Below are positions 1-64,000 of a DNA stretch of 64,000 nucleotides, in pieces. Source of the DNA: Maribacter orientalis (GTDB lineage: Bacteria > Bacteroidota > Bacteroidia > Flavobacteriales > Flavobacteriaceae). Under the pieces are notes generated by a model that worked only from the letters and a program-made list of their open reading frames with translations, searched no databases and had not been told where the DNA came from. Each line of letters starts with the position of its first letter. Position 1 is the first letter of the stretch. The position numbers and the translations under genes were made by a program. Where the stretch lies: NCBI RefSeq assembly GCF_900109345.1, contig NZ_FNZN01000002.1:558001-622000 (forward strand), read 5' to 3'.

Positions 1-2465
1 ATGAATACGTGTTGAAATATAAAGGCCGTCTTTCAGAAGTAGCCGAATATGAAGATATCATTATTAGAGCTCAAGAAAACGGACAGTTCTTGCGTGTTAA
101 GGATGTTGCGGAAGTTGAATTGGGTGCCTTCAATTATGGCACTAAAAACGAAGGTATGGGTAAACCCGGTACCGTTCTTGGTATATTTCAAACATCTGGT
201 TCAAATGCAAATGATATTATTAATTCCATTCTGACCATCTTAAAAGATAGTAAGCAAGATTTTCCAAAAGGAATGGATTATGTGATTCCCTTTAACACTA
301 AAGATTTTTTGGATGCTTCTATCGGGCATGTAGTTCAAACCCTTATAGAAGCATTCTTATTGGTATTCATTGTAGTATTCTTATTTCTTCAAGATTTTAG
401 GTCCACTTTAATACCGGCCATTGCAGTACCCGTAGCGATTATAGGCACGTTCTTCTTTCTCTCGTTATTTGGTTACTCCATTAACATGTTAACGCTTTTC
501 GCCATGATACTGGCTATTGGTATTGTGGTAGATGATGCCATTGTAGTGGTCGAAGCGGTTCATGCCAAGATGGAAGAAGGAGCTACGAACGCAAAAACTG
601 CCACCAAATCGGCAATGTCTGAGATTTCTGGAGCCATTATATCGATTACCTTGGTTATGTCTGCCGTATTTATTCCAGTTTCTTTTATTAGTGGTTCTTC
701 CGGAGTTTTCTACCAACAATTTGGTGTCACTCTAGCGATTGCTATTCTTATTTCAGCAGTAAACGCCTTGACATTGAGTCCTGCTTTGGCAGCTCTTTTC
801 TTAAAGCCACATAATCCATCCGAAGAACAAAAAAAAGGCATTACAAAACAATTCTTTTCTGCTTTCAACACCGGTTTCAATGCTATTACCGACAAATATG
901 TTGGGTCAGTAAAATTCATCGCCAATAGAAAATGGATTACCATAGTATCACTAGTAATATTTACAGCAATAACCGTATTATTATTTAAGACAACACCTGC
1001 TGGTTTTATTCCTAATGAAGATAGGGGTCTTGTTTTTGCCGATATTAGTTTACCTCCAGGTACAACCTTAGAACAAACACAATTAACGGTAAAGAAACTT
1101 GATTCTATATATGCCTCAATGGATATCATAGAAGCTAGAATGAATATTACAGGTTTTAGCTTATTAAATAGGGTAAATGGTGGTTCTTATGCCTTCTCTG
1201 TATTAAGGCTTAAAAACTGGAGTGAAAGAACAGATCCATCACAATCTGTAGATGCAGTGGTTGGTAGTCTTTTTAGTAAAACTGCTGGTCTAAAAGATGC
1301 GAAAGCGTTCTTCTTTACACCACCTAGTGTTCAAGGGTTTGGTAACTCTACTGGTTTTGAGATGAACCTACAGAGTAAAGACGCTGATGATTGGCAGACC
1401 GTTGGCCAAACTACGAATGAGTTTTTGGCCGCATTAAACGCCAGGCCTGAAGTACAATATGCTATAACTCAATTCAACCCAAACTTTCCTCAATATGAAG
1501 TGCAGGTAGATGTGGAGAAAACTAAAACTGCGGGTTTAGCGGTTACAGATGTTTTCAGCGCAATGCAAGGGTATTATGGAGGACTGTATACTACTGACTT
1601 TAATAAATTTGGTAAGCAATACCGTGTTATGATTCAGTCAAAACCTGAAGACAGGGCAAATGAACAATCGCTTAATCATATTTTTGTGACTAACGGAAAT
1701 GGTGAATCGGTTGCTGTATCTCAGTTTGTTTCATTAAAGAAGATTTATGGACCTGAAATCGTTAGTAGATTCAACCTTTTAAGTTCAGTCAAAATTAACG
1801 GTGCCATGAACCCTGGTTACTCTACCGGTGATGCTATTAAAGCTATTGAAGAAGTTACCGCTCAGGTTTTACCTTCTAATTATACTTACGAATATTCGGG
1901 GCTTACTAAAGAAGAAAACAGTGCAGGTAGCCAAACTATCATCATATTTATACTGAGTTTGGTATTTGTTTATTTCTTATTAAGTGCTCAGTACGAGTCG
2001 TATATATTACCTTTTGCCATACTTCTTTCATTACCCGTAGGTATTGCGGGTGCTATAGCATTTATAAATTTAGCAGGACTTGAAAACAACATATACTTTC
2101 AGATTGCTTTAATAATGTTAATTGGTCTACTTTCTAAAAATGCTATTCTTATTGTGGAGTTTGCGCTTCAACGTAGAAAGCATGGTATGTCTATATTAGA
2201 ATCGGCTTTAGATGGAGCAAAAGCCCGTCTTAGACCTATTTTGATGACTTCATTTGCCTTTATTTTTGGTTTAATGCCATTGGCATTATCAACAGGTATT
2301 GGTGCGATAGGCAATAGGTCTATTGGTATGAGTGCCGTTGGTGGCATGCTAATAGGTACCATATTCGGGGTATTTGTAATACCAGCATTATATGTCATTT
2401 TCCAAACCCTACAAGAGCGCATTACCGGTGCTCCACAAGAATCTATTGAAGAATCAAAGAATTAG
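1..2465 (+). CDS. RND efflux transporter, inner-membrane pump (5' end outside window)
   Basis: AcrB-like (HAE1) proton-driven pump that would export hydrophobic compounds across the envelope with an adaptor and a TolC-type channel. The frame is open from base 3 (EYVLKYKGRL...), which aligns with about residue 235 of the second pump in this window, so roughly the first 230 residues lie upstream and the GTG at 9 is not a real start. The 818 visible residues include the TM4 relay motif GIVVDDAIVVVEAVH with both Asp residues, the loop NEDRGLVFADISLPPG, and the TM10 Lys in LLSKNAILIVEFA. The gene is followed after 7 bp by an outer-membrane factor, forming an operon. Family certain; substrate unknown. 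Confidence 0.93.
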   Translation, partial: EYVLKYKGRLSEVAEYEDIIIRAQENGQFLRVKDVAEVELGAFNYGTKNEGMGKPGTVLGIFQTSGSNANDIINSILTILKDSKQDFPKGMDYVIPFNTKDFLDASIGHVVQTLIEAFLLVFIVVFLFLQDFRSTLIPAIAVPVAIIGTFFFLSLFGYSINMLTLFAMILAIGIVVDDAIVVVEAVHAKMEEGATNAKTATKSAMSEISGAIISITLVMSAVFIPVSFISGSSGVFYQQFGVTLAIAILISAVNALTLSPALAALFLKPHNPSEEQKKGITKQFFSAFNTGFNAITDKYVGSVKFIANRKWITIVSLVIFTAITVLLFKTTPAGFIPNEDRGLVFADISLPPGTTLEQTQLTVKKLDSIYASMDIIEARMNITGFSLLNRVNGGSYAFSVLRLKNWSERTDPSQSVDAVVGSLFSKTAGLKDAKAFFFTPPSVQGFGNSTGFEMNLQSKDADDWQTVGQTTNEFLAALNARPEVQYAITQFNPNFPQYEVQVDVEKTKTAGLAVTDVFSAMQGYYGGLYTTDFNKFGKQYRVMIQSKPEDRANEQSLNHIFVTNGNGESVAVSQFVSLKKIYGPEIVSRFNLLSSVKINGAMNPGYSTGDAIKAIEEVTAQVLPSNYTYEYSGLTKEENSAGSQTIIIFILSLVFVYFLLSAQYESYILPFAILLSLPVGIAGAIAFINLAGLENNIYFQIALIMLIGLLSKNAILIVEFALQRRKHGMSILESALDGAKARLRPILMTSFAFIFGLMPLALSTGIGAIGNRSIGMSAVGGMLIGTIFGVFVIPALYVIFQTLQERITGAPQESIEESKN

Positions 2466-2472
2466 AGAAATC

Positions 2473-3876
2473 ATGAACAAATTAGTAACTAATAAACTTA
2501 TATTGGTAGCCCTAATTCCGCTTTTGCTGTCTTCTTGTTTTACAGCAAAGACATATGAGCGACCAGAATTAGAAATTGAAAATCTGTATAGAACCGATAA
2601 TTTACCACAAGACAGTGTGTCTTTTGCATCAGTTTCCTATAAAGACCTTTTTACTGATTCCCATTTAAAAACGTATATACAAAAGGGACTTGACAATAAC
2701 CTAGATATTCGCATCGCCCTACAAAGTATTGCAGCTGCCGAGGCATATGTTAAACAGGGTAAAGCAGGATATATACCTACCATAAATGGTGCGGCTACCG
2801 CAACAAGAACGGCGAGAACTAGTGAAAATGGACAATTTGGAAATTTTTTCACACAGCCTTTTAATCAATATGAAACTTCAGGAACTGTTTCTTGGGAAGC
2901 TGATATTTGGGGTAAAATTAGAAGTACTAAACGTGCTAGTGATGCAAGCTACCTTAAAACTGTAGCGGCTCACAAAGCTGTAAAAACTAGTCTTGTGGCA
3001 CAAATTGCCATAACGTACTATCAAATATTGGCCTTAGACCAACAGATTACGGTAACTGAGGAAACTATAGAAAATCGTTCTAAAAGTGTAGAGACTATTA
3101 TAGCTCTTAAAGAAGCTGGGCAAGCGAACCAGGTTGGTGTAGACCAAACTGCCGCACAACTTTATAGTGCGCAAGGTCAATTATTAGACCTTAAAAACTC
3201 ATTGTATCAAACAGAGAACACCTTTAGTATTTTATTAGGTGAGCAACCGCAGTCATATTCACGTAGCACGCTAAATGAGCAGTCATTGGCAAATGAAATG
3301 AAACTTGGTGTACCAGCACTTTTACTTCGGAACAGACCAGATATCATGCAAGCGGAGTATAGCTTAGTCAATAGTTTTGAAATGACCAATGTTGCAAGAA
3401 GTAACTTTTACCCATCTATTAAACTTTCGGCACAAGGCGGACTTCAAAGTTTGGAGCTTGAAAATTGGTTAGATTCGAGCTCTATTTTCGCTAATCTCGT
3501 AGGCGGACTTACACAACCCATTTTAAATGGCAGAAAGATAAGAACAACCTATGAAGTAGCTAAAGTACAACAAGAGCAATCTTTATTAAGTTTTAAAAAA
3601 GCGCTTTTAACCGCTGGAAAAGAAGTGTCTGAAGCTTTATATGATTACAACAATTCTGTTGAAAAGGAAGTTTTTGTATCCAAACAGGTGGCAGCCTTAA
3701 AAAGAGCTGAAAGTAATTCTGAAGAATTATTGAACAATGGATACCTAACGTATTTAGACCTTTTAACCGCTAGAGAAAATTCCTTAAATGCAGAACTTAA
3801 CTTGATTAACAACAAATTCACACAATTGTCTGCTACCGTAGAACTATATCGTTCTCTTGGAGGTGGATGGCAATAG
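2473..3876 (+). CDS. Outer-membrane efflux lipoprotein (TolC/NodT family)
   Basis: Outer-membrane channel partner of the upstream RND pump. The start was taken at the ATG at 2473, because it gives a lipoprotein signal peptide (MNKLVTNK..., lipobox LLSSC, Cys about residue 22); an earlier in-frame start would lie inside the pump gene. The ~467-residue protein has the two-fold repeated OEP organisation, with the conserved LLLRNRPDIMQAEYSL element and a terminal SLGGGWQ typical of NodT-type factors. It starts 7 bp after the pump stop codon and is followed by a terminator hairpin, so it closes the operon. Role is clear from family and context; the drug or metabolite exported is not. Confidence 0.93.
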   Translation: MNKLVTNKLILVALIPLLLSSCFTAKTYERPELEIENLYRTDNLPQDSVSFASVSYKDLFTDSHLKTYIQKGLDNNLDIRIALQSIAAAEAYVKQGKAGYIPTINGAATATRTARTSENGQFGNFFTQPFNQYETSGTVSWEADIWGKIRSTKRASDASYLKTVAAHKAVKTSLVAQIAITYYQILALDQQITVTEETIENRSKSVETIIALKEAGQANQVGVDQTAAQLYSAQGQLLDLKNSLYQTENTFSILLGEQPQSYSRSTLNEQSLANEMKLGVPALLLRNRPDIMQAEYSLVNSFEMTNVARSNFYPSIKLSAQGGLQSLELENWLDSSSIFANLVGGLTQPILNGRKIRTTYEVAKVQQEQSLLSFKKALLTAGKEVSEALYDYNNSVEKEVFVSKQVAALKRAESNSEELLNNGYLTYLDLLTARENSLNAELNLINNKFTQLSATVELYRSLGGGWQ

Positions 3877-3917
3877 AGATTTGTAAACGATACCTGCAGG
3901 GAAAAGCTTGAATTTAT

Positions 3918-3967
3918 AAAGGGTAAGACTAAAAAGAAGTAAAAAGCTTAAGCCTTACCCTTTTTTA
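3918..3967 (+). terminator. Rho-independent terminator of the first efflux operon
   Basis: Inverted repeat AAGGGTAAG / CTTACCCTT with a long A-rich loop of about 25 nt, followed by a run of T, 42 bases after the stop of the outer-membrane factor. The long loop makes it less canonical than the other terminators here. Confidence 0.6.
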
Positions 3968-4035
3968 GTAAATGACTAACCAAAGTGCAATAAATTAAGA
4001 TTAAGTATACTGTGAAAACACGACAAATTAATTGT

Positions 4036-4503
4036 CTACCATGCCTTAAAAGGCTTTATACTTAATTGAGAGTTGTAATATTTAACCTCGCCTGTAACTT
4101 CCTCGCCTAACCAATCAGGTTTTTGAAACCTTTCATTTTCAGAATTCAATTCTATTTCAGCTACAGTTAATCCTTCATTATCACCATAAAATTCATCAAC
4201 CTCATACACATGATTTCCTAAGACAATTTCATATCTGCATTTCTCAAGAATTCCTTTATCACATAACTCAAGCAAATTATCGGCGTCTTCTACAGAAATC
4301 TCTTTTTCCCATTCAAATCTAGACGTACCCGCTTCATTAGATTTTCCTTTTACGGTGATGAATCCTACATCACCTTTTATTCTTATTCTAACCGTTCTGT
4401 TGGCGTCGGTATTTAAAAACCCTTGAACTATTCGTGTTTTAGACCTTGCCAAAGATTTATAAGAATCTGATTTTACCAAAAATTTACGCTCAATTTCTAT
4501 CAT
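4036..4503 (-). CDS. CYTH domain protein (triphosphate tunnel metalloenzyme fold)
   Basis: Member of the CYTH/TTM superfamily, which binds triphosphorylated substrates in a beta-barrel tunnel; bacterial members act as tripolyphosphatases or adenylate cyclases. The diagnostic EIERKFLV motif (ExExK) is at residues 3-10, followed by the basic/acidic strand pattern (RTVRIRIKGDVGFITVKGK, FEWEKEI, YEVDEF, LTVAEIELNSE). The start was placed at the ATG at 4503, because MIEIERKFLV is the usual N-terminus; the longer frame would overlap the dinB promoter. It is divergent from dinB. About 155 residues is the normal length for this compact bacterial group. The exact substrate cannot be read from sequence. 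Confidence 0.88.
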   Translation of the reverse strand: MIEIERKFLVKSDSYKSLARSKTRIVQGFLNTDANRTVRIRIKGDVGFITVKGKSNEAGTSRFEWEKEISVEDADNLLELCDKGILEKCRYEIVLGNHVYEVDEFYGDNEGLTVAEIELNSENERFQKPDWLGEEVTGEVKYYNSQLSIKPFKAW

Positions 4504-4544
4504 ATGATTAGATGCATCTACTATCCTTAAACTAAGATAAGTCT

Positions 4545-4552
4545 TAAATTTG
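4545..4552 (+). promoter_or_regulatory. Putative -7 promoter element for dinB
   Basis: TAAATTTG matches the Bacteroidota -7 consensus TAnnTTTG. No TTG lies 19-20 bp upstream. Transcription would begin within a few bases of the ATG at 4556, so either the message is nearly leaderless or the ATG at 4568 is used. Confidence 0.4.
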
Positions 4553-4555
4553 CTT

Positions 4556-5659
4556 ATGCCCAATGAAATGCCTTTACGGAAAATTATCCACGTCGACATG
4601 GATGCATTTTATGCATCGGTTGAAGAATTGGACAATCCTGATTTAAAAGGGAAGCCATTGGCTGTTGGAGGCAGCGAAAAGAGAGGTGTTGTTTCTGCTG
4701 CAAACTACGAAGCTCGTAAATTCGGAGTGCGAAGTGCCATGAGTGGTTATATTGCTAAAAAAAACTGTCCCCATATTACTTTTGTAAAACCAAGATTTGA
4801 GCGTTATAAAGAGATATCTAAAAAAATTAGGTCTATCTTTTTCGAGTATACTGATTTAGTCGAACCTTTATCTCTTGATGAAGCTTACCTAGATGTTACA
4901 ATAAATAAAAAAGGAAATCCTTCGGCTACCCTATTAGCAACTGAAATTCGGCAACGCATTCTGGAAGAAACAGGGTTAAATGCATCCGCAGGAATATCTA
5001 TCAATAAATTCATTGCTAAAGTAGCTAGTGATATTAATAAGCCCAATGGACAAAAAACAGTAAACCCTGAAGAAGTAGCTTCATTTTTAGAAGCTCTTGA
5101 TATTCGAAAATTTTATGGTGTGGGTAAGGTTACTGCCGAAAAAATGTATCAATTAGGTATTTTTACGGGTAATGACCTTAAGAGTAAACCTATTGAATTC
5201 TTAACAGAAAAATTCGGGAAGACTGGCAGCTACTATTATAATGTGGTTAGAGGAATTCATACAAGTGAGGTTAAACCTCATCGTATTCCGAAATCTGTAG
5301 GTGCAGAACGAACATTCAATGAAAACTTAAGTAGTGAGATTTTCATGTTAGAGCGTTTAGAACATATAGCTGAAGAGCTAGAACGCAGACTTAAAAAAGC
5401 TGCTATTGCTGGTAAAACTATTACGCTTAAAATAAAATATAGTGATTTCACCCTAAACACTAGAAGCAAAACTATACCTTATTTTATTGCTGATAAAACG
5501 CTAATATTAGAAACTTCAAAAGAATTATTGTATCAAGAAGAGTTGCAAAACTCAGTTCGCCTATTGGGTATTTCGCTTTCTAACTTAAATACTGATAATA
5601 AGGCTATTAAAAATATTGATGATAAATCAATATTGGTGCAATTAAAGTTCGATTTCTGA
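4556..5659 (+). CDS. dinB: DNA polymerase IV (Y family)
   Basis: Error-prone translesion DNA polymerase that bypasses damaged bases. The catalytic HVDMDAFYASVEE motif is at about residues 12-24, and SLDEAYLDVT, carrying the second acidic pair, at about 107-116. Helix-hairpin-helix (FYGVGKVTAEKMYQLGI) and little-finger regions follow. Length about 367 is normal. The start is ATG 4556 or ATG 4568 (MPLRKIIHVD); both keep the catalytic core, and the -7 element at 4545-4552 leaves little room for a leader. It is divergent from the CYTH gene. I see no LexA-type operator. Confidence 0.96.
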   Translation: MPNEMPLRKIIHVDMDAFYASVEELDNPDLKGKPLAVGGSEKRGVVSAANYEARKFGVRSAMSGYIAKKNCPHITFVKPRFERYKEISKKIRSIFFEYTDLVEPLSLDEAYLDVTINKKGNPSATLLATEIRQRILEETGLNASAGISINKFIAKVASDINKPNGQKTVNPEEVASFLEALDIRKFYGVGKVTAEKMYQLGIFTGNDLKSKPIEFLTEKFGKTGSYYYNVVRGIHTSEVKPHRIPKSVGAERTFNENLSSEIFMLERLEHIAEELERRLKKAAIAGKTITLKIKYSDFTLNTRSKTIPYFIADKTLILETSKELLYQEELQNSVRLLGISLSNLNTDNKAIKNIDDKSILVQLKFDF

Positions 5660-5728
5660 GTATTCAACCCTCAATTGACCACTTTTATCTAAAAATTATA
5701 AATGTTAACAAAAATTAACTGCATTTAC

Positions 5729-5759
5729 TTGTACAAACCATTTCACTAGAATAATTTTG
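5729..5759 (+). promoter_or_regulatory. Bacteroidota sigma-A promoter
   Basis: TTG at 5729-5731, a 20-bp spacer, then TAATTTTG at 5752-5759: a full match to the TTG / TAnnTTTG pattern. The expected transcription start is only a few bases before the ATG at 5769. It supports the reality of the small gene that follows and probably drives the second efflux operon as well. Confidence 0.7.
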
Positions 5760-5768
5760 TACCCTTAA

Positions 5769-6197
5769 ATGAAAAAGAGTTTTTTAAAGTTTCTTCTTTC
5801 TATTTGTATACTTTTATCTAGTGTATACAGCCCTCTATTTGCTAACATCAATTCAGGGGAAAATTCATTATATACTATTGAACAACAGTTCGCTATATCA
5901 ACACATTCAAACCTGTTAAATAGTGTTCGAAATCAGAATGCCACAATTAAAGGCTCCTTTGATAATGCCGATAAGGTTTTAGAAATAGATGCTACTGAAA
6001 TTGAGGAAGAAGAAGAAAATGAACATTCTTTTATCAAAAAAGGAGGAGAGTTTTATTACACCTCAACAACATTCTATCTTTTATCTCTATTATTTCTATT
6101 TAGTTTCTTCACGAATAACAATAGATTTCAAAGGCTATTTACTCATTTTTCTTATATAAATAGGCGCTTCGTTTTATTTCAAGTATTTAGATTATAA
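5769..6197 (+). CDS. Small secreted/membrane protein of unknown function upstream of efflux operon
   Basis: No family recognised. The 142-residue product has an N-terminal signal peptide (KKSFLKFLLSICILLSS..., likely cleaved after LFA, about residue 26), a polar segment containing the acidic stretch EIEEEEENEHS (about 78-88), and one hydrophobic helix (FYLLSLLFLFSFF, about 100-113). A short basic, aromatic tail follows (RFQRLFTHFSYINRRFVLF). It would sit in the inner membrane with an acidic periplasmic stretch. A good promoter lies just upstream, and the adaptor gene of the second RND pump begins 137 bp downstream, so a leader or accessory role for the pump is possible but unproven. Confidence 0.65.
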   Translation: MKKSFLKFLLSICILLSSVYSPLFANINSGENSLYTIEQQFAISTHSNLLNSVRNQNATIKGSFDNADKVLEIDATEIEEEEENEHSFIKKGGEFYYTSTTFYLLSLLFLFSFFTNNNRFQRLFTHFSYINRRFVLFQVFRL

Positions 6198-6204
6198 TTT
6201 TTTC

Positions 6205-6292
6205 GGGCAATTTTTTATTGTCCAAAGTACCACTTCATTTGGACTTGTTAGATCTGAAATTCTAAAGTCCTAAAATTTATGCGTTTTCGCAT
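6205..6292 (+). other. Three consecutive hairpins in the leader of the efflux adaptor gene
   Basis: GGGCAAT/ATTGTCC (6205-6223), GGACTT/AAGTCC extended by TTT/AAA across a bulged T (6238-6274), and ATGCG-TTTT-CGCAT (6279-6292) lie in series between the small protein gene and the adaptor ATG at 6335. None is followed by a clean long T run, so they look more like leader structure or processing sites than a simple terminator. Confidence 0.4.
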
Positions 6293-6334
6293 TTCTATAA
6301 ACTTATAGTACCAATCTATTTTAATTTAAAAATT

Positions 6335-7420
6335 ATGACCAAGAGAACTCTCCTGTTCGCCTCAGTGTGTGCCTTGTTTTTATATACAAGCTGCGAATCA
6401 AAAAAAGAGAAAAAGGAAGAACACGCCAAATTTCTAGTTACAAGTCCTATCAAAAAGGATACATCAATTACAAAAGATTATGTAAGCCAAATACACTCTA
6501 TTCGGCATATTGAAGTAAGGGCTCTTGAACGGGGCTATTTAAAACAAATTCATGTTGATGAAGGCCAATACGTTAAAAAGGGCCAGCAGATGTTCAACAT
6601 TATGCCCAACATTTATGAGGCGGATTTACAAAAAGCAAGAGCAGAAGCAAAAGTTGCAGAAATTGAGCTACAAAATACTCAGTTATTATTAGATGGCAAT
6701 GTTGTATCAAAAAATGAGTTGGCTATGGCCAAAGCAAGTTTTGACAAAGCGAATGCAGAGGTTACCTTAGCACAGACCCATTTAGGATTTACAAATATTC
6801 GTGCTCCATTTGATGGTATTATGGACCACTTGCATGTACGAGAAGGGAGCCTTTTAGATGAGGGTGAATTATTGACCACCTTATCAGACAACTCACAAAT
6901 GTGGGTTTATTTCAATGTACCAGAAGCTGAGTACTTAGATTATATTATTAGTACTGACAAAGACACCAAAAAGGAAGTTGGTCTGTTAATGGCCAACAAT
7001 AAGCCATTTAATCAAGTGGGTATTGTTGAAACTATAGAAGGTGAATTCAACAATGCAACAGGTAACATCGCGTTCAGGGCAACTTTTCCTAATCCTGATA
7101 AAATACTAAGACACGGTGAAACTGGCAGTATTCTTATGACGATTCCTTTAAAAGACGCATTGATTATTCCGCAAAAGGCAACTTTCGAGATCTTAGATAA
7201 AAAATTCGTGTTTGTTGTTGATCAAGACAATGTCGTAAAACAACGTGAAATCTTCATTGGTGCTGAAATGTCCAACTTATTTGTTGTAACCAAAGGCCTA
7301 ACTGAAAAGGATAGAATTATTCTTGACGGTATACGTATGGTAAAAGATAATCAAAAGATAGAATCTGAGTTTGTATCACCTAAGAAAGTGCTGTCAAGTT
7401 TAGACCTATACACAGAATAA
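6335..7420 (+). CDS. RND efflux periplasmic adaptor (HlyD/AcrA family lipoprotein)
   Basis: Membrane fusion protein linking the inner-membrane pump to the outer-membrane channel. Signal peptide with lipobox LYTSC (Cys about residue 20) predicts a lipid-anchored periplasmic protein. The lipoyl half-motifs flank a short coiled coil: VRALERGYLKQIHVDEGQYVKKGQ, then the helical region ADLQKARAEAKVAEIELQNTQLL, then FTNIRAPFDGIMDHLHVREGSLLDEG; beta-barrel and membrane-proximal domains follow. 361 residues is normal. First gene of the adaptor-pump-channel operon; the pump starts 22 bp after its stop. Confidence 0.94.
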   Translation: MTKRTLLFASVCALFLYTSCESKKEKKEEHAKFLVTSPIKKDTSITKDYVSQIHSIRHIEVRALERGYLKQIHVDEGQYVKKGQQMFNIMPNIYEADLQKARAEAKVAEIELQNTQLLLDGNVVSKNELAMAKASFDKANAEVTLAQTHLGFTNIRAPFDGIMDHLHVREGSLLDEGELLTTLSDNSQMWVYFNVPEAEYLDYIISTDKDTKKEVGLLMANNKPFNQVGIVETIEGEFNNATGNIAFRATFPNPDKILRHGETGSILMTIPLKDALIIPQKATFEILDKKFVFVVDQDNVVKQREIFIGAEMSNLFVVTKGLTEKDRIILDGIRMVKDNQKIESEFVSPKKVLSSLDLYTE

Positions 7421-7442
7421 CAATATCCAAATACATTAAGAT

Positions 7443-10400
7443 ATGTTCAAAAGATTTATACATAGACCCGTCTTGGCTATTGTTATTTCGGTAATTATAG
7501 TTTTTACAGGGTTATTGGCAATCAAACAATTACCAATATCCCAGTTCCCTGAAATTGCACCTACAACGGTGAATATTTTCATCGCTTATCCGGGTGCAAG
7601 TGCAGACGTGCTAATTAATTCAACAATTATTCCCTTAGAAACCGCTATTAACGGTGTACAAGGAATGCGATATGTTGCTTCAGATGCTACAAGTGCTGGA
7701 GAAGGAACCTTACGTATCATTTTTGAACCCGGTACGGACCCTAACCAAGCGGTAGTAAGGGTAAAGACCAGGGTAGATCAAGTGATGCCCAACTTACCCG
7801 AGTTGGTTCAGATGGAAGGCGTAGTAATTACCCCTGTACAGCCCAGTATGTTAATGTACGTAAACCTCTACAGTAACAATGAGGACGACAACGAATTGTT
7901 TTTGTATAACTACGCTTATACCAAAATTGTTCCAGAAATACAACGTATCAATGGTATTGCAAGTGCCCAAATATTAGGAAGCCGAAAATATGCCATGCGT
8001 GTTTGGCTAAAACCTGACCGTATGCGTGCTTATAATGTTTCTGCCGAAGAAGTGATGGAAGCTATGCAAGAACAAAGCATAATCGCCAGACCAGGTAGAT
8101 TGGGTGGTAGTTCTGGTAAAAAATCGCAATCATTAGAATATGTACTTACCTATGAAGGGCGATACAATGAGCCTGAACAGTATGAAAACATTATCGTTAG
8201 AGCGAATGAAGAAGGTGAAATTCTAAAGTTGAAAGATGTAGCAGATGTTGAATTGGGTAGTGAATTCTTTGATATTTACTCCAATTTAGATGGGCATCCT
8301 TCTGCATCTATGATTCTAAAGCAGACTGTAGGTAGTAATGGTAAAGATGTTATCGATGCGGTAAAAGTTAAATTAGAAGAACTAAAAGTAGATCTTCCTC
8401 CTGGTTTAGAATATCAAGTAAGTTATGATGTATCGAACTTTTTAGATGCCTCTATCGATAAGGTATTACACACACTTAGAGATGCATTTATTCTTGTGGC
8501 CATAGTTGTATTTCTTTTTTTAGGAGATTGGCGTTCTACGTTAATACCTATTATAGCGGTACCCGTTTCTTTAATCGGATCATTCTTTGTAATGCAAATG
8601 TTCGGGTTATCAATTAACCTAATTACCCTATTCGCATTGGTATTGGCTATTGGTATTGTTGTAGATAACGCAATTGTAGTCGTAGAGGCCGTTCATGTAA
8701 AAATGGAAGAAGAAAACCTATCACCATACAAAGCCTCATCAGAAGTTTTGGGTGAAATTGGTGGTGCCATTGTCGCAATAACCTTGGTAATGGTTTCGGT
8801 ATTTATTCCTATTTCATTTATGTCTGGTCCTGTTGGGGTTTTCTATAGGCAGTTTTCTATAACTATGGCAGGATCAATTGTAATTTCGGCTATAGTTGCC
8901 TTGACCCTTACCCCTGTTCTTTGTGCTATGATGTTGAAAAACAATCATGGTAAGCCAAAACGTAAATCTCCAATTGATAAATTCATTGACTGGTTTAACA
9001 AGGGATTTGAGCGACTTACAGGAAGTTATGTAAAGCTTTTAAATAAAATTGTTGCAAGAAGAATGGTAACCTTTGGTCTTCTCATCGCTTTCTGCGCAGC
9101 CATATTTTTTACCAATGAATCACTTCCTGCTGGGTTTATACCCAATGAAGATCAAGGTATGATCTATGCAATTATTCAAACACCACCAGGCGCAACTTTA
9201 GAGCGTACTAATGATGTTGCTAGAAAATTGCAGGAAATATGCGAAGAAATGGAAGGTGTGGAATCAGTTTCCTCATTGGCCGGTTATGAAATCATGACAG
9301 AAGGTAGAGGTTCAAATGCTGGTACTTGTTTAATCAACTTGAAACCATGGGGCGAACGTGAACACTCTGTACACGAAATAATGGAAGAGCTTGAAGAGGA
9401 AACAAAAGATTTAGGCGCTGTAATCGAATATTTTGAACCTCCTGCAGTACCTGGTTTTGGTTCTTCTGGCGGATTTTCTATGCGTTTACTAGATAAAACC
9501 GAGAACACCGACTATCATGTATTCGAAAAAATTAATAACGATTTCATGAAAGCTCTAGGCGAGCGCGAAGAATTAACAGGATTATTTACTTTTTACTCTG
9601 CTAATTATCCTCAATACGAATTGAAAATCAACAATAAGATTGCCATGCAAAAAGGTGTTAGCATCGGCAAGGCAATGGAAAATCTAAATATTTTAATAGG
9701 TAGTACCTATGAACAAGGTTTTATTCGTTTTGGTAGATTCTTTAAAGTGTATACGCAGGCTGCACCTGAATACAGAGCATTGCCTTCAGATTTAGAAAAA
9801 TTGTTCGTAAAGAATGAAGAAGGTGAAATGGTGCCTTATTCCGCATTCATGTCTTTGGAGAAGAAACTTGGCCCTAATGAGATTACCAGATATAACCTTT
9901 ATAATTCTGCTGCTATTAACGGTCTACCAGCTAAGGGTTTCACAACTGGTAATGCCATTAACGCTATTAAAGAAGTAGCCAAAGAAACCTTACCTAGAGG
10001 TTATGATATTGCTTGGGAAGGTTTATCGTATGACGAGGCCAACAGAGGTAGCGAATCATTATACATTTTTATCGTGGTATTAATTTTCGTTTATTTCGTG
10101 CTTGCTGCTCAATACGAAAGCTTTCTACTACCATTCGCTGTAATACTTTCTTTACCAGCTGGTATATTTGGCTCATTCTTACTCTTAAAAATGACCGGAT
10201 TGGCTAACGACGTTTATGCCCAAATTGGAGTAATTATGCTCGTAGGTCTTTTAGGTAAAAATGCGGTTTTAATTGTAGAGTTTGCGGTTCAAAAACAAAG
10301 ACAAGGAGCAACTGTTTTAGAAGCTGCAATAGAAGGTTCTAGAGCAAGGTTTAGGCCAATTTTAATGACATCGTTTGCATTTATAGCAGGGTTAATCCCT

Positions 10401-10685
10401 CTAATAGTCGCATCAGGTGCCGGTGCCATAGGTAACCGAACTATTGGTGGTTCTGCCCTTGGTGGTATGCTTATCGGTACAATTTTCGGGGTTATCGTAA
10501 TTCCTGGGCTGTACTTTGTATTTGCAAAACTTGCCGAAGGACGCAGTCTTATTAAAGATGAATCATCCGAACCTATTTCTGAAGAATTCATGAGAGCTAG
10601 TGAAGGGGATAGCAAGACCAAACAAGCAATCAAAGAATTAAAGTCAATGATTAAAAAACTAACCAAAAGAGAAAACAATGATTAA
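7443..10685 (+). CDS. RND efflux transporter, inner-membrane pump (HAE1 family)
   Basis: Full-length 1080-residue AcrB-type pump with two repeats of six TM helices and large periplasmic loops. Starts MFKRFIHRPVLAIVISVIIV, the usual cytoplasmic helix and TM1. The TM4 motif reads GIVVDNAIVVVEAVH: the second Asp of the AcrB proton-relay pair is Asn, whereas the first pump in this window has Asp-Asp. The TM10 Lys is present (LLGKNAVLIVEFA). The C-terminus carries a charged tail of about 40 residues. It overlaps the start of the outer-membrane factor gene by 8 bp, implying translational coupling. Likely exports small hydrophobic molecules; substrate not deducible. Confidence 0.95.
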   Translation: MFKRFIHRPVLAIVISVIIVFTGLLAIKQLPISQFPEIAPTTVNIFIAYPGASADVLINSTIIPLETAINGVQGMRYVASDATSAGEGTLRIIFEPGTDPNQAVVRVKTRVDQVMPNLPELVQMEGVVITPVQPSMLMYVNLYSNNEDDNELFLYNYAYTKIVPEIQRINGIASAQILGSRKYAMRVWLKPDRMRAYNVSAEEVMEAMQEQSIIARPGRLGGSSGKKSQSLEYVLTYEGRYNEPEQYENIIVRANEEGEILKLKDVADVELGSEFFDIYSNLDGHPSASMILKQTVGSNGKDVIDAVKVKLEELKVDLPPGLEYQVSYDVSNFLDASIDKVLHTLRDAFILVAIVVFLFLGDWRSTLIPIIAVPVSLIGSFFVMQMFGLSINLITLFALVLAIGIVVDNAIVVVEAVHVKMEEENLSPYKASSEVLGEIGGAIVAITLVMVSVFIPISFMSGPVGVFYRQFSITMAGSIVISAIVALTLTPVLCAMMLKNNHGKPKRKSPIDKFIDWFNKGFERLTGSYVKLLNKIVARRMVTFGLLIAFCAAIFFTNESLPAGFIPNEDQGMIYAIIQTPPGATLERTNDVARKLQEICEEMEGVESVSSLAGYEIMTEGRGSNAGTCLINLKPWGEREHSVHEIMEELEEETKDLGAVIEYFEPPAVPGFGSSGGFSMRLLDKTENTDYHVFEKINNDFMKALGEREELTGLFTFYSANYPQYELKINNKIAMQKGVSIGKAMENLNILIGSTYEQGFIRFGRFFKVYTQAAPEYRALPSDLEKLFVKNEEGEMVPYSAFMSLEKKLGPNEITRYNLYNSAAINGLPAKGFTTGNAINAIKEVAKETLPRGYDIAWEGLSYDEANRGSESLYIFIVVLIFVYFVLAAQYESFLLPFAVILSLPAGIFGSFLLLKMTGLANDVYAQIGVIMLVGLLGKNAVLIVEFAVQKQRQGATVLEAAIEGSRARFRPILMTSFAFIAGLIPLIVASGAGAIGNRTIGGSALGGMLIGTIFGVIVIPGLYFVFAKLAEGRSLIKDESSEPISEEFMRASEGDSKTKQAIKELKSMIKKLTKRENND

Positions 10686-12129
10686 CATTATAAAATTCTT
10701 TATGAAGCACGGTAAACTGCTTTTGGTGCTATTACTAGGCGTTTGCGTTTTTAACTCTTGTGTTCCTACTAAAGAACTTAAACAAGAAAATAAAAACCTA
10801 CCATCGCAGTATGTACAACAATCGACTGATACAACTAATAGTGCAATTATTCAATGGAAAGATTTTTTCAAAGATGATAACTTGATAAAGCTTATTGACA
10901 CAGCATTGGTTAATAACCAAGAGTTGAACATCATGTTGAAACAAATTGATGTAGCTCAGAATGAAGTTAAAGCTAGAAAAGGTGAATACTTACCTTTTAT
11001 CACTTATGGCGCAGGAGCCGAGGTTGAAAAAGTTGGTGAGTATACCCGTAATGGCGCTGTTGAAAAAAATCTGGAAATAAAGGAAGGGGAAGAATTTCCT
11101 GAGCCACTAACGGATTACTCTGCAGGAATTTTTGCCTCATGGGAGCTTGATATCTGGAAAAAACTGCGTAATTCTAAAAAAGCAGCTGTTCTAGAATATC
11201 TTTCAAGTATTGAGGGTAAGAATTTTATGGTAACTAGAATCATTGCAGAAATTGCAGATTCTTATTATGAGCTTTTAGCACTAGATAATCAGCTAGCATT
11301 TATCGAGCAAAATCTTGAATTACAAGAGAATGCCCTTAAAATGGTTCGATTACAAAAAGAAGCTGCGCGTGCTACAGAACTTGCTGTTAAAAGGTTCGAA
11401 GCAGAAGTCTTTAAAAACCAAAGCCATAAGTTTGAGGTACAACAAGAAATTGTTGAAATGGAAAACAAGCTCAATTTTTTAATTGGGCGTCAACCTCAAT
11501 ACATTGCTCGTAATTCATCAGGTTTTATCGAAACAGAGATGGATACTATTTACTCAGGAGTACCTTCGCAGTTACTTCAAAACAGACCTGATATTAGACA
11601 AGCGGAATATGAATTGGAAGCAGCCAAACTTAATATCAAAGTCGCTAGAGCAAATTTTTATCCTAGCATAGGTATAAAAGCTGGCATTGGGTTACAGGCT
11701 TTCAATCCGAAGTATTTATCGGCTACTCCTGAATCGCTTATGTACAGCGCTATGGGTGATATCGTGGGACCTTTAATAAATAGAAATGCAATAAAAGCAA
11801 ACTACAATACGGCTAATGCAAAACAAGTACAAGCTGTTTTTGAGTTTGAAAAAGCAATTTTGAATGGCTATATAGAAGTTGTGAATCAGCTTTCTAAAAT
11901 GGCAAACCTTAAAAAGAGTTATAATTTAAAGGAAAACCAAGTGAAGGCTTTGACAGAATCTATTGATTTATCTACTCGATTATTTCAATCTGCAAGAATT
12001 GAATACATTGAGGTGTTGTTAACGCAACGTGAAGCCTTAGAATCAAAAATGGAGCTGGTAGAAACTAAAAAAGACCAATTAATGGCAAGGGTAAATGTTT
12101 ACCAAGCTTTAGGTGGTGGATGGAATTGA
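10678..12129 (+). CDS. Outer-membrane efflux lipoprotein (TolC/NodT family)
   Basis: Channel component of the second tripartite pump. The ATG at 10678 overlaps the pump's last codons; an internal ATG at 10702 (MKHGKLLLVLLLG) would also give a good signal peptide. Either way the lipobox VFNSC predicts acylation and outer-membrane location. Conserved OEP elements include SWELDIWKKLRNSKKAA, LLQNRPDIRQAEYELEAA and the terminal ALGGGWN. The gene ends the operon, 34 bp before a strong terminator. It shares architecture but only partial sequence with the factor at 2473-3876. Confidence 0.94.
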   Translation: MINIIKFFMKHGKLLLVLLLGVCVFNSCVPTKELKQENKNLPSQYVQQSTDTTNSAIIQWKDFFKDDNLIKLIDTALVNNQELNIMLKQIDVAQNEVKARKGEYLPFITYGAGAEVEKVGEYTRNGAVEKNLEIKEGEEFPEPLTDYSAGIFASWELDIWKKLRNSKKAAVLEYLSSIEGKNFMVTRIIAEIADSYYELLALDNQLAFIEQNLELQENALKMVRLQKEAARATELAVKRFEAEVFKNQSHKFEVQQEIVEMENKLNFLIGRQPQYIARNSSGFIETEMDTIYSGVPSQLLQNRPDIRQAEYELEAAKLNIKVARANFYPSIGIKAGIGLQAFNPKYLSATPESLMYSAMGDIVGPLINRNAIKANYNTANAKQVQAVFEFEKAILNGYIEVVNQLSKMANLKKSYNLKENQVKALTESIDLSTRLFQSARIEYIEVLLTQREALESKMELVETKKDQLMARVNVYQALGGGWN

Positions 12130-12163
12130 TAATCTTATTTAAACTTTTTAATTAATTAAGACG

Positions 12164-12203
12164 CAAACCCTAATAGAGAAATTCTATTAGGGTTTGTTTT
12201 TTG
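12164..12203 (+). terminator. Rho-independent terminator of the second efflux operon
   Basis: Perfect 14-bp stem, CAAACCCTAATAGA (12164-12177) and TCTATTAGGGTTTG (12183-12196), with a 5-nt loop, followed by TTTTTTG. The remaining stretch to 12435 is AT-rich; I see no gene in it and no promoter I would defend. Confidence 0.92.
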
Positions 12204-12435
12204 TTCAAAATTCTACCCCAACAGACCATTTAAACTCGAGTTTGTCCCACATTTTAAATTATTTTCCTTGAATTTATGTTCAACTTTTTAATTGTAATTT
12301 AATTTATTAGGGACATTATATTAAACATTTATGTTAATCATCGCTTAACATTATCGCTATTTTAATCGTTTTTTTAACTTTAATTCAAATTGCTGTGAAA
12401 AAGAAAATTTTATTTATTACTCTAAGCTAGATTGC

Positions 12436-12960
12436 ATGATAGATTTAAAAGATTACGACAACGCCGTAATCAAGTTTAGAAAAAGATTAAACTATGTCAT
12501 TTTACCTGTTCTTTCATGGGATTTCTACGCCGAAAATCTTGAAAGTATTTATAAATCTGAAGAAGACATGATCGCTCTTATGAGTTTAAGGTCATTAAAT
12601 TCTTGGAATATAGATACTGAAGCATTAGATGAGAGATTGAAGGTCAAAAAAAATGTGGTAATTGTAACCGACACTAATTTAAATATTGTTTTTGCTACAA
12701 AAAATATTTGGGAGATGAATCAATATCACCCAAATGAAATTTTAGGTAAAAAGCCTAAGATGTTTCAAGGCAGTAAGACTTCAAAATCTACTCTAAAAAT
12801 AGTCTCTGAAGCAGTTAAGTCAAATAAGCCTTTCGAGGTTACCATAGTTAACTATCGTAAAGATGGCTCTACCTATAACTGTTGGATTCAAGGTCAACCA
12901 ATTTTTGACCAAAAAGGAAAGGTAGTTAATTTCATTGCCTATGAGAAGGAAGTTGCTTAA
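12436..12960 (+). CDS. Single PAS-domain protein, LOV-like but without the flavin cysteine
   Basis: 174 residues: an N-terminal helical segment (1-70) then one PAS domain (about 72-174) with VVIVTDTNLNIVFATKNIWEMNQY, GKKPKMFQGSKTSKSTL, and a C-terminal strand pair NYRKDGSTYNCWIQGQPIFDQKGKVVNFIAYEKEV. The GxxPxxxQ segment aligns with the LOV motif GxNCRFLQ, but the adduct-forming Cys is absent, as in many ordinary PAS sensors. There is no kinase, HTH or GGDEF output, so it must act by protein-protein contact. It stands alone, followed by a bidirectional terminator shared with pyk. Binding ligand unknown. Confidence 0.85.
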   Translation: MIDLKDYDNAVIKFRKRLNYVILPVLSWDFYAENLESIYKSEEDMIALMSLRSLNSWNIDTEALDERLKVKKNVVIVTDTNLNIVFATKNIWEMNQYHPNEILGKKPKMFQGSKTSKSTLKIVSEAVKSNKPFEVTIVNYRKDGSTYNCWIQGQPIFDQKGKVVNFIAYEKEVA

Positions 12961-12974
12961 AGAAAAATAAGACA

Positions 12975-13012
12975 AAAAAATGGGTCACTTTTCAGTGACC
13001 CATTTTTTTTCA
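12975..13012. terminator. Bidirectional terminator between the PAS gene and pyk
   Basis: TGGGTCACT-TTTC-AGTGACCCA stem flanked by A7 on the left and T8 on the right, so it works for the PAS gene on the plus strand and for pyk on the minus strand. Confidence 0.92.
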
Positions 13013-13027
13013 TTTCCGTTAGAACGG

Positions 13028-14470
13028 CTAAATATCGCCGGATTCTATCTCAGTTACTCTTAGCGTATTAACCATACCTTTATCTTTCATAGGCATCGCC
13101 GCAAGACTGATTAACATATCGCCAACTTCTATGTATCCTTTTTTGAATGCCATACGGTTTACATCATCAATCGTATCATCAGTAGAAACATTCTTGTCAT
13201 AATAAAAAGCTTTCACCCCCCATAAAAGATTCAATTGCGTAAGTATTCTTTTATTCGATGTAAATACAAGTATGTGTGCACTTGGTCTCCATGCCGAAAT
13301 TTGAAAAGCGGTATATCCACTATTGGTCAAGGTAGAAATTGCCTTTGCTTTTATTTCATTTGCCATTAATGCTGCATGGTAACAAATAGATTTAGTTATA
13401 AATCTTTTTGTACGAATATGTGGTGGATCATGAGGAACACGAATTAAATCTGAACCTTCAACACTTTGTAAAATACTTGACATTTTTTGAATTACTTCAA
13501 CAGGGTAATTACCCACCGATGTTTCACCAGATAACATAACAGCATCTGCACCATCCATAACCGAGTTAGCAACATCATTAACTTCTGCTCTAGTTGGTGT
13601 AAGACTAGTAATCATGGTTTCCATCATTTGCGTTGCAATAATTACCGGAATCCTAGCTTTCTTGGCACGTAGTACCAATTGTTTTTGAATTAAAGGAACT
13701 TCATGAGCAGGTACCTCAACACCTAAATCTCCACGAGCAACCATAAGTCCATCACAATACGCTACAATCTTATCAATATTCTCAACCGCCTCTGGCTTCT
13801 CAATTTTTGCTATAATTGGAATTTTATGGGCAGAATGTTTATTGATAATATTTTGCAGATCAATCAAATCTTGACTGAAACGAACGAAAGATAGGGCAAT
13901 CCAATCCACTTCTAAACTAATTGCAAATTCGGCATCCTTAATATCCTTAGGTGTTAGTGCCGGTAATGAAATGTTCGTGTTTGGTAGATTTACACCTTTT
14001 TTAGATTTAAGTGGCCCACCTTGAATAACCTTGGCCAATACTTCATCATTTCCATTGGTTTTAACTACTTCAAACATTAGTTTACCATCATCCAATAGAA
14101 TGCGTTCCCCAGCCTTAACATCTCTAGGAAATTCTTTGTAATTCATGTACACCCTTTCAGCAGTACCCTCAAAAGGTTTCCCGGTAACAAATGTTATTTC
14201 ATCACCAGGACTAACTACAACATCGCCTGCCATTACACCTACACGTAGTTTAGGACCCTGCAAATCTGCTAAAATGGATGTGTTTGTATCCATTTCTTCA
14301 TTCAATTCACGTATCATTTTAACACGTTCCGTTACATCATCATAATCGGCGTGAGAAAAATTTATTCTGAAGACATCTACTCCTGCATTGATCATGCTCC
14401 TGAGTACCTCTTTCTTGCTGGTTGCAGGCCCTAAAGTGGCTACAATTTTCGTCTTTTTTACAGTTGGCAT
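13028..14470 (-). CDS. pyk: Pyruvate kinase
   Basis: Transfers phosphate from phosphoenolpyruvate to ADP in the last step of glycolysis. 480 residues, normal for a bacterial enzyme. Landmarks: KIVATLGPATS at the N-terminus, ILADLQGPKLRVG, IIAKIEKPEAVENID with the catalytic Lys, MVARGDLGVEVP and ATQMMETM around the active site, and a C-terminal allosteric domain (SICYHAALMANEIKAKAISTLTNSGYTA). It starts 2 bp after the IPExxxVDY-family gene ends, so the two form an operon, as is usual in Flavobacteriia. Confidence 0.98.
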   Translation of the reverse strand: MPTVKKTKIVATLGPATSKKEVLRSMINAGVDVFRINFSHADYDDVTERVKMIRELNEEMDTNTSILADLQGPKLRVGVMAGDVVVSPGDEITFVTGKPFEGTAERVYMNYKEFPRDVKAGERILLDDGKLMFEVVKTNGNDEVLAKVIQGGPLKSKKGVNLPNTNISLPALTPKDIKDAEFAISLEVDWIALSFVRFSQDLIDLQNIINKHSAHKIPIIAKIEKPEAVENIDKIVAYCDGLMVARGDLGVEVPAHEVPLIQKQLVLRAKKARIPVIIATQMMETMITSLTPTRAEVNDVANSVMDGADAVMLSGETSVGNYPVEVIQKMSSILQSVEGSDLIRVPHDPPHIRTKRFITKSICYHAALMANEIKAKAISTLTNSGYTAFQISAWRPSAHILVFTSNKRILTQLNLLWGVKAFYYDKNVSTDDTIDDVNRMAFKKGYIEVGDMLISLAAMPMKDKGMVNTLRVTEIESGDI

Positions 14471-14472
14471 TT

Positions 14473-14937
14473 TTAAAATATTAAATTGTTCTTCGATTTT
14501 AGTTTTTCTGTACTTATTTCATACGCTGCCATAACCCTTGGCAACATAAGTATATTTTTAATTAACGAGTTTGTATCGAATTCCTTCTCCGTTTCTATTT
14601 TCAATAGATAATCAACATCCTTATATTCAGGTATAAGCCTTGGTTTAGAAAATGTTGTTTCGTTCTGGAATAAATCATTATTGGAAATCAGTTCTTGTTC
14701 ACTGCCGTGGTTAGCAACTAACACCCAATACATGTCATGAAATTCATCATCCCAATCAAAAATTGGAAATGATTTATTTTCATCAAGATTAAAATCTTTT
14801 CTTGTTCTTACAAATTTTGCTTTAACACTTTGATTTAATCCATAGACTAAAGCATAATCGTCTAAAGTAGTATGTAATGCTATTAGGATAAAAGATTCAT
14901 CATAAAAATCATCATTTATTTTATAAATAGCTGCCAT
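14473..14937 (-). CDS. IPExxxVDY family protein
   Basis: Bacteroidota-specific family of unknown function, named after the motif seen here as LIPEYKDVDYLLKIE (about residues 98-112). The 154-residue protein has no signal peptide or TM segment and is probably cytoplasmic. A central FPIFDWDDEFHDMYWVLVANHG segment is also characteristic. It precedes pyk by 2 bp on the same strand; this linkage is common in Flavobacteriia and suggests a role tied to central metabolism, although none is established. Confidence 0.88.
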   Translation of the reverse strand: MAAIYKINDDFYDESFILIALHTTLDDYALVYGLNQSVKAKFVRTRKDFNLDENKSFPIFDWDDEFHDMYWVLVANHGSEQELISNNDLFQNETTFSKPRLIPEYKDVDYLLKIETEKEFDTNSLIKNILMLPRVMAAYEISTEKLKSKNNLIF

Positions 14938-15052
14938 ACTCCAAGAAAAGCGTAAATATAAAACTAATAAGCTTTAAAGCCTAGTTTCACAAATTGATAT
15001 AAACATTATAAAAGTTATTAAAATGTTAGCATTTTATCATTTTGGCTTAAGA

Positions 15053-15787
15053 TTAATTCTCCATCTTGTTCTGAAGTGCAAAGAATGCTCTTTTTGAAGC
15101 TCTCTCTTCTGCCTTCTTCTTTGAAGTTGCCCTGGCTTTGGCTACCACATTACCTCCAATAGAAAGTTTAACTGCAAAATGTTTTAAAGCATCATTTCCT
15201 GTATCGTCATAAACATCAAAATCAAAAGTTTTCTTTTGCTTTTGACACCATTCAATGACTAAACTCTTATAGCTTATAACTCTGCCTTCTAATTGCTCAA
15301 TATCCACATAGGGCTCTATCACCCTCTTTTTAATAAACTTATCACAGTAATTATAACCTCTATCTAAATAGATTGCACCTACCAGAGCTTCAAAAACATT
15401 ACCATGAATATTTTGGCCAAAGTGCGATTTAGGGATTCTACTTTCTACAAAATTGATTAACCCCAAATCTTTACCAAGCTCATTAAGGTGTTCTCTACTT
15501 ACTATTTTAGAACGCATTTTGGTAAGATAACCCTCATCACCCTCGGGAACTTCATTATAAAGATGCTTGGAAATTATAGTACCTAACATAGAATCGCCTA
15601 AGAATTCTAATCGTTCATAATTCATAGCATTTCCCTTTTCATCTTTTTTATTCAAAGACCTATGTAAAAAGGCCTTTTTATAAAATGATAATGTTTTAGG
15701 CTTGAATCCTAAAATTTTGGTGACCCCCAAAAAAAAATCCCCATCCTCTTTAGAATGGGAATTAAATAAGTTTGTGGGAAAAGACAT
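15053..15787 (-). CDS. rnc: Ribonuclease III
   Basis: Double-strand-specific endoribonuclease that processes rRNA precursors and structured transcripts. The signature NYERLEFLGDSMLGTII and the second acidic cluster VFEALVGAIYLDRG form the catalytic site. A C-terminal dsRNA-binding domain follows (SYKSLVIEWCQKQKK ... AKARATSKKKAEERASKRAF). 244 residues is typical. The gene begins 7 bp after fabF stops, giving the common acpP-fabF-rnc order. Confidence 0.97.
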   Translation of the reverse strand: MSFPTNLFNSHSKEDGDFFLGVTKILGFKPKTLSFYKKAFLHRSLNKKDEKGNAMNYERLEFLGDSMLGTIISKHLYNEVPEGDEGYLTKMRSKIVSREHLNELGKDLGLINFVESRIPKSHFGQNIHGNVFEALVGAIYLDRGYNYCDKFIKKRVIEPYVDIEQLEGRVISYKSLVIEWCQKQKKTFDFDVYDDTGNDALKHFAVKLSIGGNVVAKARATSKKKAEERASKRAFFALQNKMEN

Positions 15788-15794
15788 AAAATTA

Positions 15795-17045
15795 TTAATC
15801 TAATTTTTTAAAAACCACACATGCATTATGGCCACCAAAGCCAAATGTATTACTCATCGCTACTCTAACATCACGTTTCTGCGCTTTGTTCAAAGTTAGG
15901 TTTAAATTAGGGTCGATATTTTCATCTACCGTAGTATGATTAATTGTAGGTGGCACTATACCATGTTCCATTGCCAATATTGAGGCTATGGCTTCTATAG
16001 CTCCTGCAGCACCCAATAAATGTCCTGTCATAGATTTGGTAGAATTGATATTTATATTTTTTGCATGCTCACCAAAAACTTTTGTAATCGCTTTTAATTC
16101 CGCTACATCACCTAGTGGTGTAGAAGTACCATGAGTATTTATGGCATCTACATCTTCTATTGATAGACCAGCATCTCTTAAACAGTTCTCCATTACTCTT
16201 ACCACTCCGATTCCATCAGGGTGAGGTGCCGTCATATGATAAGCATCACTTGACATTCCGCCTCCTGCTACTTCAGCATATATTTTTGCTCCTCTAGCAA
16301 TTGCATGCTCATATTCTTCTAGAACCAATGCACCAGCGCCTTCCCCTAAGACGAAACCATCTCTGGTTGCATCAAAAGGTCTTGAAGCCGTTTCTGGACT
16401 TTCATTTCTAGTAGATAAAGCGTGCATTGCTCCAAAACCACCCATACCTGCAATAGTAACTGCAGCTTCACTACCACCTGTTACGATTACATCACAATGT
16501 CCTAAACGTATATAGTTTAAGGCATCTATCATTGCATTGGCCGAAGAGGCACAAGCAGAAACAGTAGTATAATTTGGCCCCATAAAACCATGCTTTATGG
16601 AAATATTTCCTGGTGCAATATCTGCAATCATCTTTGGTATAAAGAAAGGATTGAATCTAGGAGTACCATCTCCATTTGCAAAATTCATTACTTCATTCTG
16701 AAAAGTTTCCAAACCTCCTATTCCTGCTCCCCAAATAACACCAACACGAAATTTATCGACTTTTTCTAAATCTAATTTAGAATCAAGAATGGCTTCGTCA
16801 GATGATATAAGAGCATATTGTGCAAATCTATCTAGCTTACGGCCTTCCTTTCTGTCAAAATAATCTTCGGTACTGTAATTTTTCAGCTCACAAGCAAATT
16901 TAACTTTGAACTTTTCTGTATCGTAATAGGTTATTGGTGCAGATCCGCTTTTACCGCTTATCAATGCATCCCAATATTCCTCAATATTATTACCTATCGG
17001 GGTAAGTGCCCCCAATCCTGTAACTACAACTCGCTTTAACTGCAT
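15795..17045 (-). CDS. fabF: Beta-ketoacyl-ACP synthase II
   Basis: Elongating condensing enzyme of type II fatty acid synthesis, using acyl-ACP and malonyl-ACP. The active-site Cys is in TTVSACASSANAMIDAL and the two His are in NTHGTSTPLGD and KSMTGHLLGAAG. The 416-residue length is normal. It follows acpP on the same strand, but a terminator-like hairpin lies in the 108-bp gap (17086-17128), which would make fabF-rnc expression lower than acpP. rnc starts 7 bp downstream. Confidence 0.98.
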   Translation of the reverse strand: MQLKRVVVTGLGALTPIGNNIEEYWDALISGKSGSAPITYYDTEKFKVKFACELKNYSTEDYFDRKEGRKLDRFAQYALISSDEAILDSKLDLEKVDKFRVGVIWGAGIGGLETFQNEVMNFANGDGTPRFNPFFIPKMIADIAPGNISIKHGFMGPNYTTVSACASSANAMIDALNYIRLGHCDVIVTGGSEAAVTIAGMGGFGAMHALSTRNESPETASRPFDATRDGFVLGEGAGALVLEEYEHAIARGAKIYAEVAGGGMSSDAYHMTAPHPDGIGVVRVMENCLRDAGLSIEDVDAINTHGTSTPLGDVAELKAITKVFGEHAKNININSTKSMTGHLLGAAGAIEAIASILAMEHGIVPPTINHTTVDENIDPNLNLTLNKAQKRDVRVAMSNTFGFGGHNACVVFKKLD

Positions 17046-17085
17046 TTAACTTGTTATTTGTTTAAATCTAAACCAAGCGTAAATT

Positions 17086-17128
17086 AAAAAAAATTATCCA
17101 TGCGGAGCATTTACCACATGGATAATTT
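17086..17128 (-). terminator. Terminator/attenuator between acpP and fabF
   Basis: On the minus strand, arms AAATTATCCATG and CATGGATAATTT (12 bp, 14-nt loop) are followed by a T run (plus-strand A run 17086-17093). It sits downstream of acpP and upstream of fabF, so it should end most acpP transcripts and allow limited read-through. Confidence 0.85.
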
Positions 17129-17153
17129 GAATTCTATTTAAGAATACATGATT

Positions 17154-17387
17154 TTACTTCGCTTCTTCTATATAGCTGATGGCTTGACCAACAGTTGCGA
17201 TATTTTCGGCTTGATCGTCTGGAATTTGAATATCAAATTCCTTTTCGAATTCCATTATCAACTCTACTGTATCCAATGAATCTGCGCCTAAATCGTTAGT
17301 AAAGCTAGCTTCCGTTACCACTTCGTTTTCATCAACTCCTAATTTATCTACGATGATAGCTTTAACTCTTGATGCAATGTCTGACAT
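17154..17387 (-). CDS. acpP: Acyl carrier protein
   Basis: 77-residue acidic carrier of growing fatty acyl chains. The phosphopantetheine attachment Ser is in [15 protein letters not shown] (Ser about residue 37), and the rest is the usual four-helix ACP ([16 protein letters not shown]..., [21 protein letters not shown]). First gene of the acpP-fabF-rnc group. A -7 like TATTTTTG lies 33 bp upstream. The hairpin immediately downstream would give a short, abundant monocistronic message, matching the high ACP demand. Confidence 0.98.
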
Positions 17388-17420
17388 AATAATATTTGTT
17401 TTAAAAATTTAAATTGTAGG

Positions 17421-17428
17421 CAAAAATA
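17421..17428 (-). promoter_or_regulatory. Putative -7 element for acpP
   Basis: TATTTTTG on the minus strand matches TAnnTTTG; the -33 TTG is not obvious. No gene lies in the surrounding 17388-17677 gap, which otherwise holds only the purN promoter. Confidence 0.45.
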
Positions 17429-17622
17429 AAAAACTTTGGTTTAATTACACTAATTGTCGTTAAAATGTATTGTAATTTAATAAAATTAAATACAAGTGCT
17501 GTAATTTTACCATATTTATATTTTGTTTCGGCAACGTTGAAAAAGGGTATTGAAAGAGGTGAGTTAATAGAACTATAAATGATAATCGTTTTTTTCTAAA
17601 TCCTGACAAGCTTCTTGTTTAC

Positions 17623-17630
17623 TATTTTTG
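17623..17630 (+). promoter_or_regulatory. Putative -7 element for purN
   Basis: TATTTTTG matches TAnnTTTG, 47 bp before the TTG start of purN. No TTG at the expected -33 distance. I see no purine riboswitch or PurR-like site. Confidence 0.4.
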
Positions 17631-17677
17631 CTCCGAACTTAATTAGTTGTTTTGCTCTCTTTTAAAGACCATTTCTA

Positions 17678-18253
17678 TTGAAAACCAAACAAATTATTCT
17701 TTTTGCCTCAGGTTCTGGGTCGAATGTCGAAAACATTGCCAACTATTTTAAATTCAGAAAGGACGTTACTATATCCTGTGTACTTACTAACAAAACCGAT
17801 GCCAAAGTCATTGAACGTTGTAATAGACTTGAATTAAATGTAATTTATTTTAATCGACAGGCATTTTCAAAAAGTGATTTCGTTTTAAAAATGTTACAAT
17901 CACTTAATCCAGATCTTATTGTCTTAGCAGGATTTCTTTGGAAAATACCTGAACCTATAACTAATGCTTTTCCAAATAAAATCATCAACATTCATCCTGC
18001 CTTATTACCTAAATATGGTGGCAAGGGTATGTACGGAATGAAAGTTCACAATACTATTAAAGCAAATAACGAATCAGAAACCGGCATTACTATACACTAT
18101 GTAAATGCTCACTATGATGAGGGCGCCATAATTCAACAAGAAAAAACAGCAATTGATAGCAAGGATACCGCTGAGGATATCGCGAGTAAAGTACATCAAT
18201 TAGAATACGAGTTTTTCCCAAAAGTTATTGACGATTTATTATTTAAAAAGTAA
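17678..18253 (+). CDS. purN: Phosphoribosylglycinamide formyltransferase
   Basis: Transfers formyl from 10-formyl-THF to GAR in purine synthesis. 191 residues. Motifs: LFASGSGSNVENI (phosphate loop, about 8-20), NIHPALLPKYGGKGMYGMKVH with the catalytic Asn and His, and GITIHYVNAHYDEGAII with the catalytic Asp. The start appears to be TTG at 17678, since no ATG fits and KTKQIILFASG is the natural N-terminus. The final base of its stop overlaps the ATG of the RNase H gene. Two other purine-linked genes, purF and its neighbouring kinase, lie 2.3-3.2 kb downstream on the same strand. Confidence 0.95.
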   Translation: MKTKQIILFASGSGSNVENIANYFKFRKDVTISCVLTNKTDAKVIERCNRLELNVIYFNRQAFSKSDFVLKMLQSLNPDLIVLAGFLWKIPEPITNAFPNKIINIHPALLPKYGGKGMYGMKVHNTIKANNESETGITIHYVNAHYDEGAIIQQEKTAIDSKDTAEDIASKVHQLEYEFFPKVIDDLLFKK

Positions 18254-18888
18254 TGGCCAAAAAAGGAAAGTTCTATGTAGTCTGGAAAGGTAAAAAACCA
18301 GGCATTTTTGATTCTTGGGCAGCATGCAAGGCTGCTATTACCGGTTATGCAGGTGCAGAATACAAATCTTTCGAATCTTTTGATATTGCAAAGAAAGCCT
18401 ATAATGGAAATTATGCTGATTATAAAGGAAAGAAGAAAACAGCATCGACCCTATCAAAAGAAGAACTATTAAAAATGGGCCTGCCTAACTATCATTCTAT
18501 TTCTGTTGATGCAGCCTCAAGTGGTAATCCTGGAGTTATGGAATACCAAGGGGTAGACACCAAAACCGGCAAAAAACTATTCAGACAAGGGCCTTTTCCT
18601 CAAGGCACTAACAACATTGGTGAATTTTTAGCCATTGTACACGGACTAGCATTCTTAAAGGAACGCAATAGCGACCGTATTATTTATACCGATTCGAGAA
18701 CGGCCATGAGCTGGGTTCGTAAAAAAAACTGCAATACCAAACTGACAGAATCAAATAAAAATAAAGACTTGTTCGAACTCATACGAAGAGCTGTAGATTG
18801 GCTTAAAAAAAATCAATACAATACGGTCATAGTAAAGTGGGAAACAAAAGCATGGGGTGAAATTCCTGCTGATTTTGGTAGGAAATAA
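18253..18888 (+). CDS. rnhA: Ribonuclease H1 with N-terminal viroplasmin (hybrid-binding) domain
   Basis: Removes RNA from RNA-DNA hybrids. The N-terminal viroplasmin/hybrid-binding domain (FYVVWKGKKPGIFDSW..., residues about 6-52) is followed by a lysine-rich linker and an RNase H fold with the acidic residues in SISVDAASSGNPG, NNIGEFLAIVHGL and IIYTDSRTAMSWV. 211 residues is usual for this Bacteroidota form. The ATG overlaps the purN stop by one base (TAATG), suggesting cotranscription. Confidence 0.94.
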   Translation: MAKKGKFYVVWKGKKPGIFDSWAACKAAITGYAGAEYKSFESFDIAKKAYNGNYADYKGKKKTASTLSKEELLKMGLPNYHSISVDAASSGNPGVMEYQGVDTKTGKKLFRQGPFPQGTNNIGEFLAIVHGLAFLKERNSDRIIYTDSRTAMSWVRKKNCNTKLTESNKNKDLFELIRRAVDWLKKNQYNTVIVKWETKAWGEIPADFGRK

Positions 18889-18908
18889 ATTTGAGTTAAA
18901 TTCTGATA

Positions 18909-20390
18909 ATGATTATTCTTGAAAATTGTTTTCTTATTCATATTGCAAAACGCCCTTTTTGCTGTGCACTATTTTTGTTTTTGTTTTTTCTCAATTCAAT
19001 AGGTCAAGAAAATTCGGTTTCAGACTCAATAAAAAATGAGATATTAGCAAAATATAATAGATTTGAAACAATTCCTGTAAAACCTCTCCTACAAGCTAAA
19101 TTTGATTCCCTTTTAATAGAGTTAGGAATTGAGAAGAAAATTTCTTTTGCCACTACAAAGGAACCCTTATTTGAATACATTTGGATGGTTGCAAGTAATC
19201 AAAATGACTATAAATTGGTAACTATTCCAAATAAACCACCTTCTTTCATTTTCAATAAAACTGATTCTAATTTTAATGCATTGAATTTTTTACATGCTAT
19301 TGGGCATCATGTAAACAATGATGGAGTTGGGAATACAATATACATAGAGGAAAAAGAATTAGCAGCAAATAGCTTTGCTGGTTATTTTATGAATAAAATG
19401 GGCTATAGTAAGAATACTTATACCTTATATCTTAAAAGCGACGAAAAACATATAGAACCAGCAATAGCACTTAATCATATAGACCAAAATCTGCTAAATT
19501 CTGCTTTTAAAGATGGTTGGGAAACATACGCAATAGAACAAAGTCTTTATGTCGATGAGAATAGCCTTGAAATTTATAAAGCCAATAAAAAGTATGTGGA
19601 CTCGCTAATTCTTTTTGCAGAAAAAAATTTTGACACTGATTATTTAGTAAGTGCTAATCATTACTCTAAAGCGTATCAGTATAGCAACGGTAAAAAAATA
19701 TCAACCTTATATAATGCATATGATCAATTTTTAAAAGCGAAAGAGCTTGATAAGGCGCTATTGTATGCCAATTTACTTTTTAAAAATGGTGCTAGGTTTT
19801 TAGACATCAAAAGCTATAAACAATTATTCAATGATATAGCAATGATCTATGAAATTAAAAGAGATTATGAAAATGCTCTAAAATTTCTAGACATTGCCCA
19901 TACTTTAGATATTAAGAATACAAATCTATTAGATAGAAAGTCTTTAATTATCAGTAGGCAATCTAACCCAGAAGCACTAATCAACACATTAATCGAACGC
20001 ATTAAAATTGGATCAGTATCAACAGATTTATATTACAAATTAGCTGGTGCATATAAAGCTAACAAACAACCATTAGAAGCAATAAAATACTACAAAAGGA
20101 TTTTAGCGATGTCCCCAAGACATATAAATGCTAGATTAGAACTAGCCAAGCTTTATATTGAAGAAGGGGTTGACATAGTCAATATTCTAAATTCAACTGA
20201 TTTGTCTAAAAACCCAAGTTTAGATATTAAAAAATCAATAAAAACTAAAAAAACCTTATGGGATAATGCAAAAAATGTTCTTAAAGAAGGGTTAAAAACA
20301 AATCCAAAAAACCCATACTTAAAACAAGAACTGAAAAATTTAAAAACCTTAAAACCAACAAAACCTATAACCTTACATTACAATTTATAG
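18909..20390 (+). CDS. Secreted TPR protein with degenerate M48-like metallopeptidase motif
   Basis: 493 residues with a hydrophobic signal sequence (CALFLFLFFLNSIG, likely cleaved before QEN, about residue 33). The middle (about 125-165) reads LHAIGHHVNNDG..., then EEKELAANSFAGYFMNKMG. This matches the HExxH ... ELEADxFAG layout of M48-like gluzincins, but the catalytic Glu of HExxH is Ala and the downstream ELEAD is ELAAN, so it looks catalytically dead. The C-terminal half has TPR-like repeats (DYENALKFLDIAHTLDI; LYYKLAGAYKANKQPLEAIKYYKRIL). Probably a periplasmic scaffold; function unknown. It starts 20 bp after rnhA. Confidence 0.75.
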   Translation: MIILENCFLIHIAKRPFCCALFLFLFFLNSIGQENSVSDSIKNEILAKYNRFETIPVKPLLQAKFDSLLIELGIEKKISFATTKEPLFEYIWMVASNQNDYKLVTIPNKPPSFIFNKTDSNFNALNFLHAIGHHVNNDGVGNTIYIEEKELAANSFAGYFMNKMGYSKNTYTLYLKSDEKHIEPAIALNHIDQNLLNSAFKDGWETYAIEQSLYVDENSLEIYKANKKYVDSLILFAEKNFDTDYLVSANHYSKAYQYSNGKKISTLYNAYDQFLKAKELDKALLYANLLFKNGARFLDIKSYKQLFNDIAMIYEIKRDYENALKFLDIAHTLDIKNTNLLDRKSLIISRQSNPEALINTLIERIKIGSVSTDLYYKLAGAYKANKQPLEAIKYYKRILAMSPRHINARLELAKLYIEEGVDIVNILNSTDLSKNPSLDIKKSIKTKKTLWDNAKNVLKEGLKTNPKNPYLKQELKNLKTLKPTKPITLHYNL

Positions 20391-20480
20391 TAATGAATAT
20401 ATAAAAGAACCTTTTATTCAATATAGAAAAAGCCAATAATAGATATGCCAATATGATGTTTATTTCCTTTATCAAATCCG

Positions 20481-20488
20481 TATATTTG
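20481..20488 (+). promoter_or_regulatory. Putative -7 element for the PfkB kinase gene
   Basis: TATATTTG (TAnnTTTG), with TTT rather than TTG 19 bp upstream. The ATG at 20512 is 23 bp downstream. Confidence 0.5.
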
Positions 20489-20511
20489 CAGCTTAAATTT
20501 TTTACATTTTT

Positions 20512-21438
20512 ATGGACAAACTTTTAATAGTTGGAACTGTAGCTTTTGACGCCATTGAAACACCATTTGGTAAAACAGATAAGATATTGGGTGGTGCAGC
20601 GACCTTTATAGGATTGGCAGCTTCACAATTTGATGTAGATTCAGCCATTATCTCTGTGGTAGGTGATGATTTTCCCCAAGAATATTTAGATTTATTGACT
20701 GATAGAAAAATCGATATATCTGCCCTTGAAATTGTAAAAGGAGGTAAAACTTTTTTCTGGAAAGGGTTATATCATAATGATTTAAATACCAGAGACACCT
20801 TAGCAACAGAATTAAACGTACTGGCAGACTTCAAACCTGTAGTTCCAGAAAGTTACAATGATGCCGAGGTTGTCATGTTGGGTAATCTTCACCCAATTGT
20901 TCAATTAGATGTAATTAATCAACTAAAAAAGCGACCAAGAATTATCATCTTGGATACCATGAATTTTTGGATGGACAATGCTTTAAATGATTTAATGGAG
21001 GTTATTAAACAAATAGATGTTTTAACCATTAATGATGAGGAAGCCAGACAGTTGACTGGAGAGTACTCATTAGTTAAAGCTGCCCAAAAAATATTTACAA
21101 TGGGCCCTAAATATGTAGTAATAAAAAAAGGAGAACATGGAGCTTTATTATTTCATGAAGACCAAATCTTTTTTGCCCCTGCACTTCCTTTAGAGGAGGT
21201 TTTTGACCCTACCGGAGCCGGTGACACATTCGCAGGAGGATTTGCGGGATATTTAGCTGCCAGTGAGGATAGTTCTTTTGAAAATATGAAGAAAGCTGTT
21301 ATTCATGGGTCTAATTTAGCTTCGTTCAGTGTTGAAAAATTCGGCACGGAAAGAATGCTCCAATTAAATCATAAGGAAATTACAGAAAGACTGCATCAGT
21401 TTAAAAGATTGACCCAGTTTGATATTGAATTACAATAA
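20512..21438 (+). CDS. PfkB-family carbohydrate/nucleoside kinase
   Basis: Ribokinase-like fold kinase of 308 residues that phosphorylates a sugar or nucleoside with ATP. N-terminal GGAATFIGLAASQF and the C-terminal signature DPTGAGDTFAGGFAGYLA (about 230-247), with the catalytic Asp in GAGD, are clear. The member of the family cannot be named from sequence. Its position 45 bp upstream of purF, with one small terminator between, suggests a nucleoside or ribose substrate feeding purine metabolism (inference). Confidence 0.88.
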   Translation: MDKLLIVGTVAFDAIETPFGKTDKILGGAATFIGLAASQFDVDSAIISVVGDDFPQEYLDLLTDRKIDISALEIVKGGKTFFWKGLYHNDLNTRDTLATELNVLADFKPVVPESYNDAEVVMLGNLHPIVQLDVINQLKKRPRIIILDTMNFWMDNALNDLMEVIKQIDVLTINDEEARQLTGEYSLVKAAQKIFTMGPKYVVIKKGEHGALLFHEDQIFFAPALPLEEVFDPTGAGDTFAGGFAGYLAASEDSSFENMKKAVIHGSNLASFSVEKFGTERMLQLNHKEITERLHQFKRLTQFDIELQ

Positions 21439-21446
21439 ACCCCTAG

Positions 21447-21469
21447 CCCCAAATTATTGGGGTTTTTTT
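21447..21469 (+). terminator. Small terminator between the PfkB kinase and purF
   Basis: CCCCAA-ATTA-TTGGGG stem followed by T7, 9 bp after the kinase stop and only 14 bp before the purF ATG. Either purF depends on read-through, or the hairpin acts as an attenuator in the purF leader. Confidence 0.75.
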
Positions 21470-21483
21470 AATACCAAAAAGTA

Positions 21484-23382
21484 ATGAGTGACGCTATTAA
21501 GCATGAATGTGGTATTTCAGTAATACGGCTATTAAAGCCATTAGAGTATTACAAAGAAAAGTACGGAACAGCATTTTATGGTGTAAATAAAATGTATTTG
21601 ATGATGGAAAAGCAGCACAATCGAGGTCAAGATGGTGCAGGTTTCGCAAGCATTAAATTAGATGTAAAAGCAGGCGAGCGATACATGAGCCGTGTTCGTT
21701 CTTGCCAACAGCAACCAATACAGGATATTTTTGCCCAAATCAATGATCGCATTAATAACGAGCTCAAAGAACATCCTGAATACGAAGATGATGTTGCATT
21801 GCAAAAAAAGTACATTCCTTATATAGGTGAATTACTTTTAGGACATGTACGGTATGGTACTTTTGGCAAGAACAGCATTGAAAGTGTTCACCCCTTTATA
21901 AGGCAGAACAATTGGATGCACCGTAACCTTATTGTTGCTGGTAACTTCAACATGACCAACGTACATGAATTGTTCGACAATTTAATTCAGTTAGGACAGC
22001 ATCCTAAAGAAATGGCTGATACCGTCACTGTGATGGAGAAAATCGGTCACTTTTTAGATGATGCAGTTGCCAAACTATACAAACAAATAAAAAAAGAAGG
22101 TTATACAAAACAACAAGCGTCTCCTATCATTGCCGAGCGTTTAAAGGTTTATAAAATATTACGAAGAGCTGCAAAGAATTTTGATGGTGGCTATGCTATG
22201 GCTGGTTTGTTAGGTCATGGGGATGCTTTCGTATTACGAGATCCAAGCGGAATTAGACCAGCTTATTATTATAAAGATGATGAGGTTGTCGTAGTTGCAT
22301 CAGAAAGACCTGCTATACAAACAGTATTCAACGTGCCTTATGAGGAGGTAAAAGAACTTGATCCAGGTGCAGCCATCATAATTAAGAAAAATGGAACTAG
22401 TTCTATTAAACAAATTCTTGAGCCAAAAGAACGAAAAGCATGTTCTTTTGAACGCATCTATTTCTCTAGAGGTAGTGACAAAGAAATTTATCAAGAGAGA
22501 AAAGCCTTAGGTAAATTAGTTTTTCCTCAAATTCTAGAAGCTATTGATGAAGATATCAAGAATACGGTATTTTCATATATCCCAAATACAGCAGAAACTT
22601 CTTTTTACGGAATGGTAAAAGAGGCACAAAACTATTTGAACAAGAAAAAAGAAGAACAAATACTAGAATTAGGACCAAAAATTACGGGCGAGCAATTACA
22701 TGAAATATTAGAGGTTCGACCACGTATTGAAAAAGTTGCCATTAAGGATGCCAAACTACGAACCTTTATAACACAAGACAGCAGTAGAGACGATTTAGTT
22801 GCGCATGTTTATGACATATCATATGGTTCTGTAAATAAAGGTGACAATCTCGTAATCATAGATGATAGTATTGTTAGAGGCACGACCCTTAAAAAAAGTA
22901 TTTTAAGAATATTAGACCGACTATCACCAAAGAAGATAGTCGTTGTTTCCTCTGCGCCTCAAATCAGGTACCCAGATTGTTATGGTATTGATATGGCCAA
23001 ATTAGAAGACTTTATTGCATTCAAGGCAGCTTTAGCATTACATGAAGACCATAATTCAATGCACATTGTCGAAGAGATTTATAAAAAATGTTTGACTCAG
23101 GTACAGAGTAAGGACAAAGATGTAGTGAATTATGTAAAGGATTTCTATGCGCCATTTTCTGCGAAACAGATTTCAAAGAAAATAGGAGAGCTATTGAGTC
23201 CGGACGGTATTAATGCTGAAGTAACTATAATCTATCAGACAATTTCGAGCTTACACAAAGCTTGTCCTAAAAATTTAGGAGATTGGTATTTTACTGGAAA
23301 CTACCCCACCCCGGGTGGAAATAGGGTTGTTAACAGAGCTTTCATAAATTTTTATGAAGGAAATAACGAACGAGCATATTAA
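21484..23382 (+). CDS. purF: Amidophosphoribosyltransferase (PurF-like, long Bacteroidota form)
   Basis: Makes phosphoribosylamine from PRPP and glutamine, the committed step of purine synthesis. The nucleophilic Cys at residue 9 (HECGISVIR) would become N-terminal after removal of an 8-residue propeptide. The glutaminase domain includes NRGQDGAGFASI and LLGHVRYGTFG. The PRTase domain has the PRPP loop VIIDDSIVRGTT (about 458-469). At 632 residues it is about 130 longer than the B. subtilis or E. coli enzymes; the extra sequence includes an insert in the glutaminase half and a C-terminal extension. This long form is typical of Bacteroidota. A terminator sits just upstream, and the small RNA array begins about 100 bp downstream. 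Confidence 0.93.
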   Translation: MSDAIKHECGISVIRLLKPLEYYKEKYGTAFYGVNKMYLMMEKQHNRGQDGAGFASIKLDVKAGERYMSRVRSCQQQPIQDIFAQINDRINNELKEHPEYEDDVALQKKYIPYIGELLLGHVRYGTFGKNSIESVHPFIRQNNWMHRNLIVAGNFNMTNVHELFDNLIQLGQHPKEMADTVTVMEKIGHFLDDAVAKLYKQIKKEGYTKQQASPIIAERLKVYKILRRAAKNFDGGYAMAGLLGHGDAFVLRDPSGIRPAYYYKDDEVVVVASERPAIQTVFNVPYEEVKELDPGAAIIIKKNGTSSIKQILEPKERKACSFERIYFSRGSDKEIYQERKALGKLVFPQILEAIDEDIKNTVFSYIPNTAETSFYGMVKEAQNYLNKKKEEQILELGPKITGEQLHEILEVRPRIEKVAIKDAKLRTFITQDSSRDDLVAHVYDISYGSVNKGDNLVIIDDSIVRGTTLKKSILRILDRLSPKKIVVVSSAPQIRYPDCYGIDMAKLEDFIAFKAALALHEDHNSMHIVEEIYKKCLTQVQSKDKDVVNYVKDFYAPFSAKQISKKIGELLSPDGINAEVTIIYQTISSLHKACPKNLGDWYFTGNYPTPGGNRVVNRAFINFYEGNNERAY

Positions 23383-23487
23383 ATAAATCTTCGATGAAAT
23401 ACCTAAGTTTTACGCATTTCATCGTCAAAAAATGTATTTCACCGATAGAATAGTCGAATTGAACTAACCAGCTTTACTTTTAAACTT

Positions 23488-23559
23488 ACCATAGCATAAG
23501 TAGGTTAAGTTCATGGTAAGATTTGGGGCAAAAAAGGTGGAGGTTTCTCCACCTTTTTT
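23488..23559 (+). ncRNA. Small RNA gene, array copy 1
   Basis: About 72 nt. The -7 element TACTTTTA lies at 23475-23482, 5 nt before the core. The core (CCATAGCATAAG... to TTTGGGG) can close on itself through ACCAT/ATGGT around a 20-nt loop. The terminator stem is GGTGGAG/CTCCACC extended by A/T pairs. The terminator sequence differs from copies 2-4 while keeping pairing. Confidence 0.82.
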
Positions 23560-23686
23560 ATTTTTTACATTTTCCTAAAAACAATACTCTTTCACATAAT
23601 TACTCTTGTTTGTTCTCTTAAACGTTATTACAGGAAGTTTAACCATTACCTTTTATATTCATCATATACAGCCTTACTTTTGAAGA

Positions 23687-23756
23687 ACCATAGCATAAGT
23701 AGGTTAAGTTCATGGTAAGATTTGGGGAAAAAGACGGGGCTATGCTCCGTCTTTTT
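23687..23756 (+). ncRNA. Small RNA gene, array copy 2
   Basis: About 70 nt. Perfect -7 element TACTTTTG at 23675-23682, 4 nt before the core. Core identical to copy 1 over about 40 nt. Terminator stem GACGGGGC-TAT-GCTCCGTC, then T5. Confidence 0.85.
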
Positions 23757-23878
23757 ATTTTGCACCTTATTTAGAAAAAAAATAATTGAACTTAGAGCAA
23801 TAATAGTATTACAACCAATGTTCGGGGAGTTGAACGGAAAGCTTTCTCTAAAACCTAAACTACACATATATTTGAAGG

Positions 23879-23947
23879 ACCATAGCATAAGTAGGTTAAG
23901 TTCATGGTAAGATTTGGGGAAAAGACGGGGCTATGCTCCGTCTTTTT
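23879..23947 (+). ncRNA. Small RNA gene, array copy 3
   Basis: About 69 nt. Perfect -7 element TATATTTG at 23867-23874, 4 nt before the core. Same core and terminator as copy 2, with one A fewer between TTTGGGG and the stem. That indel would break any reading frame, which supports a non-coding product. Confidence 0.85.
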
Positions 23948-24077
23948 ATTTTACGCCTCCTTAGCTTCTCTTATCCAAAAAGAATATTCAATAAAAACCA
24001 TATAGTATTACAACCGTTGTTCAGGAAGTTCAACGGAAACCTTGCATAAAAACATCAACTACCTATATATTAGCAGG

Positions 24078-24147
24078 ACCATAGCATAAGTAGGTTAAGT
24101 TCATGGTAAGATTTGGGGAAAAAGACGGGGCTATGCTCCGTCTTTTT
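24078..24147 (+). ncRNA. Small RNA gene, array copy 4
   Basis: About 70 nt. -7 element TATATTAG at 24066-24073 with TTG at 24042-24044 (21-bp spacer), 4 nt before the core. Core and terminator as in copy 2. Confidence 0.85.
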
Positions 24148-24283
24148 ATTTTATACCAATCGGGTTATCTACCCACACATAAGCTATATTAATAACTACC
24201 TGAAATTCAACTTTTACTAAATTAAAGTTATTTTTTTCTTAAAATTTCTTTTTTTATTTACTCAATACCAGTAATTTAGTCTT

Positions 24284-24355
24284 GCCATAGCATAAGTAGG
24301 TTAAGTTTATGGTAAGATTTGGGACGAAAAGGGTGGAGACTTCTCCGCCCTTTTC
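24284..24355 (+). ncRNA. Small RNA gene, array copy 5 (divergent terminator)
   Basis: About 72 nt. -7 element TAATTTAG at 24272-24279, 4 nt before the core. The core differs by GCCATAG for ACCATAG (outer A-U becomes G-U) and TTTATGG for TTCATGG (adds an A-U pair), so both changes preserve or strengthen the closing stem. Terminator GGGTGGAG/CTCCGCCC is unlike copies 2-4 but still paired. Confidence 0.83.
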
Positions 24356-24365
24356 TATTTTAAAC

Positions 24366-24403
24366 CAAAAAAACCACTCAAGATTAATTCTTAAGTGGTT
24401 TCC
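24366..24403 (-). terminator. Terminator of the superoxide dismutase gene
   Basis: On the minus strand, AAACCACTTAAG and CTTGAGTGGTTT pair around a short AT loop and are followed by a T run, 34 bp beyond the stop codon. Confidence 0.85.
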
Positions 24404-24436
24404 TATAAAGACCGTAAGGTACTTTTCCTCTAAATA

Positions 24437-25045
24437 CTATTTGTTACTTGCATAAAGTTTAGACACTTCATCCCAATTGATGATGTTGAAAAATGCTTCA
24501 ATATAATCAGGTCTTCTATTTTGATAATGAAGGTAGTAAGCGTGTTCCCATACATCTATACCTAAAATTGGGTGACCACCACATCCTACGCCAGGCATAA
24601 GTGAGTTATCTTGGTTAGGTGTAGAACATACTTCTACTTTACCGCCTTTATGAACGCATAACCATGCCCAACCAGAACCAAATCTAGTTCCTGCTGCTGT
24701 AGTAAACTTATCTTTAAATGCATCAAAAGAACCAAAGGCACTATCAATAGCTGTAGCCAATTCGCCACTTGGCTTACCTCCGCCGTTTGGTGATAAAATT
24801 GTCCAGAATAAAGAGTGGTTGTAAAAACCACCACCGTTATTTCTAACAGCTGCATTATTCATATCTAAACCAGTTAAGATATCTTCAATTGATTTTCCTT
24901 CAAGATCAGTACCTTCTATAGCGGCATTTAACTTGGTAGTATATCCGTTATGATGTTTTGTATGATGTATTTCCATTGTCCTCGCATCTATATGTGGCTC
25001 AAGAGCATCATATGCGTAAGGCAATTTCGGTAGTTGAAAAGCCAT
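24437..25045 (-). CDS. sodA: Superoxide dismutase (Fe/Mn family, Mn-like)
   Basis: Converts superoxide to hydrogen peroxide and oxygen in the cytoplasm. 202 residues without a signal peptide. Metal ligands are the first His of HHTKHHNGY, His in FYNHSLFW, and Asp/His in [20 protein letters not shown]. The NQDNSLM segment places the outer-sphere Gln as in manganese enzymes rather than the iron type; metal use remains an inference. Monocistronic: its own terminator downstream, and a -7 element (TAACTTTG, minus strand) 37 bp upstream. Confidence 0.96.
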
Positions 25046-25081
25046 AATTTGTTTGTTTTTAAATTAATATTAATTGTCTAT

Positions 25082-25089
25082 CAAAGTTA
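25082..25089 (-). promoter_or_regulatory. Putative -7 element for superoxide dismutase
   Basis: Minus strand TAACTTTG matches TAnnTTTG; the expected TTG at -33 is not present. Confidence 0.45.
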
Positions 25090-25120
25090 CGAGTTTTAAC
25101 ATATATATTCATCTAATAAT

Positions 25121-25152
25121 TTGTTAAGAACTGTACAGGAATCCTTAATTTG
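25121..25152 (+). promoter_or_regulatory. Putative promoter for the AddA-like helicase gene
   Basis: TTG at 25121-25123, a 21-bp spacer, then TTAATTTG at 25145-25152 (7 of 8 to TAnnTTTG). The GTG start follows 12 bp later. Confidence 0.45.
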
Positions 25153-25164
25153 CAGTAAAAATCA

Positions 25165-28100
25165 GTGTCTAGTAATTCTTTTACCATATATAATGCTTCA
25201 GCAGGATCTGGCAAAACCTATGCCCTTGCCAAAGTGTACTTGAAAATACTACTAGCATCTCCTCAAAATTTTAGAAAAATATTGGCTATAACGTTTACCA
25301 ATAAAGCGGTGAATGAAATGAAGCATCGTATCTTAAATAGCCTTTACGAGTTTTCAATAACAACATCTTTAGAAGAAGCATCTCCTTTATTTAACGACCT
25401 AATTAATGAGACGCAGTTTACTTTTGAAGACCTACCTTCTTTAAGCAAACTTAGATTAAAACAAATATTACACAACTACGCATTTTTTGATATTTCTACT
25501 ATTGATAAATTTACACATAGACTTATACGAACATTTGCGAAGGACTTAAAAATTCCACAAAATTTTGAAGTTATTCTTGACAAAGATTTATTATTACACG
25601 AAGCAGTAGAACGCGTTATTGGCAAAGCTGGAATAGAAGCAGAATACACTAAGATTCTTTTAGAATTTTCTAGAGAAAAAATCGCAGATGACAGAAGTTG
25701 GGATATAAGTTATGATTTGTTGAAAATTGGTAACTTATTATTTGACGAGAACAATTCAGCTCATATAATAGAGATACAATCTAAAACATTAGTAGATTTC
25801 TTAAACCTAAGGGATAAGAATAAAGAAACTATTAAAAACAATAAAAGACAAATAATAGAGCTTGCTAATGAAATTTTAAACCTGTTAAATTCTAATAACT
25901 TAGAATTTAAACATTTCAGTGGTAGTTATTTTCCAAAATTTATTCTAAAAATCTCAAAAGGTGAATTAATTTCAAATTTTTCAGCCGCATGGAATCAAAA
26001 TTTTGAAACTACTAGTCCTTATAATAAATCAGCTCCAACAGAGATTAAATTAAATATTGATAATATACATGCCGAGCTGAGTAATTTATTTAACTCAATT
26101 AAGGACCTTATCAAAAGAACATCTTACTTACTAAATATCAATAGAAACATTGTCCCTTTCGCTCTTTTAAATGCCATTCAAAAAGAATTAAAAATAATTC
26201 AGGAAGAAAAAGATCAACTATCTATATCTGAATTCAACACCTTGATAGCAAAAGAGATTAAAGATCAGCCCGCACCTTTCATTTATGAAAGACTAGGTGA
26301 GAAGTATCGACACTATTTTATAGATGAATTTCAAGATACTTCTCAAATGCAATGGGAAAATCTTATCCCATTAATTGGTAATGCCATGGAAGGTGAAGAT
26401 GAGTCGGGCAATATAGGGTCTCTATTTTTAGTAGGTGACCCTAAACAAGCTATCTACAGATGGCGTGGTGGTAAGGCAGAACAATTTCTCGAATTGGCAA
26501 CACATCAAAATCATCCGTTTACTATAAAATCGGAGCTAGTAACGTTGCCCAAAAACTATAGAAGTAATGCCGAAATCATCAATTTCAACAATAATTTTTT
26601 TCAAAGCATAAGTCCGTTTTTAGAAAACACATTATATCAAGAGTTTTTTCAAAATGGTAATCAGCAAGAAGTAAACCAAAAAGAAGGCGGGTATGTCAAC
26701 CTAACTTTATTAGAAGAAGAGAATGACGAGCAATATGCTTTAGAAACCTTAGCGGCTATTAGTAGATGTTTAGCACAAGGCTATACCTATAGTGATATTT
26801 GTATTATTATTAGAAAAAAGAAACACGGCTCAGTACTAGCTAATTTTCTAATGCAAAATGAAATTCCTGTTGTTTCTCCAGACTCTTTATTATTAAATGG
26901 GAGTCCTAAAGCTATTTTTCTGGTTCAGCTCATACGCTACATGGTTCAGCCAACTGAGCTAGAGATTCAATTTGAAATACTTAATTTTTTATCTGAAGAA
27001 AAAGAAGATAGACACGCATATATTTTTGAAAATTTAAACCACCTCGATACCCATTTACTAGAGGAATACGGCTTTGATTCCTCAAAATTGAGACAGGCTT
27101 CAGTTTTTGACGGACTCGCTTATGCCATTAAAATCTTTGATCTCATACCTAACTCAGACGCACATCTTTCTGCATTTATGGATTTGGTTTTTGATGTTGA
27201 GCAAAAATATGGTTCAGATATGCAATCGTTTTTGGACTATTGGGATAAAAAAGGGAATTCGTCAAGCATCAGTACCCCAGAGAATTTAGACTCTGTACAG
27301 ATTATGACTATTCATAAATCTAAAGGATTAGAATTTCCTGTGGTCATATTCCCATATGCCAATTCAAATGTTTTTGAAGAAATTGACCCGAAGCTATGGC
27401 TACCGGTAGATAAAGAAGAATTTCTTGGGTTTTCAGAAGTATTGATAAATAAAAAACAAGAAGTAAAGGAGTATGGTGAGCTTGAATCACTGCTATACGA
27501 ACTTGATCATCAAAAATTACAATTAGACGCCTTTAATCTTTTATATGTAGTACTCACAAGAGCGGTAAATGTATTATTCATTATAAGCTCAAATAATCTT
27601 GATAGAAAAGGTGATCATAACCCAAACTATTATTCAGGATTGTTTATTCATTTTCTAAAGAGTATAGGAATATACGAACAAGACAAATTAGAGTATGATT
27701 TTGGTGAATTGAAAAGTGTTGACAAAAAACCATCTTCAAGCATTATTCAAAATAATATACCTTATATATATACTAACAAAGATCGACCTGATTTTAAAAT
27801 TGTAGCCTTAGCCGGAATTTTATGGGATGAAGGTTTAGATGTTGCCGTTAATCAAGGTAATGTGATTCATACTATTTTAGGGGCTATTTACACAACGGCC
27901 GATTTGGAAAGAGCTCTTCAAATGGCCATTCAAAAAGGATTCATCAAAGACCAGGAAAAGGAAGAAATAAAAAAAATCGTTAAAAAAGTTATTTACCATC
28001 AAGATTTAAATCATTTTTACGAAACCGGCATTGAAGTGTTGAACGAACGAGATTTATTAATGGCCAATGGAACCATTCAAAGACCAGACAGAGTGATTAT

Positions 28101-28266
28101 TAAAGACAACCATGCCACTATAATTGATTATAAAACAGGTGATCGAAATACTAAATATCACAATCAACTGAATACCTATGCCGAGAGCTTTTCAAATATG
28201 GGATACATAATTGACCACAAAATCATTGTGTATATTAATACAGAAATACAATTAGAATATTTATAA
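25165..28266 (+). CDS. UvrD-like helicase with C-terminal RecB-type nuclease (AddA-like)
   Basis: Superfamily 1A helicase-nuclease for processing double-strand breaks. 1033 residues from a GTG start at 25165. Motif I NASAGSGKT (10-18), Ia ITFTNKAVNEM, II FIDEFQDTS (about 385-393), III GDPKQAIYRWRGG (about 423-435), IV NYRSN, V TIHKSKGLEFP (about 715-725), VI LLYVVLTRA. The C-terminal nuclease motif is RPDRV ... IIDYKTG (about 973-992). A partner AddB-like nuclease lies 2.7 kb downstream, separated by kbl and an OmpA gene. kbl begins 6 bp after its stop. Confidence 0.92.
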   Translation: MSSNSFTIYNASAGSGKTYALAKVYLKILLASPQNFRKILAITFTNKAVNEMKHRILNSLYEFSITTSLEEASPLFNDLINETQFTFEDLPSLSKLRLKQILHNYAFFDISTIDKFTHRLIRTFAKDLKIPQNFEVILDKDLLLHEAVERVIGKAGIEAEYTKILLEFSREKIADDRSWDISYDLLKIGNLLFDENNSAHIIEIQSKTLVDFLNLRDKNKETIKNNKRQIIELANEILNLLNSNNLEFKHFSGSYFPKFILKISKGELISNFSAAWNQNFETTSPYNKSAPTEIKLNIDNIHAELSNLFNSIKDLIKRTSYLLNINRNIVPFALLNAIQKELKIIQEEKDQLSISEFNTLIAKEIKDQPAPFIYERLGEKYRHYFIDEFQDTSQMQWENLIPLIGNAMEGEDESGNIGSLFLVGDPKQAIYRWRGGKAEQFLELATHQNHPFTIKSELVTLPKNYRSNAEIINFNNNFFQSISPFLENTLYQEFFQNGNQQEVNQKEGGYVNLTLLEEENDEQYALETLAAISRCLAQGYTYSDICIIIRKKKHGSVLANFLMQNEIPVVSPDSLLLNGSPKAIFLVQLIRYMVQPTELEIQFEILNFLSEEKEDRHAYIFENLNHLDTHLLEEYGFDSSKLRQASVFDGLAYAIKIFDLIPNSDAHLSAFMDLVFDVEQKYGSDMQSFLDYWDKKGNSSSISTPENLDSVQIMTIHKSKGLEFPVVIFPYANSNVFEEIDPKLWLPVDKEEFLGFSEVLINKKQEVKEYGELESLLYELDHQKLQLDAFNLLYVVLTRAVNVLFIISSNNLDRKGDHNPNYYSGLFIHFLKSIGIYEQDKLEYDFGELKSVDKKPSSSIIQNNIPYIYTNKDRPDFKIVALAGILWDEGLDVAVNQGNVIHTILGAIYTTADLERALQMAIQKGFIKDQEKEEIKKIVKKVIYHQDLNHFYETGIEVLNERDLLMANGTIQRPDRVIIKDNHATIIDYKTGDRNTKYHNQLNTYAESFSNMGYIIDHKIIVYINTEIQLEYL

Positions 28267-28272
28267 GTAATT

Positions 28273-29466
28273 ATGTACGGAAAAATAAAGGAACACTTAC
28301 AGCAAGAAATCGAGTCTATTAAAAATGACGGTCTTTTTAAGGAAGAAAGAATAATCGTTTCACCACAAGATGCAGTTATTAAAATCAACACAGGGCAAGA
28401 AGTTATTAACTTTTGTGCGAATAACTATTTAGGGCTTTCATCTCACCCAGATGTTATACAAGCCGCTAAAGATACTATGGACACCCATGGTTTCGGAATG
28501 TCTTCAGTAAGATTTATTTGTGGAACACAGGATATTCACAAAACCCTCGAAAAAAAAATAGCGCATTTCTACGAAACAGAAGACACCATATTGTATGCGG
28601 CAGCGTTTGATGCTAATGCCGGTGTTTTTGAGCCATTACTATCCGCTGAAGATGCAATAATTTCGGACTCACTGAACCATGCTTCTATTATAGATGGTGT
28701 ACGCTTATGTAAAGCTAAACGATATCGATATGCAAATAGCGATATGAAAGATCTTGAGGAGCAACTTAAAAAAGCGAATGAAGACGGAGCTAGATTTAAA
28801 ATCATCGTAACTGACGGCGTATTCTCTATGGATGGTATTGTAGCCCCATTAGATAAAATATGTGATTTGGCGGATAAATACGATGCATTAGTGATGATAG
28901 ATGAATGTCATGCGGCAGGTTTTATAGGTGATAAAGGAAGAGGCACCTTAGAAGAAAAAAATGTTATGGGTAGAATAGACATCATTACCGGTACCTTAGG
29001 TAAGGCCTTAGGCGGTGCAATGGGCGGTTACACTACTGGTAAAAAAGAAATTATAACTATACTGAGACAGCGTTCTAGACCTTATCTATTTTCAAACTCT
29101 TTGGCGCCAGCCATTGTTGGCGCATCTATAAAGGTGTTTGATATGCTAGAAAACGATACATCTCTGCGCGATAAACTTCAAGAAAATACAGAATACTTCA
29201 AAAAAGGTATCAAAGAAGCAGGTTTTGATATCGTAGATGGAGACTCTGCAATTGTCCCTGTAATGCTCTATGACGCAAAATTATCACAAGAAATGGCAAA
29301 TAAGTTACTTGAAAGGGGCATTTATGTTATTGGTTTTTTCTATCCTGTAGTACCAAAAGGGAAAGCACGAATAAGAGTTCAACTATCAGCAGCCCATTCA
29401 AAGGAACATATAGACACCGCTATTAAAGCCTTTACAGAAGTTGGCAAAGAACTGAAAATCGTTTAA
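28273..29466 (+). CDS. kbl: Glycine C-acetyltransferase (2-amino-3-ketobutyrate CoA ligase)
   Basis: PLP enzyme of threonine breakdown that cleaves 2-amino-3-oxobutyrate with CoA to glycine and acetyl-CoA. 397 residues, full length. [21 protein letters not shown], the [15 protein letters not shown] region and the PLP Lys in [14 protein letters not shown] are all typical. The related KAS/AONS enzymes (BioF) are alternatives, but the [27 protein letters not shown]-terminus is Kbl-like. No threonine dehydrogenase is adjacent. It sits 6 bp after the AddA-like gene, an unexpected operon partner. Confidence 0.93.
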
Positions 29467-29515
29467 ACGCGCTTTTTAATCTATTAAATGCGTTAAAAAA
29501 AATAGGAAATTGATT

Positions 29516-29545
29516 TTGTTAATAATATTTAACAAGTTACATTTG
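29516..29545 (+). promoter_or_regulatory. Bacteroidota sigma-A promoter for the OmpA gene
   Basis: TTG (29516-29518), a 19-bp spacer, TACATTTG (29538-29545): a textbook match. A leader of about 30 nt precedes the ATG at 29580. Confidence 0.8.
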
Positions 29546-29579
29546 CACTTAATAAACACTTAAACTTAAAAATTTGAAC

Positions 29580-30923
29580 ATGAAACATCTTAGCAAATTA
29601 TTGGTTGTTGCCCTACTTGTAGTAGGTATCAACAGCATACAAGCGCAAGACGAGAATAACCCTTGGCAAGTGCAATTCGGGGTTAATGCCGTTGACGTAT
29701 ATCCTACTGGGGATGTAAGTTCTTTCGGTAATGAATTCTTCAATGTGAACGATCACTGGAATATTTTACCTTCTATTTCTTACGTAGCAGTATCTAAAAG
29801 TGTAGGAGATGGCTTCTCTGTTGGAGCAAGAGGTTCTCTTAACAAAATCAGTAAATTAGGTGACGTTAGCGTTGATGATTTATCTTATTATGCTATAGAT
29901 GGTACAATAAAATATGATTTCATCAAAAGAAATACTGTAATTGATCCTTTCGTTGAGATTGGTGGTGGTTATACTTGGGTTGACGAAATCGGAGCTGGAA
30001 CTGCAAATGGAGGTCTTGGACTTAACATTTGGTTCTCAGAAAACATAGGTCTTACATTACAATCTACTTATAAGCATGCTTTTGAAGATTACGGTATAAA
30101 ACATTTCCAACACTTAGCTGGTATTTCAGTTAAATTTGGCGGTACTGATACTGACGGTGATGGTATCTACGATAAAGATGATGCTTGTCCTGAAGTTGCT
30201 GGTCTTGAAGCATTCAACGGTTGTCCTGATGCTGATGGCGATGGAATCGAAGATAGTAAGGATGCTTGTCCTAACGAAGCTGGTTCTAAAGAAATGAACG
30301 GTTGTCCTGATGCAGATGGCGATGGTGTTGCTGATAAAGATGATGCTTGTCCTAACGAAGCTGGTCTTCCTGCTTTAGCTGGATGTCCTGATGCTGATGG
30401 CGACGGTGTTGCTGATAAAGATGATGCTTGTCCTTCTGAAGCTGGTCCTGCTGAAAACAAAGGTTGTCCTTGGGCTGATAAAGATGGTGACGGAGTACTT
30501 GACAAAGATGATCAATGTCCAGATGTTGCTGGTACAGTAGCTAACGCTGGTTGTCCTGAAGTAACTGCTGAAGTTCAAAAACAATTGAACGATTATGCTA
30601 GAACTATCTTATTTGATACAGGTAAATCTTCTATCAAAGCTGAGTCTACTTCAGTAATGGTTGATATTATCACTATTCTTAAAGAATATCCAAACGCTAA
30701 ATTTACAGTTGAAGGTCATACTGATAGTGTAGGTAGCGAAAAATTAAATCAAAGTCTTTCTGAGTCAAGAGCTCTTTCTGTAAAAGAATTCTTAGTTGAC
30801 AAAGGAATTGAGGAATTCAGATTATCTGCAGTTGGTTACGGTGAGTCTAAGCCTATCGCAACAAACAACACTAGAGCTGGAAGAACTCAAAACAGAAGGG
30901 TAGAAATTAACTTAGTAAAATAA
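29580..30923 (+). CDS. OmpA family outer-membrane protein with thrombospondin type 3 repeats
   Basis: Abundant outer-membrane protein that anchors the envelope to peptidoglycan. Start at ATG 29580, giving a signal peptide ([22 protein letters not shown]). About 23-185 forms an outer-membrane beta-barrel. About 187-325 has five Asp-rich, Ca-binding type 3 repeats ([15 protein letters not shown] ... GCP), which are also visible as DNA repeats at 30150-30555. About 335-447 is an OmpA peptidoglycan-binding domain ([61 protein letters not shown]). It has its own strong promoter and terminator. Confidence 0.95.
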
Positions 30924-30954
30924 GTTTAAAACAAACCTAAGTGTTTTAATAAAT

Positions 30955-30987
30955 AAAAGCTCCGCAATATGCGGAGCTTTTCTATTT
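30955..30987 (+). terminator. Terminator of the OmpA gene
   Basis: AAAAGCTCCGC-AATAT-GCGGAGCTTTT stem, then a T-rich tail, 32 bp after the stop and just before the next start codon. Confidence 0.9.
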
Positions 30988-30994
30988 TTACACT

Positions 30995-33736
30995 ATGCAG
31001 AGTTTTATACAAGATGTAGTAAATGACATATTAAGAAATAACCAGGACACAGGTAAAATTATCTTTATTTTGCCCAGTAAACGCGCTGGTGTATTTCTTA
31101 AAAAAATAGTATCCCGATCACTCGCGAAAACGGTACTTGCACCTGAAATTTACAGTATTGAAGATTTTATTGAAAAGGTCTCTAACCTTGTAACCGCAAA
31201 TACGACCACCCAACTTTTTGAGCTCTATAATGCTTATTTAAATGTTGGTGATTACGAAAAAGAATCTTTCGATTCATTTCTAAAATGGGGACAAATTCTT
31301 TTGCAAGATTTTAATGAAGTAGATAGATATTTAGTTGACGCCTCTACCCTTTATAAAAATATAGAGGCAATACAAGAAGTCAATCATTGGTCTTTGAATC
31401 CTGAAAATTCCGAAATGATTGAAAATTACCTTCATTTCTGGAGGTATTTAGAAGATATCTATAACCAATTTAATTCCAATCTAATTAAACAAGGTCTAGG
31501 CCATCAAGGTCTCATTTATAAAACATCGGTATCGGAATTACCCAACTACCTTAAGACTATACATAAAAAACATATTTTCCTTGGTTTTAATGCTCTGAAT
31601 ACTGCAGAAAGTATTCTTATACAAACCATACTAGAAAAGACCGATGCCAGTATCTATTGGGACATCGACCCTTATTTCTTAAAAGATAATATTCACGATG
31701 CAGGTTATTTTATAAGAAACTATCAAAATACCTGGAAAGTTCTAAAAGGAAAAACCCTTAACGGACTAACCACCCACTATAATACTGAAAAGCATATTGA
31801 AATTATAGGTGTGCCCAAGAATATATCTCAGGTAAATTATGTAGGTAATTTACTTTACAAAATTCAAAATGAACATCCTGAATCTCTTAGTAATTCAGCA
31901 ATAATATTGGGCAATGAAGAATTATTAAACCCTTTATTAAATTCAATTCCTTCTAATATTTCGGCTACCAATATTACTATGGGGCAAAAACTAGAATCGA
32001 CACCATTAGCTAGTTTTTTCACTAACCTCATAGACTTTCATGAACAAAAAATAGAGAAAGGATGGTTTTACAAAAACCTATTAAACTTGCTCACGCATTC
32101 CTATGCCGTATTACTATTTGATGCTAATGAGGTGTCTGCCGAGGCATTAATAACCAAAATAAAATTAAATAATTGGTCTTATATCTCAAGTTCTCAAATT
32201 GAAGATTTAATACCAACAAATGCTACAGTATCATTATTGTTTAAGGAAACTAACAACAATCCGATCAACTTAATTGATAACTTCCTAGTACTTATTCAAT
32301 CTATTAGAACAATAGAAATAGTAAAAAACAATACCCTATTACTAGAACAGCTTTATAAATTTTATACCATATTTAATCAGCTTAAAGATTTATGCGCAAC
32401 TTTTTCTTATATCAACAATCTTAAAAGTTTCAAGCAGCTATTCAAGCAGCTACTAAGTACTGAAACATTAGACTTTCAAGGTAACCCAATAGAAGGAATT
32501 CAAATTATGGGAATGCTAGAAAGTAGATTGCTCGATTTTGAAACTATTATCATAACCTCAGTGAACGAAGGTGTTTTACCTTCTGGTAAATCTAACAATT
32601 CATTCATACCCTTTGACCTTAAAATTAAAAATGGTCTACCCACATATAAAGAAAAAGACGCTGTTTACACCTACCATTTTTACCGATTGTTACAGAGGGC
32701 TAAGAACGTATATATTTTATATAATACTGAACCTGATGCCTTAGAGGGTGGCGAAAAAAGCAGGCTGATTACACAACTACTTACGGATGAAAATAGAACG
32801 GATATTACAGAGTATATTGCTACCCCTCAAATACAATCTTTTACTAAAAAAAATGAAACGATTTTTAAAACCAAAAGCTTAGTTGCATTAATTCAAGAAA
32901 AGGCTAAAAAAGGATTTTCGCCAAGTTCTTTAAGCAACTACATTAGAAATCCAATAGATTTTTACAAACAAAACCTATTACATATTAACGATGTTTTACA
33001 AGTTGAGGAAACTCTTGCCCCAAATACTTTTGGCACCATCGTACATGACAGTTTAGAAGAACTTTATGCACCATTAGTTGGAATAAACCTTACTGTTGAG
33101 CTTTTAAATGGCATTAAAAAGAATATACCACAAATAGTATCACTTAACTTTGAAAAGACGTACAAAGAGGGAAATATCAGCTCTGGGAAAAACTATATTT
33201 CTTTTCATGTTATTCTTAAATACATACAAACCTTTATTGATGCCGAAATATCTGCATTGAATGACCATAGCATTAAAATAATAGCTTTGGAGCAGTCCTT
33301 ATCCGTACCACTCCAAATAAGCGGATTGGATTTTCCTATCATCCTAAAAGGTAAACTAGACCGTATAGACGAATTTGATGGAATTACCCGTATCATTGAT
33401 TATAAAACAGGAAAAGTAGAGAGACGTAATGTGGAAATTATGGATTGGGACATTCTTACCGAAGAATATCAGTATAGCAAAGCTTTTCAATTGCTATGTT
33501 ATGGATTAATGTATTTTAAAACAAATCCAAAAGAAAATCTATCTATTCAGGCTGGAATTATCTCATTGAAAAATTTTGCTGAAGGCACGTTGCTTTTCGC
33601 TCAAAAAGAATCTGCCCGAGGAACCAAAAATCACATCATAAACAATGAGGTAATTTCTGATTTCGAGCAGATTCTTGGTCAGCTGATTACAGAAATCTGT
33701 AATGCTGATATTCCCTTTACCGAAAAAGAAGTGTAA
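30995..33736 (+). CDS. PD-(D/E)XK nuclease family protein (AddB-like)
   Basis: Probable partner of the AddA-like helicase in recombinational repair. 913 residues. The N-terminus IIFILPSKRAGVFLKK resembles the inactive helicase-like fold of AddB. A central GIQIMGMLESRLLDFETIIITSVNEGVLPSGKSNNSF segment matches motifs V-VI of that fold. The C-terminal nuclease motif is LKGKLDRIDEF ... IIDYKTGKVE (about 784-808) with a downstream Gln/Tyr motif (YSKAFQLLCYGLMYF). I see no four-Cys Fe-S cluster around the nuclease. It ends 2 bp before the convergent SDR gene. Confidence 0.85.
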   Translation: MQSFIQDVVNDILRNNQDTGKIIFILPSKRAGVFLKKIVSRSLAKTVLAPEIYSIEDFIEKVSNLVTANTTTQLFELYNAYLNVGDYEKESFDSFLKWGQILLQDFNEVDRYLVDASTLYKNIEAIQEVNHWSLNPENSEMIENYLHFWRYLEDIYNQFNSNLIKQGLGHQGLIYKTSVSELPNYLKTIHKKHIFLGFNALNTAESILIQTILEKTDASIYWDIDPYFLKDNIHDAGYFIRNYQNTWKVLKGKTLNGLTTHYNTEKHIEIIGVPKNISQVNYVGNLLYKIQNEHPESLSNSAIILGNEELLNPLLNSIPSNISATNITMGQKLESTPLASFFTNLIDFHEQKIEKGWFYKNLLNLLTHSYAVLLFDANEVSAEALITKIKLNNWSYISSSQIEDLIPTNATVSLLFKETNNNPINLIDNFLVLIQSIRTIEIVKNNTLLLEQLYKFYTIFNQLKDLCATFSYINNLKSFKQLFKQLLSTETLDFQGNPIEGIQIMGMLESRLLDFETIIITSVNEGVLPSGKSNNSFIPFDLKIKNGLPTYKEKDAVYTYHFYRLLQRAKNVYILYNTEPDALEGGEKSRLITQLLTDENRTDITEYIATPQIQSFTKKNETIFKTKSLVALIQEKAKKGFSPSSLSNYIRNPIDFYKQNLLHINDVLQVEETLAPNTFGTIVHDSLEELYAPLVGINLTVELLNGIKKNIPQIVSLNFEKTYKEGNISSGKNYISFHVILKYIQTFIDAEISALNDHSIKIIALEQSLSVPLQISGLDFPIILKGKLDRIDEFDGITRIIDYKTGKVERRNVEIMDWDILTEEYQYSKAFQLLCYGLMYFKTNPKENLSIQAGIISLKNFAEGTLLFAQKESARGTKNHIINNEVISDFEQILGQLITEICNADIPFTEKEV

Positions 33737-33738
33737 AG

Positions 33739-34449
33739 TTATTTTTTATCCGGTCGAGAAGGCCTCACTTCTATCTTACTTGGTAAGGTTCTTTCGTTCA
33801 TTTGTAATAGGTCAAGTACCAATTCACCAATATCTTCTGGTTGAATTTTCCATGCGTCTTTTTCATCCGGTTCATTGTGGTTAAAATGCGTGGCCACAGA
33901 ACCTGGCATAATGGTAGATACCTTAATTCCATACTGTCTTAAATCTAACATCGCCGCTTGTGTAAAGCCCACAACCCCAAATTTAGAGGCATTGTAACCC
34001 GCCCCTTGCGCAAAGAAATTGGTACCTGCCAAACTAGCCAACGTAATGTAATACCCCTCAGTTTTCTTTAAAGCTTCTACAGAGGCTTTAAGCGTATGAA
34101 AAACACCGTTTAAGTTGGTATTTATCATTTGGTGCCATTCCTCATCTGTCATTTTATCAATCGGCGCAAAATTACCTACACCTGCATTTGCCAAAACAAC
34201 ATCTAATTGGCCCCATTTTTCGATAATTTTTGAAACGGCATTCTTTTCATCTGTCATCTTAGATACATCGGAAACAATTCCTAAAACAGCATCATTATTA
34301 AAATCCTTTAGCGCCTGATCTACACTTTTCTGCGATCTGCCACTAATGGCAACTCTCATACCCTGATTTAACAATGTTTGCGCTACTGCAAAACCAATAC
34401 CCTTAGTGCCTCCTGTAATGTAGGCGACCTTATTTTTCAAATCTTTCAT
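33739..34449 (-). CDS. SDR family NAD(P)-dependent oxidoreductase
   Basis: Classical short-chain dehydrogenase of 236 residues. Cofactor loop GGTKGIGFAVA (about 13-23), NAG in LANAGVGNF, and active-site residues in ITLASLAGTNFF ... YNASKFGV (Tyr-xxx-Lys). The Arg after TGISGRS-like strand 2 (AISGRSQ) suggests NADPH preference. Substrate unknown; the C-terminus (LPSKIEVRPSRPDKK) is typical of the 3-oxoacyl-ACP reductase-like group. Convergent with the AddB-like gene, with only 2 bp between stops, so neither has room for a terminator. Confidence 0.88.
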   Translation of the reverse strand: MKDLKNKVAYITGGTKGIGFAVAQTLLNQGMRVAISGRSQKSVDQALKDFNNDAVLGIVSDVSKMTDEKNAVSKIIEKWGQLDVVLANAGVGNFAPIDKMTDEEWHQMINTNLNGVFHTLKASVEALKKTEGYYITLASLAGTNFFAQGAGYNASKFGVVGFTQAAMLDLRQYGIKVSTIMPGSVATHFNHNEPDEKDAWKIQPEDIGELVLDLLQMNERTLPSKIEVRPSRPDKK

Positions 34450-34570
34450 CGTTCAATTTTTAAAATTATCACAAGTTACCAATAATCTGATTTTATTGTT
34501 GTCTATATACATTAAGATTTAACGGTTTCAATTTGTTATATTTAACGGTTACTTAATCAACCTCAACAAC

Positions 34571-35884
34571 ATGAACAAAATACTTATTTGGTCTATTACC
34601 GTAGCCCTAGCTGGCTTTTTATTTGGATTTGATACCGTTGTAATTTCAGGAGCGGATAAACAACTGCAGGCCCTGTGGCAGAGTTCTGATTCATTTCATG
34701 GTTGGGTGGTGATTTCAAGTGCTTTGTGGGGTACCGTTTTGGGTGCTTTGTTTGCCGGTTTTCCTACCAATAAATTCGGTCGAAAAAATACCTTAATATG
34801 GATTGGTATTTTATTCAGCGTATCTGCCATCGGATCAGCGCTTGCCAATGACCCGATTACATTTGCTATTTTTAGATTTATTGGTGGTATTGGCGTTGGT
34901 GTTTCTACTATTGCAGCTCCTGCATATATTTCTGAAATTTCACCTGCGGACAAACGAGGCAAACTCGTCGGTTTCTATCAATTCAGTTTGGTATTCGGTA
35001 TTCTTATCGCCTTCCTATCTAATTATATGCTTAGCGGATTAGGGGAAAACGCATGGCGGTGGATGGTTGGTGTAGAAGGCATACCTGCCGTTATATATAC
35101 CTTGTTCGTACTTACCGTACCAAAAAGTCCAAGATGGTTGATAACTCAGGGCAGAATTGATGAAGCTAAAAAGGTATTGAGATTAATTGACCCAGATCAA
35201 GATGTGGATGCTGTGGTCGATATAATCCAACAAGACGATAAAAACAACGTAAAAGGAGAGTCTATTTTTATGAAGAAATATCGCTTTCCGCTTATGCTAG
35301 CTTTTCTTATTGCTTTTTTTAATCAGGTTTCCGGTATTAACGCATTTTTATATTATGCACCCCGTATTTTTGAAGAAGCGGGCTTGGGTGAAAGTACCGC
35401 ATTATTAAGCAGCGTGGGCATTGGCGTTACGAATATGCTTTTTACTTTGTTAGGCATTAACCTCATCGACAAATTAGGGCGAAAGCAATTAATGTATATT
35501 GGCTCCGTGGGGTATATTGTGTCGTTATCACTTGTAGCATGCGCATTCTTTTTTCAGTGGGAAGGTATGGCAGTGCCTATCTTCTTGTTCATATTTATTG
35601 CTGCCCATGCTATTGGACAAGGAAGTGTTATTTGGGTATTTATATCTGAAATATTCCCTAACCACTTACGTGGAAGCGGGCAAGCATTTGGTTGCTCCGT
35701 ACACTGGATCTTGGCGGCAGCTATCCCAGCGGCAGTTCCCTTTTTATTCTCCACTATTGGCGCAGGTACCGTTTTCCTGTTTTTTGCAGTTATGATGGTT
35801 TTACAGCTCTTATGGGTGCATTTTATAATGCCAGAAACCAAAGGGGTATCGTTAGAGGAATTGAGTAAAAAATTGATAAAGTAG
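34571..35884 (+). CDS. MFS sugar porter family transporter
   Basis: Twelve-TM proton-coupled or facilitated sugar transporter, 437 residues. Diagnostic motifs: GFLFGFDTVVISGA in TM1, NKFGRKN between TM2 and TM3, RFIGGIGVGVSTIAAPAYISEISPADKRG, PKSPRWLITQGR at the end of the first half, GINAFLYYAPRIFEEAG in TM7, LIDKLGRKQ, and PETKGVSLEE at the C-terminus. Sugar unknown. It is divergent from the SDR gene with a 121-bp gap. The 131-bp gap downstream holds no clear terminator. Confidence 0.92.
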   Translation: MNKILIWSITVALAGFLFGFDTVVISGADKQLQALWQSSDSFHGWVVISSALWGTVLGALFAGFPTNKFGRKNTLIWIGILFSVSAIGSALANDPITFAIFRFIGGIGVGVSTIAAPAYISEISPADKRGKLVGFYQFSLVFGILIAFLSNYMLSGLGENAWRWMVGVEGIPAVIYTLFVLTVPKSPRWLITQGRIDEAKKVLRLIDPDQDVDAVVDIIQQDDKNNVKGESIFMKKYRFPLMLAFLIAFFNQVSGINAFLYYAPRIFEEAGLGESTALLSSVGIGVTNMLFTLLGINLIDKLGRKQLMYIGSVGYIVSLSLVACAFFFQWEGMAVPIFLFIFIAAHAIGQGSVIWVFISEIFPNHLRGSGQAFGCSVHWILAAAIPAAVPFLFSTIGAGTVFLFFAVMMVLQLLWVHFIMPETKGVSLEELSKKLIK

Positions 35885-36015
35885 TAATACTAAAAGCTAA
35901 AGTCCTTTAAAATGTTAGGGAGAAGTATGTTTAAGAACCAGTCAACAAGATAAAACTAATTGTCAATATCAAATTACTGGAAAATGTAAAAAATTCTATT
36001 GAAATAATAATGCAG

Positions 36016-38172
36016 CTACTTTAAATCTGGTAAAGCAAATGCCATCACAGAACCTGACGGATTCTCATTGGTACCACCAACGGAAAGGGCAATGTATTGT
36101 TTACCATCTACCGAATATGAACACACATTAGCATTATTTGCGGCAGGCAATTCTGTTTCCCAAACCAACTTCCCCGTTTTCTTGTTAAAGGCCCATAATT
36201 TTTTATCGGCTGCGCCACTAATAAACACTAAACCCCCAGCGGTTACCATAGGGCCAGACCTCGCCATTAATCCAGTATCTGGAGCACCTTTTTCCTGTAA
36301 TTTTTCATCATTGCCCAATGGTATTTGCCATTCATATTCACCTGTAGAAAGGTTTAGCGCATTTAAGGTATTCCATGGGGCTTTTAGGGCAGGGTTGCCA
36401 CTAGGGTCGCTCCACGTTCTATAGGCTGTACTATTCATGTAGCGCACGGGTACTTCTTCACTTTTTATATCTTGTGGCACTTCTATTAAGGGCTCTTCTT
36501 TGTCATACAAAAATGCCATAACCCCCCTTTCTTCACGTGGGGTGAGCACCCCTTTAAAACCTGGCATTTGTCCGCCACCTTGGCGAATTTTTAAAAGTGT
36601 TTCATGTTCTTCTACCTTTCCCTTTAAGCCTGAAAGTGCAGGAAAAGTTGGGGGAACACCTTCCATTTCGGTTCCGTGACAGGTGGCACAGTATTTTTTA
36701 TAGGCGGCACGACCATACTCATAACGTGTACTATTATCTGCTGCAAAATGTGCATTGGCATCTACAATGGTCTGTATTTCTGGTAGGTTATTTCCTCTTA
36801 TGTATAAATACGATGAATTTGGGTCAAAGGCGGCACCGCCCCAATTGACTCCTCCGCGCGTAGCAGGTATCGATAAGGTTCCTTTTAAATCTGGCGGAGT
36901 GAACAAACCTTCATACCTGACCGACCTAAATGTTTTTAAAATAGAATCGTAATCTTGTTCTGTAAAATAATTGAGGTCTTCTTCGGTCATGGACTGCTTT
37001 ACAAAAGGCTTAGGTTTGGTGGGGAATGGTTGTGTTTTGTATGCTATTTCTCCCGGAAGGTGAGACTCTGGAACCTCACGTTCTTCTACAGGAAAAATAG
37101 GTTCGCCTGTATCACGGTTCAGCACAAAAATGAATCCGTGTTTGGTCGCTTGGGCCACGGCATCTATTTCTTTTCCATCTTGCTTTAACGTTACAAGATT
37201 TGGCGGACAGGGCAGATCATAATCCCAAATATCATGATGCACCGTTTGAAAATGCCATTTATACTGCCCTGTGGCAGCATCTAATGCCAATACGCTATTA
37301 CCATAGAGATTAGCGCCTTCCCTATCGGCACCATAAAAATCAAAAGTTGGCGAGCCTAATGCCAGAAACACCATTCCGCGTTCGCTATCAATGCTCATAC
37401 CTGCCCAGCAATTGGCTCCACCGGCATATTTATACGCATCGGGAGGCCATGTTTCGTATCCTGGTTCTCCCGGATGGGGAATGGTATGAAATGTCCAAGC
37501 CAATTCACCGGTTTTTATGTTGTAAGCGCGAATATCCCCTGGCGGAGAACCATAAAAATCAGGTAATCTTGAACCAACGATAATTAGGTCCTTATAGATG
37601 CTACCAGGTGTGGTAAGTGCCACGGAGATTTTGTTTGGGTCATCACGTACACCTACATTAAGATTTACTTTTCCATTTTCCCCAAACGTAGTTATCAATT
37701 TTCCTGTGGTGGCATCGATCGCCATTAAAAAATTACGTGCCGAATATAGAATACGTTTGTCATCACCATTTTCCCAATAGGTTACTCCTCTACTGGTGGC
37801 ACTTGGTTCTCCTTTTTCCAAAGGATTGAACGACCATATCTTTTCACCTGTTTTTGCATTAATGGCATAAACCGTTTGCTTAGCAGAATTGGCGTATAGA
37901 ATTCCATCAACAATAATCGGGTTGCTTTGACTAGTAACTGGGTCAGCACCATCGGGTAAATCAGTGGTTTGAAATGTCCATACATTTTGTAATTGGTTTA
38001 CATTCGAAGCATTTATTTGCGATAAAGGGGAATAACTTGAACTTGCCGCATCGCCTTGGTAAGTCATCCAAGTTCTGCCTTGCTTTATTTTTTCTTTGGA
38101 ATTGGTACAACCCACCGACCCCAATAATCCTATTAGTAAAAGTATACCAATGTAACCATTGCATTGTTTCAT
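36016..38172 (-). CDS. PQQ-dependent dehydrogenase with internal cytochrome c domain (lipoprotein)
   Basis: Periplasmic quinoprotein that oxidises alcohols, sugars or similar substrates. 718 residues; signal peptide with lipobox GSVGC (Cys about residue 22). Propeller blades carry the tryptophan-docking repeats (AINAKTGEKIWSF, ALDAATGQYKWHF, AFNKKTGKLVWE). A heme-c site CATCHG lies at about 493-498, with a Met ligand likely in QMPGF, so the cytochrome domain (about 480-570) is inserted between blades rather than at the C-terminus. It lies 49 bp after the molybdenum hydroxylase gene, probably cotranscribed. Substrate unknown. Confidence 0.88.
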   Translation of the reverse strand: MKQCNGYIGILLLIGLLGSVGCTNSKEKIKQGRTWMTYQGDAASSSYSPLSQINASNVNQLQNVWTFQTTDLPDGADPVTSQSNPIIVDGILYANSAKQTVYAINAKTGEKIWSFNPLEKGEPSATSRGVTYWENGDDKRILYSARNFLMAIDATTGKLITTFGENGKVNLNVGVRDDPNKISVALTTPGSIYKDLIIVGSRLPDFYGSPPGDIRAYNIKTGELAWTFHTIPHPGEPGYETWPPDAYKYAGGANCWAGMSIDSERGMVFLALGSPTFDFYGADREGANLYGNSVLALDAATGQYKWHFQTVHHDIWDYDLPCPPNLVTLKQDGKEIDAVAQATKHGFIFVLNRDTGEPIFPVEEREVPESHLPGEIAYKTQPFPTKPKPFVKQSMTEEDLNYFTEQDYDSILKTFRSVRYEGLFTPPDLKGTLSIPATRGGVNWGGAAFDPNSSYLYIRGNNLPEIQTIVDANAHFAADNSTRYEYGRAAYKKYCATCHGTEMEGVPPTFPALSGLKGKVEEHETLLKIRQGGGQMPGFKGVLTPREERGVMAFLYDKEEPLIEVPQDIKSEEVPVRYMNSTAYRTWSDPSGNPALKAPWNTLNALNLSTGEYEWQIPLGNDEKLQEKGAPDTGLMARSGPMVTAGGLVFISGAADKKLWAFNKKTGKLVWETELPAANNANVCSYSVDGKQYIALSVGGTNENPSGSVMAFALPDLK

Positions 38173-38221
38173 ATAATGTGGTCATCAAGATGTTGGTTTA
38201 TAGCGTTTAATTTTATTTAAA

Positions 38222-40483
38222 CTAGCTATTGTTCGAAGGATTGTTTAGAAATGGTTGGTGATAATATCGTTCTCCGGTTGCTTTATACATTGCATTGGCG
38301 ACCGCGGCAAATGTGGGTGGAAAAGAAGGTTCTCCCAACCCCGTTGGGTCTATATCACTTTTTACAAAATGAATGTCAATCTCCTTTGGTGCTTCGGTCA
38401 TACGTATCATTCGATAGCTATCGAAATTACTTTTTTGGGGTACACCTTCCTTAAAGGTCTGTTCACCATATAAGGCATTTCCAATGCCATCTACAATGCC
38501 TCCTTCACACAAATTGATAGCAGCATCAGGATTTATTACAATCCCACAATCAATGGCACAGGTAACTTTTTTAATAACCGGTTTGTCATTTTCCCATTTC
38601 ATATCCAATACTTGAGCGGCATATGAATTATGACAGAAATACGCTGATACTCCTCTAGATAGTCCTTCAAAGTTCTCATCCCAATTCGATTTTTCCTTCA
38701 CTAATTTTAAAACTCCTGCATAACGTTCGGCATCATAATCATTTCGTTCTCCAACGGGATTGTTTTTTGCTTGTTCTAACAACTCCAATCTAAAATCGAT
38801 AGGATCTTTTCCTGTGGCTTCTGCCACTTCATCTAAAAAAGACTGTTCTGCACTTGCCATAAAATTAGAGCGTGGTGCTCTAAAAGAACCTATAGTAATG
38901 TTAGAATTTATTTCCCAGCTTTCTGCCAAATAATTAGCAACGGCTCCAGCAGGAAATCTATCTGCATACAAAGGACTCTCAGGTATTCCTCCTGCGTTTA
39001 CATGAAACGCGGTAATATTATGATCTGCATCGAGCGCAGCCCTATACTTTACTTGATAAGCGGCCCGATAAATACCACCGGTCATGTCATCTTCACGTGA
39101 ATAGACCAATTTTATGGGTGCTTTCACCTTTTGTGAAATTATTGCCGCTTCAATTAACCAATGTGCATAAGACCTACGTCCATAGCCACCACCCAAACGG
39201 GTCATTTGAATGTCTATGTTTTCAATGGGCATACCCAATCGTTCCGAAATGGCGTGCTCTGTAAGTTCTGGTTTTTGTAACGGTCCTTTAAGTTCTGCTT
39301 TGTCTGCCGTAACATTAGCGAAAAAGTTCATAGGCTCCATGCAGTTGTGAGCCAAAAATGGTGCTGTGTAGATGCGTTCAACAATTTTAGTGGCATTTCT
39401 AAAAGCCCTTTCCGGATTACCGTCTTTACGAACTTCCTTTGCTTTTTTAGATGTCATAGCAGCCATCATAGCCTTATGTTCTTCTGAGTTTTCTAACCCA
39501 GCAGGAATAGTCAATATTTGTTTAGGTCCACTATAGGGCTGCCTTTCCTCTGTATAGGTTTCAAAAGGTTCCCACTCAATTTTAATAGCTTTTTTGGCAT
39601 TCATTATCTGCCAAGTTGTATCGCCTACAATGACAACAACTTCTAAAAAAGTACACGTATCAAAATGCTGTCTTTCATAATCATCTTCAAGCACCTTTAT
39701 CGGAAAAACATCGCGAATACCAGGCATCGATTTTATTGCTGCATCATCTACAGATTTAAATTTTAAACCAAATGCTGGTGGATGAACAATCATTGCTGTT
39801 AGCATACCTTCTTCGTAGGTATCAATACTAAAAAGAGGTTTGCCTGTTACTATATTAAGGCCGTCTACATTCTTTTTAGAAGTACCAATAATTTTAAAAT
39901 CATTGATTTCTTTCAGTTCTACTTCTTCTGGAACGGGAATTTTTGCGGCCGCTGATGCAATTTCACCATAACCCATAGATCGGTCACTTGAACCATGTTT
40001 TAAAATACCCGTTTCCGTAGTAATTTCAGATGCCGGTACTTGCCACTTTTCGGCCGCAGCAGCCATTAGCATATGCCTTGCCGATGCCCCTGCCATTCTT
40101 AAGCCTTCCCAACCTCTACGTATGGCTTGGCTTCCACCTAAAAACTGAAAGTTAAAGGAGTCAGTATCTAATGATGCTTGTTCAACAATAACATGTTCCC
40201 AATCTACATCCAATTCATCGGCCACGATCATGGGCATGGAAGTCTTTACGTTTTGGCCACCTTCCGGATTTGGGGACATGATGGTTACCTTGCCATTCTC
40301 GCCAATTTTCAGATAAGCATTGATCTCAAACCATTCTTTTGGCAATTCATCGGCAACCATGTTCGACGCTTGGTCAGGTTTACAAGAATTCAAAAAACTA
40401 AATCCCAGCACAAGACCTCCTCCTGCCAAACTAGTGTTTTTTATAAACGACCTTCTCCCTATTTTCGTTTTTACTACCGACAT
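38222..40483 (-). CDS. Molybdenum hydroxylase large subunit (xanthine dehydrogenase/IorB-like), paralog 1
   Basis: Molybdopterin-binding catalytic subunit that would hydroxylate an aldehyde or N-heterocycle. 753 residues. Twin-arginine signal GRRSFIKNTSLAGGG ending in a Cys (FLNSC), so exported folded and possibly lipid-anchored. Mo-site regions RMGGGYGRRSYAH-like (TRLGGGYGRRS), GSFRAPRSNFMASAEQSFLDE, and the active-site Glu in GLGEPSFPP (about 715) are present. The nearest small subunit is at 42776-43243, upstream of paralog 2, so it is probably the third gene of that operon (16 bp after paralog 2). Substrate unknown. Confidence 0.9.
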   Translation of the reverse strand: MSVVKTKIGRRSFIKNTSLAGGGLVLGFSFLNSCKPDQASNMVADELPKEWFEINAYLKIGENGKVTIMSPNPEGGQNVKTSMPMIVADELDVDWEHVIVEQASLDTDSFNFQFLGGSQAIRRGWEGLRMAGASARHMLMAAAAEKWQVPASEITTETGILKHGSSDRSMGYGEIASAAAKIPVPEEVELKEINDFKIIGTSKKNVDGLNIVTGKPLFSIDTYEEGMLTAMIVHPPAFGLKFKSVDDAAIKSMPGIRDVFPIKVLEDDYERQHFDTCTFLEVVVIVGDTTWQIMNAKKAIKIEWEPFETYTEERQPYSGPKQILTIPAGLENSEEHKAMMAAMTSKKAKEVRKDGNPERAFRNATKIVERIYTAPFLAHNCMEPMNFFANVTADKAELKGPLQKPELTEHAISERLGMPIENIDIQMTRLGGGYGRRSYAHWLIEAAIISQKVKAPIKLVYSREDDMTGGIYRAAYQVKYRAALDADHNITAFHVNAGGIPESPLYADRFPAGAVANYLAESWEINSNITIGSFRAPRSNFMASAEQSFLDEVAEATGKDPIDFRLELLEQAKNNPVGERNDYDAERYAGVLKLVKEKSNWDENFEGLSRGVSAYFCHNSYAAQVLDMKWENDKPVIKKVTCAIDCGIVINPDAAINLCEGGIVDGIGNALYGEQTFKEGVPQKSNFDSYRMIRMTEAPKEIDIHFVKSDIDPTGLGEPSFPPTFAAVANAMYKATGERYYHQPFLNNPSNNS

Positions 40484-40499
40484 CTAAATTGTATTTGTT

Positions 40500-42770
40500 T
40501 TATCCTATCAATGGTGGCTTATCTGTAATAAATGGTTGATGGTAATGTCTTTGTCCCGTAGCTTTATAAAGTGCATTTGCCAAGGCCCCCATAATTGGTG
40601 GAAAAGGTGGTTCACCCATTCCTGTTGGGTCAATTTCGCTTTGAACGAAATGTGTCTCTATTGATTTTGGCGCCTCTTTATGTCTAATTAATCGATAACG
40701 ATCAAAATTGCTTTGTTCGGGCATTCCATCTTTAAAAGTTAGACCACTGTACATGGCATGACCAATTCCGTCAATCACCCCTCCCTCGGATAAATTGGAG
40801 GCAGCATCTGGGTTCACTACGATACCACAATCTATTGCAGCGGTAACCTTTTGAACGACTGGCTTATTGTTCTCCATAACTATATCCAATACCTGGGCCA
40901 CATAACTTTGATGACAGAAATAGGCAGAAACACCTCTATGTACACCAGATTCGGTTTGTTTCCAATTCGATTTTTCACGTACCAATTCTAAAACCCCGGC
41001 GTAACGGGCAGCATCATAGTCGTTAGATTCTTTTTCTCCCACAGGATTTTCCTCTGCACGTTTCAATAACTCTAATCTAAAATCGATTGGATCCTTGCCC
41101 ATTTCCTCAGCCACCTCATCTAAAAAGGATTGTTCTGCACCTGCGATGAAATTAGACCGTGGCGCTCGAAATGCCCCAGTTGTAATATTCGAATCAACAG
41201 TAAAATCTTCAGCCAAATAGTTATCAATAGCACCGGCAGGAAAACGATTTGCAAAAAGTGGACTTTCTGGTATGCCCCCTGCTTTTACATGAAAAGCTGT
41301 TAACTTATTATCTGCATCGAAGGCAGCCCTATACGTGGCATAATATGCAGGGCGATAAATACCTTGGGTCATATCATCTTCACGGCTATACACCAATTTT
41401 ACCGGTGCACTCATGCGTTTAGAAATGGCAGCAACCTCTACCATAAAATGACCATATAACCTTCGCCCAAAACCACCACCTTGGCGTGTCATTTGAATAT
41501 CTATTTTTTCTAATGGAAGTCCTAAAACTTCTGAAACGGCAGACTCCATCCATTCCGGAGTTTGGGTGGGACCGAGTAACTCTGCATGATCCTCTGTAAC
41601 ATGGGCAAAGAAATTCATGGGTTCCATGGTATTATGCGCCAAGAAAGGACAACTATAGCTACGCTCAATTATTTTAGCGGCACTTTTAAAAGCAGCTTCA
41701 GGGTTACCATCTTTACGTGCTACTTTGGCATTGAGACCTGTCAATTCTTTTAATTTAGCAGTGTGACTCTCTGAATTTTCCATGCCAGCAGGGAAGGTAA
41801 CTTTCATGTCGTTACCGAACATGGTCATGGTATCAGTAATATCCGCATTGTTTTCCCACTCTATTTTCAAGGCCTTTTTAGCTTGAAATACTTGCCAAGT
41901 ACTGTCACCAACAACTACGACCAATTCATTAAAAGCCGTAAAATGGAAAGCCATTTTTTTGTAGTCGTCATCATATAGTTTTATGGAAAAAACATCACGT
42001 ATACCCGGCATTTGTTTAGCGGCCTCCGCATCAAATGACTTCAACTTCATGCCAAAGGCCGGCGGGTGTACCAACGATGCTATCAACATGCCCTCTCGCT
42101 GAACATCTAATCCAAATAAAGGTTTGCCTGTAACTATCTTTTTACCATCTACATTTTTTCGGGATGTACCGATTATGGAGAAATCCGATATTTTCTTCAA
42201 TTCTACTTCTTCAGGTACTTCTATTTTAGAAGCTGCCGATGCCATTTCACCATAGCCAGCAGAATTTCCACTTGCTTCATGTGAAAGAATCCCAGCTACT
42301 GCAGTAATTTCTTCAACCGGTACTTGCCAAGCCTTAGCAGCTGCTTCTTTTAGCATTTGGCGAGCTGTAGCGCCTGCCATTCGAAGATTTTCCCAAGAAC
42401 TACTGATTGACCTACTACCACCTGCAACCTGCCAACTATAAAGGCTGGTATTAAGAGGAGCTTGTTCAACTACGACATTTTTCCAATCAACCTCCAATTC
42501 ATCTGCCACGATCATAGGCATAGATGTCTTAACATTTTGGCCAATTTCAGGATTCGGCGACATAATCGTAACCACCCCGTTATCGCCTATTTTTAAATAT
42601 CCATTGATTTCATACCACTCTTTCGGCATTTCTATTTCTATTGCCAGTGCCTCGGCAACTTTTGGTTTACAAGAATTTAACCAACTGAATCCAAGTACAA
42701 GCCCTCCACCGGCAAGGCTGCTATTCTTTATAAAAGCGCGTCTTCCTAATTTTGTTTTTATATGAGTCAT
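40500..42770 (-). CDS. Molybdenum hydroxylase large subunit, paralog 2
   Basis: 756-residue relative of paralog 1 with the same layout: Tat motif GRRAFIKNSSLAGGG and lipobox-like SWLNSC, Mo-binding TRQGGGFGRRLYGH, GAFRAPRSNFIAGAEQSF, and active-site Glu in GMGEPPFPP. It starts 5 bp after the [2Fe-2S] gene, the natural two-subunit arrangement of IorAB-type enzymes, which pass electrons to cytochrome c or quinone rather than NAD. The C-terminal HYHQPF ... TDKPPLIG is shared with paralog 3, so paralogs 2 and 3 look closest to each other. Confidence 0.9.
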   Translation of the reverse strand: MTHIKTKLGRRAFIKNSSLAGGGLVLGFSWLNSCKPKVAEALAIEIEMPKEWYEINGYLKIGDNGVVTIMSPNPEIGQNVKTSMPMIVADELEVDWKNVVVEQAPLNTSLYSWQVAGGSRSISSSWENLRMAGATARQMLKEAAAKAWQVPVEEITAVAGILSHEASGNSAGYGEMASAASKIEVPEEVELKKISDFSIIGTSRKNVDGKKIVTGKPLFGLDVQREGMLIASLVHPPAFGMKLKSFDAEAAKQMPGIRDVFSIKLYDDDYKKMAFHFTAFNELVVVVGDSTWQVFQAKKALKIEWENNADITDTMTMFGNDMKVTFPAGMENSESHTAKLKELTGLNAKVARKDGNPEAAFKSAAKIIERSYSCPFLAHNTMEPMNFFAHVTEDHAELLGPTQTPEWMESAVSEVLGLPLEKIDIQMTRQGGGFGRRLYGHFMVEVAAISKRMSAPVKLVYSREDDMTQGIYRPAYYATYRAAFDADNKLTAFHVKAGGIPESPLFANRFPAGAIDNYLAEDFTVDSNITTGAFRAPRSNFIAGAEQSFLDEVAEEMGKDPIDFRLELLKRAEENPVGEKESNDYDAARYAGVLELVREKSNWKQTESGVHRGVSAYFCHQSYVAQVLDIVMENNKPVVQKVTAAIDCGIVVNPDAASNLSEGGVIDGIGHAMYSGLTFKDGMPEQSNFDRYRLIRHKEAPKSIETHFVQSEIDPTGMGEPPFPPIMGALANALYKATGQRHYHQPFITDKPPLIG

Positions 42771-42775
42771 AGCTA

Positions 42776-43243
42776 TTATGTATTTTGGTTTATATTGGCT
42801 GCCATTTTAACGGCTTTTTTAATTCTAGTATAGGTACCACAACGACAAATATTTCCGTTCATGGCCCCTTCAATCTCTTCATCGGAAGGATTCGGATTTT
42901 TCTTTAAAAATGCCGAAGCGGTCATTATCTGTCCGGCTTGGCAATAACCACATTGAGGCACATCAATCTCTAACCATGCTTTTTGCACAGGATGGTCCCC
43001 ATTTTCTGAAAGTCCTTCAATGGTCGTTATATCTTGCTCACCCACAGCAGAAATAGGTAATTGACATGAACGTACCGCATTCTCACCCAAGTGAACGGTA
43101 CATGCACCGCATTGTGCAATACCGCAGCCGAATTTTGTGCCTACCAATTTAATGTGGTCGCGTAAGACCCACAGCATCGGAGTAGTTGGGTCGACCTCAA
43201 TTTCGTGAGTTTTTCCGTTAATTTTTAGATTGAAGTTTGCCAT
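42776..43243 (-). CDS. [2Fe-2S] small subunit of molybdenum hydroxylase (IorA-like), copy A
   Basis: 155 residues carrying both iron-sulfur clusters: plant-type ferredoxin Cys at 40, 45, 48 and 60, and the helical-domain cluster Cys at 98, 101, 133 and 135 (CGYC and CRC). It has no signal peptide and would be exported by hitchhiking with the Tat-tagged large subunit. First gene of the operon small subunit, paralog 2, paralog 1, PQQ dehydrogenase. It is nearly identical over most of its length to copy B at 45800-46264, far more similar than the large subunits are. Confidence 0.95.
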
Positions 43244-43444
43244 GATATTTTAGTTTAAATAAAGACTGATTTAAGTTACAAATTTTATAGGGTTTATAAT
43301 TTTAAAACCCATTGTATGTTGTTAATTTTTATATAGTTTTTGAATTTTCATTCCGGCTATATATCCTCCTGAAATTTTTTCCATTTTTTCTTTACCCATC
43401 ACTTCCATAAATCAGTTTCAATGTCTTTTTCTATCAAAATCAGA

Positions 43445-43468
43445 ATATATATATATATATATATATAT
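43445..43468. repeat. (AT)12 microsatellite
   Basis: Twelve consecutive AT dinucleotides inside the 267-bp gap between the two molybdenum hydroxylase operons, 42 bp beyond the stop of paralog 3. The rest of the gap is AT-rich with no gene. Confidence 0.95.
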
Positions 43469-43510
43469 GGAATTAACTTATTTTCTTACCAAATATTGAT
43501 ACTAGACAAA

Positions 43511-45787
43511 TTACCCTACCAACGATGGTTTATCCGTTATAAAAGGTTGTCTATAATGTCTTCTACCTGTAGCTTTGTACAATGCATTTGCCAAAGCTCC
43601 GAATATCGGCGGAAATGGAGGCTCACCCAATCCAGTTGGGTCCGTATCATTCTCAACGAAATGTACATCAATGGTTTCTGGTGCCTCTTTAAATCGGATC
43701 ATTCGGTAAGTGTCAAAGTTTTTATGGTCTGGAACACCATTTGTAAAGGACATTTCCCCGAACATGGCGTTACCTATGCCATCTACAATGCCACCTTCGG
43801 CCATATTGGTTGCGAAATCGGGATTTATGACAATACCACAGTCGATTGCAGCCGTTACTTTTTCCATTTTTGGCATTTCACTGTCCATAGACAATTCCAA
43901 GACTTGTGCTACATAACTGTTATGGCAAAAATAGGCGGAAACCCCTCTATGGATTCCTGGCTTTTCACTTTGCTTCCAACCTGATTTTTCCTTTACCAAC
44001 TCAAGTACACCGGCATAACGTTCCGCTTCATAGTCATTGTTTTCGCCTACGGGGTTTTTCGCGGCCCTATCGAGCAACTCTAACCTAAAATCAATAGGGT
44101 CTTTTCCCATGGTCTCTGCTAGCTCATCTAAAAAGGATTGTTCTGCACCGGCAATAAAGTTGGAACGGGGTGCCCTAAAGGCACCAATGGTAATATTAGA
44201 TTCCAAAGCCCATCCTTCGGCCAAATAATTATCGATTGCCCCAGCAGGAAAACGGTTCGCCGCGACTGGATGCTCCGGTATTCCACCACCACGTACATGA
44301 AAACCGATTAGGTTATTGTCCTTGTCTAAGGCAGCCCGGTAGGTTGCGGTATAGGTAGGTCTGTAAATACCATAGGTCATATCATCTTCACGAGTATAAA
44401 CCAACTTTACCGGAGCCTTTATTTCTTGAGAGATTACAGCTGCCTCTACAAGATGGTGACCGTATGCCCTTTGGCCAAAACCGCCCCCCATTCGGGTCAG
44501 GTTTATATGAATGTTTTCTTCCGGAAGTCCCAACCTAGCTGCCAAAGTACCAGAAATAAGCTCAGGAGCCTGAGTCGGTGCATAGAGCACTGCTTCTTTC
44601 TCGGTCACATGTGCAAAGCAATTGACGGGTTCCATACAGTTATGGGCCAAATAGGGAGCTGTATAGGTTCGCTCTAGAACCTTGTCAGCATTTAGGAACG
44701 CCTCTTCCGGATTACCGTCCCTTCTTAGAACATTCCCTTTTTTCAAGGACATTTCCTTCATTTTTTCATTATGTTCCTCGGTACTTTCAAGTCCGGCTGG
44801 TACTTTAATCGTGGTTTTACCTCGAAAACCGGCCATCACAAATTCGGAATCCGAAATTTCTTCCCATTCCATTCGTAGCGCTTTTTTTGCCTGCATTACT
44901 TCCCATGTACTGTTTCCTACTACTACCGCTATTTTGGTATGGGTAGTGGTGTCAAAAAAGTTACGCTCATAATCATCCTGTAAGGTTTGTATGGTAAATA
45001 CATCCTTTATTCCTGGCATAGATTTAGCAACCGAGTCATCTACAGATTTAATCTTCATACCAAAAGGTGGAAGTGCTATCATTGCGACCAACATCCCTTC
45101 CTCTTGCAAGTCCATGGTAAAGAGTGGTTTTCCAGTGACAATATTTTTGGTGTCTACATTTTTTTTTGAAACACCGACTATTTTAAAGTCACTCACCGCT
45201 TTTAAAGGTACTTCTTGCTCCTCGGGTATGGTAATGTCCTTGGCTAAGGATGCCAATTCACCGTAACCTATTTCCTGCCCAGTGGTTTTATGATAAACAG
45301 TTCCGTTATTTGTGGTTAATTCATTCACAGGAACATTCCATTGCTGTGCAGCGGCCATTAATAACATTTGACGGGCCGTGGCGCCAGCTACCCGAAGTCC
45401 AGGCCATCCCGTGCGAATCCCTTGACTACCTCCGGTAAATTGCCTATCAAATTTTTCAGGATGGAAATTAGCCTGCTCTATCAAGACCATTTTCCAATCT
45501 ACATCCAATTCCTCGGCCAATATCATGGGTAGGGAAGTTTTTACATTGGAACCGAATTCCGGATTAGGTGCCATCAAAGTCACCACACCATTTTCTCCAA
45601 TTTTAATATAGCTGTTGAATTCTGACCATTCCTTGGGCATTTTCAGAGCCAACTCCATTTCCTTTTCAGGTACTGCCTTGGGCTTGCAAGAATTCAACCA
45701 ACTGAAACCAATGATCAAACCTCCACTGGCCAGGCCTGTATTCTTAAGAAATGCTCTTCTTCCTATCTGTGTTTTTACGTGTGTCAT
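43511..45787 (-). CDS. Molybdenum hydroxylase large subunit, paralog 3
   Basis: 758 residues, the same family as its two neighbours. Tat signal GRRAFLKNTGLASGG with SWLNSC; Mo-site TRMGGGFGQRAYGH, GAFRAPRSNFIAGAEQSFLDE, and active-site Glu in GLGEPPFPPIFG. The predicted cofactor-binding Arg-Arg of paralog 2 (GFGRRLYGH) is Gln-Arg here (GFGQRAYGH), one of several differences that could change substrate choice. It lies 12 bp after small subunit copy B, forming its own two-gene operon upstream of the other set. Confidence 0.9.
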   Translation of the reverse strand: MTHVKTQIGRRAFLKNTGLASGGLIIGFSWLNSCKPKAVPEKEMELALKMPKEWSEFNSYIKIGENGVVTLMAPNPEFGSNVKTSLPMILAEELDVDWKMVLIEQANFHPEKFDRQFTGGSQGIRTGWPGLRVAGATARQMLLMAAAQQWNVPVNELTTNNGTVYHKTTGQEIGYGELASLAKDITIPEEQEVPLKAVSDFKIVGVSKKNVDTKNIVTGKPLFTMDLQEEGMLVAMIALPPFGMKIKSVDDSVAKSMPGIKDVFTIQTLQDDYERNFFDTTTHTKIAVVVGNSTWEVMQAKKALRMEWEEISDSEFVMAGFRGKTTIKVPAGLESTEEHNEKMKEMSLKKGNVLRRDGNPEEAFLNADKVLERTYTAPYLAHNCMEPVNCFAHVTEKEAVLYAPTQAPELISGTLAARLGLPEENIHINLTRMGGGFGQRAYGHHLVEAAVISQEIKAPVKLVYTREDDMTYGIYRPTYTATYRAALDKDNNLIGFHVRGGGIPEHPVAANRFPAGAIDNYLAEGWALESNITIGAFRAPRSNFIAGAEQSFLDELAETMGKDPIDFRLELLDRAAKNPVGENNDYEAERYAGVLELVKEKSGWKQSEKPGIHRGVSAYFCHNSYVAQVLELSMDSEMPKMEKVTAAIDCGIVINPDFATNMAEGGIVDGIGNAMFGEMSFTNGVPDHKNFDTYRMIRFKEAPETIDVHFVENDTDPTGLGEPPFPPIFGALANALYKATGRRHYRQPFITDKPSLVG

Positions 45788-45799
45788 GGATTCAGTTTT

Positions 45800-46264
45800 T
45801 TAGGATAATTCACTATTTGCGGCCATTTTCACGGCTTTCTTAATTCTTGTATAGGTACCACAACGACAAATATTTCCGTTCATGGCTCCTTCAATCTCTT
45901 CATCGGAAGGATTCGGATTTTTCTTTAATAATGCCGAAGCAGTCATTATCTGTCCAGCTTGGCAATAACCACATTGAGGCACATCTATCTCTAACCATGC
46001 TTTTTGCACAGGATGATCCCCATTTTCTGAAAGCCCTTCAATAGTGGTTATATCTTGATCACCCACAGCAGAAATAGGTAATTGACATGAACGTACCGCA
46101 TTGTCGCCCAAGTGTACGGTACATGCACCACATTGTGCAATACCGCAGCCGAATTTAGTGCCTACCATGTTAAAATGATCTCGTAAGACCCATAGCATCG
46201 GAGTAGTTGGGTCGACCTCTATGCTTTTAGTAGTTCCGTTAATTTTTAAAGTAAATGTTTCCAT
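45800..46264 (-). CDS. [2Fe-2S] small subunit of molybdenum hydroxylase (IorA-like), copy B
   Basis: About 154 residues. Start taken at ATG 46264 ([10 protein letters not shown]), with ATG 46270 two codons upstream as an alternative. All eight cluster Cys are conserved as in copy A. From the segment [11 protein letters not shown] to the C-terminal KKAVKMAAN the two copies differ at only a few residues, while their N-termini (about 20 residues) and last few residues differ. It pairs with paralog 3. Confidence 0.95.
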
Positions 46265-46373
46265 GATCATATAATATTCAAGGTTTGTATCAAGTTAATA
46301 ATTTATTTAGTTGGGTCGATTATAAAACTGGTCTATTTGAGAAAAAAAACAATGTTAAATCTCTTATTATCAG

Positions 46374-46979
46374 CTAATCAACCACCCCTAACTTAATTTT
46401 AGATAGCCAAGATTTGATAGCAACCTTGGCCTCTTTTTCATTTTCTCCCTTAATCGCCAAAAAAATACCGTCCCTTTCTTTTCCTCCTTTTATTGAAAAG
46501 CCTTCTAAAATTTTACTCTTCGGGCATAATATTTCAATGGTGTCGAAACTACTGCCAACACCATAACCTGCATTGGTATTGAACGGAATCACCGTTTTCC
46601 CCTCGAGATTATTTTCAGTTAAAAAACTCTTTAAAGGAGGGGGAAGCTGCATACCCCAAGTAGGAAAACCAATAAATATGGTTTCGTACTTTTTCATATC
46701 GACCTTAGTCTTTAACGGTGGTAAAAACCCGGTTTCATTTTCTTCGGCCACCTGTTTTACAATAGCCCGATAATTTTCAGGATATGGATTTTCAAGCTCT
46801 AAGGGAACTAAATCGCCACCTACTTCTTGGTGAATAATCTCTGCCAAAGCTTTGGTATTGTTAGTTCGGGATAAATAAACCACAAGAACTTTATCCGATT
46901 CCTGTAATCGCATCTCCTTCTTTGTTTCAGATGAGAAACAAGAACTAAAGAATGTTAATAAAATTAAAAGCTTGGTCAT
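46374..46979 (-). CDS. Flavodoxin family lipoprotein
   Basis: 201 residues. Short signal peptide with lipobox FFSSC (Cys about residue 14), then a flavodoxin fold: FMN phosphate loop LSRTNNTKALAEII (about 36-49), the 50s loop IGFPTWGMQLPPPLKSFL, and PFNTNAGYGVGSSFDTI. It would be an exported electron-transfer protein, unusual because flavodoxins are normally cytoplasmic; similar lipoprotein flavodoxins occur beside aldo/keto reductases. It follows the Tat aldo/keto reductase by 16 bp and is probably its redox partner or cotranscribed neighbour (inference). Confidence 0.88.
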   Translation of the reverse strand: MTKLLILLTFFSSCFSSETKKEMRLQESDKVLVVYLSRTNNTKALAEIIHQEVGGDLVPLELENPYPENYRAIVKQVAEENETGFLPPLKTKVDMKKYETIFIGFPTWGMQLPPPLKSFLTENNLEGKTVIPFNTNAGYGVGSSFDTIEILCPKSKILEGFSIKGGKERDGIFLAIKGENEKEAKVAIKSWLSKIKLGVVD

Positions 46980-46995
46980 AAATTTCTCTCCTATT

Positions 46996-48138
<1,143 letters not shown>

Positions 48139-48169
48139 CTACTTTTTCGTTTTACTTTCTTTTTAATTT

Positions 48170-49072
48170 TTATTCTAAGTGCTTTTGTAAAAAAGCAATA
48201 ACCTTGGTGCGTATCTCATCCACATCAAACATTTCCCCAAAATGAGGAGCATCCTTCACCATGATCAATTCGTTTTCTACGCCCTTTATCGTCAACCACG
48301 CACTTAAGAGTTGGGACTGTCTTGGGGAAACTAACTCATCTTTTTCACCATGAATAATCAAAAAAGGCGGGTCGTTCCCATCAACGTAGCTAGCGGGACT
48401 GGCGGCCTTGGCCAAATCAGGACGATCAAGGGGAGCTGACCCGATCAACAGTCCTTCAGGTGATTTTGGGTCATTGGCCCCCGGAAATAATAAGAGTTCT
48501 GCCGGACCGTAAAAATCGACTACCGCCTGAAACTGAAAAGAGGTATTGGTATCTGTCATAAAAAAGTCAGGGATAGTATCATTCTTTGACAATCCCATCA
48601 TGGAGGCTAAATGCCCTCCTGCAGAAAATCCCATGACGGCCATTCGGTCTGTATCAAAACCATAAGTATCCGCATTATCCACCAAAAAGGAAACGGCACG
48701 ATTGCAATCTTGTATTTGTGCAGGAAAAATAGCTTGAGTAGCAAAGCGATAATCTATGGATGCTAAAGCGTATCCTTTGTCCAAAATTTCCGCCACTGTT
48801 TTTTTCATGTAGCCTATATCGGAATACTTGTCATTTACCAGCCATCCGCCACCATGAACAAAGATGACCAAAGGTATTTTGCCTGTTACTTTTGAAGGTA
48901 AGTAAATATCGAGCAGGTGTTTTTGAAGGGTATCGTTATTGTAGTTGATATTACCATGAAGTTCCGTTCCCTCTGGAAAAATATCCAATACCCGGTTCGT
49001 TTGTGAATATCCCTGAAAAAGGGCCAAAAAAAGGACCATTAAAAATGATAATCTCTTGTTTTGTGCTCTCAT
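48170..49072 (-). CDS. Secreted alpha/beta hydrolase (esterase/lipase, BD-FAE-like)
   Basis: 300 residues with signal peptide (LSFLMVLFLALFQGYSQ). Oxyanion segment FVHGGGWLVNDKYSD, nucleophile elbow GFSAGGHLASM (Ser about 146), Asp/His in IIHGEKDELVSPRQSQ and DAPHFGEMFD. The architecture fits feruloyl-esterase/acetyl-esterase-like enzymes that act on plant or algal esters. It lies between the carboxylesterase and the aldo/keto reductase on the same strand. Substrate inferred only by family. Confidence 0.9.
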   Translation of the reverse strand: MRAQNKRLSFLMVLFLALFQGYSQTNRVLDIFPEGTELHGNINYNNDTLQKHLLDIYLPSKVTGKIPLVIFVHGGGWLVNDKYSDIGYMKKTVAEILDKGYALASIDYRFATQAIFPAQIQDCNRAVSFLVDNADTYGFDTDRMAVMGFSAGGHLASMMGLSKNDTIPDFFMTDTNTSFQFQAVVDFYGPAELLLFPGANDPKSPEGLLIGSAPLDRPDLAKAASPASYVDGNDPPFLIIHGEKDELVSPRQSQLLSAWLTIKGVENELIMVKDAPHFGEMFDVDEIRTKVIAFLQKHLE

Positions 49073-49122
49073 ACCCTTGTCTTTGTGTGATTTTAGATTT
49101 CCAAATTTCTTCTTGATACGGA

Positions 49123-50745
49123 TTAAATGCCCCTTGCCTGTATTTTGTGTCTTGAATTTAGGGATTTTTCAATCACATCCAATCTTGCTTTCCTTGGATC
49201 GGGTTTCCCAATTGTAGAACCGTCCCTTTCTATATCAAGAATCTCATTTTCTTCGGCAATGAAAACCGGCCATTCAGGTAAATCTTCGCCATTAGGGTTA
49301 CCGGTCTTTGCGAAATTCACCCAATAGGCATTCATCATTTCAGCAACCTTTTTGTCTTCTGGTGTCGTTTCTGGGTTGCCCCATCGGGCATTGAGATTGT
49401 TAAATACATAACCGACTTCTGAACCGTGTCCTGCACCAAATGGCATACGCTCTTTTAAAGGGTCAGGTACAAAACCAAAATGGTACACATATGTAGCTTG
49501 ATTCTCATTAGTAAATGCCCTGGCGGTAAAACGCCCAGGCTCACCCCATACCCAATCTGAATTAAACTTTGTAATTACCTCGGTAAATTCGTTAGTACCG
49601 TCAGGATCATAGGCCGTTTTCACTTCCTCAATAAAATCACCAAAAAGCGAAAATAGTTCTTCTTTGGTTTTACTTGTGCTTACAAAAGGACCGCCAATCT
49701 CTGCACTATTAGACCCAATGATCAGGGGTATTTTTGCTTGTCGGCCAGCGTTATAGGCGCTCTCTGCAGTTTCCACGACCAATGTTCCATCTAGAATGGG
49801 TCCAGAATAAATGCGAGGGCCACCTACACCATTTGTTTCCTGTCCTCCGTCCACGATCTCCTCAACACTCAGCGCACGTAGTTTGGCCAGCGCAGCTGCA
49901 TCTGTTCCTTCAATTCCATGTTTTTTAGCAAAGTTGATGCCTATGGTTTCTGCTGAAACCGTATAGAAACTGTCGGCATTTTCTTCACGAATGGGCCTTC
50001 CGGTAAGAACACCGTCCCGGCCACCTCCCGATTGACTAATTCCCTTGTGAAAAAGACCTTTCGCATCTGGTATAGTCATCAATGAATGTACAGATACACC
50101 ACCGGCAGAAAAACCAAAAATGGTTACATTATTTGAGTCACCACCAAAAGCTTCCACATTTTTCTGTACCCACTTAAGCGCCGCAATCTGGTCCATATAA
50201 GCATAACTTCCTTTATGTTCTTCTGGATGCTCCGCACTTAAAGCAGGAAATGCAAAATGGCCCAAACGACCCAAACGATAATTAATTGTAATTAAAATCA
50301 CGTCTTTTTTGGCAAACTCATTTCCTGCAATACCGGGGCCAGAACCACTACCACCTACAAATCCTCCCCCATGTATCCAAACCATCACAGGTAATTTTGA
50401 TTGCTTAGAGATGTTAGACGGTTTCCATATGTTTAGGTAAAGACAATCTTCAGATGAACCATCGACTATTGTGCCCGGCGAACCTCCCCAACCAGACTGT
50501 GCACAATTTGGTCCATAATTGCTTGCATCACGTTCTCCTTTCCATGGTATAACTGGTTGCGGCGCGCGCCAACGATAATCGCCAACGGGAGGAGCCGCAA
50601 AAGGAATTCCTTTAAAACTAGTTACCAAGCCTTCATTGACGCCAACAAGAATCCCTGATTCTGTTTTAACTTTATGAAAATTATTTTGTTGTGCCGTAAT
50701 GCTAAAGCCCAACAAAAGAGTTAAGCCAAATAGAAATTTCTTCAT
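49123..50745 (-). CDS. Secreted carboxylesterase type B
   Basis: 540 residues with a clear signal peptide (MKKFLFGLTLLLGFSITAQ). Family signatures: EDCLYLNIWKPSNISK, VWIHGGGFVGGSGSGPGIAG, and the catalytic FGFSAGGVSVHSLM (Ser about 215), plus FNSDWVWGEPGRF and GAGHGSEVGYVF with the catalytic His. Would hydrolyse carboxylic esters in the periplasm or outside. It lies 39 bp after the NTF2-like pair, in the same minus-strand run. With the second esterase it could release the acid or alcohol that the Mo and PQQ oxidoreductases then oxidise (inference). Confidence 0.93.
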   Translation of the reverse strand: MKKFLFGLTLLLGFSITAQQNNFHKVKTESGILVGVNEGLVTSFKGIPFAAPPVGDYRWRAPQPVIPWKGERDASNYGPNCAQSGWGGSPGTIVDGSSEDCLYLNIWKPSNISKQSKLPVMVWIHGGGFVGGSGSGPGIAGNEFAKKDVILITINYRLGRLGHFAFPALSAEHPEEHKGSYAYMDQIAALKWVQKNVEAFGGDSNNVTIFGFSAGGVSVHSLMTIPDAKGLFHKGISQSGGGRDGVLTGRPIREENADSFYTVSAETIGINFAKKHGIEGTDAAALAKLRALSVEEIVDGGQETNGVGGPRIYSGPILDGTLVVETAESAYNAGRQAKIPLIIGSNSAEIGGPFVSTSKTKEELFSLFGDFIEEVKTAYDPDGTNEFTEVITKFNSDWVWGEPGRFTARAFTNENQATYVYHFGFVPDPLKERMPFGAGHGSEVGYVFNNLNARWGNPETTPEDKKVAEMMNAYWVNFAKTGNPNGEDLPEWPVFIAEENEILDIERDGSTIGKPDPRKARLDVIEKSLNSRHKIQARGI

Positions 50746-50784
50746 GTAGCTGTTTTATTTTATTTACCTATAATTGATTTCGTT

Positions 50785-51228
50785 TTATTCTCGTATCATA
50801 AGTTTGCTAAAAGTCAAGTCGGCCAATTTCCAGTTGTCGTTTTCTTTTACATAGACTTCTGTGACCATAAAAGGGTTACTAACTTCATTCTCACCAACGA
50901 CCGCCAATAATGTTATTTGATTCCAAAGGATTACAGTGTTCTCATTCAAAACTTCTACCATTACCTCATGAACATCTGCCTTTTTGTAGTGTATAAATCC
51001 ACCCCTAATAATATCCACTTCTCGGTCTTTGCCCCAAGTACCGCCCATATGGACAAACTTGGCTTTATTATGAAAAAGCACTTCAAGGCTATCGGCATTT
51101 TTATCGGCCATCCATTGCCATTTTTGGGTAGAAAGGTCCTTTATTTCCTGCTCAATATCAGTAGATTGCGCAATTCCCAAATGTGTGCCCATAAGACAGA
51201 TTAACAAACCAAATATTTTACTTTTCAT
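50785..51228 (-). CDS. Secreted NTF2-like (DUF4440-type) protein, copy 1
   Basis: 147 residues with signal peptide (KSKIFGLLICLMGTHLGIAQ). The rest is a SnoaL/NTF2-like cone fold: KWQWMADKNADSLEVLFHNKAKFVHMGGTWGKDREVDIIRGG..., ending NDNWKLADLTFSKL. These folds serve as small enzymes or binding proteins. It is a clear paralog of the next gene upstream (51248-51700), from which it is separated by 19 bp. No catalytic assignment is possible. Confidence 0.82.
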   Translation of the reverse strand: MKSKIFGLLICLMGTHLGIAQSTDIEQEIKDLSTQKWQWMADKNADSLEVLFHNKAKFVHMGGTWGKDREVDIIRGGFIHYKKADVHEVMVEVLNENTVILWNQITLLAVVGENEVSNPFMVTEVYVKENDNWKLADLTFSKLMIRE

Positions 51229-51247
51229 ATTTTTTATGTTCTAATTT

Positions 51248-51700
51248 TTAATGTTCTATTTCATGGGTGTCGCGAACACTGCTAAAAGTCAAGTCTAATA
51301 ACTTCCAATCACCACCTTCCTTCTTATAAAATTCGGTAACGGTAAATTCGTTAGATACATCGTTGCCTCTTACATGGGCAGTTAAGGTTATCCGGTTCCA
51401 GAGTATGGCAGTATCGTCTCCAAATGTCTCCACTGCTACATCATGTACATCGGCATTTTTGTACCAAATACTTCCCGTTTTTATAATTTCCAATTCCCTG
51501 TCTTTTTTCCATGAACCGCTCATGTGCACAAATTTTGATTTGTCATGGAAAAGGGTTGCCAATTCATCTACATTTTTATCGGCCATCCATTGCCATTTTT
51601 GCTTGGAAAGTTCCTTGATTTCTTCTTCAATGCTGGTACTTTGCGCGAAAGATGAAGTGCTAATTACTGTTAATAGAATACCAAATACTAGATTTTTCAT
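51248..51700 (-). CDS. Secreted NTF2-like (DUF4440-type) protein, copy 2
   Basis: 150 residues, signal peptide (MKNLVFGILLTVISTSSFAQ), and the same fold and spacing as copy 1: EEIKELSKQKWQWMADKNVDELATLFHDKSKFVHMSGSW..., ending GGDWKLLDLTFSSV. First gene of the long minus-strand catabolic run, divergent from the AraC regulator across a 211-bp gap, which should hold the control region. Confidence 0.82.
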   Translation of the reverse strand: MKNLVFGILLTVISTSSFAQSTSIEEEIKELSKQKWQWMADKNVDELATLFHDKSKFVHMSGSWKKDRELEIIKTGSIWYKNADVHDVAVETFGDDTAILWNRITLTAHVRGNDVSNEFTVTEFYKKEGGDWKLLDLTFSSVRDTHEIEH

Positions 51701-51911
51701 TTTTAAAGTGTTTAAATGTTACTACTGAATAACTTTATTTATAATAATGTTTACTTTTTAACTCATCATAGACAAGCTGCTCAAACCTATTAAATATTTA
51801 AGATAGTTGAGCTACCCTTATCACTGAATAACCTACCACTTTTACTGATTTTTAAATGCTATATGGTTTGTTCACAAAACTTTAACTAAATTGGAAAAAA
51901 TGTGAAGGGTT

Positions 51912-52817
51912 ATGTCTACGATAAAAGATTTGGTTAAGGTAGATGATTATTGTTCCAAGTTTAATCTGTCAACGTTGCACCCATTGGTCAGCGTACATGA
52001 TCTCTCAGAAGGAACTTGGGGGGGAAGTGAACATGCCGAAGCCGTACGGTATCATTTTTACGGTATTTTTTTAAAACAAGGGGAAGGCTGTATTTTAAAA
52101 TATGGTCGTCAGAACTATGATTACCAAGATGGGACTTTGGTATTTCTAGGACCAGGGCAATTGGTGAATGTAGGACACATCGACAAGAATTTTAAACCAT
52201 CTGGCCATGCGCTTTTGTTTCATCCCGATTTGCTTTGGGGTACCCACTTGGCAAAAACAATGACCAATTATACCTTTTTTTCTTATCTATTCCATGAAGC
52301 ACTTCATGTCTCAAAAAAAGAGCGACAATTGGTGTTAGATTTATTTGATAAAATACGAACAGAACTATCTCAAGGAATTGATAAGCATAGTAAAGAACTG
52401 GTTGTTGCCAATATCGAACTATTTTTAAAATACTGTATGCGATTCTACGATCGGCAGTTCATAACTAGGGAAAAGGAAAATCTAGGCGTTATTCAACGGT
52501 TCGAAATTTCTTTGAATTCCTATATACAAAAAGGAAAAGCTAGGGTGTTAGGAACCCCTTCAGTAAGCTATTTTGCGGAGGAACAAAATTTGTCTTCCAA
52601 TTATTTCGGTGATCTGGTCAAAAAGGAAACCGGAAAAAGTGCCAATGAACATATTCAGGACAAGTTGATTGAAATAGCCAAACAAAAAATCTTTGATCCC
52701 GATAACTCTTTGAGTGAAATTGCCTATGAACTAGGTTTTAAGTACCCACAGCATTTTACGCGGCTCTTTAAGAAAAAAGTTGGGAAAACTCCAAATGAGT
52801 TTCGCTTACTGAATTAA
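51912..52817 (+). CDS. AraC family transcriptional regulator
   Basis: 301 residues. N-terminal cupin-like ligand domain (about 30-150; HALLFHPDLLWGTHLA) and a C-terminal double helix-turn-helix (about 200-301; VSYFAEEQNLSSNYFGDLVKKETGKSANEHI ... SLSEIAYELGFKYPQHFTRLFKKKVGKTPNEFRLLN). The second HTH matches the AraC signature well. It is divergent from the secreted NTF2-like genes and is the likely activator of the catabolic run at 36-51.7 kb. The DNA between 51701 and 51911 should contain its operators, although I see no obvious long direct repeat. Confidence 0.93.
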   Translation: MSTIKDLVKVDDYCSKFNLSTLHPLVSVHDLSEGTWGGSEHAEAVRYHFYGIFLKQGEGCILKYGRQNYDYQDGTLVFLGPGQLVNVGHIDKNFKPSGHALLFHPDLLWGTHLAKTMTNYTFFSYLFHEALHVSKKERQLVLDLFDKIRTELSQGIDKHSKELVVANIELFLKYCMRFYDRQFITREKENLGVIQRFEISLNSYIQKGKARVLGTPSVSYFAEEQNLSSNYFGDLVKKETGKSANEHIQDKLIEIAKQKIFDPDNSLSEIAYELGFKYPQHFTRLFKKKVGKTPNEFRLLN

Positions 52818-52823
52818 ATCTAC

Positions 52824-53181
<358 letters not shown>

Positions 53182-53185
53182 TAGG

Positions 53186-53554
53186 GATTTGTTTACGCCT
53201 TATTACGCTAGATGGAGCAATGGCGAAGTGGATATGGTTGGATTGAGTGATACTACTTTGAAACCTATTTGGGCCCTCGAAATTAAATGGTCTGATCGAT
53301 ATTTTGAAAAACCCAAAGAATTAAAAAGTTTAATCAAATTTTGCCAGGAAAATAGTATTAAAACACCAATTGTTACGTCTATAAGTAAAGAAAGGGAAGT
53401 GGAATATGCAGATGTTCTCTTTCAATTTTTACCTTCATCGGCTTATGAATATATAGTCGGGAAAAATACGCTTGGCATGAAAATAAAAAATAAACATACC
53501 AAAACACTAAGCTTTTTTAAAGTTCAAATAAAGGATATTTTACTATTTGCATAA
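53186..53554 (+). pseudogene. DUF4143-type ATPase, C-terminal remnant
   Basis: About 120 residues: YYARWSNGEVDMVGLSDTTLKPIWALEIKWSDRYFEKP, then SLIKFCQENSI ... PIVTSIS. The EVDxV ... ALEIKWS pattern is that of the nuclease-like C-terminal domain of AAA ATPases with DUF4143. The ATPase domain and most of the DUF are missing upstream, where the frame runs into the aldo/keto reductase remnant. A 5'-truncated fragment, probably not expressed. Confidence 0.65.
53519..53537 (+). repeat. 19-bp dispersed repeat, copy 1
   Basis: AAAGTTCAAATAAAGGATA, identical to copy 3 (55496-55514) and close to copy 2 (54408-54426). It lies inside the 3' end of the DUF4143 remnant. Confidence 0.6.
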
Positions 53555-53576
53555 TTTTCAAATTATCGTTATTTTG
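53547..53576 (+). promoter_or_regulatory. Promoter of the parDE module
   Basis: TTG at 53547-53549, a 19-bp spacer, TTATTTTG at 53569-53576 (7 of 8 to TAnnTTTG), 27 bp before the ParD ATG. Confidence 0.65.
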
Positions 53577-53603
53577 CATCAATAATATTAATAATGGTTC
53601 ATT

Positions 53604-53855
53604 ATGGCGGTAATTAGAAAATCAATTACATTTACAGAACAACAAGAGGCTTACGTAAAGAGCTTAATCGAGCAAGGTTTTTACACAAACGATAGTGAAT
53701 ATGTCAGAGATATTATACGGAAGGATCAGGAAAGAAGAAAACGTATTGTAGATTTGAACGAGGCTCTCATCGAGGGAATGGAAAGCGGACCATCTGATGC
53801 CAATATAGATAGTATTTGGGAAGAAGCCATAAATGAGCATAATGCCGGAGAATAA
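53604..53855 (+). CDS. parD: ParD-like antitoxin of a type II toxin-antitoxin module
   Basis: 83 residues. Ribbon-helix-helix N-terminus (RKSITFTEQQEAYVKSLIEQGFYTNDSEYVRDIIRKDQERR, about 5-45) of the CC2985/ParD family, which binds the operator, and an acidic C-terminal tail that wraps the toxin. It overlaps the toxin gene by 14-23 bp, the usual coupled order antitoxin then toxin. Its own promoter lies just upstream, where autoregulation by the ParDE complex is expected. Confidence 0.92.
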   Translation: MAVIRKSITFTEQQEAYVKSLIEQGFYTNDSEYVRDIIRKDQERRKRIVDLNEALIEGMESGPSDANIDSIWEEAINEHNAGE

Positions 53856-54144
53856 TTATATTATTAGTGTTAAGGCAAAAAGCGATATAAAGTCCATTGC
53901 CAAATACACGATAAAAGAATTCGGAGTGAATCAATCTTTTAAATATGCATATGGTCTCAAAAGTATTTTACAGGAATTAGCAAATAACCCTGAATTAGGT
54001 AAGCGTTATGTTGCCGTTAAAAACAAGATGCTACTACGTTATAGATACAAGTCGCATGTAGTGTTCTATTATACCGAAAGCAATGAAATTTTTATAGTTA
54101 GAATACTTGGAGGTAAGATGGACTTCCAGATGCACCTGAAGTGA
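53842..54144 (+). CDS. parE: ParE-like toxin (RelE/ParE superfamily)
   Basis: About 100 residues with the ParE fold: YIISVKAKSDIKSIAKYTIKEFGVNQSFKYAYGLKSIL, then LANNPELGKRY and the C-terminal strands LLRYRYKSHVVFYYTESNEIFIVRILGGKMD. ParE toxins inhibit DNA gyrase. Start placed at ATG 53842 (MPENNYIISV), which fits family N-termini; ATG 53833 is three codons upstream. Both overlap parD. It appears intact, unlike most neighbours in this island. Confidence 0.92.
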   Translation: MPENNYIISVKAKSDIKSIAKYTIKEFGVNQSFKYAYGLKSILQELANNPELGKRYVAVKNKMLLRYRYKSHVVFYYTESNEIFIVRILGGKMDFQMHLK

Positions 54145-54205
54145 ATTTTAAGTAAAAGGATGAGTTAGGACACTATGTCGTAATTCGGTAATGTCAATTT
54201 AAAGA

Positions 54206-54409
54206 ATGCAAGACTTAAAAAAAGAACTAATTGACTTAAAAAAATATGGCGAGTCAGTTTTTGAGGATAAAACCAACTTTGAAAAGTGGTTAAAGACAAA
54301 GTCAAAAGCTTTAGGTGGGATAACCCCTGAATCACTTTTAAACAGTGCAAGAGGCATACAGAAGGTTATGGATGCATTGGGAAGAATTGAACACGGTATC
54401 TTGGCTTAA
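54206..54409 (+). CDS. Orphan MbcA/ParS/Xre-type antitoxin toxin-binding domain (DUF2384)
   Basis: 67 residues: a helical N-terminus, then FEKWLKTKSKALGGITPESLLNSARGIQKVMDALGRIEHGILA. The W-L ... ALGG-x-PESLL ... VMDALGRIEHG pattern is the C-terminal toxin-binding domain of MbcA/ParS/Xre antitoxins, which partner RES-domain toxins. The N-terminal HTH of Xre antitoxins is absent and no RES toxin lies nearby, so it is either a stand-alone short antitoxin or a relic. It is preceded by 61 bp of AT-rich DNA after parE. Confidence 0.75.
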   Translation: MQDLKKELIDLKKYGESVFEDKTNFEKWLKTKSKALGGITPESLLNSARGIQKVMDALGRIEHGILA

Positions 54410-54426
54410 AGTTCAATAAAAGGATA
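54408..54426 (+). repeat. 19-bp dispersed repeat, copy 2
   Basis: AAAGTTCAATAAAAGGATA, two mismatches from copies 1 and 3, at the stop codon of the MbcA-like gene. Confidence 0.45.
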
Positions 54427-54483
54427 TAAAGGACATGACAATTTTGTTATTTTTTTGATTCCTTACCTTTAGGCTAAAATAGG

Positions 54484-55418
54484 ATGAATAGGGGAACTAT
54501 TATATTGTACGACGATAAGCCCAGTATAGAAATACGCTTGGACAATGACACTATTTGGTTGAATCAAAGACAAATGGCAGAATTGTTCGATAAGGATAGT
54601 GATACAATAGGTCTCATTTAAAAAATATTTTCAAAACCAAGGAATTGGATAAAAAAGTAACTATCGAGAAATACTCGGTAGTTCAAAAAGAAGGAAATAG
54701 GAATGTTAGACGTACTGTTTTATTTTACAGTTTAGATGCTATAATTTCGGTTGGTTATCGAGTAAATTCAAAACAGGGAACCCAATTTAGAATTTGGGCC
54801 AACAGTATTTTAAGAGAATACTTGGTCAAAGGTTATGCCGTCAATGAGAAAAGATTGGCCCAAAAAGAAGAGGAAATCGAAATACTTATAAATGGTATTT
54901 CGATATTGGGAAGGGCGATAGAAGATAGGTCAAGCAATGAAAACAATGAATGGTTAAGACAGTTTTCCCAAGGATTGAAATTACTTGATGACTACGACCA
55001 CGAAAGCCTTGACACGAAAGGACTAACAAAAAAAGAGTCCATTTTCCCTAGTCTGCAGGATTATCAAGTGCTCGTCCGACAGATGTCAGCTGAATTTGAT
55101 TCTGATATTTTTGGAAGGGAAAAGGATAAAAATTTTCAACGCTCCCTAGCTCAAATTACCAAAGGTTTCGGAACAGAGGATTTTTACCCTACCATAGAAG
55201 AAAAAGCTGCTACATTATTATATCTGATCACTAAAAATCATTCTTTTGTCGATGGTAATAATCGAATAGCTACAGCTTGTTTTCTTAAATTTCTAAATGA
55301 AAACAACATGCTTGATTCCAAAAATGGTAAACCAATAATCAGTAATGATACCTTGGCAAGTTTAACGCTATTCATTGCTTCGAGTAAGACAGAAGAAATG
55401 CAAACGGTAAAAGATTAG
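54484..55418 (+). pseudogene. RhuM-Fic fusion protein gene, frameshifted
   Basis: An N-terminal frame (ATG 54484, RLDNDTIWLNQRQMAELFDKDSDTIG) is the start of the RhuM virulence-protein domain and stops at 54619-54621. The next frame resumes directly as HLKNIFKTKELDKKVTIEKYSVVQKEG, exactly the expected continuation, so one base has been lost near 54612. The rest (YSLDAIISVGYRVNSKQGTQFRIWA, then a C-terminal Fic domain with HSFVDGNNRIATACFLKFL) is intact. The Fic core HxFxDGN is kept, but the following Gly-Arg is Asn-Arg. Fic domains transfer AMP or similar groups to proteins. Likely inactive unless the shift is bypassed. Confidence 0.85.
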
Positions 55419-55495
55419 TGATTAGTGTTCTAAACAGGAACAGATGATTATATCTTCAAAATAAAAATAAGTTAGTACTCGATATCGTAATTCAC

Positions 55496-55514
55496 AAAGT
55501 TCAAATAAAGGATA
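55496..55514 (+). repeat. 19-bp dispersed repeat, copy 3
   Basis: AAAGTTCAAATAAAGGATA, 78 bp after the RhuM-Fic stop. The stretch 55419-55778 otherwise shows no gene or RNA that I can recognise. Confidence 0.6.
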
Positions 55515-55778
55515 ATTAGCATTGAGTCAATGAGTAATGAATTTTTAATCGAGAAAAGCTATTTCTTTAAAACCCCCGTTCTTGGCCTCTTTTAGTAGTT
55601 TCGTTAATTAACCTTTTGTGGAACTTAGATTCCTTAATCTAATATTGAAGTTAAAGCACCCCATGAATGTAGATTCTTTTTCAAAAAATATTCTGTAAAC
55701 GGTGAAGAAGTTTTAAAATGGACCAATTTGTATCAAATAATACCCATCTTAATTAAAAACTAGTTTTGCGTGCAAATG

Positions 55779-55810
55779 AAAAAAGCTTCAAAAGTCAAAA
55801 CTCTTGAAGC
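55779..55810 (-). terminator. Terminator of the broken tRNA-Ala
   Basis: On the minus strand GCTTCAA and TTGAAGC pair (with an inner AGT/ACT), followed by T6. It sits 11 bp past the tRNA CCA end, so it is the native tRNA terminator kept with the 3' half. Confidence 0.8.
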
Positions 55811-55821
55811 CTTATATTTAC

Positions 55822-55866
55822 TGGTGGAGAATACCGGATTCGAACCGGTGACCTCTTGCCTGCCAG
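55822..55866 (-). tRNA. tRNA-Ala(GGC) 3' half, broken at the anticodon loop (att-like scar)
   Basis: Minus strand, from the anticodon loop to the end: CTGGCAG, GCAAG, variable loop AGGTC, T arm ACCGG-TTCGAAT-CCGGT, acceptor ATTCTCC, discriminator A and encoded CCA. The matching 5' half (D arm, acceptor 5' strand, anticodon stem CTTGC) is absent; beyond 55866 the sequence is unrelated AT-rich DNA. A break exactly in the anticodon loop is the usual crossover of tyrosine integrases in tRNA genes. Not a functional tRNA. Isoacceptor assigned from the loop and the 39-43 stem. Confidence 0.8.
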
Positions 55867-56094
55867 TCTTGAAATTATAATTTTTGAAAAAAAATACTCG
55901 TATATTATTGATATTCAATTATTTATAATTTTATTTAAAATCATTTGATTTCGTTTGATTTCAAACAAAGCAAAACATTAGCTTGCACATTAACAACTGT
56001 TTTAAAGAAGGAGAATTAGATAAAGCTTCAGTTGTCAAGGAATCCTTAACAACTGCTTCTGATGGTAAAAGATATAAAACAAAAAAAATACAAT

Positions 56095-56624
56095 TTAAAT
56101 GTCATAATATCGTAACCTATCGAACGAAATGATATGAAAAGGGATATCCCCTTTGCTAAAGTGCGGATAGGCCAGTTCTGTAATCTCAAAATCTTTGAAG
56201 TCATAAATGATTCCACTAAAGCTCCATTCCCTAAAATGCTTCAATAAAGGATAGACCACACTTTCTGTTTTACCCCTCCCTGCCGCACCAATTATAGCTA
56301 TCCCACGATGAATATTTTCAAGATATAATTTTCCTTTAGAGAATAGTAAAAATACCTTGTATTTTCCTTTTATAGTGGCGTTTTGATTTTTTGGAAAGAA
56401 TACAAAAAAAGGATATTAATGAAAAACAAAGGCAGCCCTATTAAAAGTAGCGCCAAGATAAACTGCCGTAAGCTACTGCTTTTATACCAGGCACCTAACA
56501 ATCAGAAAATCAGCCAAACCAAATTGAAATAAAATCCATATTTAAATATCCGGTCTACCATAAAACATATTCCACTTCCAAAAAGTAGTAAAACGATGAG
56601 CAATCCATTGTTCAATTCTTCCAT
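56095..56624 (-). pseudogene. Mobilization coupling protein (MobC/TraG-like), decayed
   Basis: Reading the minus strand gives MEELNNGLLIVLLLFGSGICFM with TM segments up to a stop at 56502-56504, more TM sequence in another frame (LLLIGLPLFFI), then a third piece: FLLFSKGKLYLENIHRGIAIIGAAGRGKTESVVYPLLKHF ... GIIYDFKDFE, ending about 56095. GAAGRGKT is the Walker A of VirD4/TraG-type coupling ATPases. At least one frameshift and a missing C-terminal half (Walker B not found) mark it as dead. It follows the relaxase remnant, the normal MobBC order. Confidence 0.78.
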
Positions 56625-56634
56625 AACAATCCTT

Positions 56635-57213
56635 TTAAATTCCAATTGAACACGCTTCAATAGCTCTTTTTATTCCTCTTCGCAATTGATGAAAAGTTTT
56701 AAGGGCCAACTGCGCTTTATTAGTTGGTATCGAATGGATAATCAATCTTGTTTTTGATAGTAATTTCAAAGCCAATGCCTTTTCATTAGTAGGCAGATTT
56801 ACCAATAGCACTTTGAATAAAACAGGGTCTTTGGTGAATACTTTTTTTGCAGTATACGTTTCAGCAAAGTTTCGATTGTACCCAAAGAGTTTATCAAACA
56901 ACTGTTCAGATTTTTCATAGAATCCATCTCTATTAAAACCACGTTGCACCTTTTGACCGTGCATTTGAACTTCGGAAGCTTAATATTTTGATCCTGAGGA
57001 AAGGCTAAACGAATTGGTCACATCCTTCCTGCTTACGATGATGTGAATATGGGATAGGTTACCCTCTTTTTTCATGCCAGCAACAATCATTTTACCATTT
57101 ATTTTATGGGGAGCGTTTTCTTTCAGTGGTTCTATTTCCTTTTCTATTTTCTTGATGGTATCTAGGACACGTACCCAATAAGATGCTATATATTTTAGTT
57201 CCTTTCTTAAGCA
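56635..57213 (-). pseudogene. Relaxase (MobB/BfmB-like), truncated with an in-frame stop
   Basis: Minus strand: ELKYIASYWVRVLDTIKKIEKEIE ... KINGKMIVAGMKKEGNLSHIHIIVSRKD with the HxH metal-binding motif of mobilization relaxases, then SLSSGSKY-stop-ASEVQ, and continuing in the same frame through the 109-residue piece HGQKVQRGFNRDGFYEKSEQLFDKLFGYNRNF ... SIPTNKAQLALKTF. A TAA replaces the expected Lys codon at about 56985, and the N-terminal catalytic Tyr region is missing. Together with the coupling remnant it indicates a former mobilizable or integrative conjugative element. Confidence 0.82.
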
Positions 57214-57302
57214 TACACGATATTAATTTTGATGCTGAAAGTGTAGCGCCATACAATTAACTAGCGTTATAACCTCTACAGCAAATATTAAAATAAGAGC
57301 CT

Positions 57303-57464
57303 TTAAAGGTGCTGATATACCGAATCCTCGAAGGTAGAAAATGCCAATTTCGTCCAATATTTGGTAACCGGTACATGTCTGTATTCCGACCTGTCTACCA
57401 ATTTTCTAATCGGATCATTCGAATCTTGTCGCTCAGCTACTTTGTCGAGTTGTTCTTTTGACAT
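57303..57464 (-). CDS. Small ORF of unknown function
   Basis: 53 codons: MSKEQLDKVAERQDSNDP... continuing RKLVDRSEYRHVPVTKYW, ending VYQHL. No family recognised and no signal peptide. It lies between the relaxase remnant and the SulP gene. It could be a genuine small protein, or the leftover end of a larger element gene. Only the open frame and plausible composition support it. Confidence 0.3.
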   Translation of the reverse strand: MSKEQLDKVAERQDSNDPIRKLVDRSEYRHVPVTKYWTKLAFSTFEDSVYQHL

Positions 57465-57502
57465 ACCCTACTAAAAGTTCACACTATGACCCATAGTGTG
57501 GT

Positions 57503-59380
57503 CTATATAATTTGTATAGTATCCTTTACATTTTGCTTTACCCACCCAAGGCATTGTGCAAAATTTTTGAATATATGTTCTTCCGGTATCAGGTTTGGGA
57601 TAATGTTTACCCGTTCCATCATATACCTAGGCTGTTTCAAAACATCCACTAAAAGAACGTTAATGTTCGATTTCTTCAGGTCTAGCAATACATCTTCAAG
57701 CGTATACAGACCGGACTGATCTAAGTACTGCATTTGACCCATTCTGATAATTACAGTACGTGCCGTTCTTGGAATTTGATTGGCCAAATTTTGAAATTCG
57801 CTGGTAGAACCAAAGAATAGAGGACCTTTAAGATGTTTGATAAAGACTTCTTCTTTTAGGTTTTCGGGAAAATTCGCTTCGTCGGCCCAGCCTTTTTCCC
57901 GTTTTAAGGTTTTCACATCGGAGCGTTCGGCCGTAAGGTCGCCCATTTTTTTCATGAACATTAATGAGGCAATGATTAGACCCACCCCTACGGCATACAC
58001 TAGGTTCCAAACGGATGATAGTATCATAACTACCAACATAATTATTACCTCTGAACTAAATTTGAAAGGACCTAACTTGGCGTCCTTGGGCATAAAAGGA
58101 ATAGCCTTTAAGCCCTTATAATCCATGACACCGATTCCCACTGTAATCAAGATGCCAGCAAGAACTGCGGCAGGAATTTGAGAGGCTATGGGGCCCAATG
58201 CCAATAGAATAATAAGCAGAAGAATGCCGGCGATCATACCGGATAGTTTTGTTTTTCCTCCCGCATTTATATTTACAACGGTACGAATGGTTGCACCGGC
58301 TCCGGGAATACCCCCAAAAACTGCCGCTATGCTGTTCCCTATTCCTTGCCCGATCAACTCCTTATTTGGACGGTGCTTTGTTTTGGTCATGTTATCAGCA
58401 ACAACGGATGTCAACAGCGAATCAATGGCTCCTAACAATGCGAGGGTCAAGGCAGTAAATATATACGGGGTAATTGAGCTTAGCTGAAATTGGGTGAAAA
58501 TTTTTAGGTTGGGTAAAGGAAAGCCACCTGGAATCTGTTCTATAGGGCGATAATCCAACCCAACACCATAAGCTACTCCAGAAACTATAAGCAGGGCAAC
58601 CAAGGCACTAGGTATTGATGAGGTAATTTTCTTAAAACCATAAATGATAATAATTGTGGATAAGGCTAGAATCAATTCCAGCCAATCGATGTGCTGTAAA
58701 GCTCTTGGAAGTACTTTAATAGCACCTATAACTCCCGAAGCCTCTTTATTGGCCAAGGTCTTGGCTTCCTTTAAAATAACTTCATCAGTTACTTCATTTG
58801 CTCTGACAATTGTTTCTTGAAAATCCTCTAGTACCAAAATACCTTCCCCGGTCTCCTCCCTAAGGATGTCACCCAAAATTATCTCTTCGGCCTCAGGTTT
58901 GAACCCTTCAACAAAATTGATATCCTCTTTGGGATAGTAACCAATGGAAGGGAGAATTTGGGTCACCAGGATAATGATCCCGATTGCCGTCATAAAACCG
59001 GAAACCACTGGATAGGGGATATACCGTATATATCTTCCGATTCCCATAAGACCGAGGCCGATCTGCATAAGTCCAGCCAGAATAAAAACCAATAAAATAG
59101 CGGGCATTGCTTTCTCTAAGCTACCATCGTTTACCGCAACAATACCTGCAATGACTACCATGCTTACGGCTGTCATTGGAGCGGTAGGGCCTGAAATCTG
59201 TGTGTTCGTACCCCCAAAAAGTGCGGCAAAAAAACTAATAAAAATAGCACCATATAGCCCTGCACTTGGCCCCATTCCGGAACTTACACCAAAAGCCAAT
59301 GCCAAGGGCAGCGCTACGATACCTGCTGTTATGCCGCCAAATACGTCGCCTTTTAAATTAGTAAAAATTTTCTTCATCAT
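57503..59380 (-). CDS. SulP family inorganic anion transporter with STAS domain
   Basis: Inner-membrane SLC26-type transporter for sulfate, bicarbonate or similar anions. 625 residues from ATG 59380 (or 59377). The N-terminal 14-TM region has the signature LKGDVFGGITAGIVALPLALAFGVSSGMGPSAGLYGA and SGPTAPMTAVSMVVIAG. An acidic insert (about 155-215: FKPEAEEIILGDILREETGEG...) separates TM segments. The cytoplasmic STAS domain (about 500-610) includes VIIRMGQMQYLDQSGLYTLEDVL. Last gene of the minus-strand Gre/Gdh cluster, 191 bp after the preceding gene, with no obvious promoter in that gap. Confidence 0.93.
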   Translation of the reverse strand: MMKKIFTNLKGDVFGGITAGIVALPLALAFGVSSGMGPSAGLYGAIFISFFAALFGGTNTQISGPTAPMTAVSMVVIAGIVAVNDGSLEKAMPAILLVFILAGLMQIGLGLMGIGRYIRYIPYPVVSGFMTAIGIIILVTQILPSIGYYPKEDINFVEGFKPEAEEIILGDILREETGEGILVLEDFQETIVRANEVTDEVILKEAKTLANKEASGVIGAIKVLPRALQHIDWLELILALSTIIIIYGFKKITSSIPSALVALLIVSGVAYGVGLDYRPIEQIPGGFPLPNLKIFTQFQLSSITPYIFTALTLALLGAIDSLLTSVVADNMTKTKHRPNKELIGQGIGNSIAAVFGGIPGAGATIRTVVNINAGGKTKLSGMIAGILLLIILLALGPIASQIPAAVLAGILITVGIGVMDYKGLKAIPFMPKDAKLGPFKFSSEVIIMLVVMILSSVWNLVYAVGVGLIIASLMFMKKMGDLTAERSDVKTLKREKGWADEANFPENLKEEVFIKHLKGPLFFGSTSEFQNLANQIPRTARTVIIRMGQMQYLDQSGLYTLEDVLLDLKKSNINVLLVDVLKQPRYMMERVNIIPNLIPEEHIFKNFAQCLGWVKQNVKDTIQII

Positions 59381-59571
59381 TAATTTGCTTATTATTAAGA
59401 ATTTAAGTCCTGGATTTACCAGATGTAAAAAATATTTTTGGCGAAAAGGTTAAATCCTTTAATACAATTTATTATGATTCCAATCCTCTTTAAAGTAGAA
59501 TGGACAACACCTTAAGGAATCTTTTTTTGCAAGTTGAATCGTTTTCTGAATTGAGCACCGATAATAGTATA

Positions 59572-59967
59572 TTACTGCGTGTCCACTTCCGACAAAATTT
59601 TTGAGAATACCCTTGTTTTTATTGTTCTGTAGTTTTTGAGATGGTCGATATAAACGTTTCGATTTTTTTCGTGATGATGCAAGTAATACGCATCGCATGC
59701 TACCGTATCACACTCTATCGCCTTACCCAATGAGCTCTCATAGCGATGGAGCGTAGCCAAATGCAAGGTATTATCACTTCTCAAGGACAATAATTGTTGG
59801 TAAAGCTCCCTATTATGTAACATTCGGTCTCCGATATTGAGCAGATATTCCAATTCTTCGTTTACATAAGAAAGGGCTTCGGCCCAATTTACGACCTCCG
59901 CTTTGTCCTTCTTGGCCATAATACTGGCATCCGATTCATGTGCATAAATTTTTTTTGTCCCGTTCAT
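59572..59967 (-). CDS. Predicted helical protein of unknown function
   Basis: 131 residues, no signal peptide and no TM. Composition and heptad-like spacing (NWAEALSYVNEELEYLLNIGDRMLHNRELYQQLLSLRSDN) point to a helical bundle, followed by a His-rich DAYYLHHHEKNRNVYIDHLKNYRTIKTRVFSKIL. No family recognised. Its ATG overlaps the stop of the GreA/GreB-like gene by 4 bp (ATGA), so the two are translationally coupled and likely act together. Confidence 0.75.
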   Translation of the reverse strand: MNGTKKIYAHESDASIMAKKDKAEVVNWAEALSYVNEELEYLLNIGDRMLHNRELYQQLLSLRSDNTLHLATLHRYESSLGKAIECDTVACDAYYLHHHEKNRNVYIDHLKNYRTIKTRVFSKILSEVDTQ

Positions 59968-60383
59968 AATACCATATCTAGATTTATGTGTTTTTTTTCA
60001 TGATTTATTTTTTCTATGGTCAGTTCCTTTACACCGTTCGGAAACTCCCAAATAATTGTATCACCCTCGGCATAGCCGATGACGGCGGCTCCCATAGGGG
60101 TTGTAATTGAAATTTTATCCTCCTTTATATTACTTTCGGTAGGGAGTACCAACTGAAATGTTTTATGCCATCCTTCCTTTGAACCGATTGTAATTACAGA
60201 ATTAAAGCGGACCACATCGGCCGGCATTTTTGCATCTTCTACGATCTTGGCGGATTCTAGCTCACCCAATAATTTCTTTACGGACTTTCGCAGTGTCTCG
60301 TCCTTATAATATCCCGATAGATTCATCAACCTTTTCAGGAGCACATACTCTTTCTTCTCTATTATTAAATTTCCATGCTTCAT
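59964..60383 (-). CDS. GreA/GreB-like (Rnk-type) transcription factor, copy 1
   Basis: 139 residues. A short N-terminal helical part (ETLRKSVKKLLGELESA) replaces the long coiled coil of true GreA, followed by a GreA/GreB C-terminal FKBP-like domain: FNSVITIGSKEGWHKTFQLVLPTESN..., TTPMGAAVIGYAEGDTIIWEFPNGVKELTIEKI. Such proteins bind the RNA polymerase secondary channel or act as Rnk-like regulators. The acidic tip needed for RNA cleavage is not obvious, so regulation is more likely than backtrack rescue. Paralog at 63097-63579. Confidence 0.85.
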   Translation of the reverse strand: MKHGNLIIEKKEYVLLKRLMNLSGYYKDETLRKSVKKLLGELESAKIVEDAKMPADVVRFNSVITIGSKEGWHKTFQLVLPTESNIKEDKISITTPMGAAVIGYAEGDTIIWEFPNGVKELTIEKINHEKKHINLDMVL

Positions 60384-60444
60384 TACCTATCTATTTAATT
60401 TAAAATCCGATCTGAAAACCAGTTTCAAAATTTATTCGTTGCAA

Positions 60445-61737
60445 TTATGGAAATATTCCCCTTTGTACATAAGCTTCTTCCAAACGCTGTATCGCTATTA
60501 TAAAGGCGGCCGTACGCATATCCACTTTTTTTTCTTTAGACACTTCCATGACTTTGGTAAAGGATTCTTTCATCTTTTTTTCCAACTTTGTCAATACCTC
60601 TTCCAATTGCCATATCTCACCATTCCGGTTCTGTAGCCACTCAAAATAACTACCTATGACCCCGCCAGAATTGCAAAGAATATCCGGGATAATATCAATA
60701 CCTTTTTCAAGTAGAATCTTTTCCGCTTCCACATCTGTAGGTCCGTTTGCTCCTTCCGCAATAAGATAGGCCCTTATTTTAGATGCATTTTCTGCGGTTA
60801 TTTGGTTACCCAGTGCAGCTGGAATACAGATATCACAATCCAAACCAAAAAAATCTGAATTTTCGATTCCTATCGACCCTTTAAAATTTTGAATACTTCC
60901 ATTGTTCCCTTTTGTATATTCCAAGAGGTTCTCTACAGAAATACCATTTTCATTATATATAGTCCCGAACGCATCTTGAACACCGGTTAGAAGGGCACCT
61001 TCTTTTTCCATAAAATGGGCGGCCCAATATCCAACATTACCAAACCCTTGGACAATGAACTTTTTACCTTTTAGAGAAATATTATTACTATTCGCCCAGA
61101 ATTTAATGGTAAGGAAAACACCGTAGCCTGTGGCACGGTCCCGTCCCTCGGAACCACCTGCACCAATAGGTTTTCCCGTTACTACGTGCATATTTGTAGA
61201 ACGTTCTGCTGGAGATTTTGTGGACATGTAAGTGTCCAATATCCAGGCCATGGTCTGTGGGTTGGTGTTTACATCGGGCGCTGGTATATCTAGTTCCGGA
61301 CCAATGTTATCACCTAAAGCATAGGTGAACCTTCTTGTAATACGTTCCAATTCTGCCTTTGAATATTTTGATGGATCAAGTTGAATTCCCCCTTTGGCTC
61401 CACCATAGGGTAAACCTGCCAATGAGGTTTTCCACGTCATCCACATTGCCAATGCCCGTGCGGCATCGATATCTACGGTAGGGTGATAGCGTAAACCTCC
61501 TTTGTAGGGCCCTAATGCGTTATTATGTTGAACGCGGTATCCGGTAAATATTGTTACTTCACCATTGTCCATACGAACAGGAAAATGTACCACGAACTCA
61601 TTGTTGGTTACCTCTAAAATTTTTCTGATGTTGCCGTTAAGGTTTATGATATTTGCGGCATTATCGAACTGGCGCATCACATTTTCCAGCATACCTTGTT
61701 TACGTTGCTTCAATGGCATTGCTAATTTTGTTGTCAT
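60445..61737 (-). CDS. gdhA: Glutamate dehydrogenase (Glu/Leu/Phe/Val dehydrogenase family)
   Basis: Interconverts glutamate and 2-oxoglutarate plus ammonia. 430 residues, full length. Substrate-binding and catalytic Lys in GLPYGGAKGGIQLDPSKYS, GPELDIPAPDVNTNPQTMAW, dinucleotide fold FIVQGFGNVGYWAAHFM, and AANQITAENA-like ALGNQITAENA. The length and these motifs match the catabolic NAD-type hexameric enzymes rather than the E. coli NADP form; cofactor use is inferred. It lies 2 bp after the small Cys-rich gene. Possible nitrogen-linked control by the NtrC-family regulator at the window edge. Confidence 0.95.
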   Translation of the reverse strand: MTTKLAMPLKQRKQGMLENVMRQFDNAANIINLNGNIRKILEVTNNEFVVHFPVRMDNGEVTIFTGYRVQHNNALGPYKGGLRYHPTVDIDAARALAMWMTWKTSLAGLPYGGAKGGIQLDPSKYSKAELERITRRFTYALGDNIGPELDIPAPDVNTNPQTMAWILDTYMSTKSPAERSTNMHVVTGKPIGAGGSEGRDRATGYGVFLTIKFWANSNNISLKGKKFIVQGFGNVGYWAAHFMEKEGALLTGVQDAFGTIYNENGISVENLLEYTKGNNGSIQNFKGSIGIENSDFFGLDCDICIPAALGNQITAENASKIRAYLIAEGANGPTDVEAEKILLEKGIDIIPDILCNSGGVIGSYFEWLQNRNGEIWQLEEVLTKLEKKMKESFTKVMEVSKEKKVDMRTAAFIIAIQRLEEAYVQRGIFP

Positions 61738-61739
61738 TT

Positions 61740-61943
61740 TTATAGTATTACGATTATATTCTGTTCATTTTGAAAATGTTCTTCACTTGTTATTTCAAGG
61801 GATACTAGAGTCAATGGAAAATAATCTTTGTCCAACTCATGTACGTACTCGCTACAGGAGTAAATATTTTGATGATTTCTTGTCAACGAACAGTGGAGCA
61901 TATTGCGACAAGTGCTGCATATACTTAGTTTATAATTTTTCAT
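61740..61943 (-). CDS. Small cysteine-rich protein (CxxC ... C ... C)
   Basis: 67 residues. The N-terminal third reads SICSTCRNMLHCSLTRNHQNIYSCSEYV, with four Cys spaced CxxC-x4-C-x11-C, a probable zinc site. Similar small zinc-ribbon-like proteins are frequent in Bacteroidota. The rest is polar. It is packed between the membrane sensor gene (19 bp) and gdhA (2 bp), all on one strand, supporting a real gene. Function unknown. Confidence 0.6.
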   Translation of the reverse strand: MKNYKLSICSTCRNMLHCSLTRNHQNIYSCSEYVHELDKDYFPLTLVSLEITSEEHFQNEQNIIVIL

Positions 61944-61962
61944 CCGTTTTATTCTGTATACG

Positions 61963-62604
61963 TTAATTAGGGGAGGGCTCGTTAGGATGTGCGTGAAGCA
62001 GCTTCATCGGATTAAATATCAATACCAGCATAGTGATTCCAATAACCACCATAAATGCAACTTCAAGTTTGGAAAGTAGAATGTTCATTCCCAAGGATTT
62101 GTTCGATAATTGGGTCATTAATTCACTTTCCTCTAACTGGATATTCGCGAGGCCATCTAGACTTGACCTCATTTCTTCCAGCTTTTTACCAGCGGCTACG
62201 GTATAAGTTGACAGTTCATTACCTGATGTTTCCGTAATCCGATTTTCAATTTCCTGCAATTTTGAAAACTGATTTTTAAGCTTGTTAAGTAAGTTGAATT
62301 CTTTAGGGGTCAATTGTGTGGCTTCAAAATCTACCAACAGCTTCTGTACTTTTTGATTCTCAGTTGCTATCGGTGCATTGTTTTCGTTTGAGATAATCCG
62401 TAATTCCTTACCGTGAAATATAGTGGTCAACTGATAAATAAAATTCTGTACCACGACCCGGTCCTTATAGACCGAATTGACTGTAGTTTGAATCGTAGAA
62501 AAGTGCCTTTGGTCCAATCTATTTGTGCCCAGCACCAGCAAAAATGCCACTACCAGAACCAACCCTATTTGTATACGTTGTGGAATTGTAAGTTTTGTGA
62601 ACAT
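61963..62604 (-). CDS. Membrane protein with periplasmic four-helix-bundle (4HB/MCP-like) sensor
   Basis: 213 residues: TM1 (IQIGLVLVVAFLLVLGTNRL, about 11-30), a periplasmic helical domain of about 145 residues with the 4HB chemoreceptor layout, and TM2 (VAFMVVIGITMLVLIF, about 182-197), then only 15 cytoplasmic residues. There is no HAMP, kinase or methyl-accepting domain, so it must signal through a partner or serve another role. It lies in the same run as the Gre-like genes, downstream of the response regulator. Confidence 0.8.
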   Translation of the reverse strand: MFTKLTIPQRIQIGLVLVVAFLLVLGTNRLDQRHFSTIQTTVNSVYKDRVVVQNFIYQLTTIFHGKELRIISNENNAPIATENQKVQKLLVDFEATQLTPKEFNLLNKLKNQFSKLQEIENRITETSGNELSTYTVAAGKKLEEMRSSLDGLANIQLEESELMTQLSNKSLGMNILLSKLEVAFMVVIGITMLVLIFNPMKLLHAHPNEPSPN

Positions 62605-62737
62605 GGGCTCTATTTTTTTAAGGCTATTTGTCTATTTTGAGTAGTCTTTCCATTTTCATAAACCCACCTGGCCTTGTCTTTTAGTTGAGCAAAACAAATT
62701 CTTAAAGACCAAGCGGGTTTCATCAACCAATTAATTT

Positions 62738-63100
62738 TTACAGTACCTCCAACTCACCGGAAGCCAAAGCCTTTTCAAAATCAGCCGATACCACGGTGTG
62801 ACTACCAAAGAAACGGTTTCCATCGGTTCGCTTAATTTTTACTTGGGTCGTACCGTCTTTCTTTTCCTTTATGGCGGTTACGACCACTTTTTCTCCTTCC
62901 GCGCGCTTATAATTTGCGATACCACCTCTTTTGATAATGAAGTTGGCTCTGGGAAAATTAATGTGTTTGTACGTGTTCGTCTCAGGTTTACCGATTTCTA
63001 GGATATCACCTACTTTAACGTCGGTCACTTCTTGGTTAACGGTGCTCTGGGCACTCAACATGCTTACTGAGAATAATAGGGCAATTACATATTTGATCAT
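62738..63100 (-). CDS. Periplasmic/secreted protein of unknown function
   Basis: 120 residues with a signal peptide (MIKYVIALLFSVSMLSAQ, cleaved about residue 18). The mature part is beta-rich (VKVGDILEIGKPETNTYKHINFPRANFIIKRGGIANYKRAEGEKVVVTAIKEK...). I recall similar small Flavobacteriia proteins but know no function. Its ATG overlaps the stop of the upstream GreA/GreB-like gene by 4 bp, so it is translated in concert with a cytoplasmic transcription factor, an unusual pairing. Confidence 0.8.
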   Translation of the reverse strand: MIKYVIALLFSVSMLSAQSTVNQEVTDVKVGDILEIGKPETNTYKHINFPRANFIIKRGGIANYKRAEGEKVVVTAIKEKKDGTTQVKIKRTDGNRFFGSHTVVSADFEKALASGELEVL

Positions 63101-63579
63101 AATTGTTTATTTAGGGTTAATGAATTAGTATATCCTTTTGGCAAAGATTCTTTGATGATATCTTCTGAGATATCAATTTTTATTTTCTTTTTAAGTTGTT
63201 TTACTTTTTCAACGGTTAGTGACAAAACACTTCCAGGAAGGCCGAATTGGATTTTATCCCCTTTGGATAACCCAATTAGCGATGCACCCAAACTGCTTAT
63301 CACCGAAACTTTATTTCTCTTTAAATTTTCTTCACTCGGTGCCACAATCTGAAAGGTTTCTTTCCATTTAGATCCGCACTTAACAATGATCTTGGAGTAT
63401 AATTGGATAATCTCGGCCGGTAGGTGCTCTTCTTCCAGGATAATGGAATTACTCATTTTCGTTTCCAGTATCTCCAAAACATTCTTATGGGAATAGTCCT
63501 CCATTGCACAATCCATTTGCAGATACTGTTTTATAATCACAAAATCTTTTTTGCAGAAAACAAGACTACCGTACTTCAT
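63097..63579 (-). CDS. GreA/GreB-like (Rnk-type) transcription factor, copy 2
   Basis: 160 residues, a paralog of 59964-60383. Shared opening (KYGSLVFCKKDFVIIKQYLQ versus KHGNLIIEKKEYVLLKRLMN), the helical segment, then the C-terminal domain LYSKIIVKCGSKWKETFQIVAPSEEN..., ISSLGASLIGLSKGDKIQFGLPGSVLSLTVEKVKQ. First gene of the cluster after the response regulator, with a 296-bp upstream gap that holds a palindrome and a possible sigma-54 site. Confidence 0.85.
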   Translation of the reverse strand: MKYGSLVFCKKDFVIIKQYLQMDCAMEDYSHKNVLEILETKMSNSIILEEEHLPAEIIQLYSKIIVKCGSKWKETFQIVAPSEENLKRNKVSVISSLGASLIGLSKGDKIQFGLPGSVLSLTVEKVKQLKKKIKIDISEDIIKESLPKGYTNSLTLNKQL

Positions 63580-63730
63580 CTTTCTTCATTTTTAGATTTG
63601 ACTTCACTATCCGTGCTTCCTGTTTTAATTTCATCATTGATGCACCCCTTTTTATTAAGGGATATTCTAGTGCTTTGAATCGATGCTAAAAACAGTAACA
63701 TATACTATTGTTTGTGTCCGTTCCATTAAA

Positions 63731-63768
63731 GGCAAATGGCATGCCCTAAAACTTATTAGCGCATGCCA
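63731..63768 (-). promoter_or_regulatory. Palindrome and possible sigma-54 promoter upstream of the Gre-like cluster
   Basis: TGGCATGC (63737-63744) and GCATGCCA (63761-63768) form an inverted repeat with a 16-bp spacer. Overlapping it on the minus strand, GGCATGCCATTTGCC (63731-63745) has GG and GC separated by exactly 10 bp, with TTGC intact but GGCAT for GGCAC, a weak sigma-54 -24/-12 candidate about 150 bp before the ATG at 63579. Confidence 0.35.
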
Positions 63769-63853
63769 AAATATATAACATATTGAAAATCAGCTATAAA
63801 TATTTTAAAATATGGGTTTGGAAGTTTTGGAAAGTGGGGACAATTTCCTCAGG

Positions 63854-63877
63854 TGGGGAAATATCCCCCATTTTTTT
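63854..63877 (+). other. Hairpin at the 3' end of the response regulator gene
   Basis: TGGGG-AAATATC-CCCCA followed by T7 on the plus strand. In minus-strand transcripts it forms a stem without a T tail, so it is not a canonical terminator for the response regulator. A second GGGGAC/GTCCCC-like element lies just to its left. Confidence 0.35.
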
Positions 63878-64000
63878 AGTTTAATTTATCGCGTAAGGTC
63901 TTACGGTCTATCTGTAGAATTTTGGCCGCTTTGGTCTTGTTACCTTTTGTGTGCTCCAATACACGTTGTACGTATTCTTTTTCCATAGCTTTTAGTGTAA
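63876..64000 (-). CDS. NtrC-family sigma-54-dependent response regulator, C-terminus only
   Basis: Only the last ~40 codons are in the window. The frame reads TLKAMEKEYVQRVLEHTKGNKTKAAKILQIDRKTLRDKLN-stop: a Fis-type helix-turn-helix as found at the end of NtrC-like enhancer-binding proteins (usual order receiver, AAA+, Fis HTH). Gene continues beyond base 64000. It is on the same strand as the Gre/Gdh/SulP run and probably controls it. Confidence 0.85.
   Translation of the reverse strand, partial: TLKAMEKEYVQRVLEHTKGNKTKAAKILQIDRKTLRDKLN

Follow-up and report, generated by a model that had tools for sequence, protein, structure and literature searches.

What are the five near-identical repeats that lie between purF and sod in Maribacter orientalis? 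They were examined within a window of 64,000 nucleotides (assembly GCF_900109345.1, contig NZ_FNZN01000002.1, positions 558,001 to 622,000 of the forward strand), for which a preliminary description had proposed an amplified family of small RNAs, with -7 boxes at a fixed distance from the core. Five tandem promoter–RNA–terminator units are indeed present on the plus strand at 23475–24357, in the purF–sod gap. Their cores start at 23488, 23687, 23879, 24078 and 24284 (spacing 199/192/199/206), 4-5 nt separate each -7 box from its core, and every unit closes with a 12-13 bp hairpin followed by a T run. The terminator stems of copies 1 and 5 have other sequences, yet all of them pair, as the same description had it. 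The locus is composed as follows.

21484..23382, plus strand: purF (amidophosphoribosyltransferase), conserved flank upstream of the array (ORF; TIGR01134 match below the equivalog cutoff; synteny)
23418..23444, plus strand: direct repeat TTCATCG-N13-TTCACCG, 20-bp period, at about -69/-49 of unit 1 (position and spacing statistics, 193 class A/B units)
23475..23482, plus strand: -7 box TACTTTTA of unit 1 (logo; flavobacterial TAnnTTTG consensus)
23488..23562, plus strand: sRNA unit 1, class A, i.e., the first copy, GGGGCAAAAAAGG
23530..23559, plus strand: intrinsic terminator hairpin of unit 1
23675..23682, plus strand: -7 box TACTTTTG of unit 2
23687..23757, plus strand: sRNA unit 2, class B
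23810..23836, plus strand: direct repeat TACAACC-N13-TTGAACG of unit 3, 20 bp period (position and spacing statistics)
23867..23874, plus strand: -7 box TATATTTG of unit 3
23879..23948, plus strand: sRNA unit 3, class B
24009-24035, plus strand: similar direct-repeat pair belonging to unit 4
24066..24073, plus strand: -7 box TATATTAG of unit 4
24078..24148, plus strand: sRNA unit 4, class B
24119..24147, plus strand: intrinsic terminator hairpin of unit 4
24231..24279, plus strand: class C promoter, A/T tracts followed by near-invariant CAATACCAGTAATTTAG, without direct repeat (logo, 49 class C promoters)
24272-24279, plus strand: -7 box TAATTTAG of unit 5, within the class C promoter
24284..24357, plus strand: sRNA unit 5, class C, i.e., the last copy, adjoining sod; GTTTATGG, TTTGGGACGAAAAGGG
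24326..24355, plus strand: intrinsic terminator hairpin of unit 5
24437..25045, minus strand: sod, superoxide dismutase (Mn/Fe type), conserved convergent flank (ORF; NCBIfam; synteny)
GTAGGTTAAGTTCATGG: sRNA stretch, probe sequence for the predicted ~70-nt transcript

A sixth copy of class C type is located beyond the window, near a contig end of the same genome (G000:C15:736689-736764).

Judged by comparison of genomes, the repeats are copies of a ~70-nucleotide sRNA gene found between purF and sod in most Flavobacteriaceae, although its transcription has not been shown. We put a probability of roughly 0.8 on the reading that it encodes a multicopy trans-acting sRNA which recognises its mRNAs by two-site pairing and represses translation of surface proteins. 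The units, the family, its synteny and the conserved paired complementary sites can be read from the genomes themselves; that the units are transcribed, that duplexes really form, that the effect is repression and not activation, and what purpose it serves are all inferred, as there are no expression or genetic data.

The predicted RNA has at its 5' end a hairpin (ACCAU...AUGGU) whose loop reads GUAGG; a single-stranded linker, GAUUUGGGG, follows, and the terminator completes it. All five copies have a folding energy far below that of shuffled sequences (z -4.2 to -4.4; none of 200 as low). The earlier suggestion that a 20-nt loop and the tail are both unpaired holds for the tail linker GAUUUGGGG only, since the loop is partly paired and the MFE fold leaves just the apical GUAGG free. 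Two core changes in copy 5, previously taken for covariation, do keep the closing stem paired, but they are not compensatory: A->G converts the closing A-U pair to G-U and C->U adds one A-U pair, both being one-sided, consistent changes. Within the genus, no two-sided change was found at any core pair, only one-sided, pair-preserving ones. Family-wide, two-sided changes occur at 9 of the 11 hairpin pairs (shuffled mean 0.4), and the pairing of the 5' hairpin is maintained in 99.4% of cells of an alignment which was fitted to the covariance model and therefore leans towards it.

That covariance model, built from 29 units and proposed in the preliminary description together with a search of other Flavobacteriaceae, matches 318 of 397 genomes of the family (197 of 237 genera), with 1–7 copies per genome. 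Genomes without a match under strict filters are referred to as sRNA-less below. In a wider draw from the order, matches were confined to Flavobacteriaceae except for a marginal one (G052, E 5.6e-4). At least 80 named loci carry the 22-nt core pattern and, among the matches listed, all belong to Flavobacteriaceae or to unnamed Flavobacteriia/Bacteroidota MAGs and single cells; the genera include Maribacter, Zobellia, Aquimarina, Winogradskyella, Salegentibacter, and Flavobacterium. Scanning of the whole window with Rfam 15 gave no family at gathering score. Over the array, even E <= 5 yielded only scattered, chance-level, sub-gathering matches, with no row for Flavo-1 (which had been named as a candidate), Qrr or Omr. 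A literature search found no published description of this RNA. The idea of an sRNA family amplified in tandem is supported: nothing in Rfam matches it, and it is conserved across Flavobacteriaceae. In one genome (G272, L058:816-1196, minus strand) the same purF-sod gap has three additional units in tandem, spaced by about 150 bp. They combine another 5' domain, GACATACATCCGATGCATCTCTCAGCTCCATGATACC, with the same ATTTGGGG and terminator, and may represent a second type of sRNA that uses this tail.

What could the sRNA recognise? Paired complementary sites are located at start codons: CCCAAAUC upstream, and AACCUACUU or CUUAACCU–AUG at the start itself. The first striking one, CCCAAATCC-N-TAACCTACTT directly followed by ATG, has the right antiparallel order and lies in front of a 125-aa lipoprotein gene of the same Maribacter genome (C11:185767-186141). 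This gene served as the query of a first, non-circular test, in which orthologs were picked by their protein, with no regard to the site. CCCAAATC and AACCTACTT are retained in all 22 Maribacter orthologs (54-100% identity), including those with a displaced start codon. In a paralogous lipoprotein group (~40-45% identical), the seven members that were read have CCCAAATC with either AACTTAACCT (six) or AACTTAACCC (one), i.e., AACTTAACC(T).

The second non-circular test used a giant SprB-repeat protein, which in M. orientalis is 2861 aa long. Its match to the SprB repeat stays below threshold (Pfam E 1.6e-5), and a T9SS type B sorting domain is clearly recognised (TIGR04131, 89 bits). Among 21 orthologs with a full-length N-terminus, again found by protein, TTAACCT is immediately followed by ATG (UUAACCU and AUG in RNA) in 20, and CCCAAATC (CCCAAAUC in RNA) is present in 18. 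Predicted duplexes have a median energy of -29.4 kcal/mol, and for 20 of the 21 no more than 2 of 200 shuffles were as good. Single folds of these 5' UTRs show a hairpin with variable arm sequences, CCCAAA being at its apex or close to it. RNAalifold found no consensus structure in the alignment of the target 5' UTRs because MAFFT misregisters this hairpin. The preliminary description had suspected the loop and the TTTGGGG tail of being target-pairing regions, and the complementary sites conserved at start codons of orthologs lend this strong support.

The M. orientalis genome contains several tail-complementary (CCCCAAATC) and loop-complementary (TAACCTACTT) sites just 5' of start codons. As single seeds, CCCCAAATC was commoner than its reversed control (38 vs 11) while TAACCTACTT was rarer (14 vs 40); such counts are weak on their own, and reversed patterns are imperfect controls. 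Totals for the pattern TAACCTACTTATGD were discarded because it also matched the sRNA copies themselves in genera with ACCATAACATAAG. The bipartite pattern was searched in 120 genomes of 119 genera. It was found 118 times in genomes having the sRNA against 58 for the reversed control (p 7e-6), and 14 times against 9 in sRNA-less genomes (p 0.4). With one site per genome sampled, the site was at a start codon in 9 of 22 genomes with the sRNA and in none of 8 sRNA-less ones, a small sample (one-sided hypergeometric p ~0.035). Some genes recur at bipartite sites. The one for the SprB-repeat giant protein does so in 9 genomes of 8 genera among the fetched loci; others code for lipoproteins of several groups, a secreted protein of ~107 aa and a protein of 72-84 aa that has an FGHHY motif.

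Six candidates from M. orientalis, which do not come from an unbiased genome-wide target scan, gave duplex energies of -23 to -34 kcal/mol, which 0-1 of 300 shuffled sRNAs equalled in each case. Among them are three lipoproteins (-31.4, -30.0, and -27.3 kcal/mol), the SprB-repeat protein (-29.3) and a transglutaminase-like protein. The last has the strongest duplex (-33.5 kcal/mol), with CCCCAAATCTTAGCACTATG in front of its gene (L232:1500, G000:C5:113140, plus strand); conservation of this site was not assessed. These energies leave out accessibility, and part of the pairing region sits in the sRNA hairpin stem. Two first-pass candidates, the OmpA-like lipoprotein L275 and L246, proved weak by duplex energy (z -0.4 and -2.0).

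Loci in two further genomes were noted. In genome G164, repeated CCAAATCTA...TAACCTACTTATGA...TCAAATCTACC motifs surround a short ORF (L295:1440-1600, minus strand); this stretch might sequester the sRNA as a sponge or decoy. Three loci of the small genome G101 (L396-L398; C2:29596, C4:78278, and C13:91360) have CCCAAATCGATTCTACA..CATGA(A/G)AAACCTA in common, possibly a paralogous target set.

According to the proposed mechanism, the array would supply five near-identical copies of one trans-acting sRNA, each from its own promoter and with its own terminator, and the sRNA would meet an mRNA at two places simultaneously. The predicted partner of the linker/tail GAUUUGGG is the 5' UTR site CCCAAAUC, which the main target presents at the apex of its mRNA hairpin. 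The sRNA hairpin would open, allowing its loop and 3' strand AAGUAGGUUAAG to pair with AACCUACUU or CUUAACCU beside or over the start codon. Since the start codon would be covered, translation initiation should be blocked. Putative targets found so far are mostly exported surface proteins (the SprB-repeat T9SS giant protein, small lipoproteins, other secreted proteins), from which a fast, high-dose shut-down of surface proteins may be inferred as the purpose. Repression itself is not shown; it is plausible from the position of the sites and by analogy with FopS, which in Bacteroides acts at the start codon to block translation.

The pairing could be real and yet activating, for example by opening the 5' hairpin of the mRNA or by shielding the mRNA from decay. 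Activation by sRNAs is generally known, and the SprB-repeat mRNA does have one of its sites in a hairpin loop. Two protease mRNAs become less abundant in F. psychrophilum when another sRNA, Rfp18, is deleted (PMC9723704). However, the mRNA hairpin, which closes well 5' of the start codon, leaves that codon unsequestered, while the second site adjoins or overlaps AUG in most targets. We regard activation as unlikely, though it is the alternative that survives best.

Conservation within the sRNA bears on another possibility. The loop/3' strand UAAGUAGGUUAAGUU and the tail GAUUUGGGG are near-invariant across the family. The 5' strand differs among genera (ACCATAGCATAAG, ACCATAACATAAG, GCCATAAAATTTAAG, ACCATAAACCTAAG) whereas AGTAGGTTAAGTT and GATTTGGGG scarcely change, and this asymmetry suggests a linear recognition function. 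Such extreme conservation of primary sequence, several copies and a conserved unpaired G-rich linker would also suit an RNA that mainly titrates an RNA-binding protein, as CsrB/RsmZ-like sponges do, with the hairpin and GGGG linker as the protein site and copies raising the dose. A protein site need not, however, be matched in both stretches by antiparallel-ordered sites at the start codons of orthologs from many genera, and a chaperone site could coexist with target pairing. Titration as the main function seems improbable, somewhat more so than activation.

Returning to the trans-acting sRNA, its location also speaks for a functional RNA. PurF and/or Sod adjoin nearly all on-locus matches (tblastn), even the weak L092 at 25.8 bits; the strong model matches for which the fetched DNA shows neither neighbour are L005/L028, L031, L032, L077, L088, and L095. 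A mobile or repetitive element (REP/MITE-like) could account for tandem near-identical copies and the few off-locus ones (the sixth copy in M. orientalis; L031, L032, L095), and the preliminary description would have given up the RNA had the core belonged to a known mobile repeat. Dispersed, non-syntenic copies are not what is seen: the array occupies one syntenic gap throughout the family, no match to the core was found in the viral contigs searched, promoters and terminators are individually conserved, and changes preserve pairs. Synteny already contradicts this reading, to which we attach next to no weight. Equally little remains for cis elements (attenuators or leaders) or short-peptide genes: there is a possible ATG within CATGGTAAG, but its frame enters a terminator of variable sequence and length, linker length differs between copies, every unit terminates itself and no same-strand gene follows (sod is convergent).

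Several known systems resemble the purF–sod sRNA. In OxyS-fhlA and RNAIII-rot, single-copy sRNAs contact the mRNA through loops at two sites, one of them at the ribosome-binding region; this two-site recognition is similar, while organisms and sequences are unrelated. OmrA/B are adjacent tandem genes with outer-membrane targets. Qrr, OmrA/B, and LhrC share with our array several near-identical copies and overlapping targets (see also the discussion in PMC11697453), but sequence and taxa are unrelated and the window has no Rfam match to these families. The multicopy paralogous FopS / GibS sRNAs of Bacteroides (RF04319) repress mRNAs of envelope proteins (SusC homologs) beside start codons (PMC11697453). 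Like FopS, the purF–sod sRNA is multicopy (5 + 1 copies), paralogous and self-contained, with a terminator. A further trait of FopS is its binding by RbpB, an RRM-1 protein. FopS has a single-stranded 5' seed followed by a terminator and 14 copies in Bacteroidaceae, whereas the purF–sod sRNA has a structured 5' hairpin, two separate pairing stretches and a tandem single syntenic locus in Flavobacteriaceae. The array reaches only 21.8 bits (E 1.3) with the Rfam covariance model, the cutoff being 56, which rules out membership by sequence. Its conserved start-codon sites are at SprB-repeat protein and lipoprotein genes, not SusC, and unlike those of FopS have no experiment behind them. The Rfp sRNAs of Flavobacterium psychrophilum and the F. 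columnare candidates were detected experimentally and have no Rfam match (PMC9723704, PMC5395568). Rfp18 is described as pairing through a third stem-loop and as having protease targets (PMC9723704), while the purF–sod sRNA is a two-hairpin RNA; those F. psychrophilum and F. columnare sRNAs that were not detailed might include members of its family. Those features of a trans-acting sRNA that can be read from sequence are present: own promoter and terminator, intergenic location without an ORF, and evolutionarily conserved complementarity to mRNAs encoded elsewhere. We take this to be a new family of an already known kind, the multicopy trans-acting sRNAs, and the comparative evidence for its targets is unusually strong.

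Flavobacteria, some of them fish pathogens, play a major part in the breakdown of marine polysaccharides, and to our knowledge few of their sRNAs are functionally characterised. An sRNA present at a fixed locus in about four fifths of the sampled genomes, for which conserved targets can be named and pairing predicted base by base, opens the post-transcriptional regulation of lipoproteins and T9SS surface proteins to direct tests. Recognition of an mRNA hairpin loop together with the start codon may also help to study translation regulation in bacteria without Shine-Dalgarno-led initiation.

Copies appear to differ in control by promoter class. Among 193 class A/B units the repeat TT[CT]A[TA]C occurs at -69 and -49; 89 pairs have a distance of 20 bp, and the next commonest distance (21) has 13. 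The 49 class C units lack this repeat; in them CAATACCAGTAATTTAG hardly varies and lies below phased A/T tracts. The -7 box agrees with TAnnTTTG, the flavobacterial -7 consensus (PMC9723704). The 20-bp-spaced direct repeat is a probable activator site, without binding data, so class A/B copies would probably answer to a regulator binding it, and class C copies would use another promoter type; the functions of class C copies and of the regulator are guesses. A regulon search of the M. orientalis genome with TTYRWC-N14-TTYRWCNAA, a pattern that the window's own copies do not fit, showed no enrichment (8 matches vs 8 in the control). For the factor that binds the direct repeat we considered, purely as an assumption, a LytTR-type regulator. 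In genome G082, a response regulator gene whose product looks LytTR-like at its C-terminus, as judged by eye, has TAACCTACTT immediately 5' of its ATG (L316:1500, plus strand) and is a possible feedback target.

The broadest version of our reading has, we think, even odds. The sRNA would be a core Flavobacteriaceae switch of the cell surface, whose two-point pairing with an mRNA hairpin loop and start codon shuts off SprB-type T9SS giants, lipoproteins and other exported proteins together, while the dose under different signals would be set by the number of copies and by the two classes of promoter, one with the 20-bp direct-repeat activator site and the other with invariant CAATACCAGTAATTTAG.

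Elsewhere in the window, at 38222-46270 on the minus strand, three tandem xanthine-dehydrogenase-like large subunits and two 2Fe-2S small subunits are encoded, apparently duplicated to judge by their ORFs.
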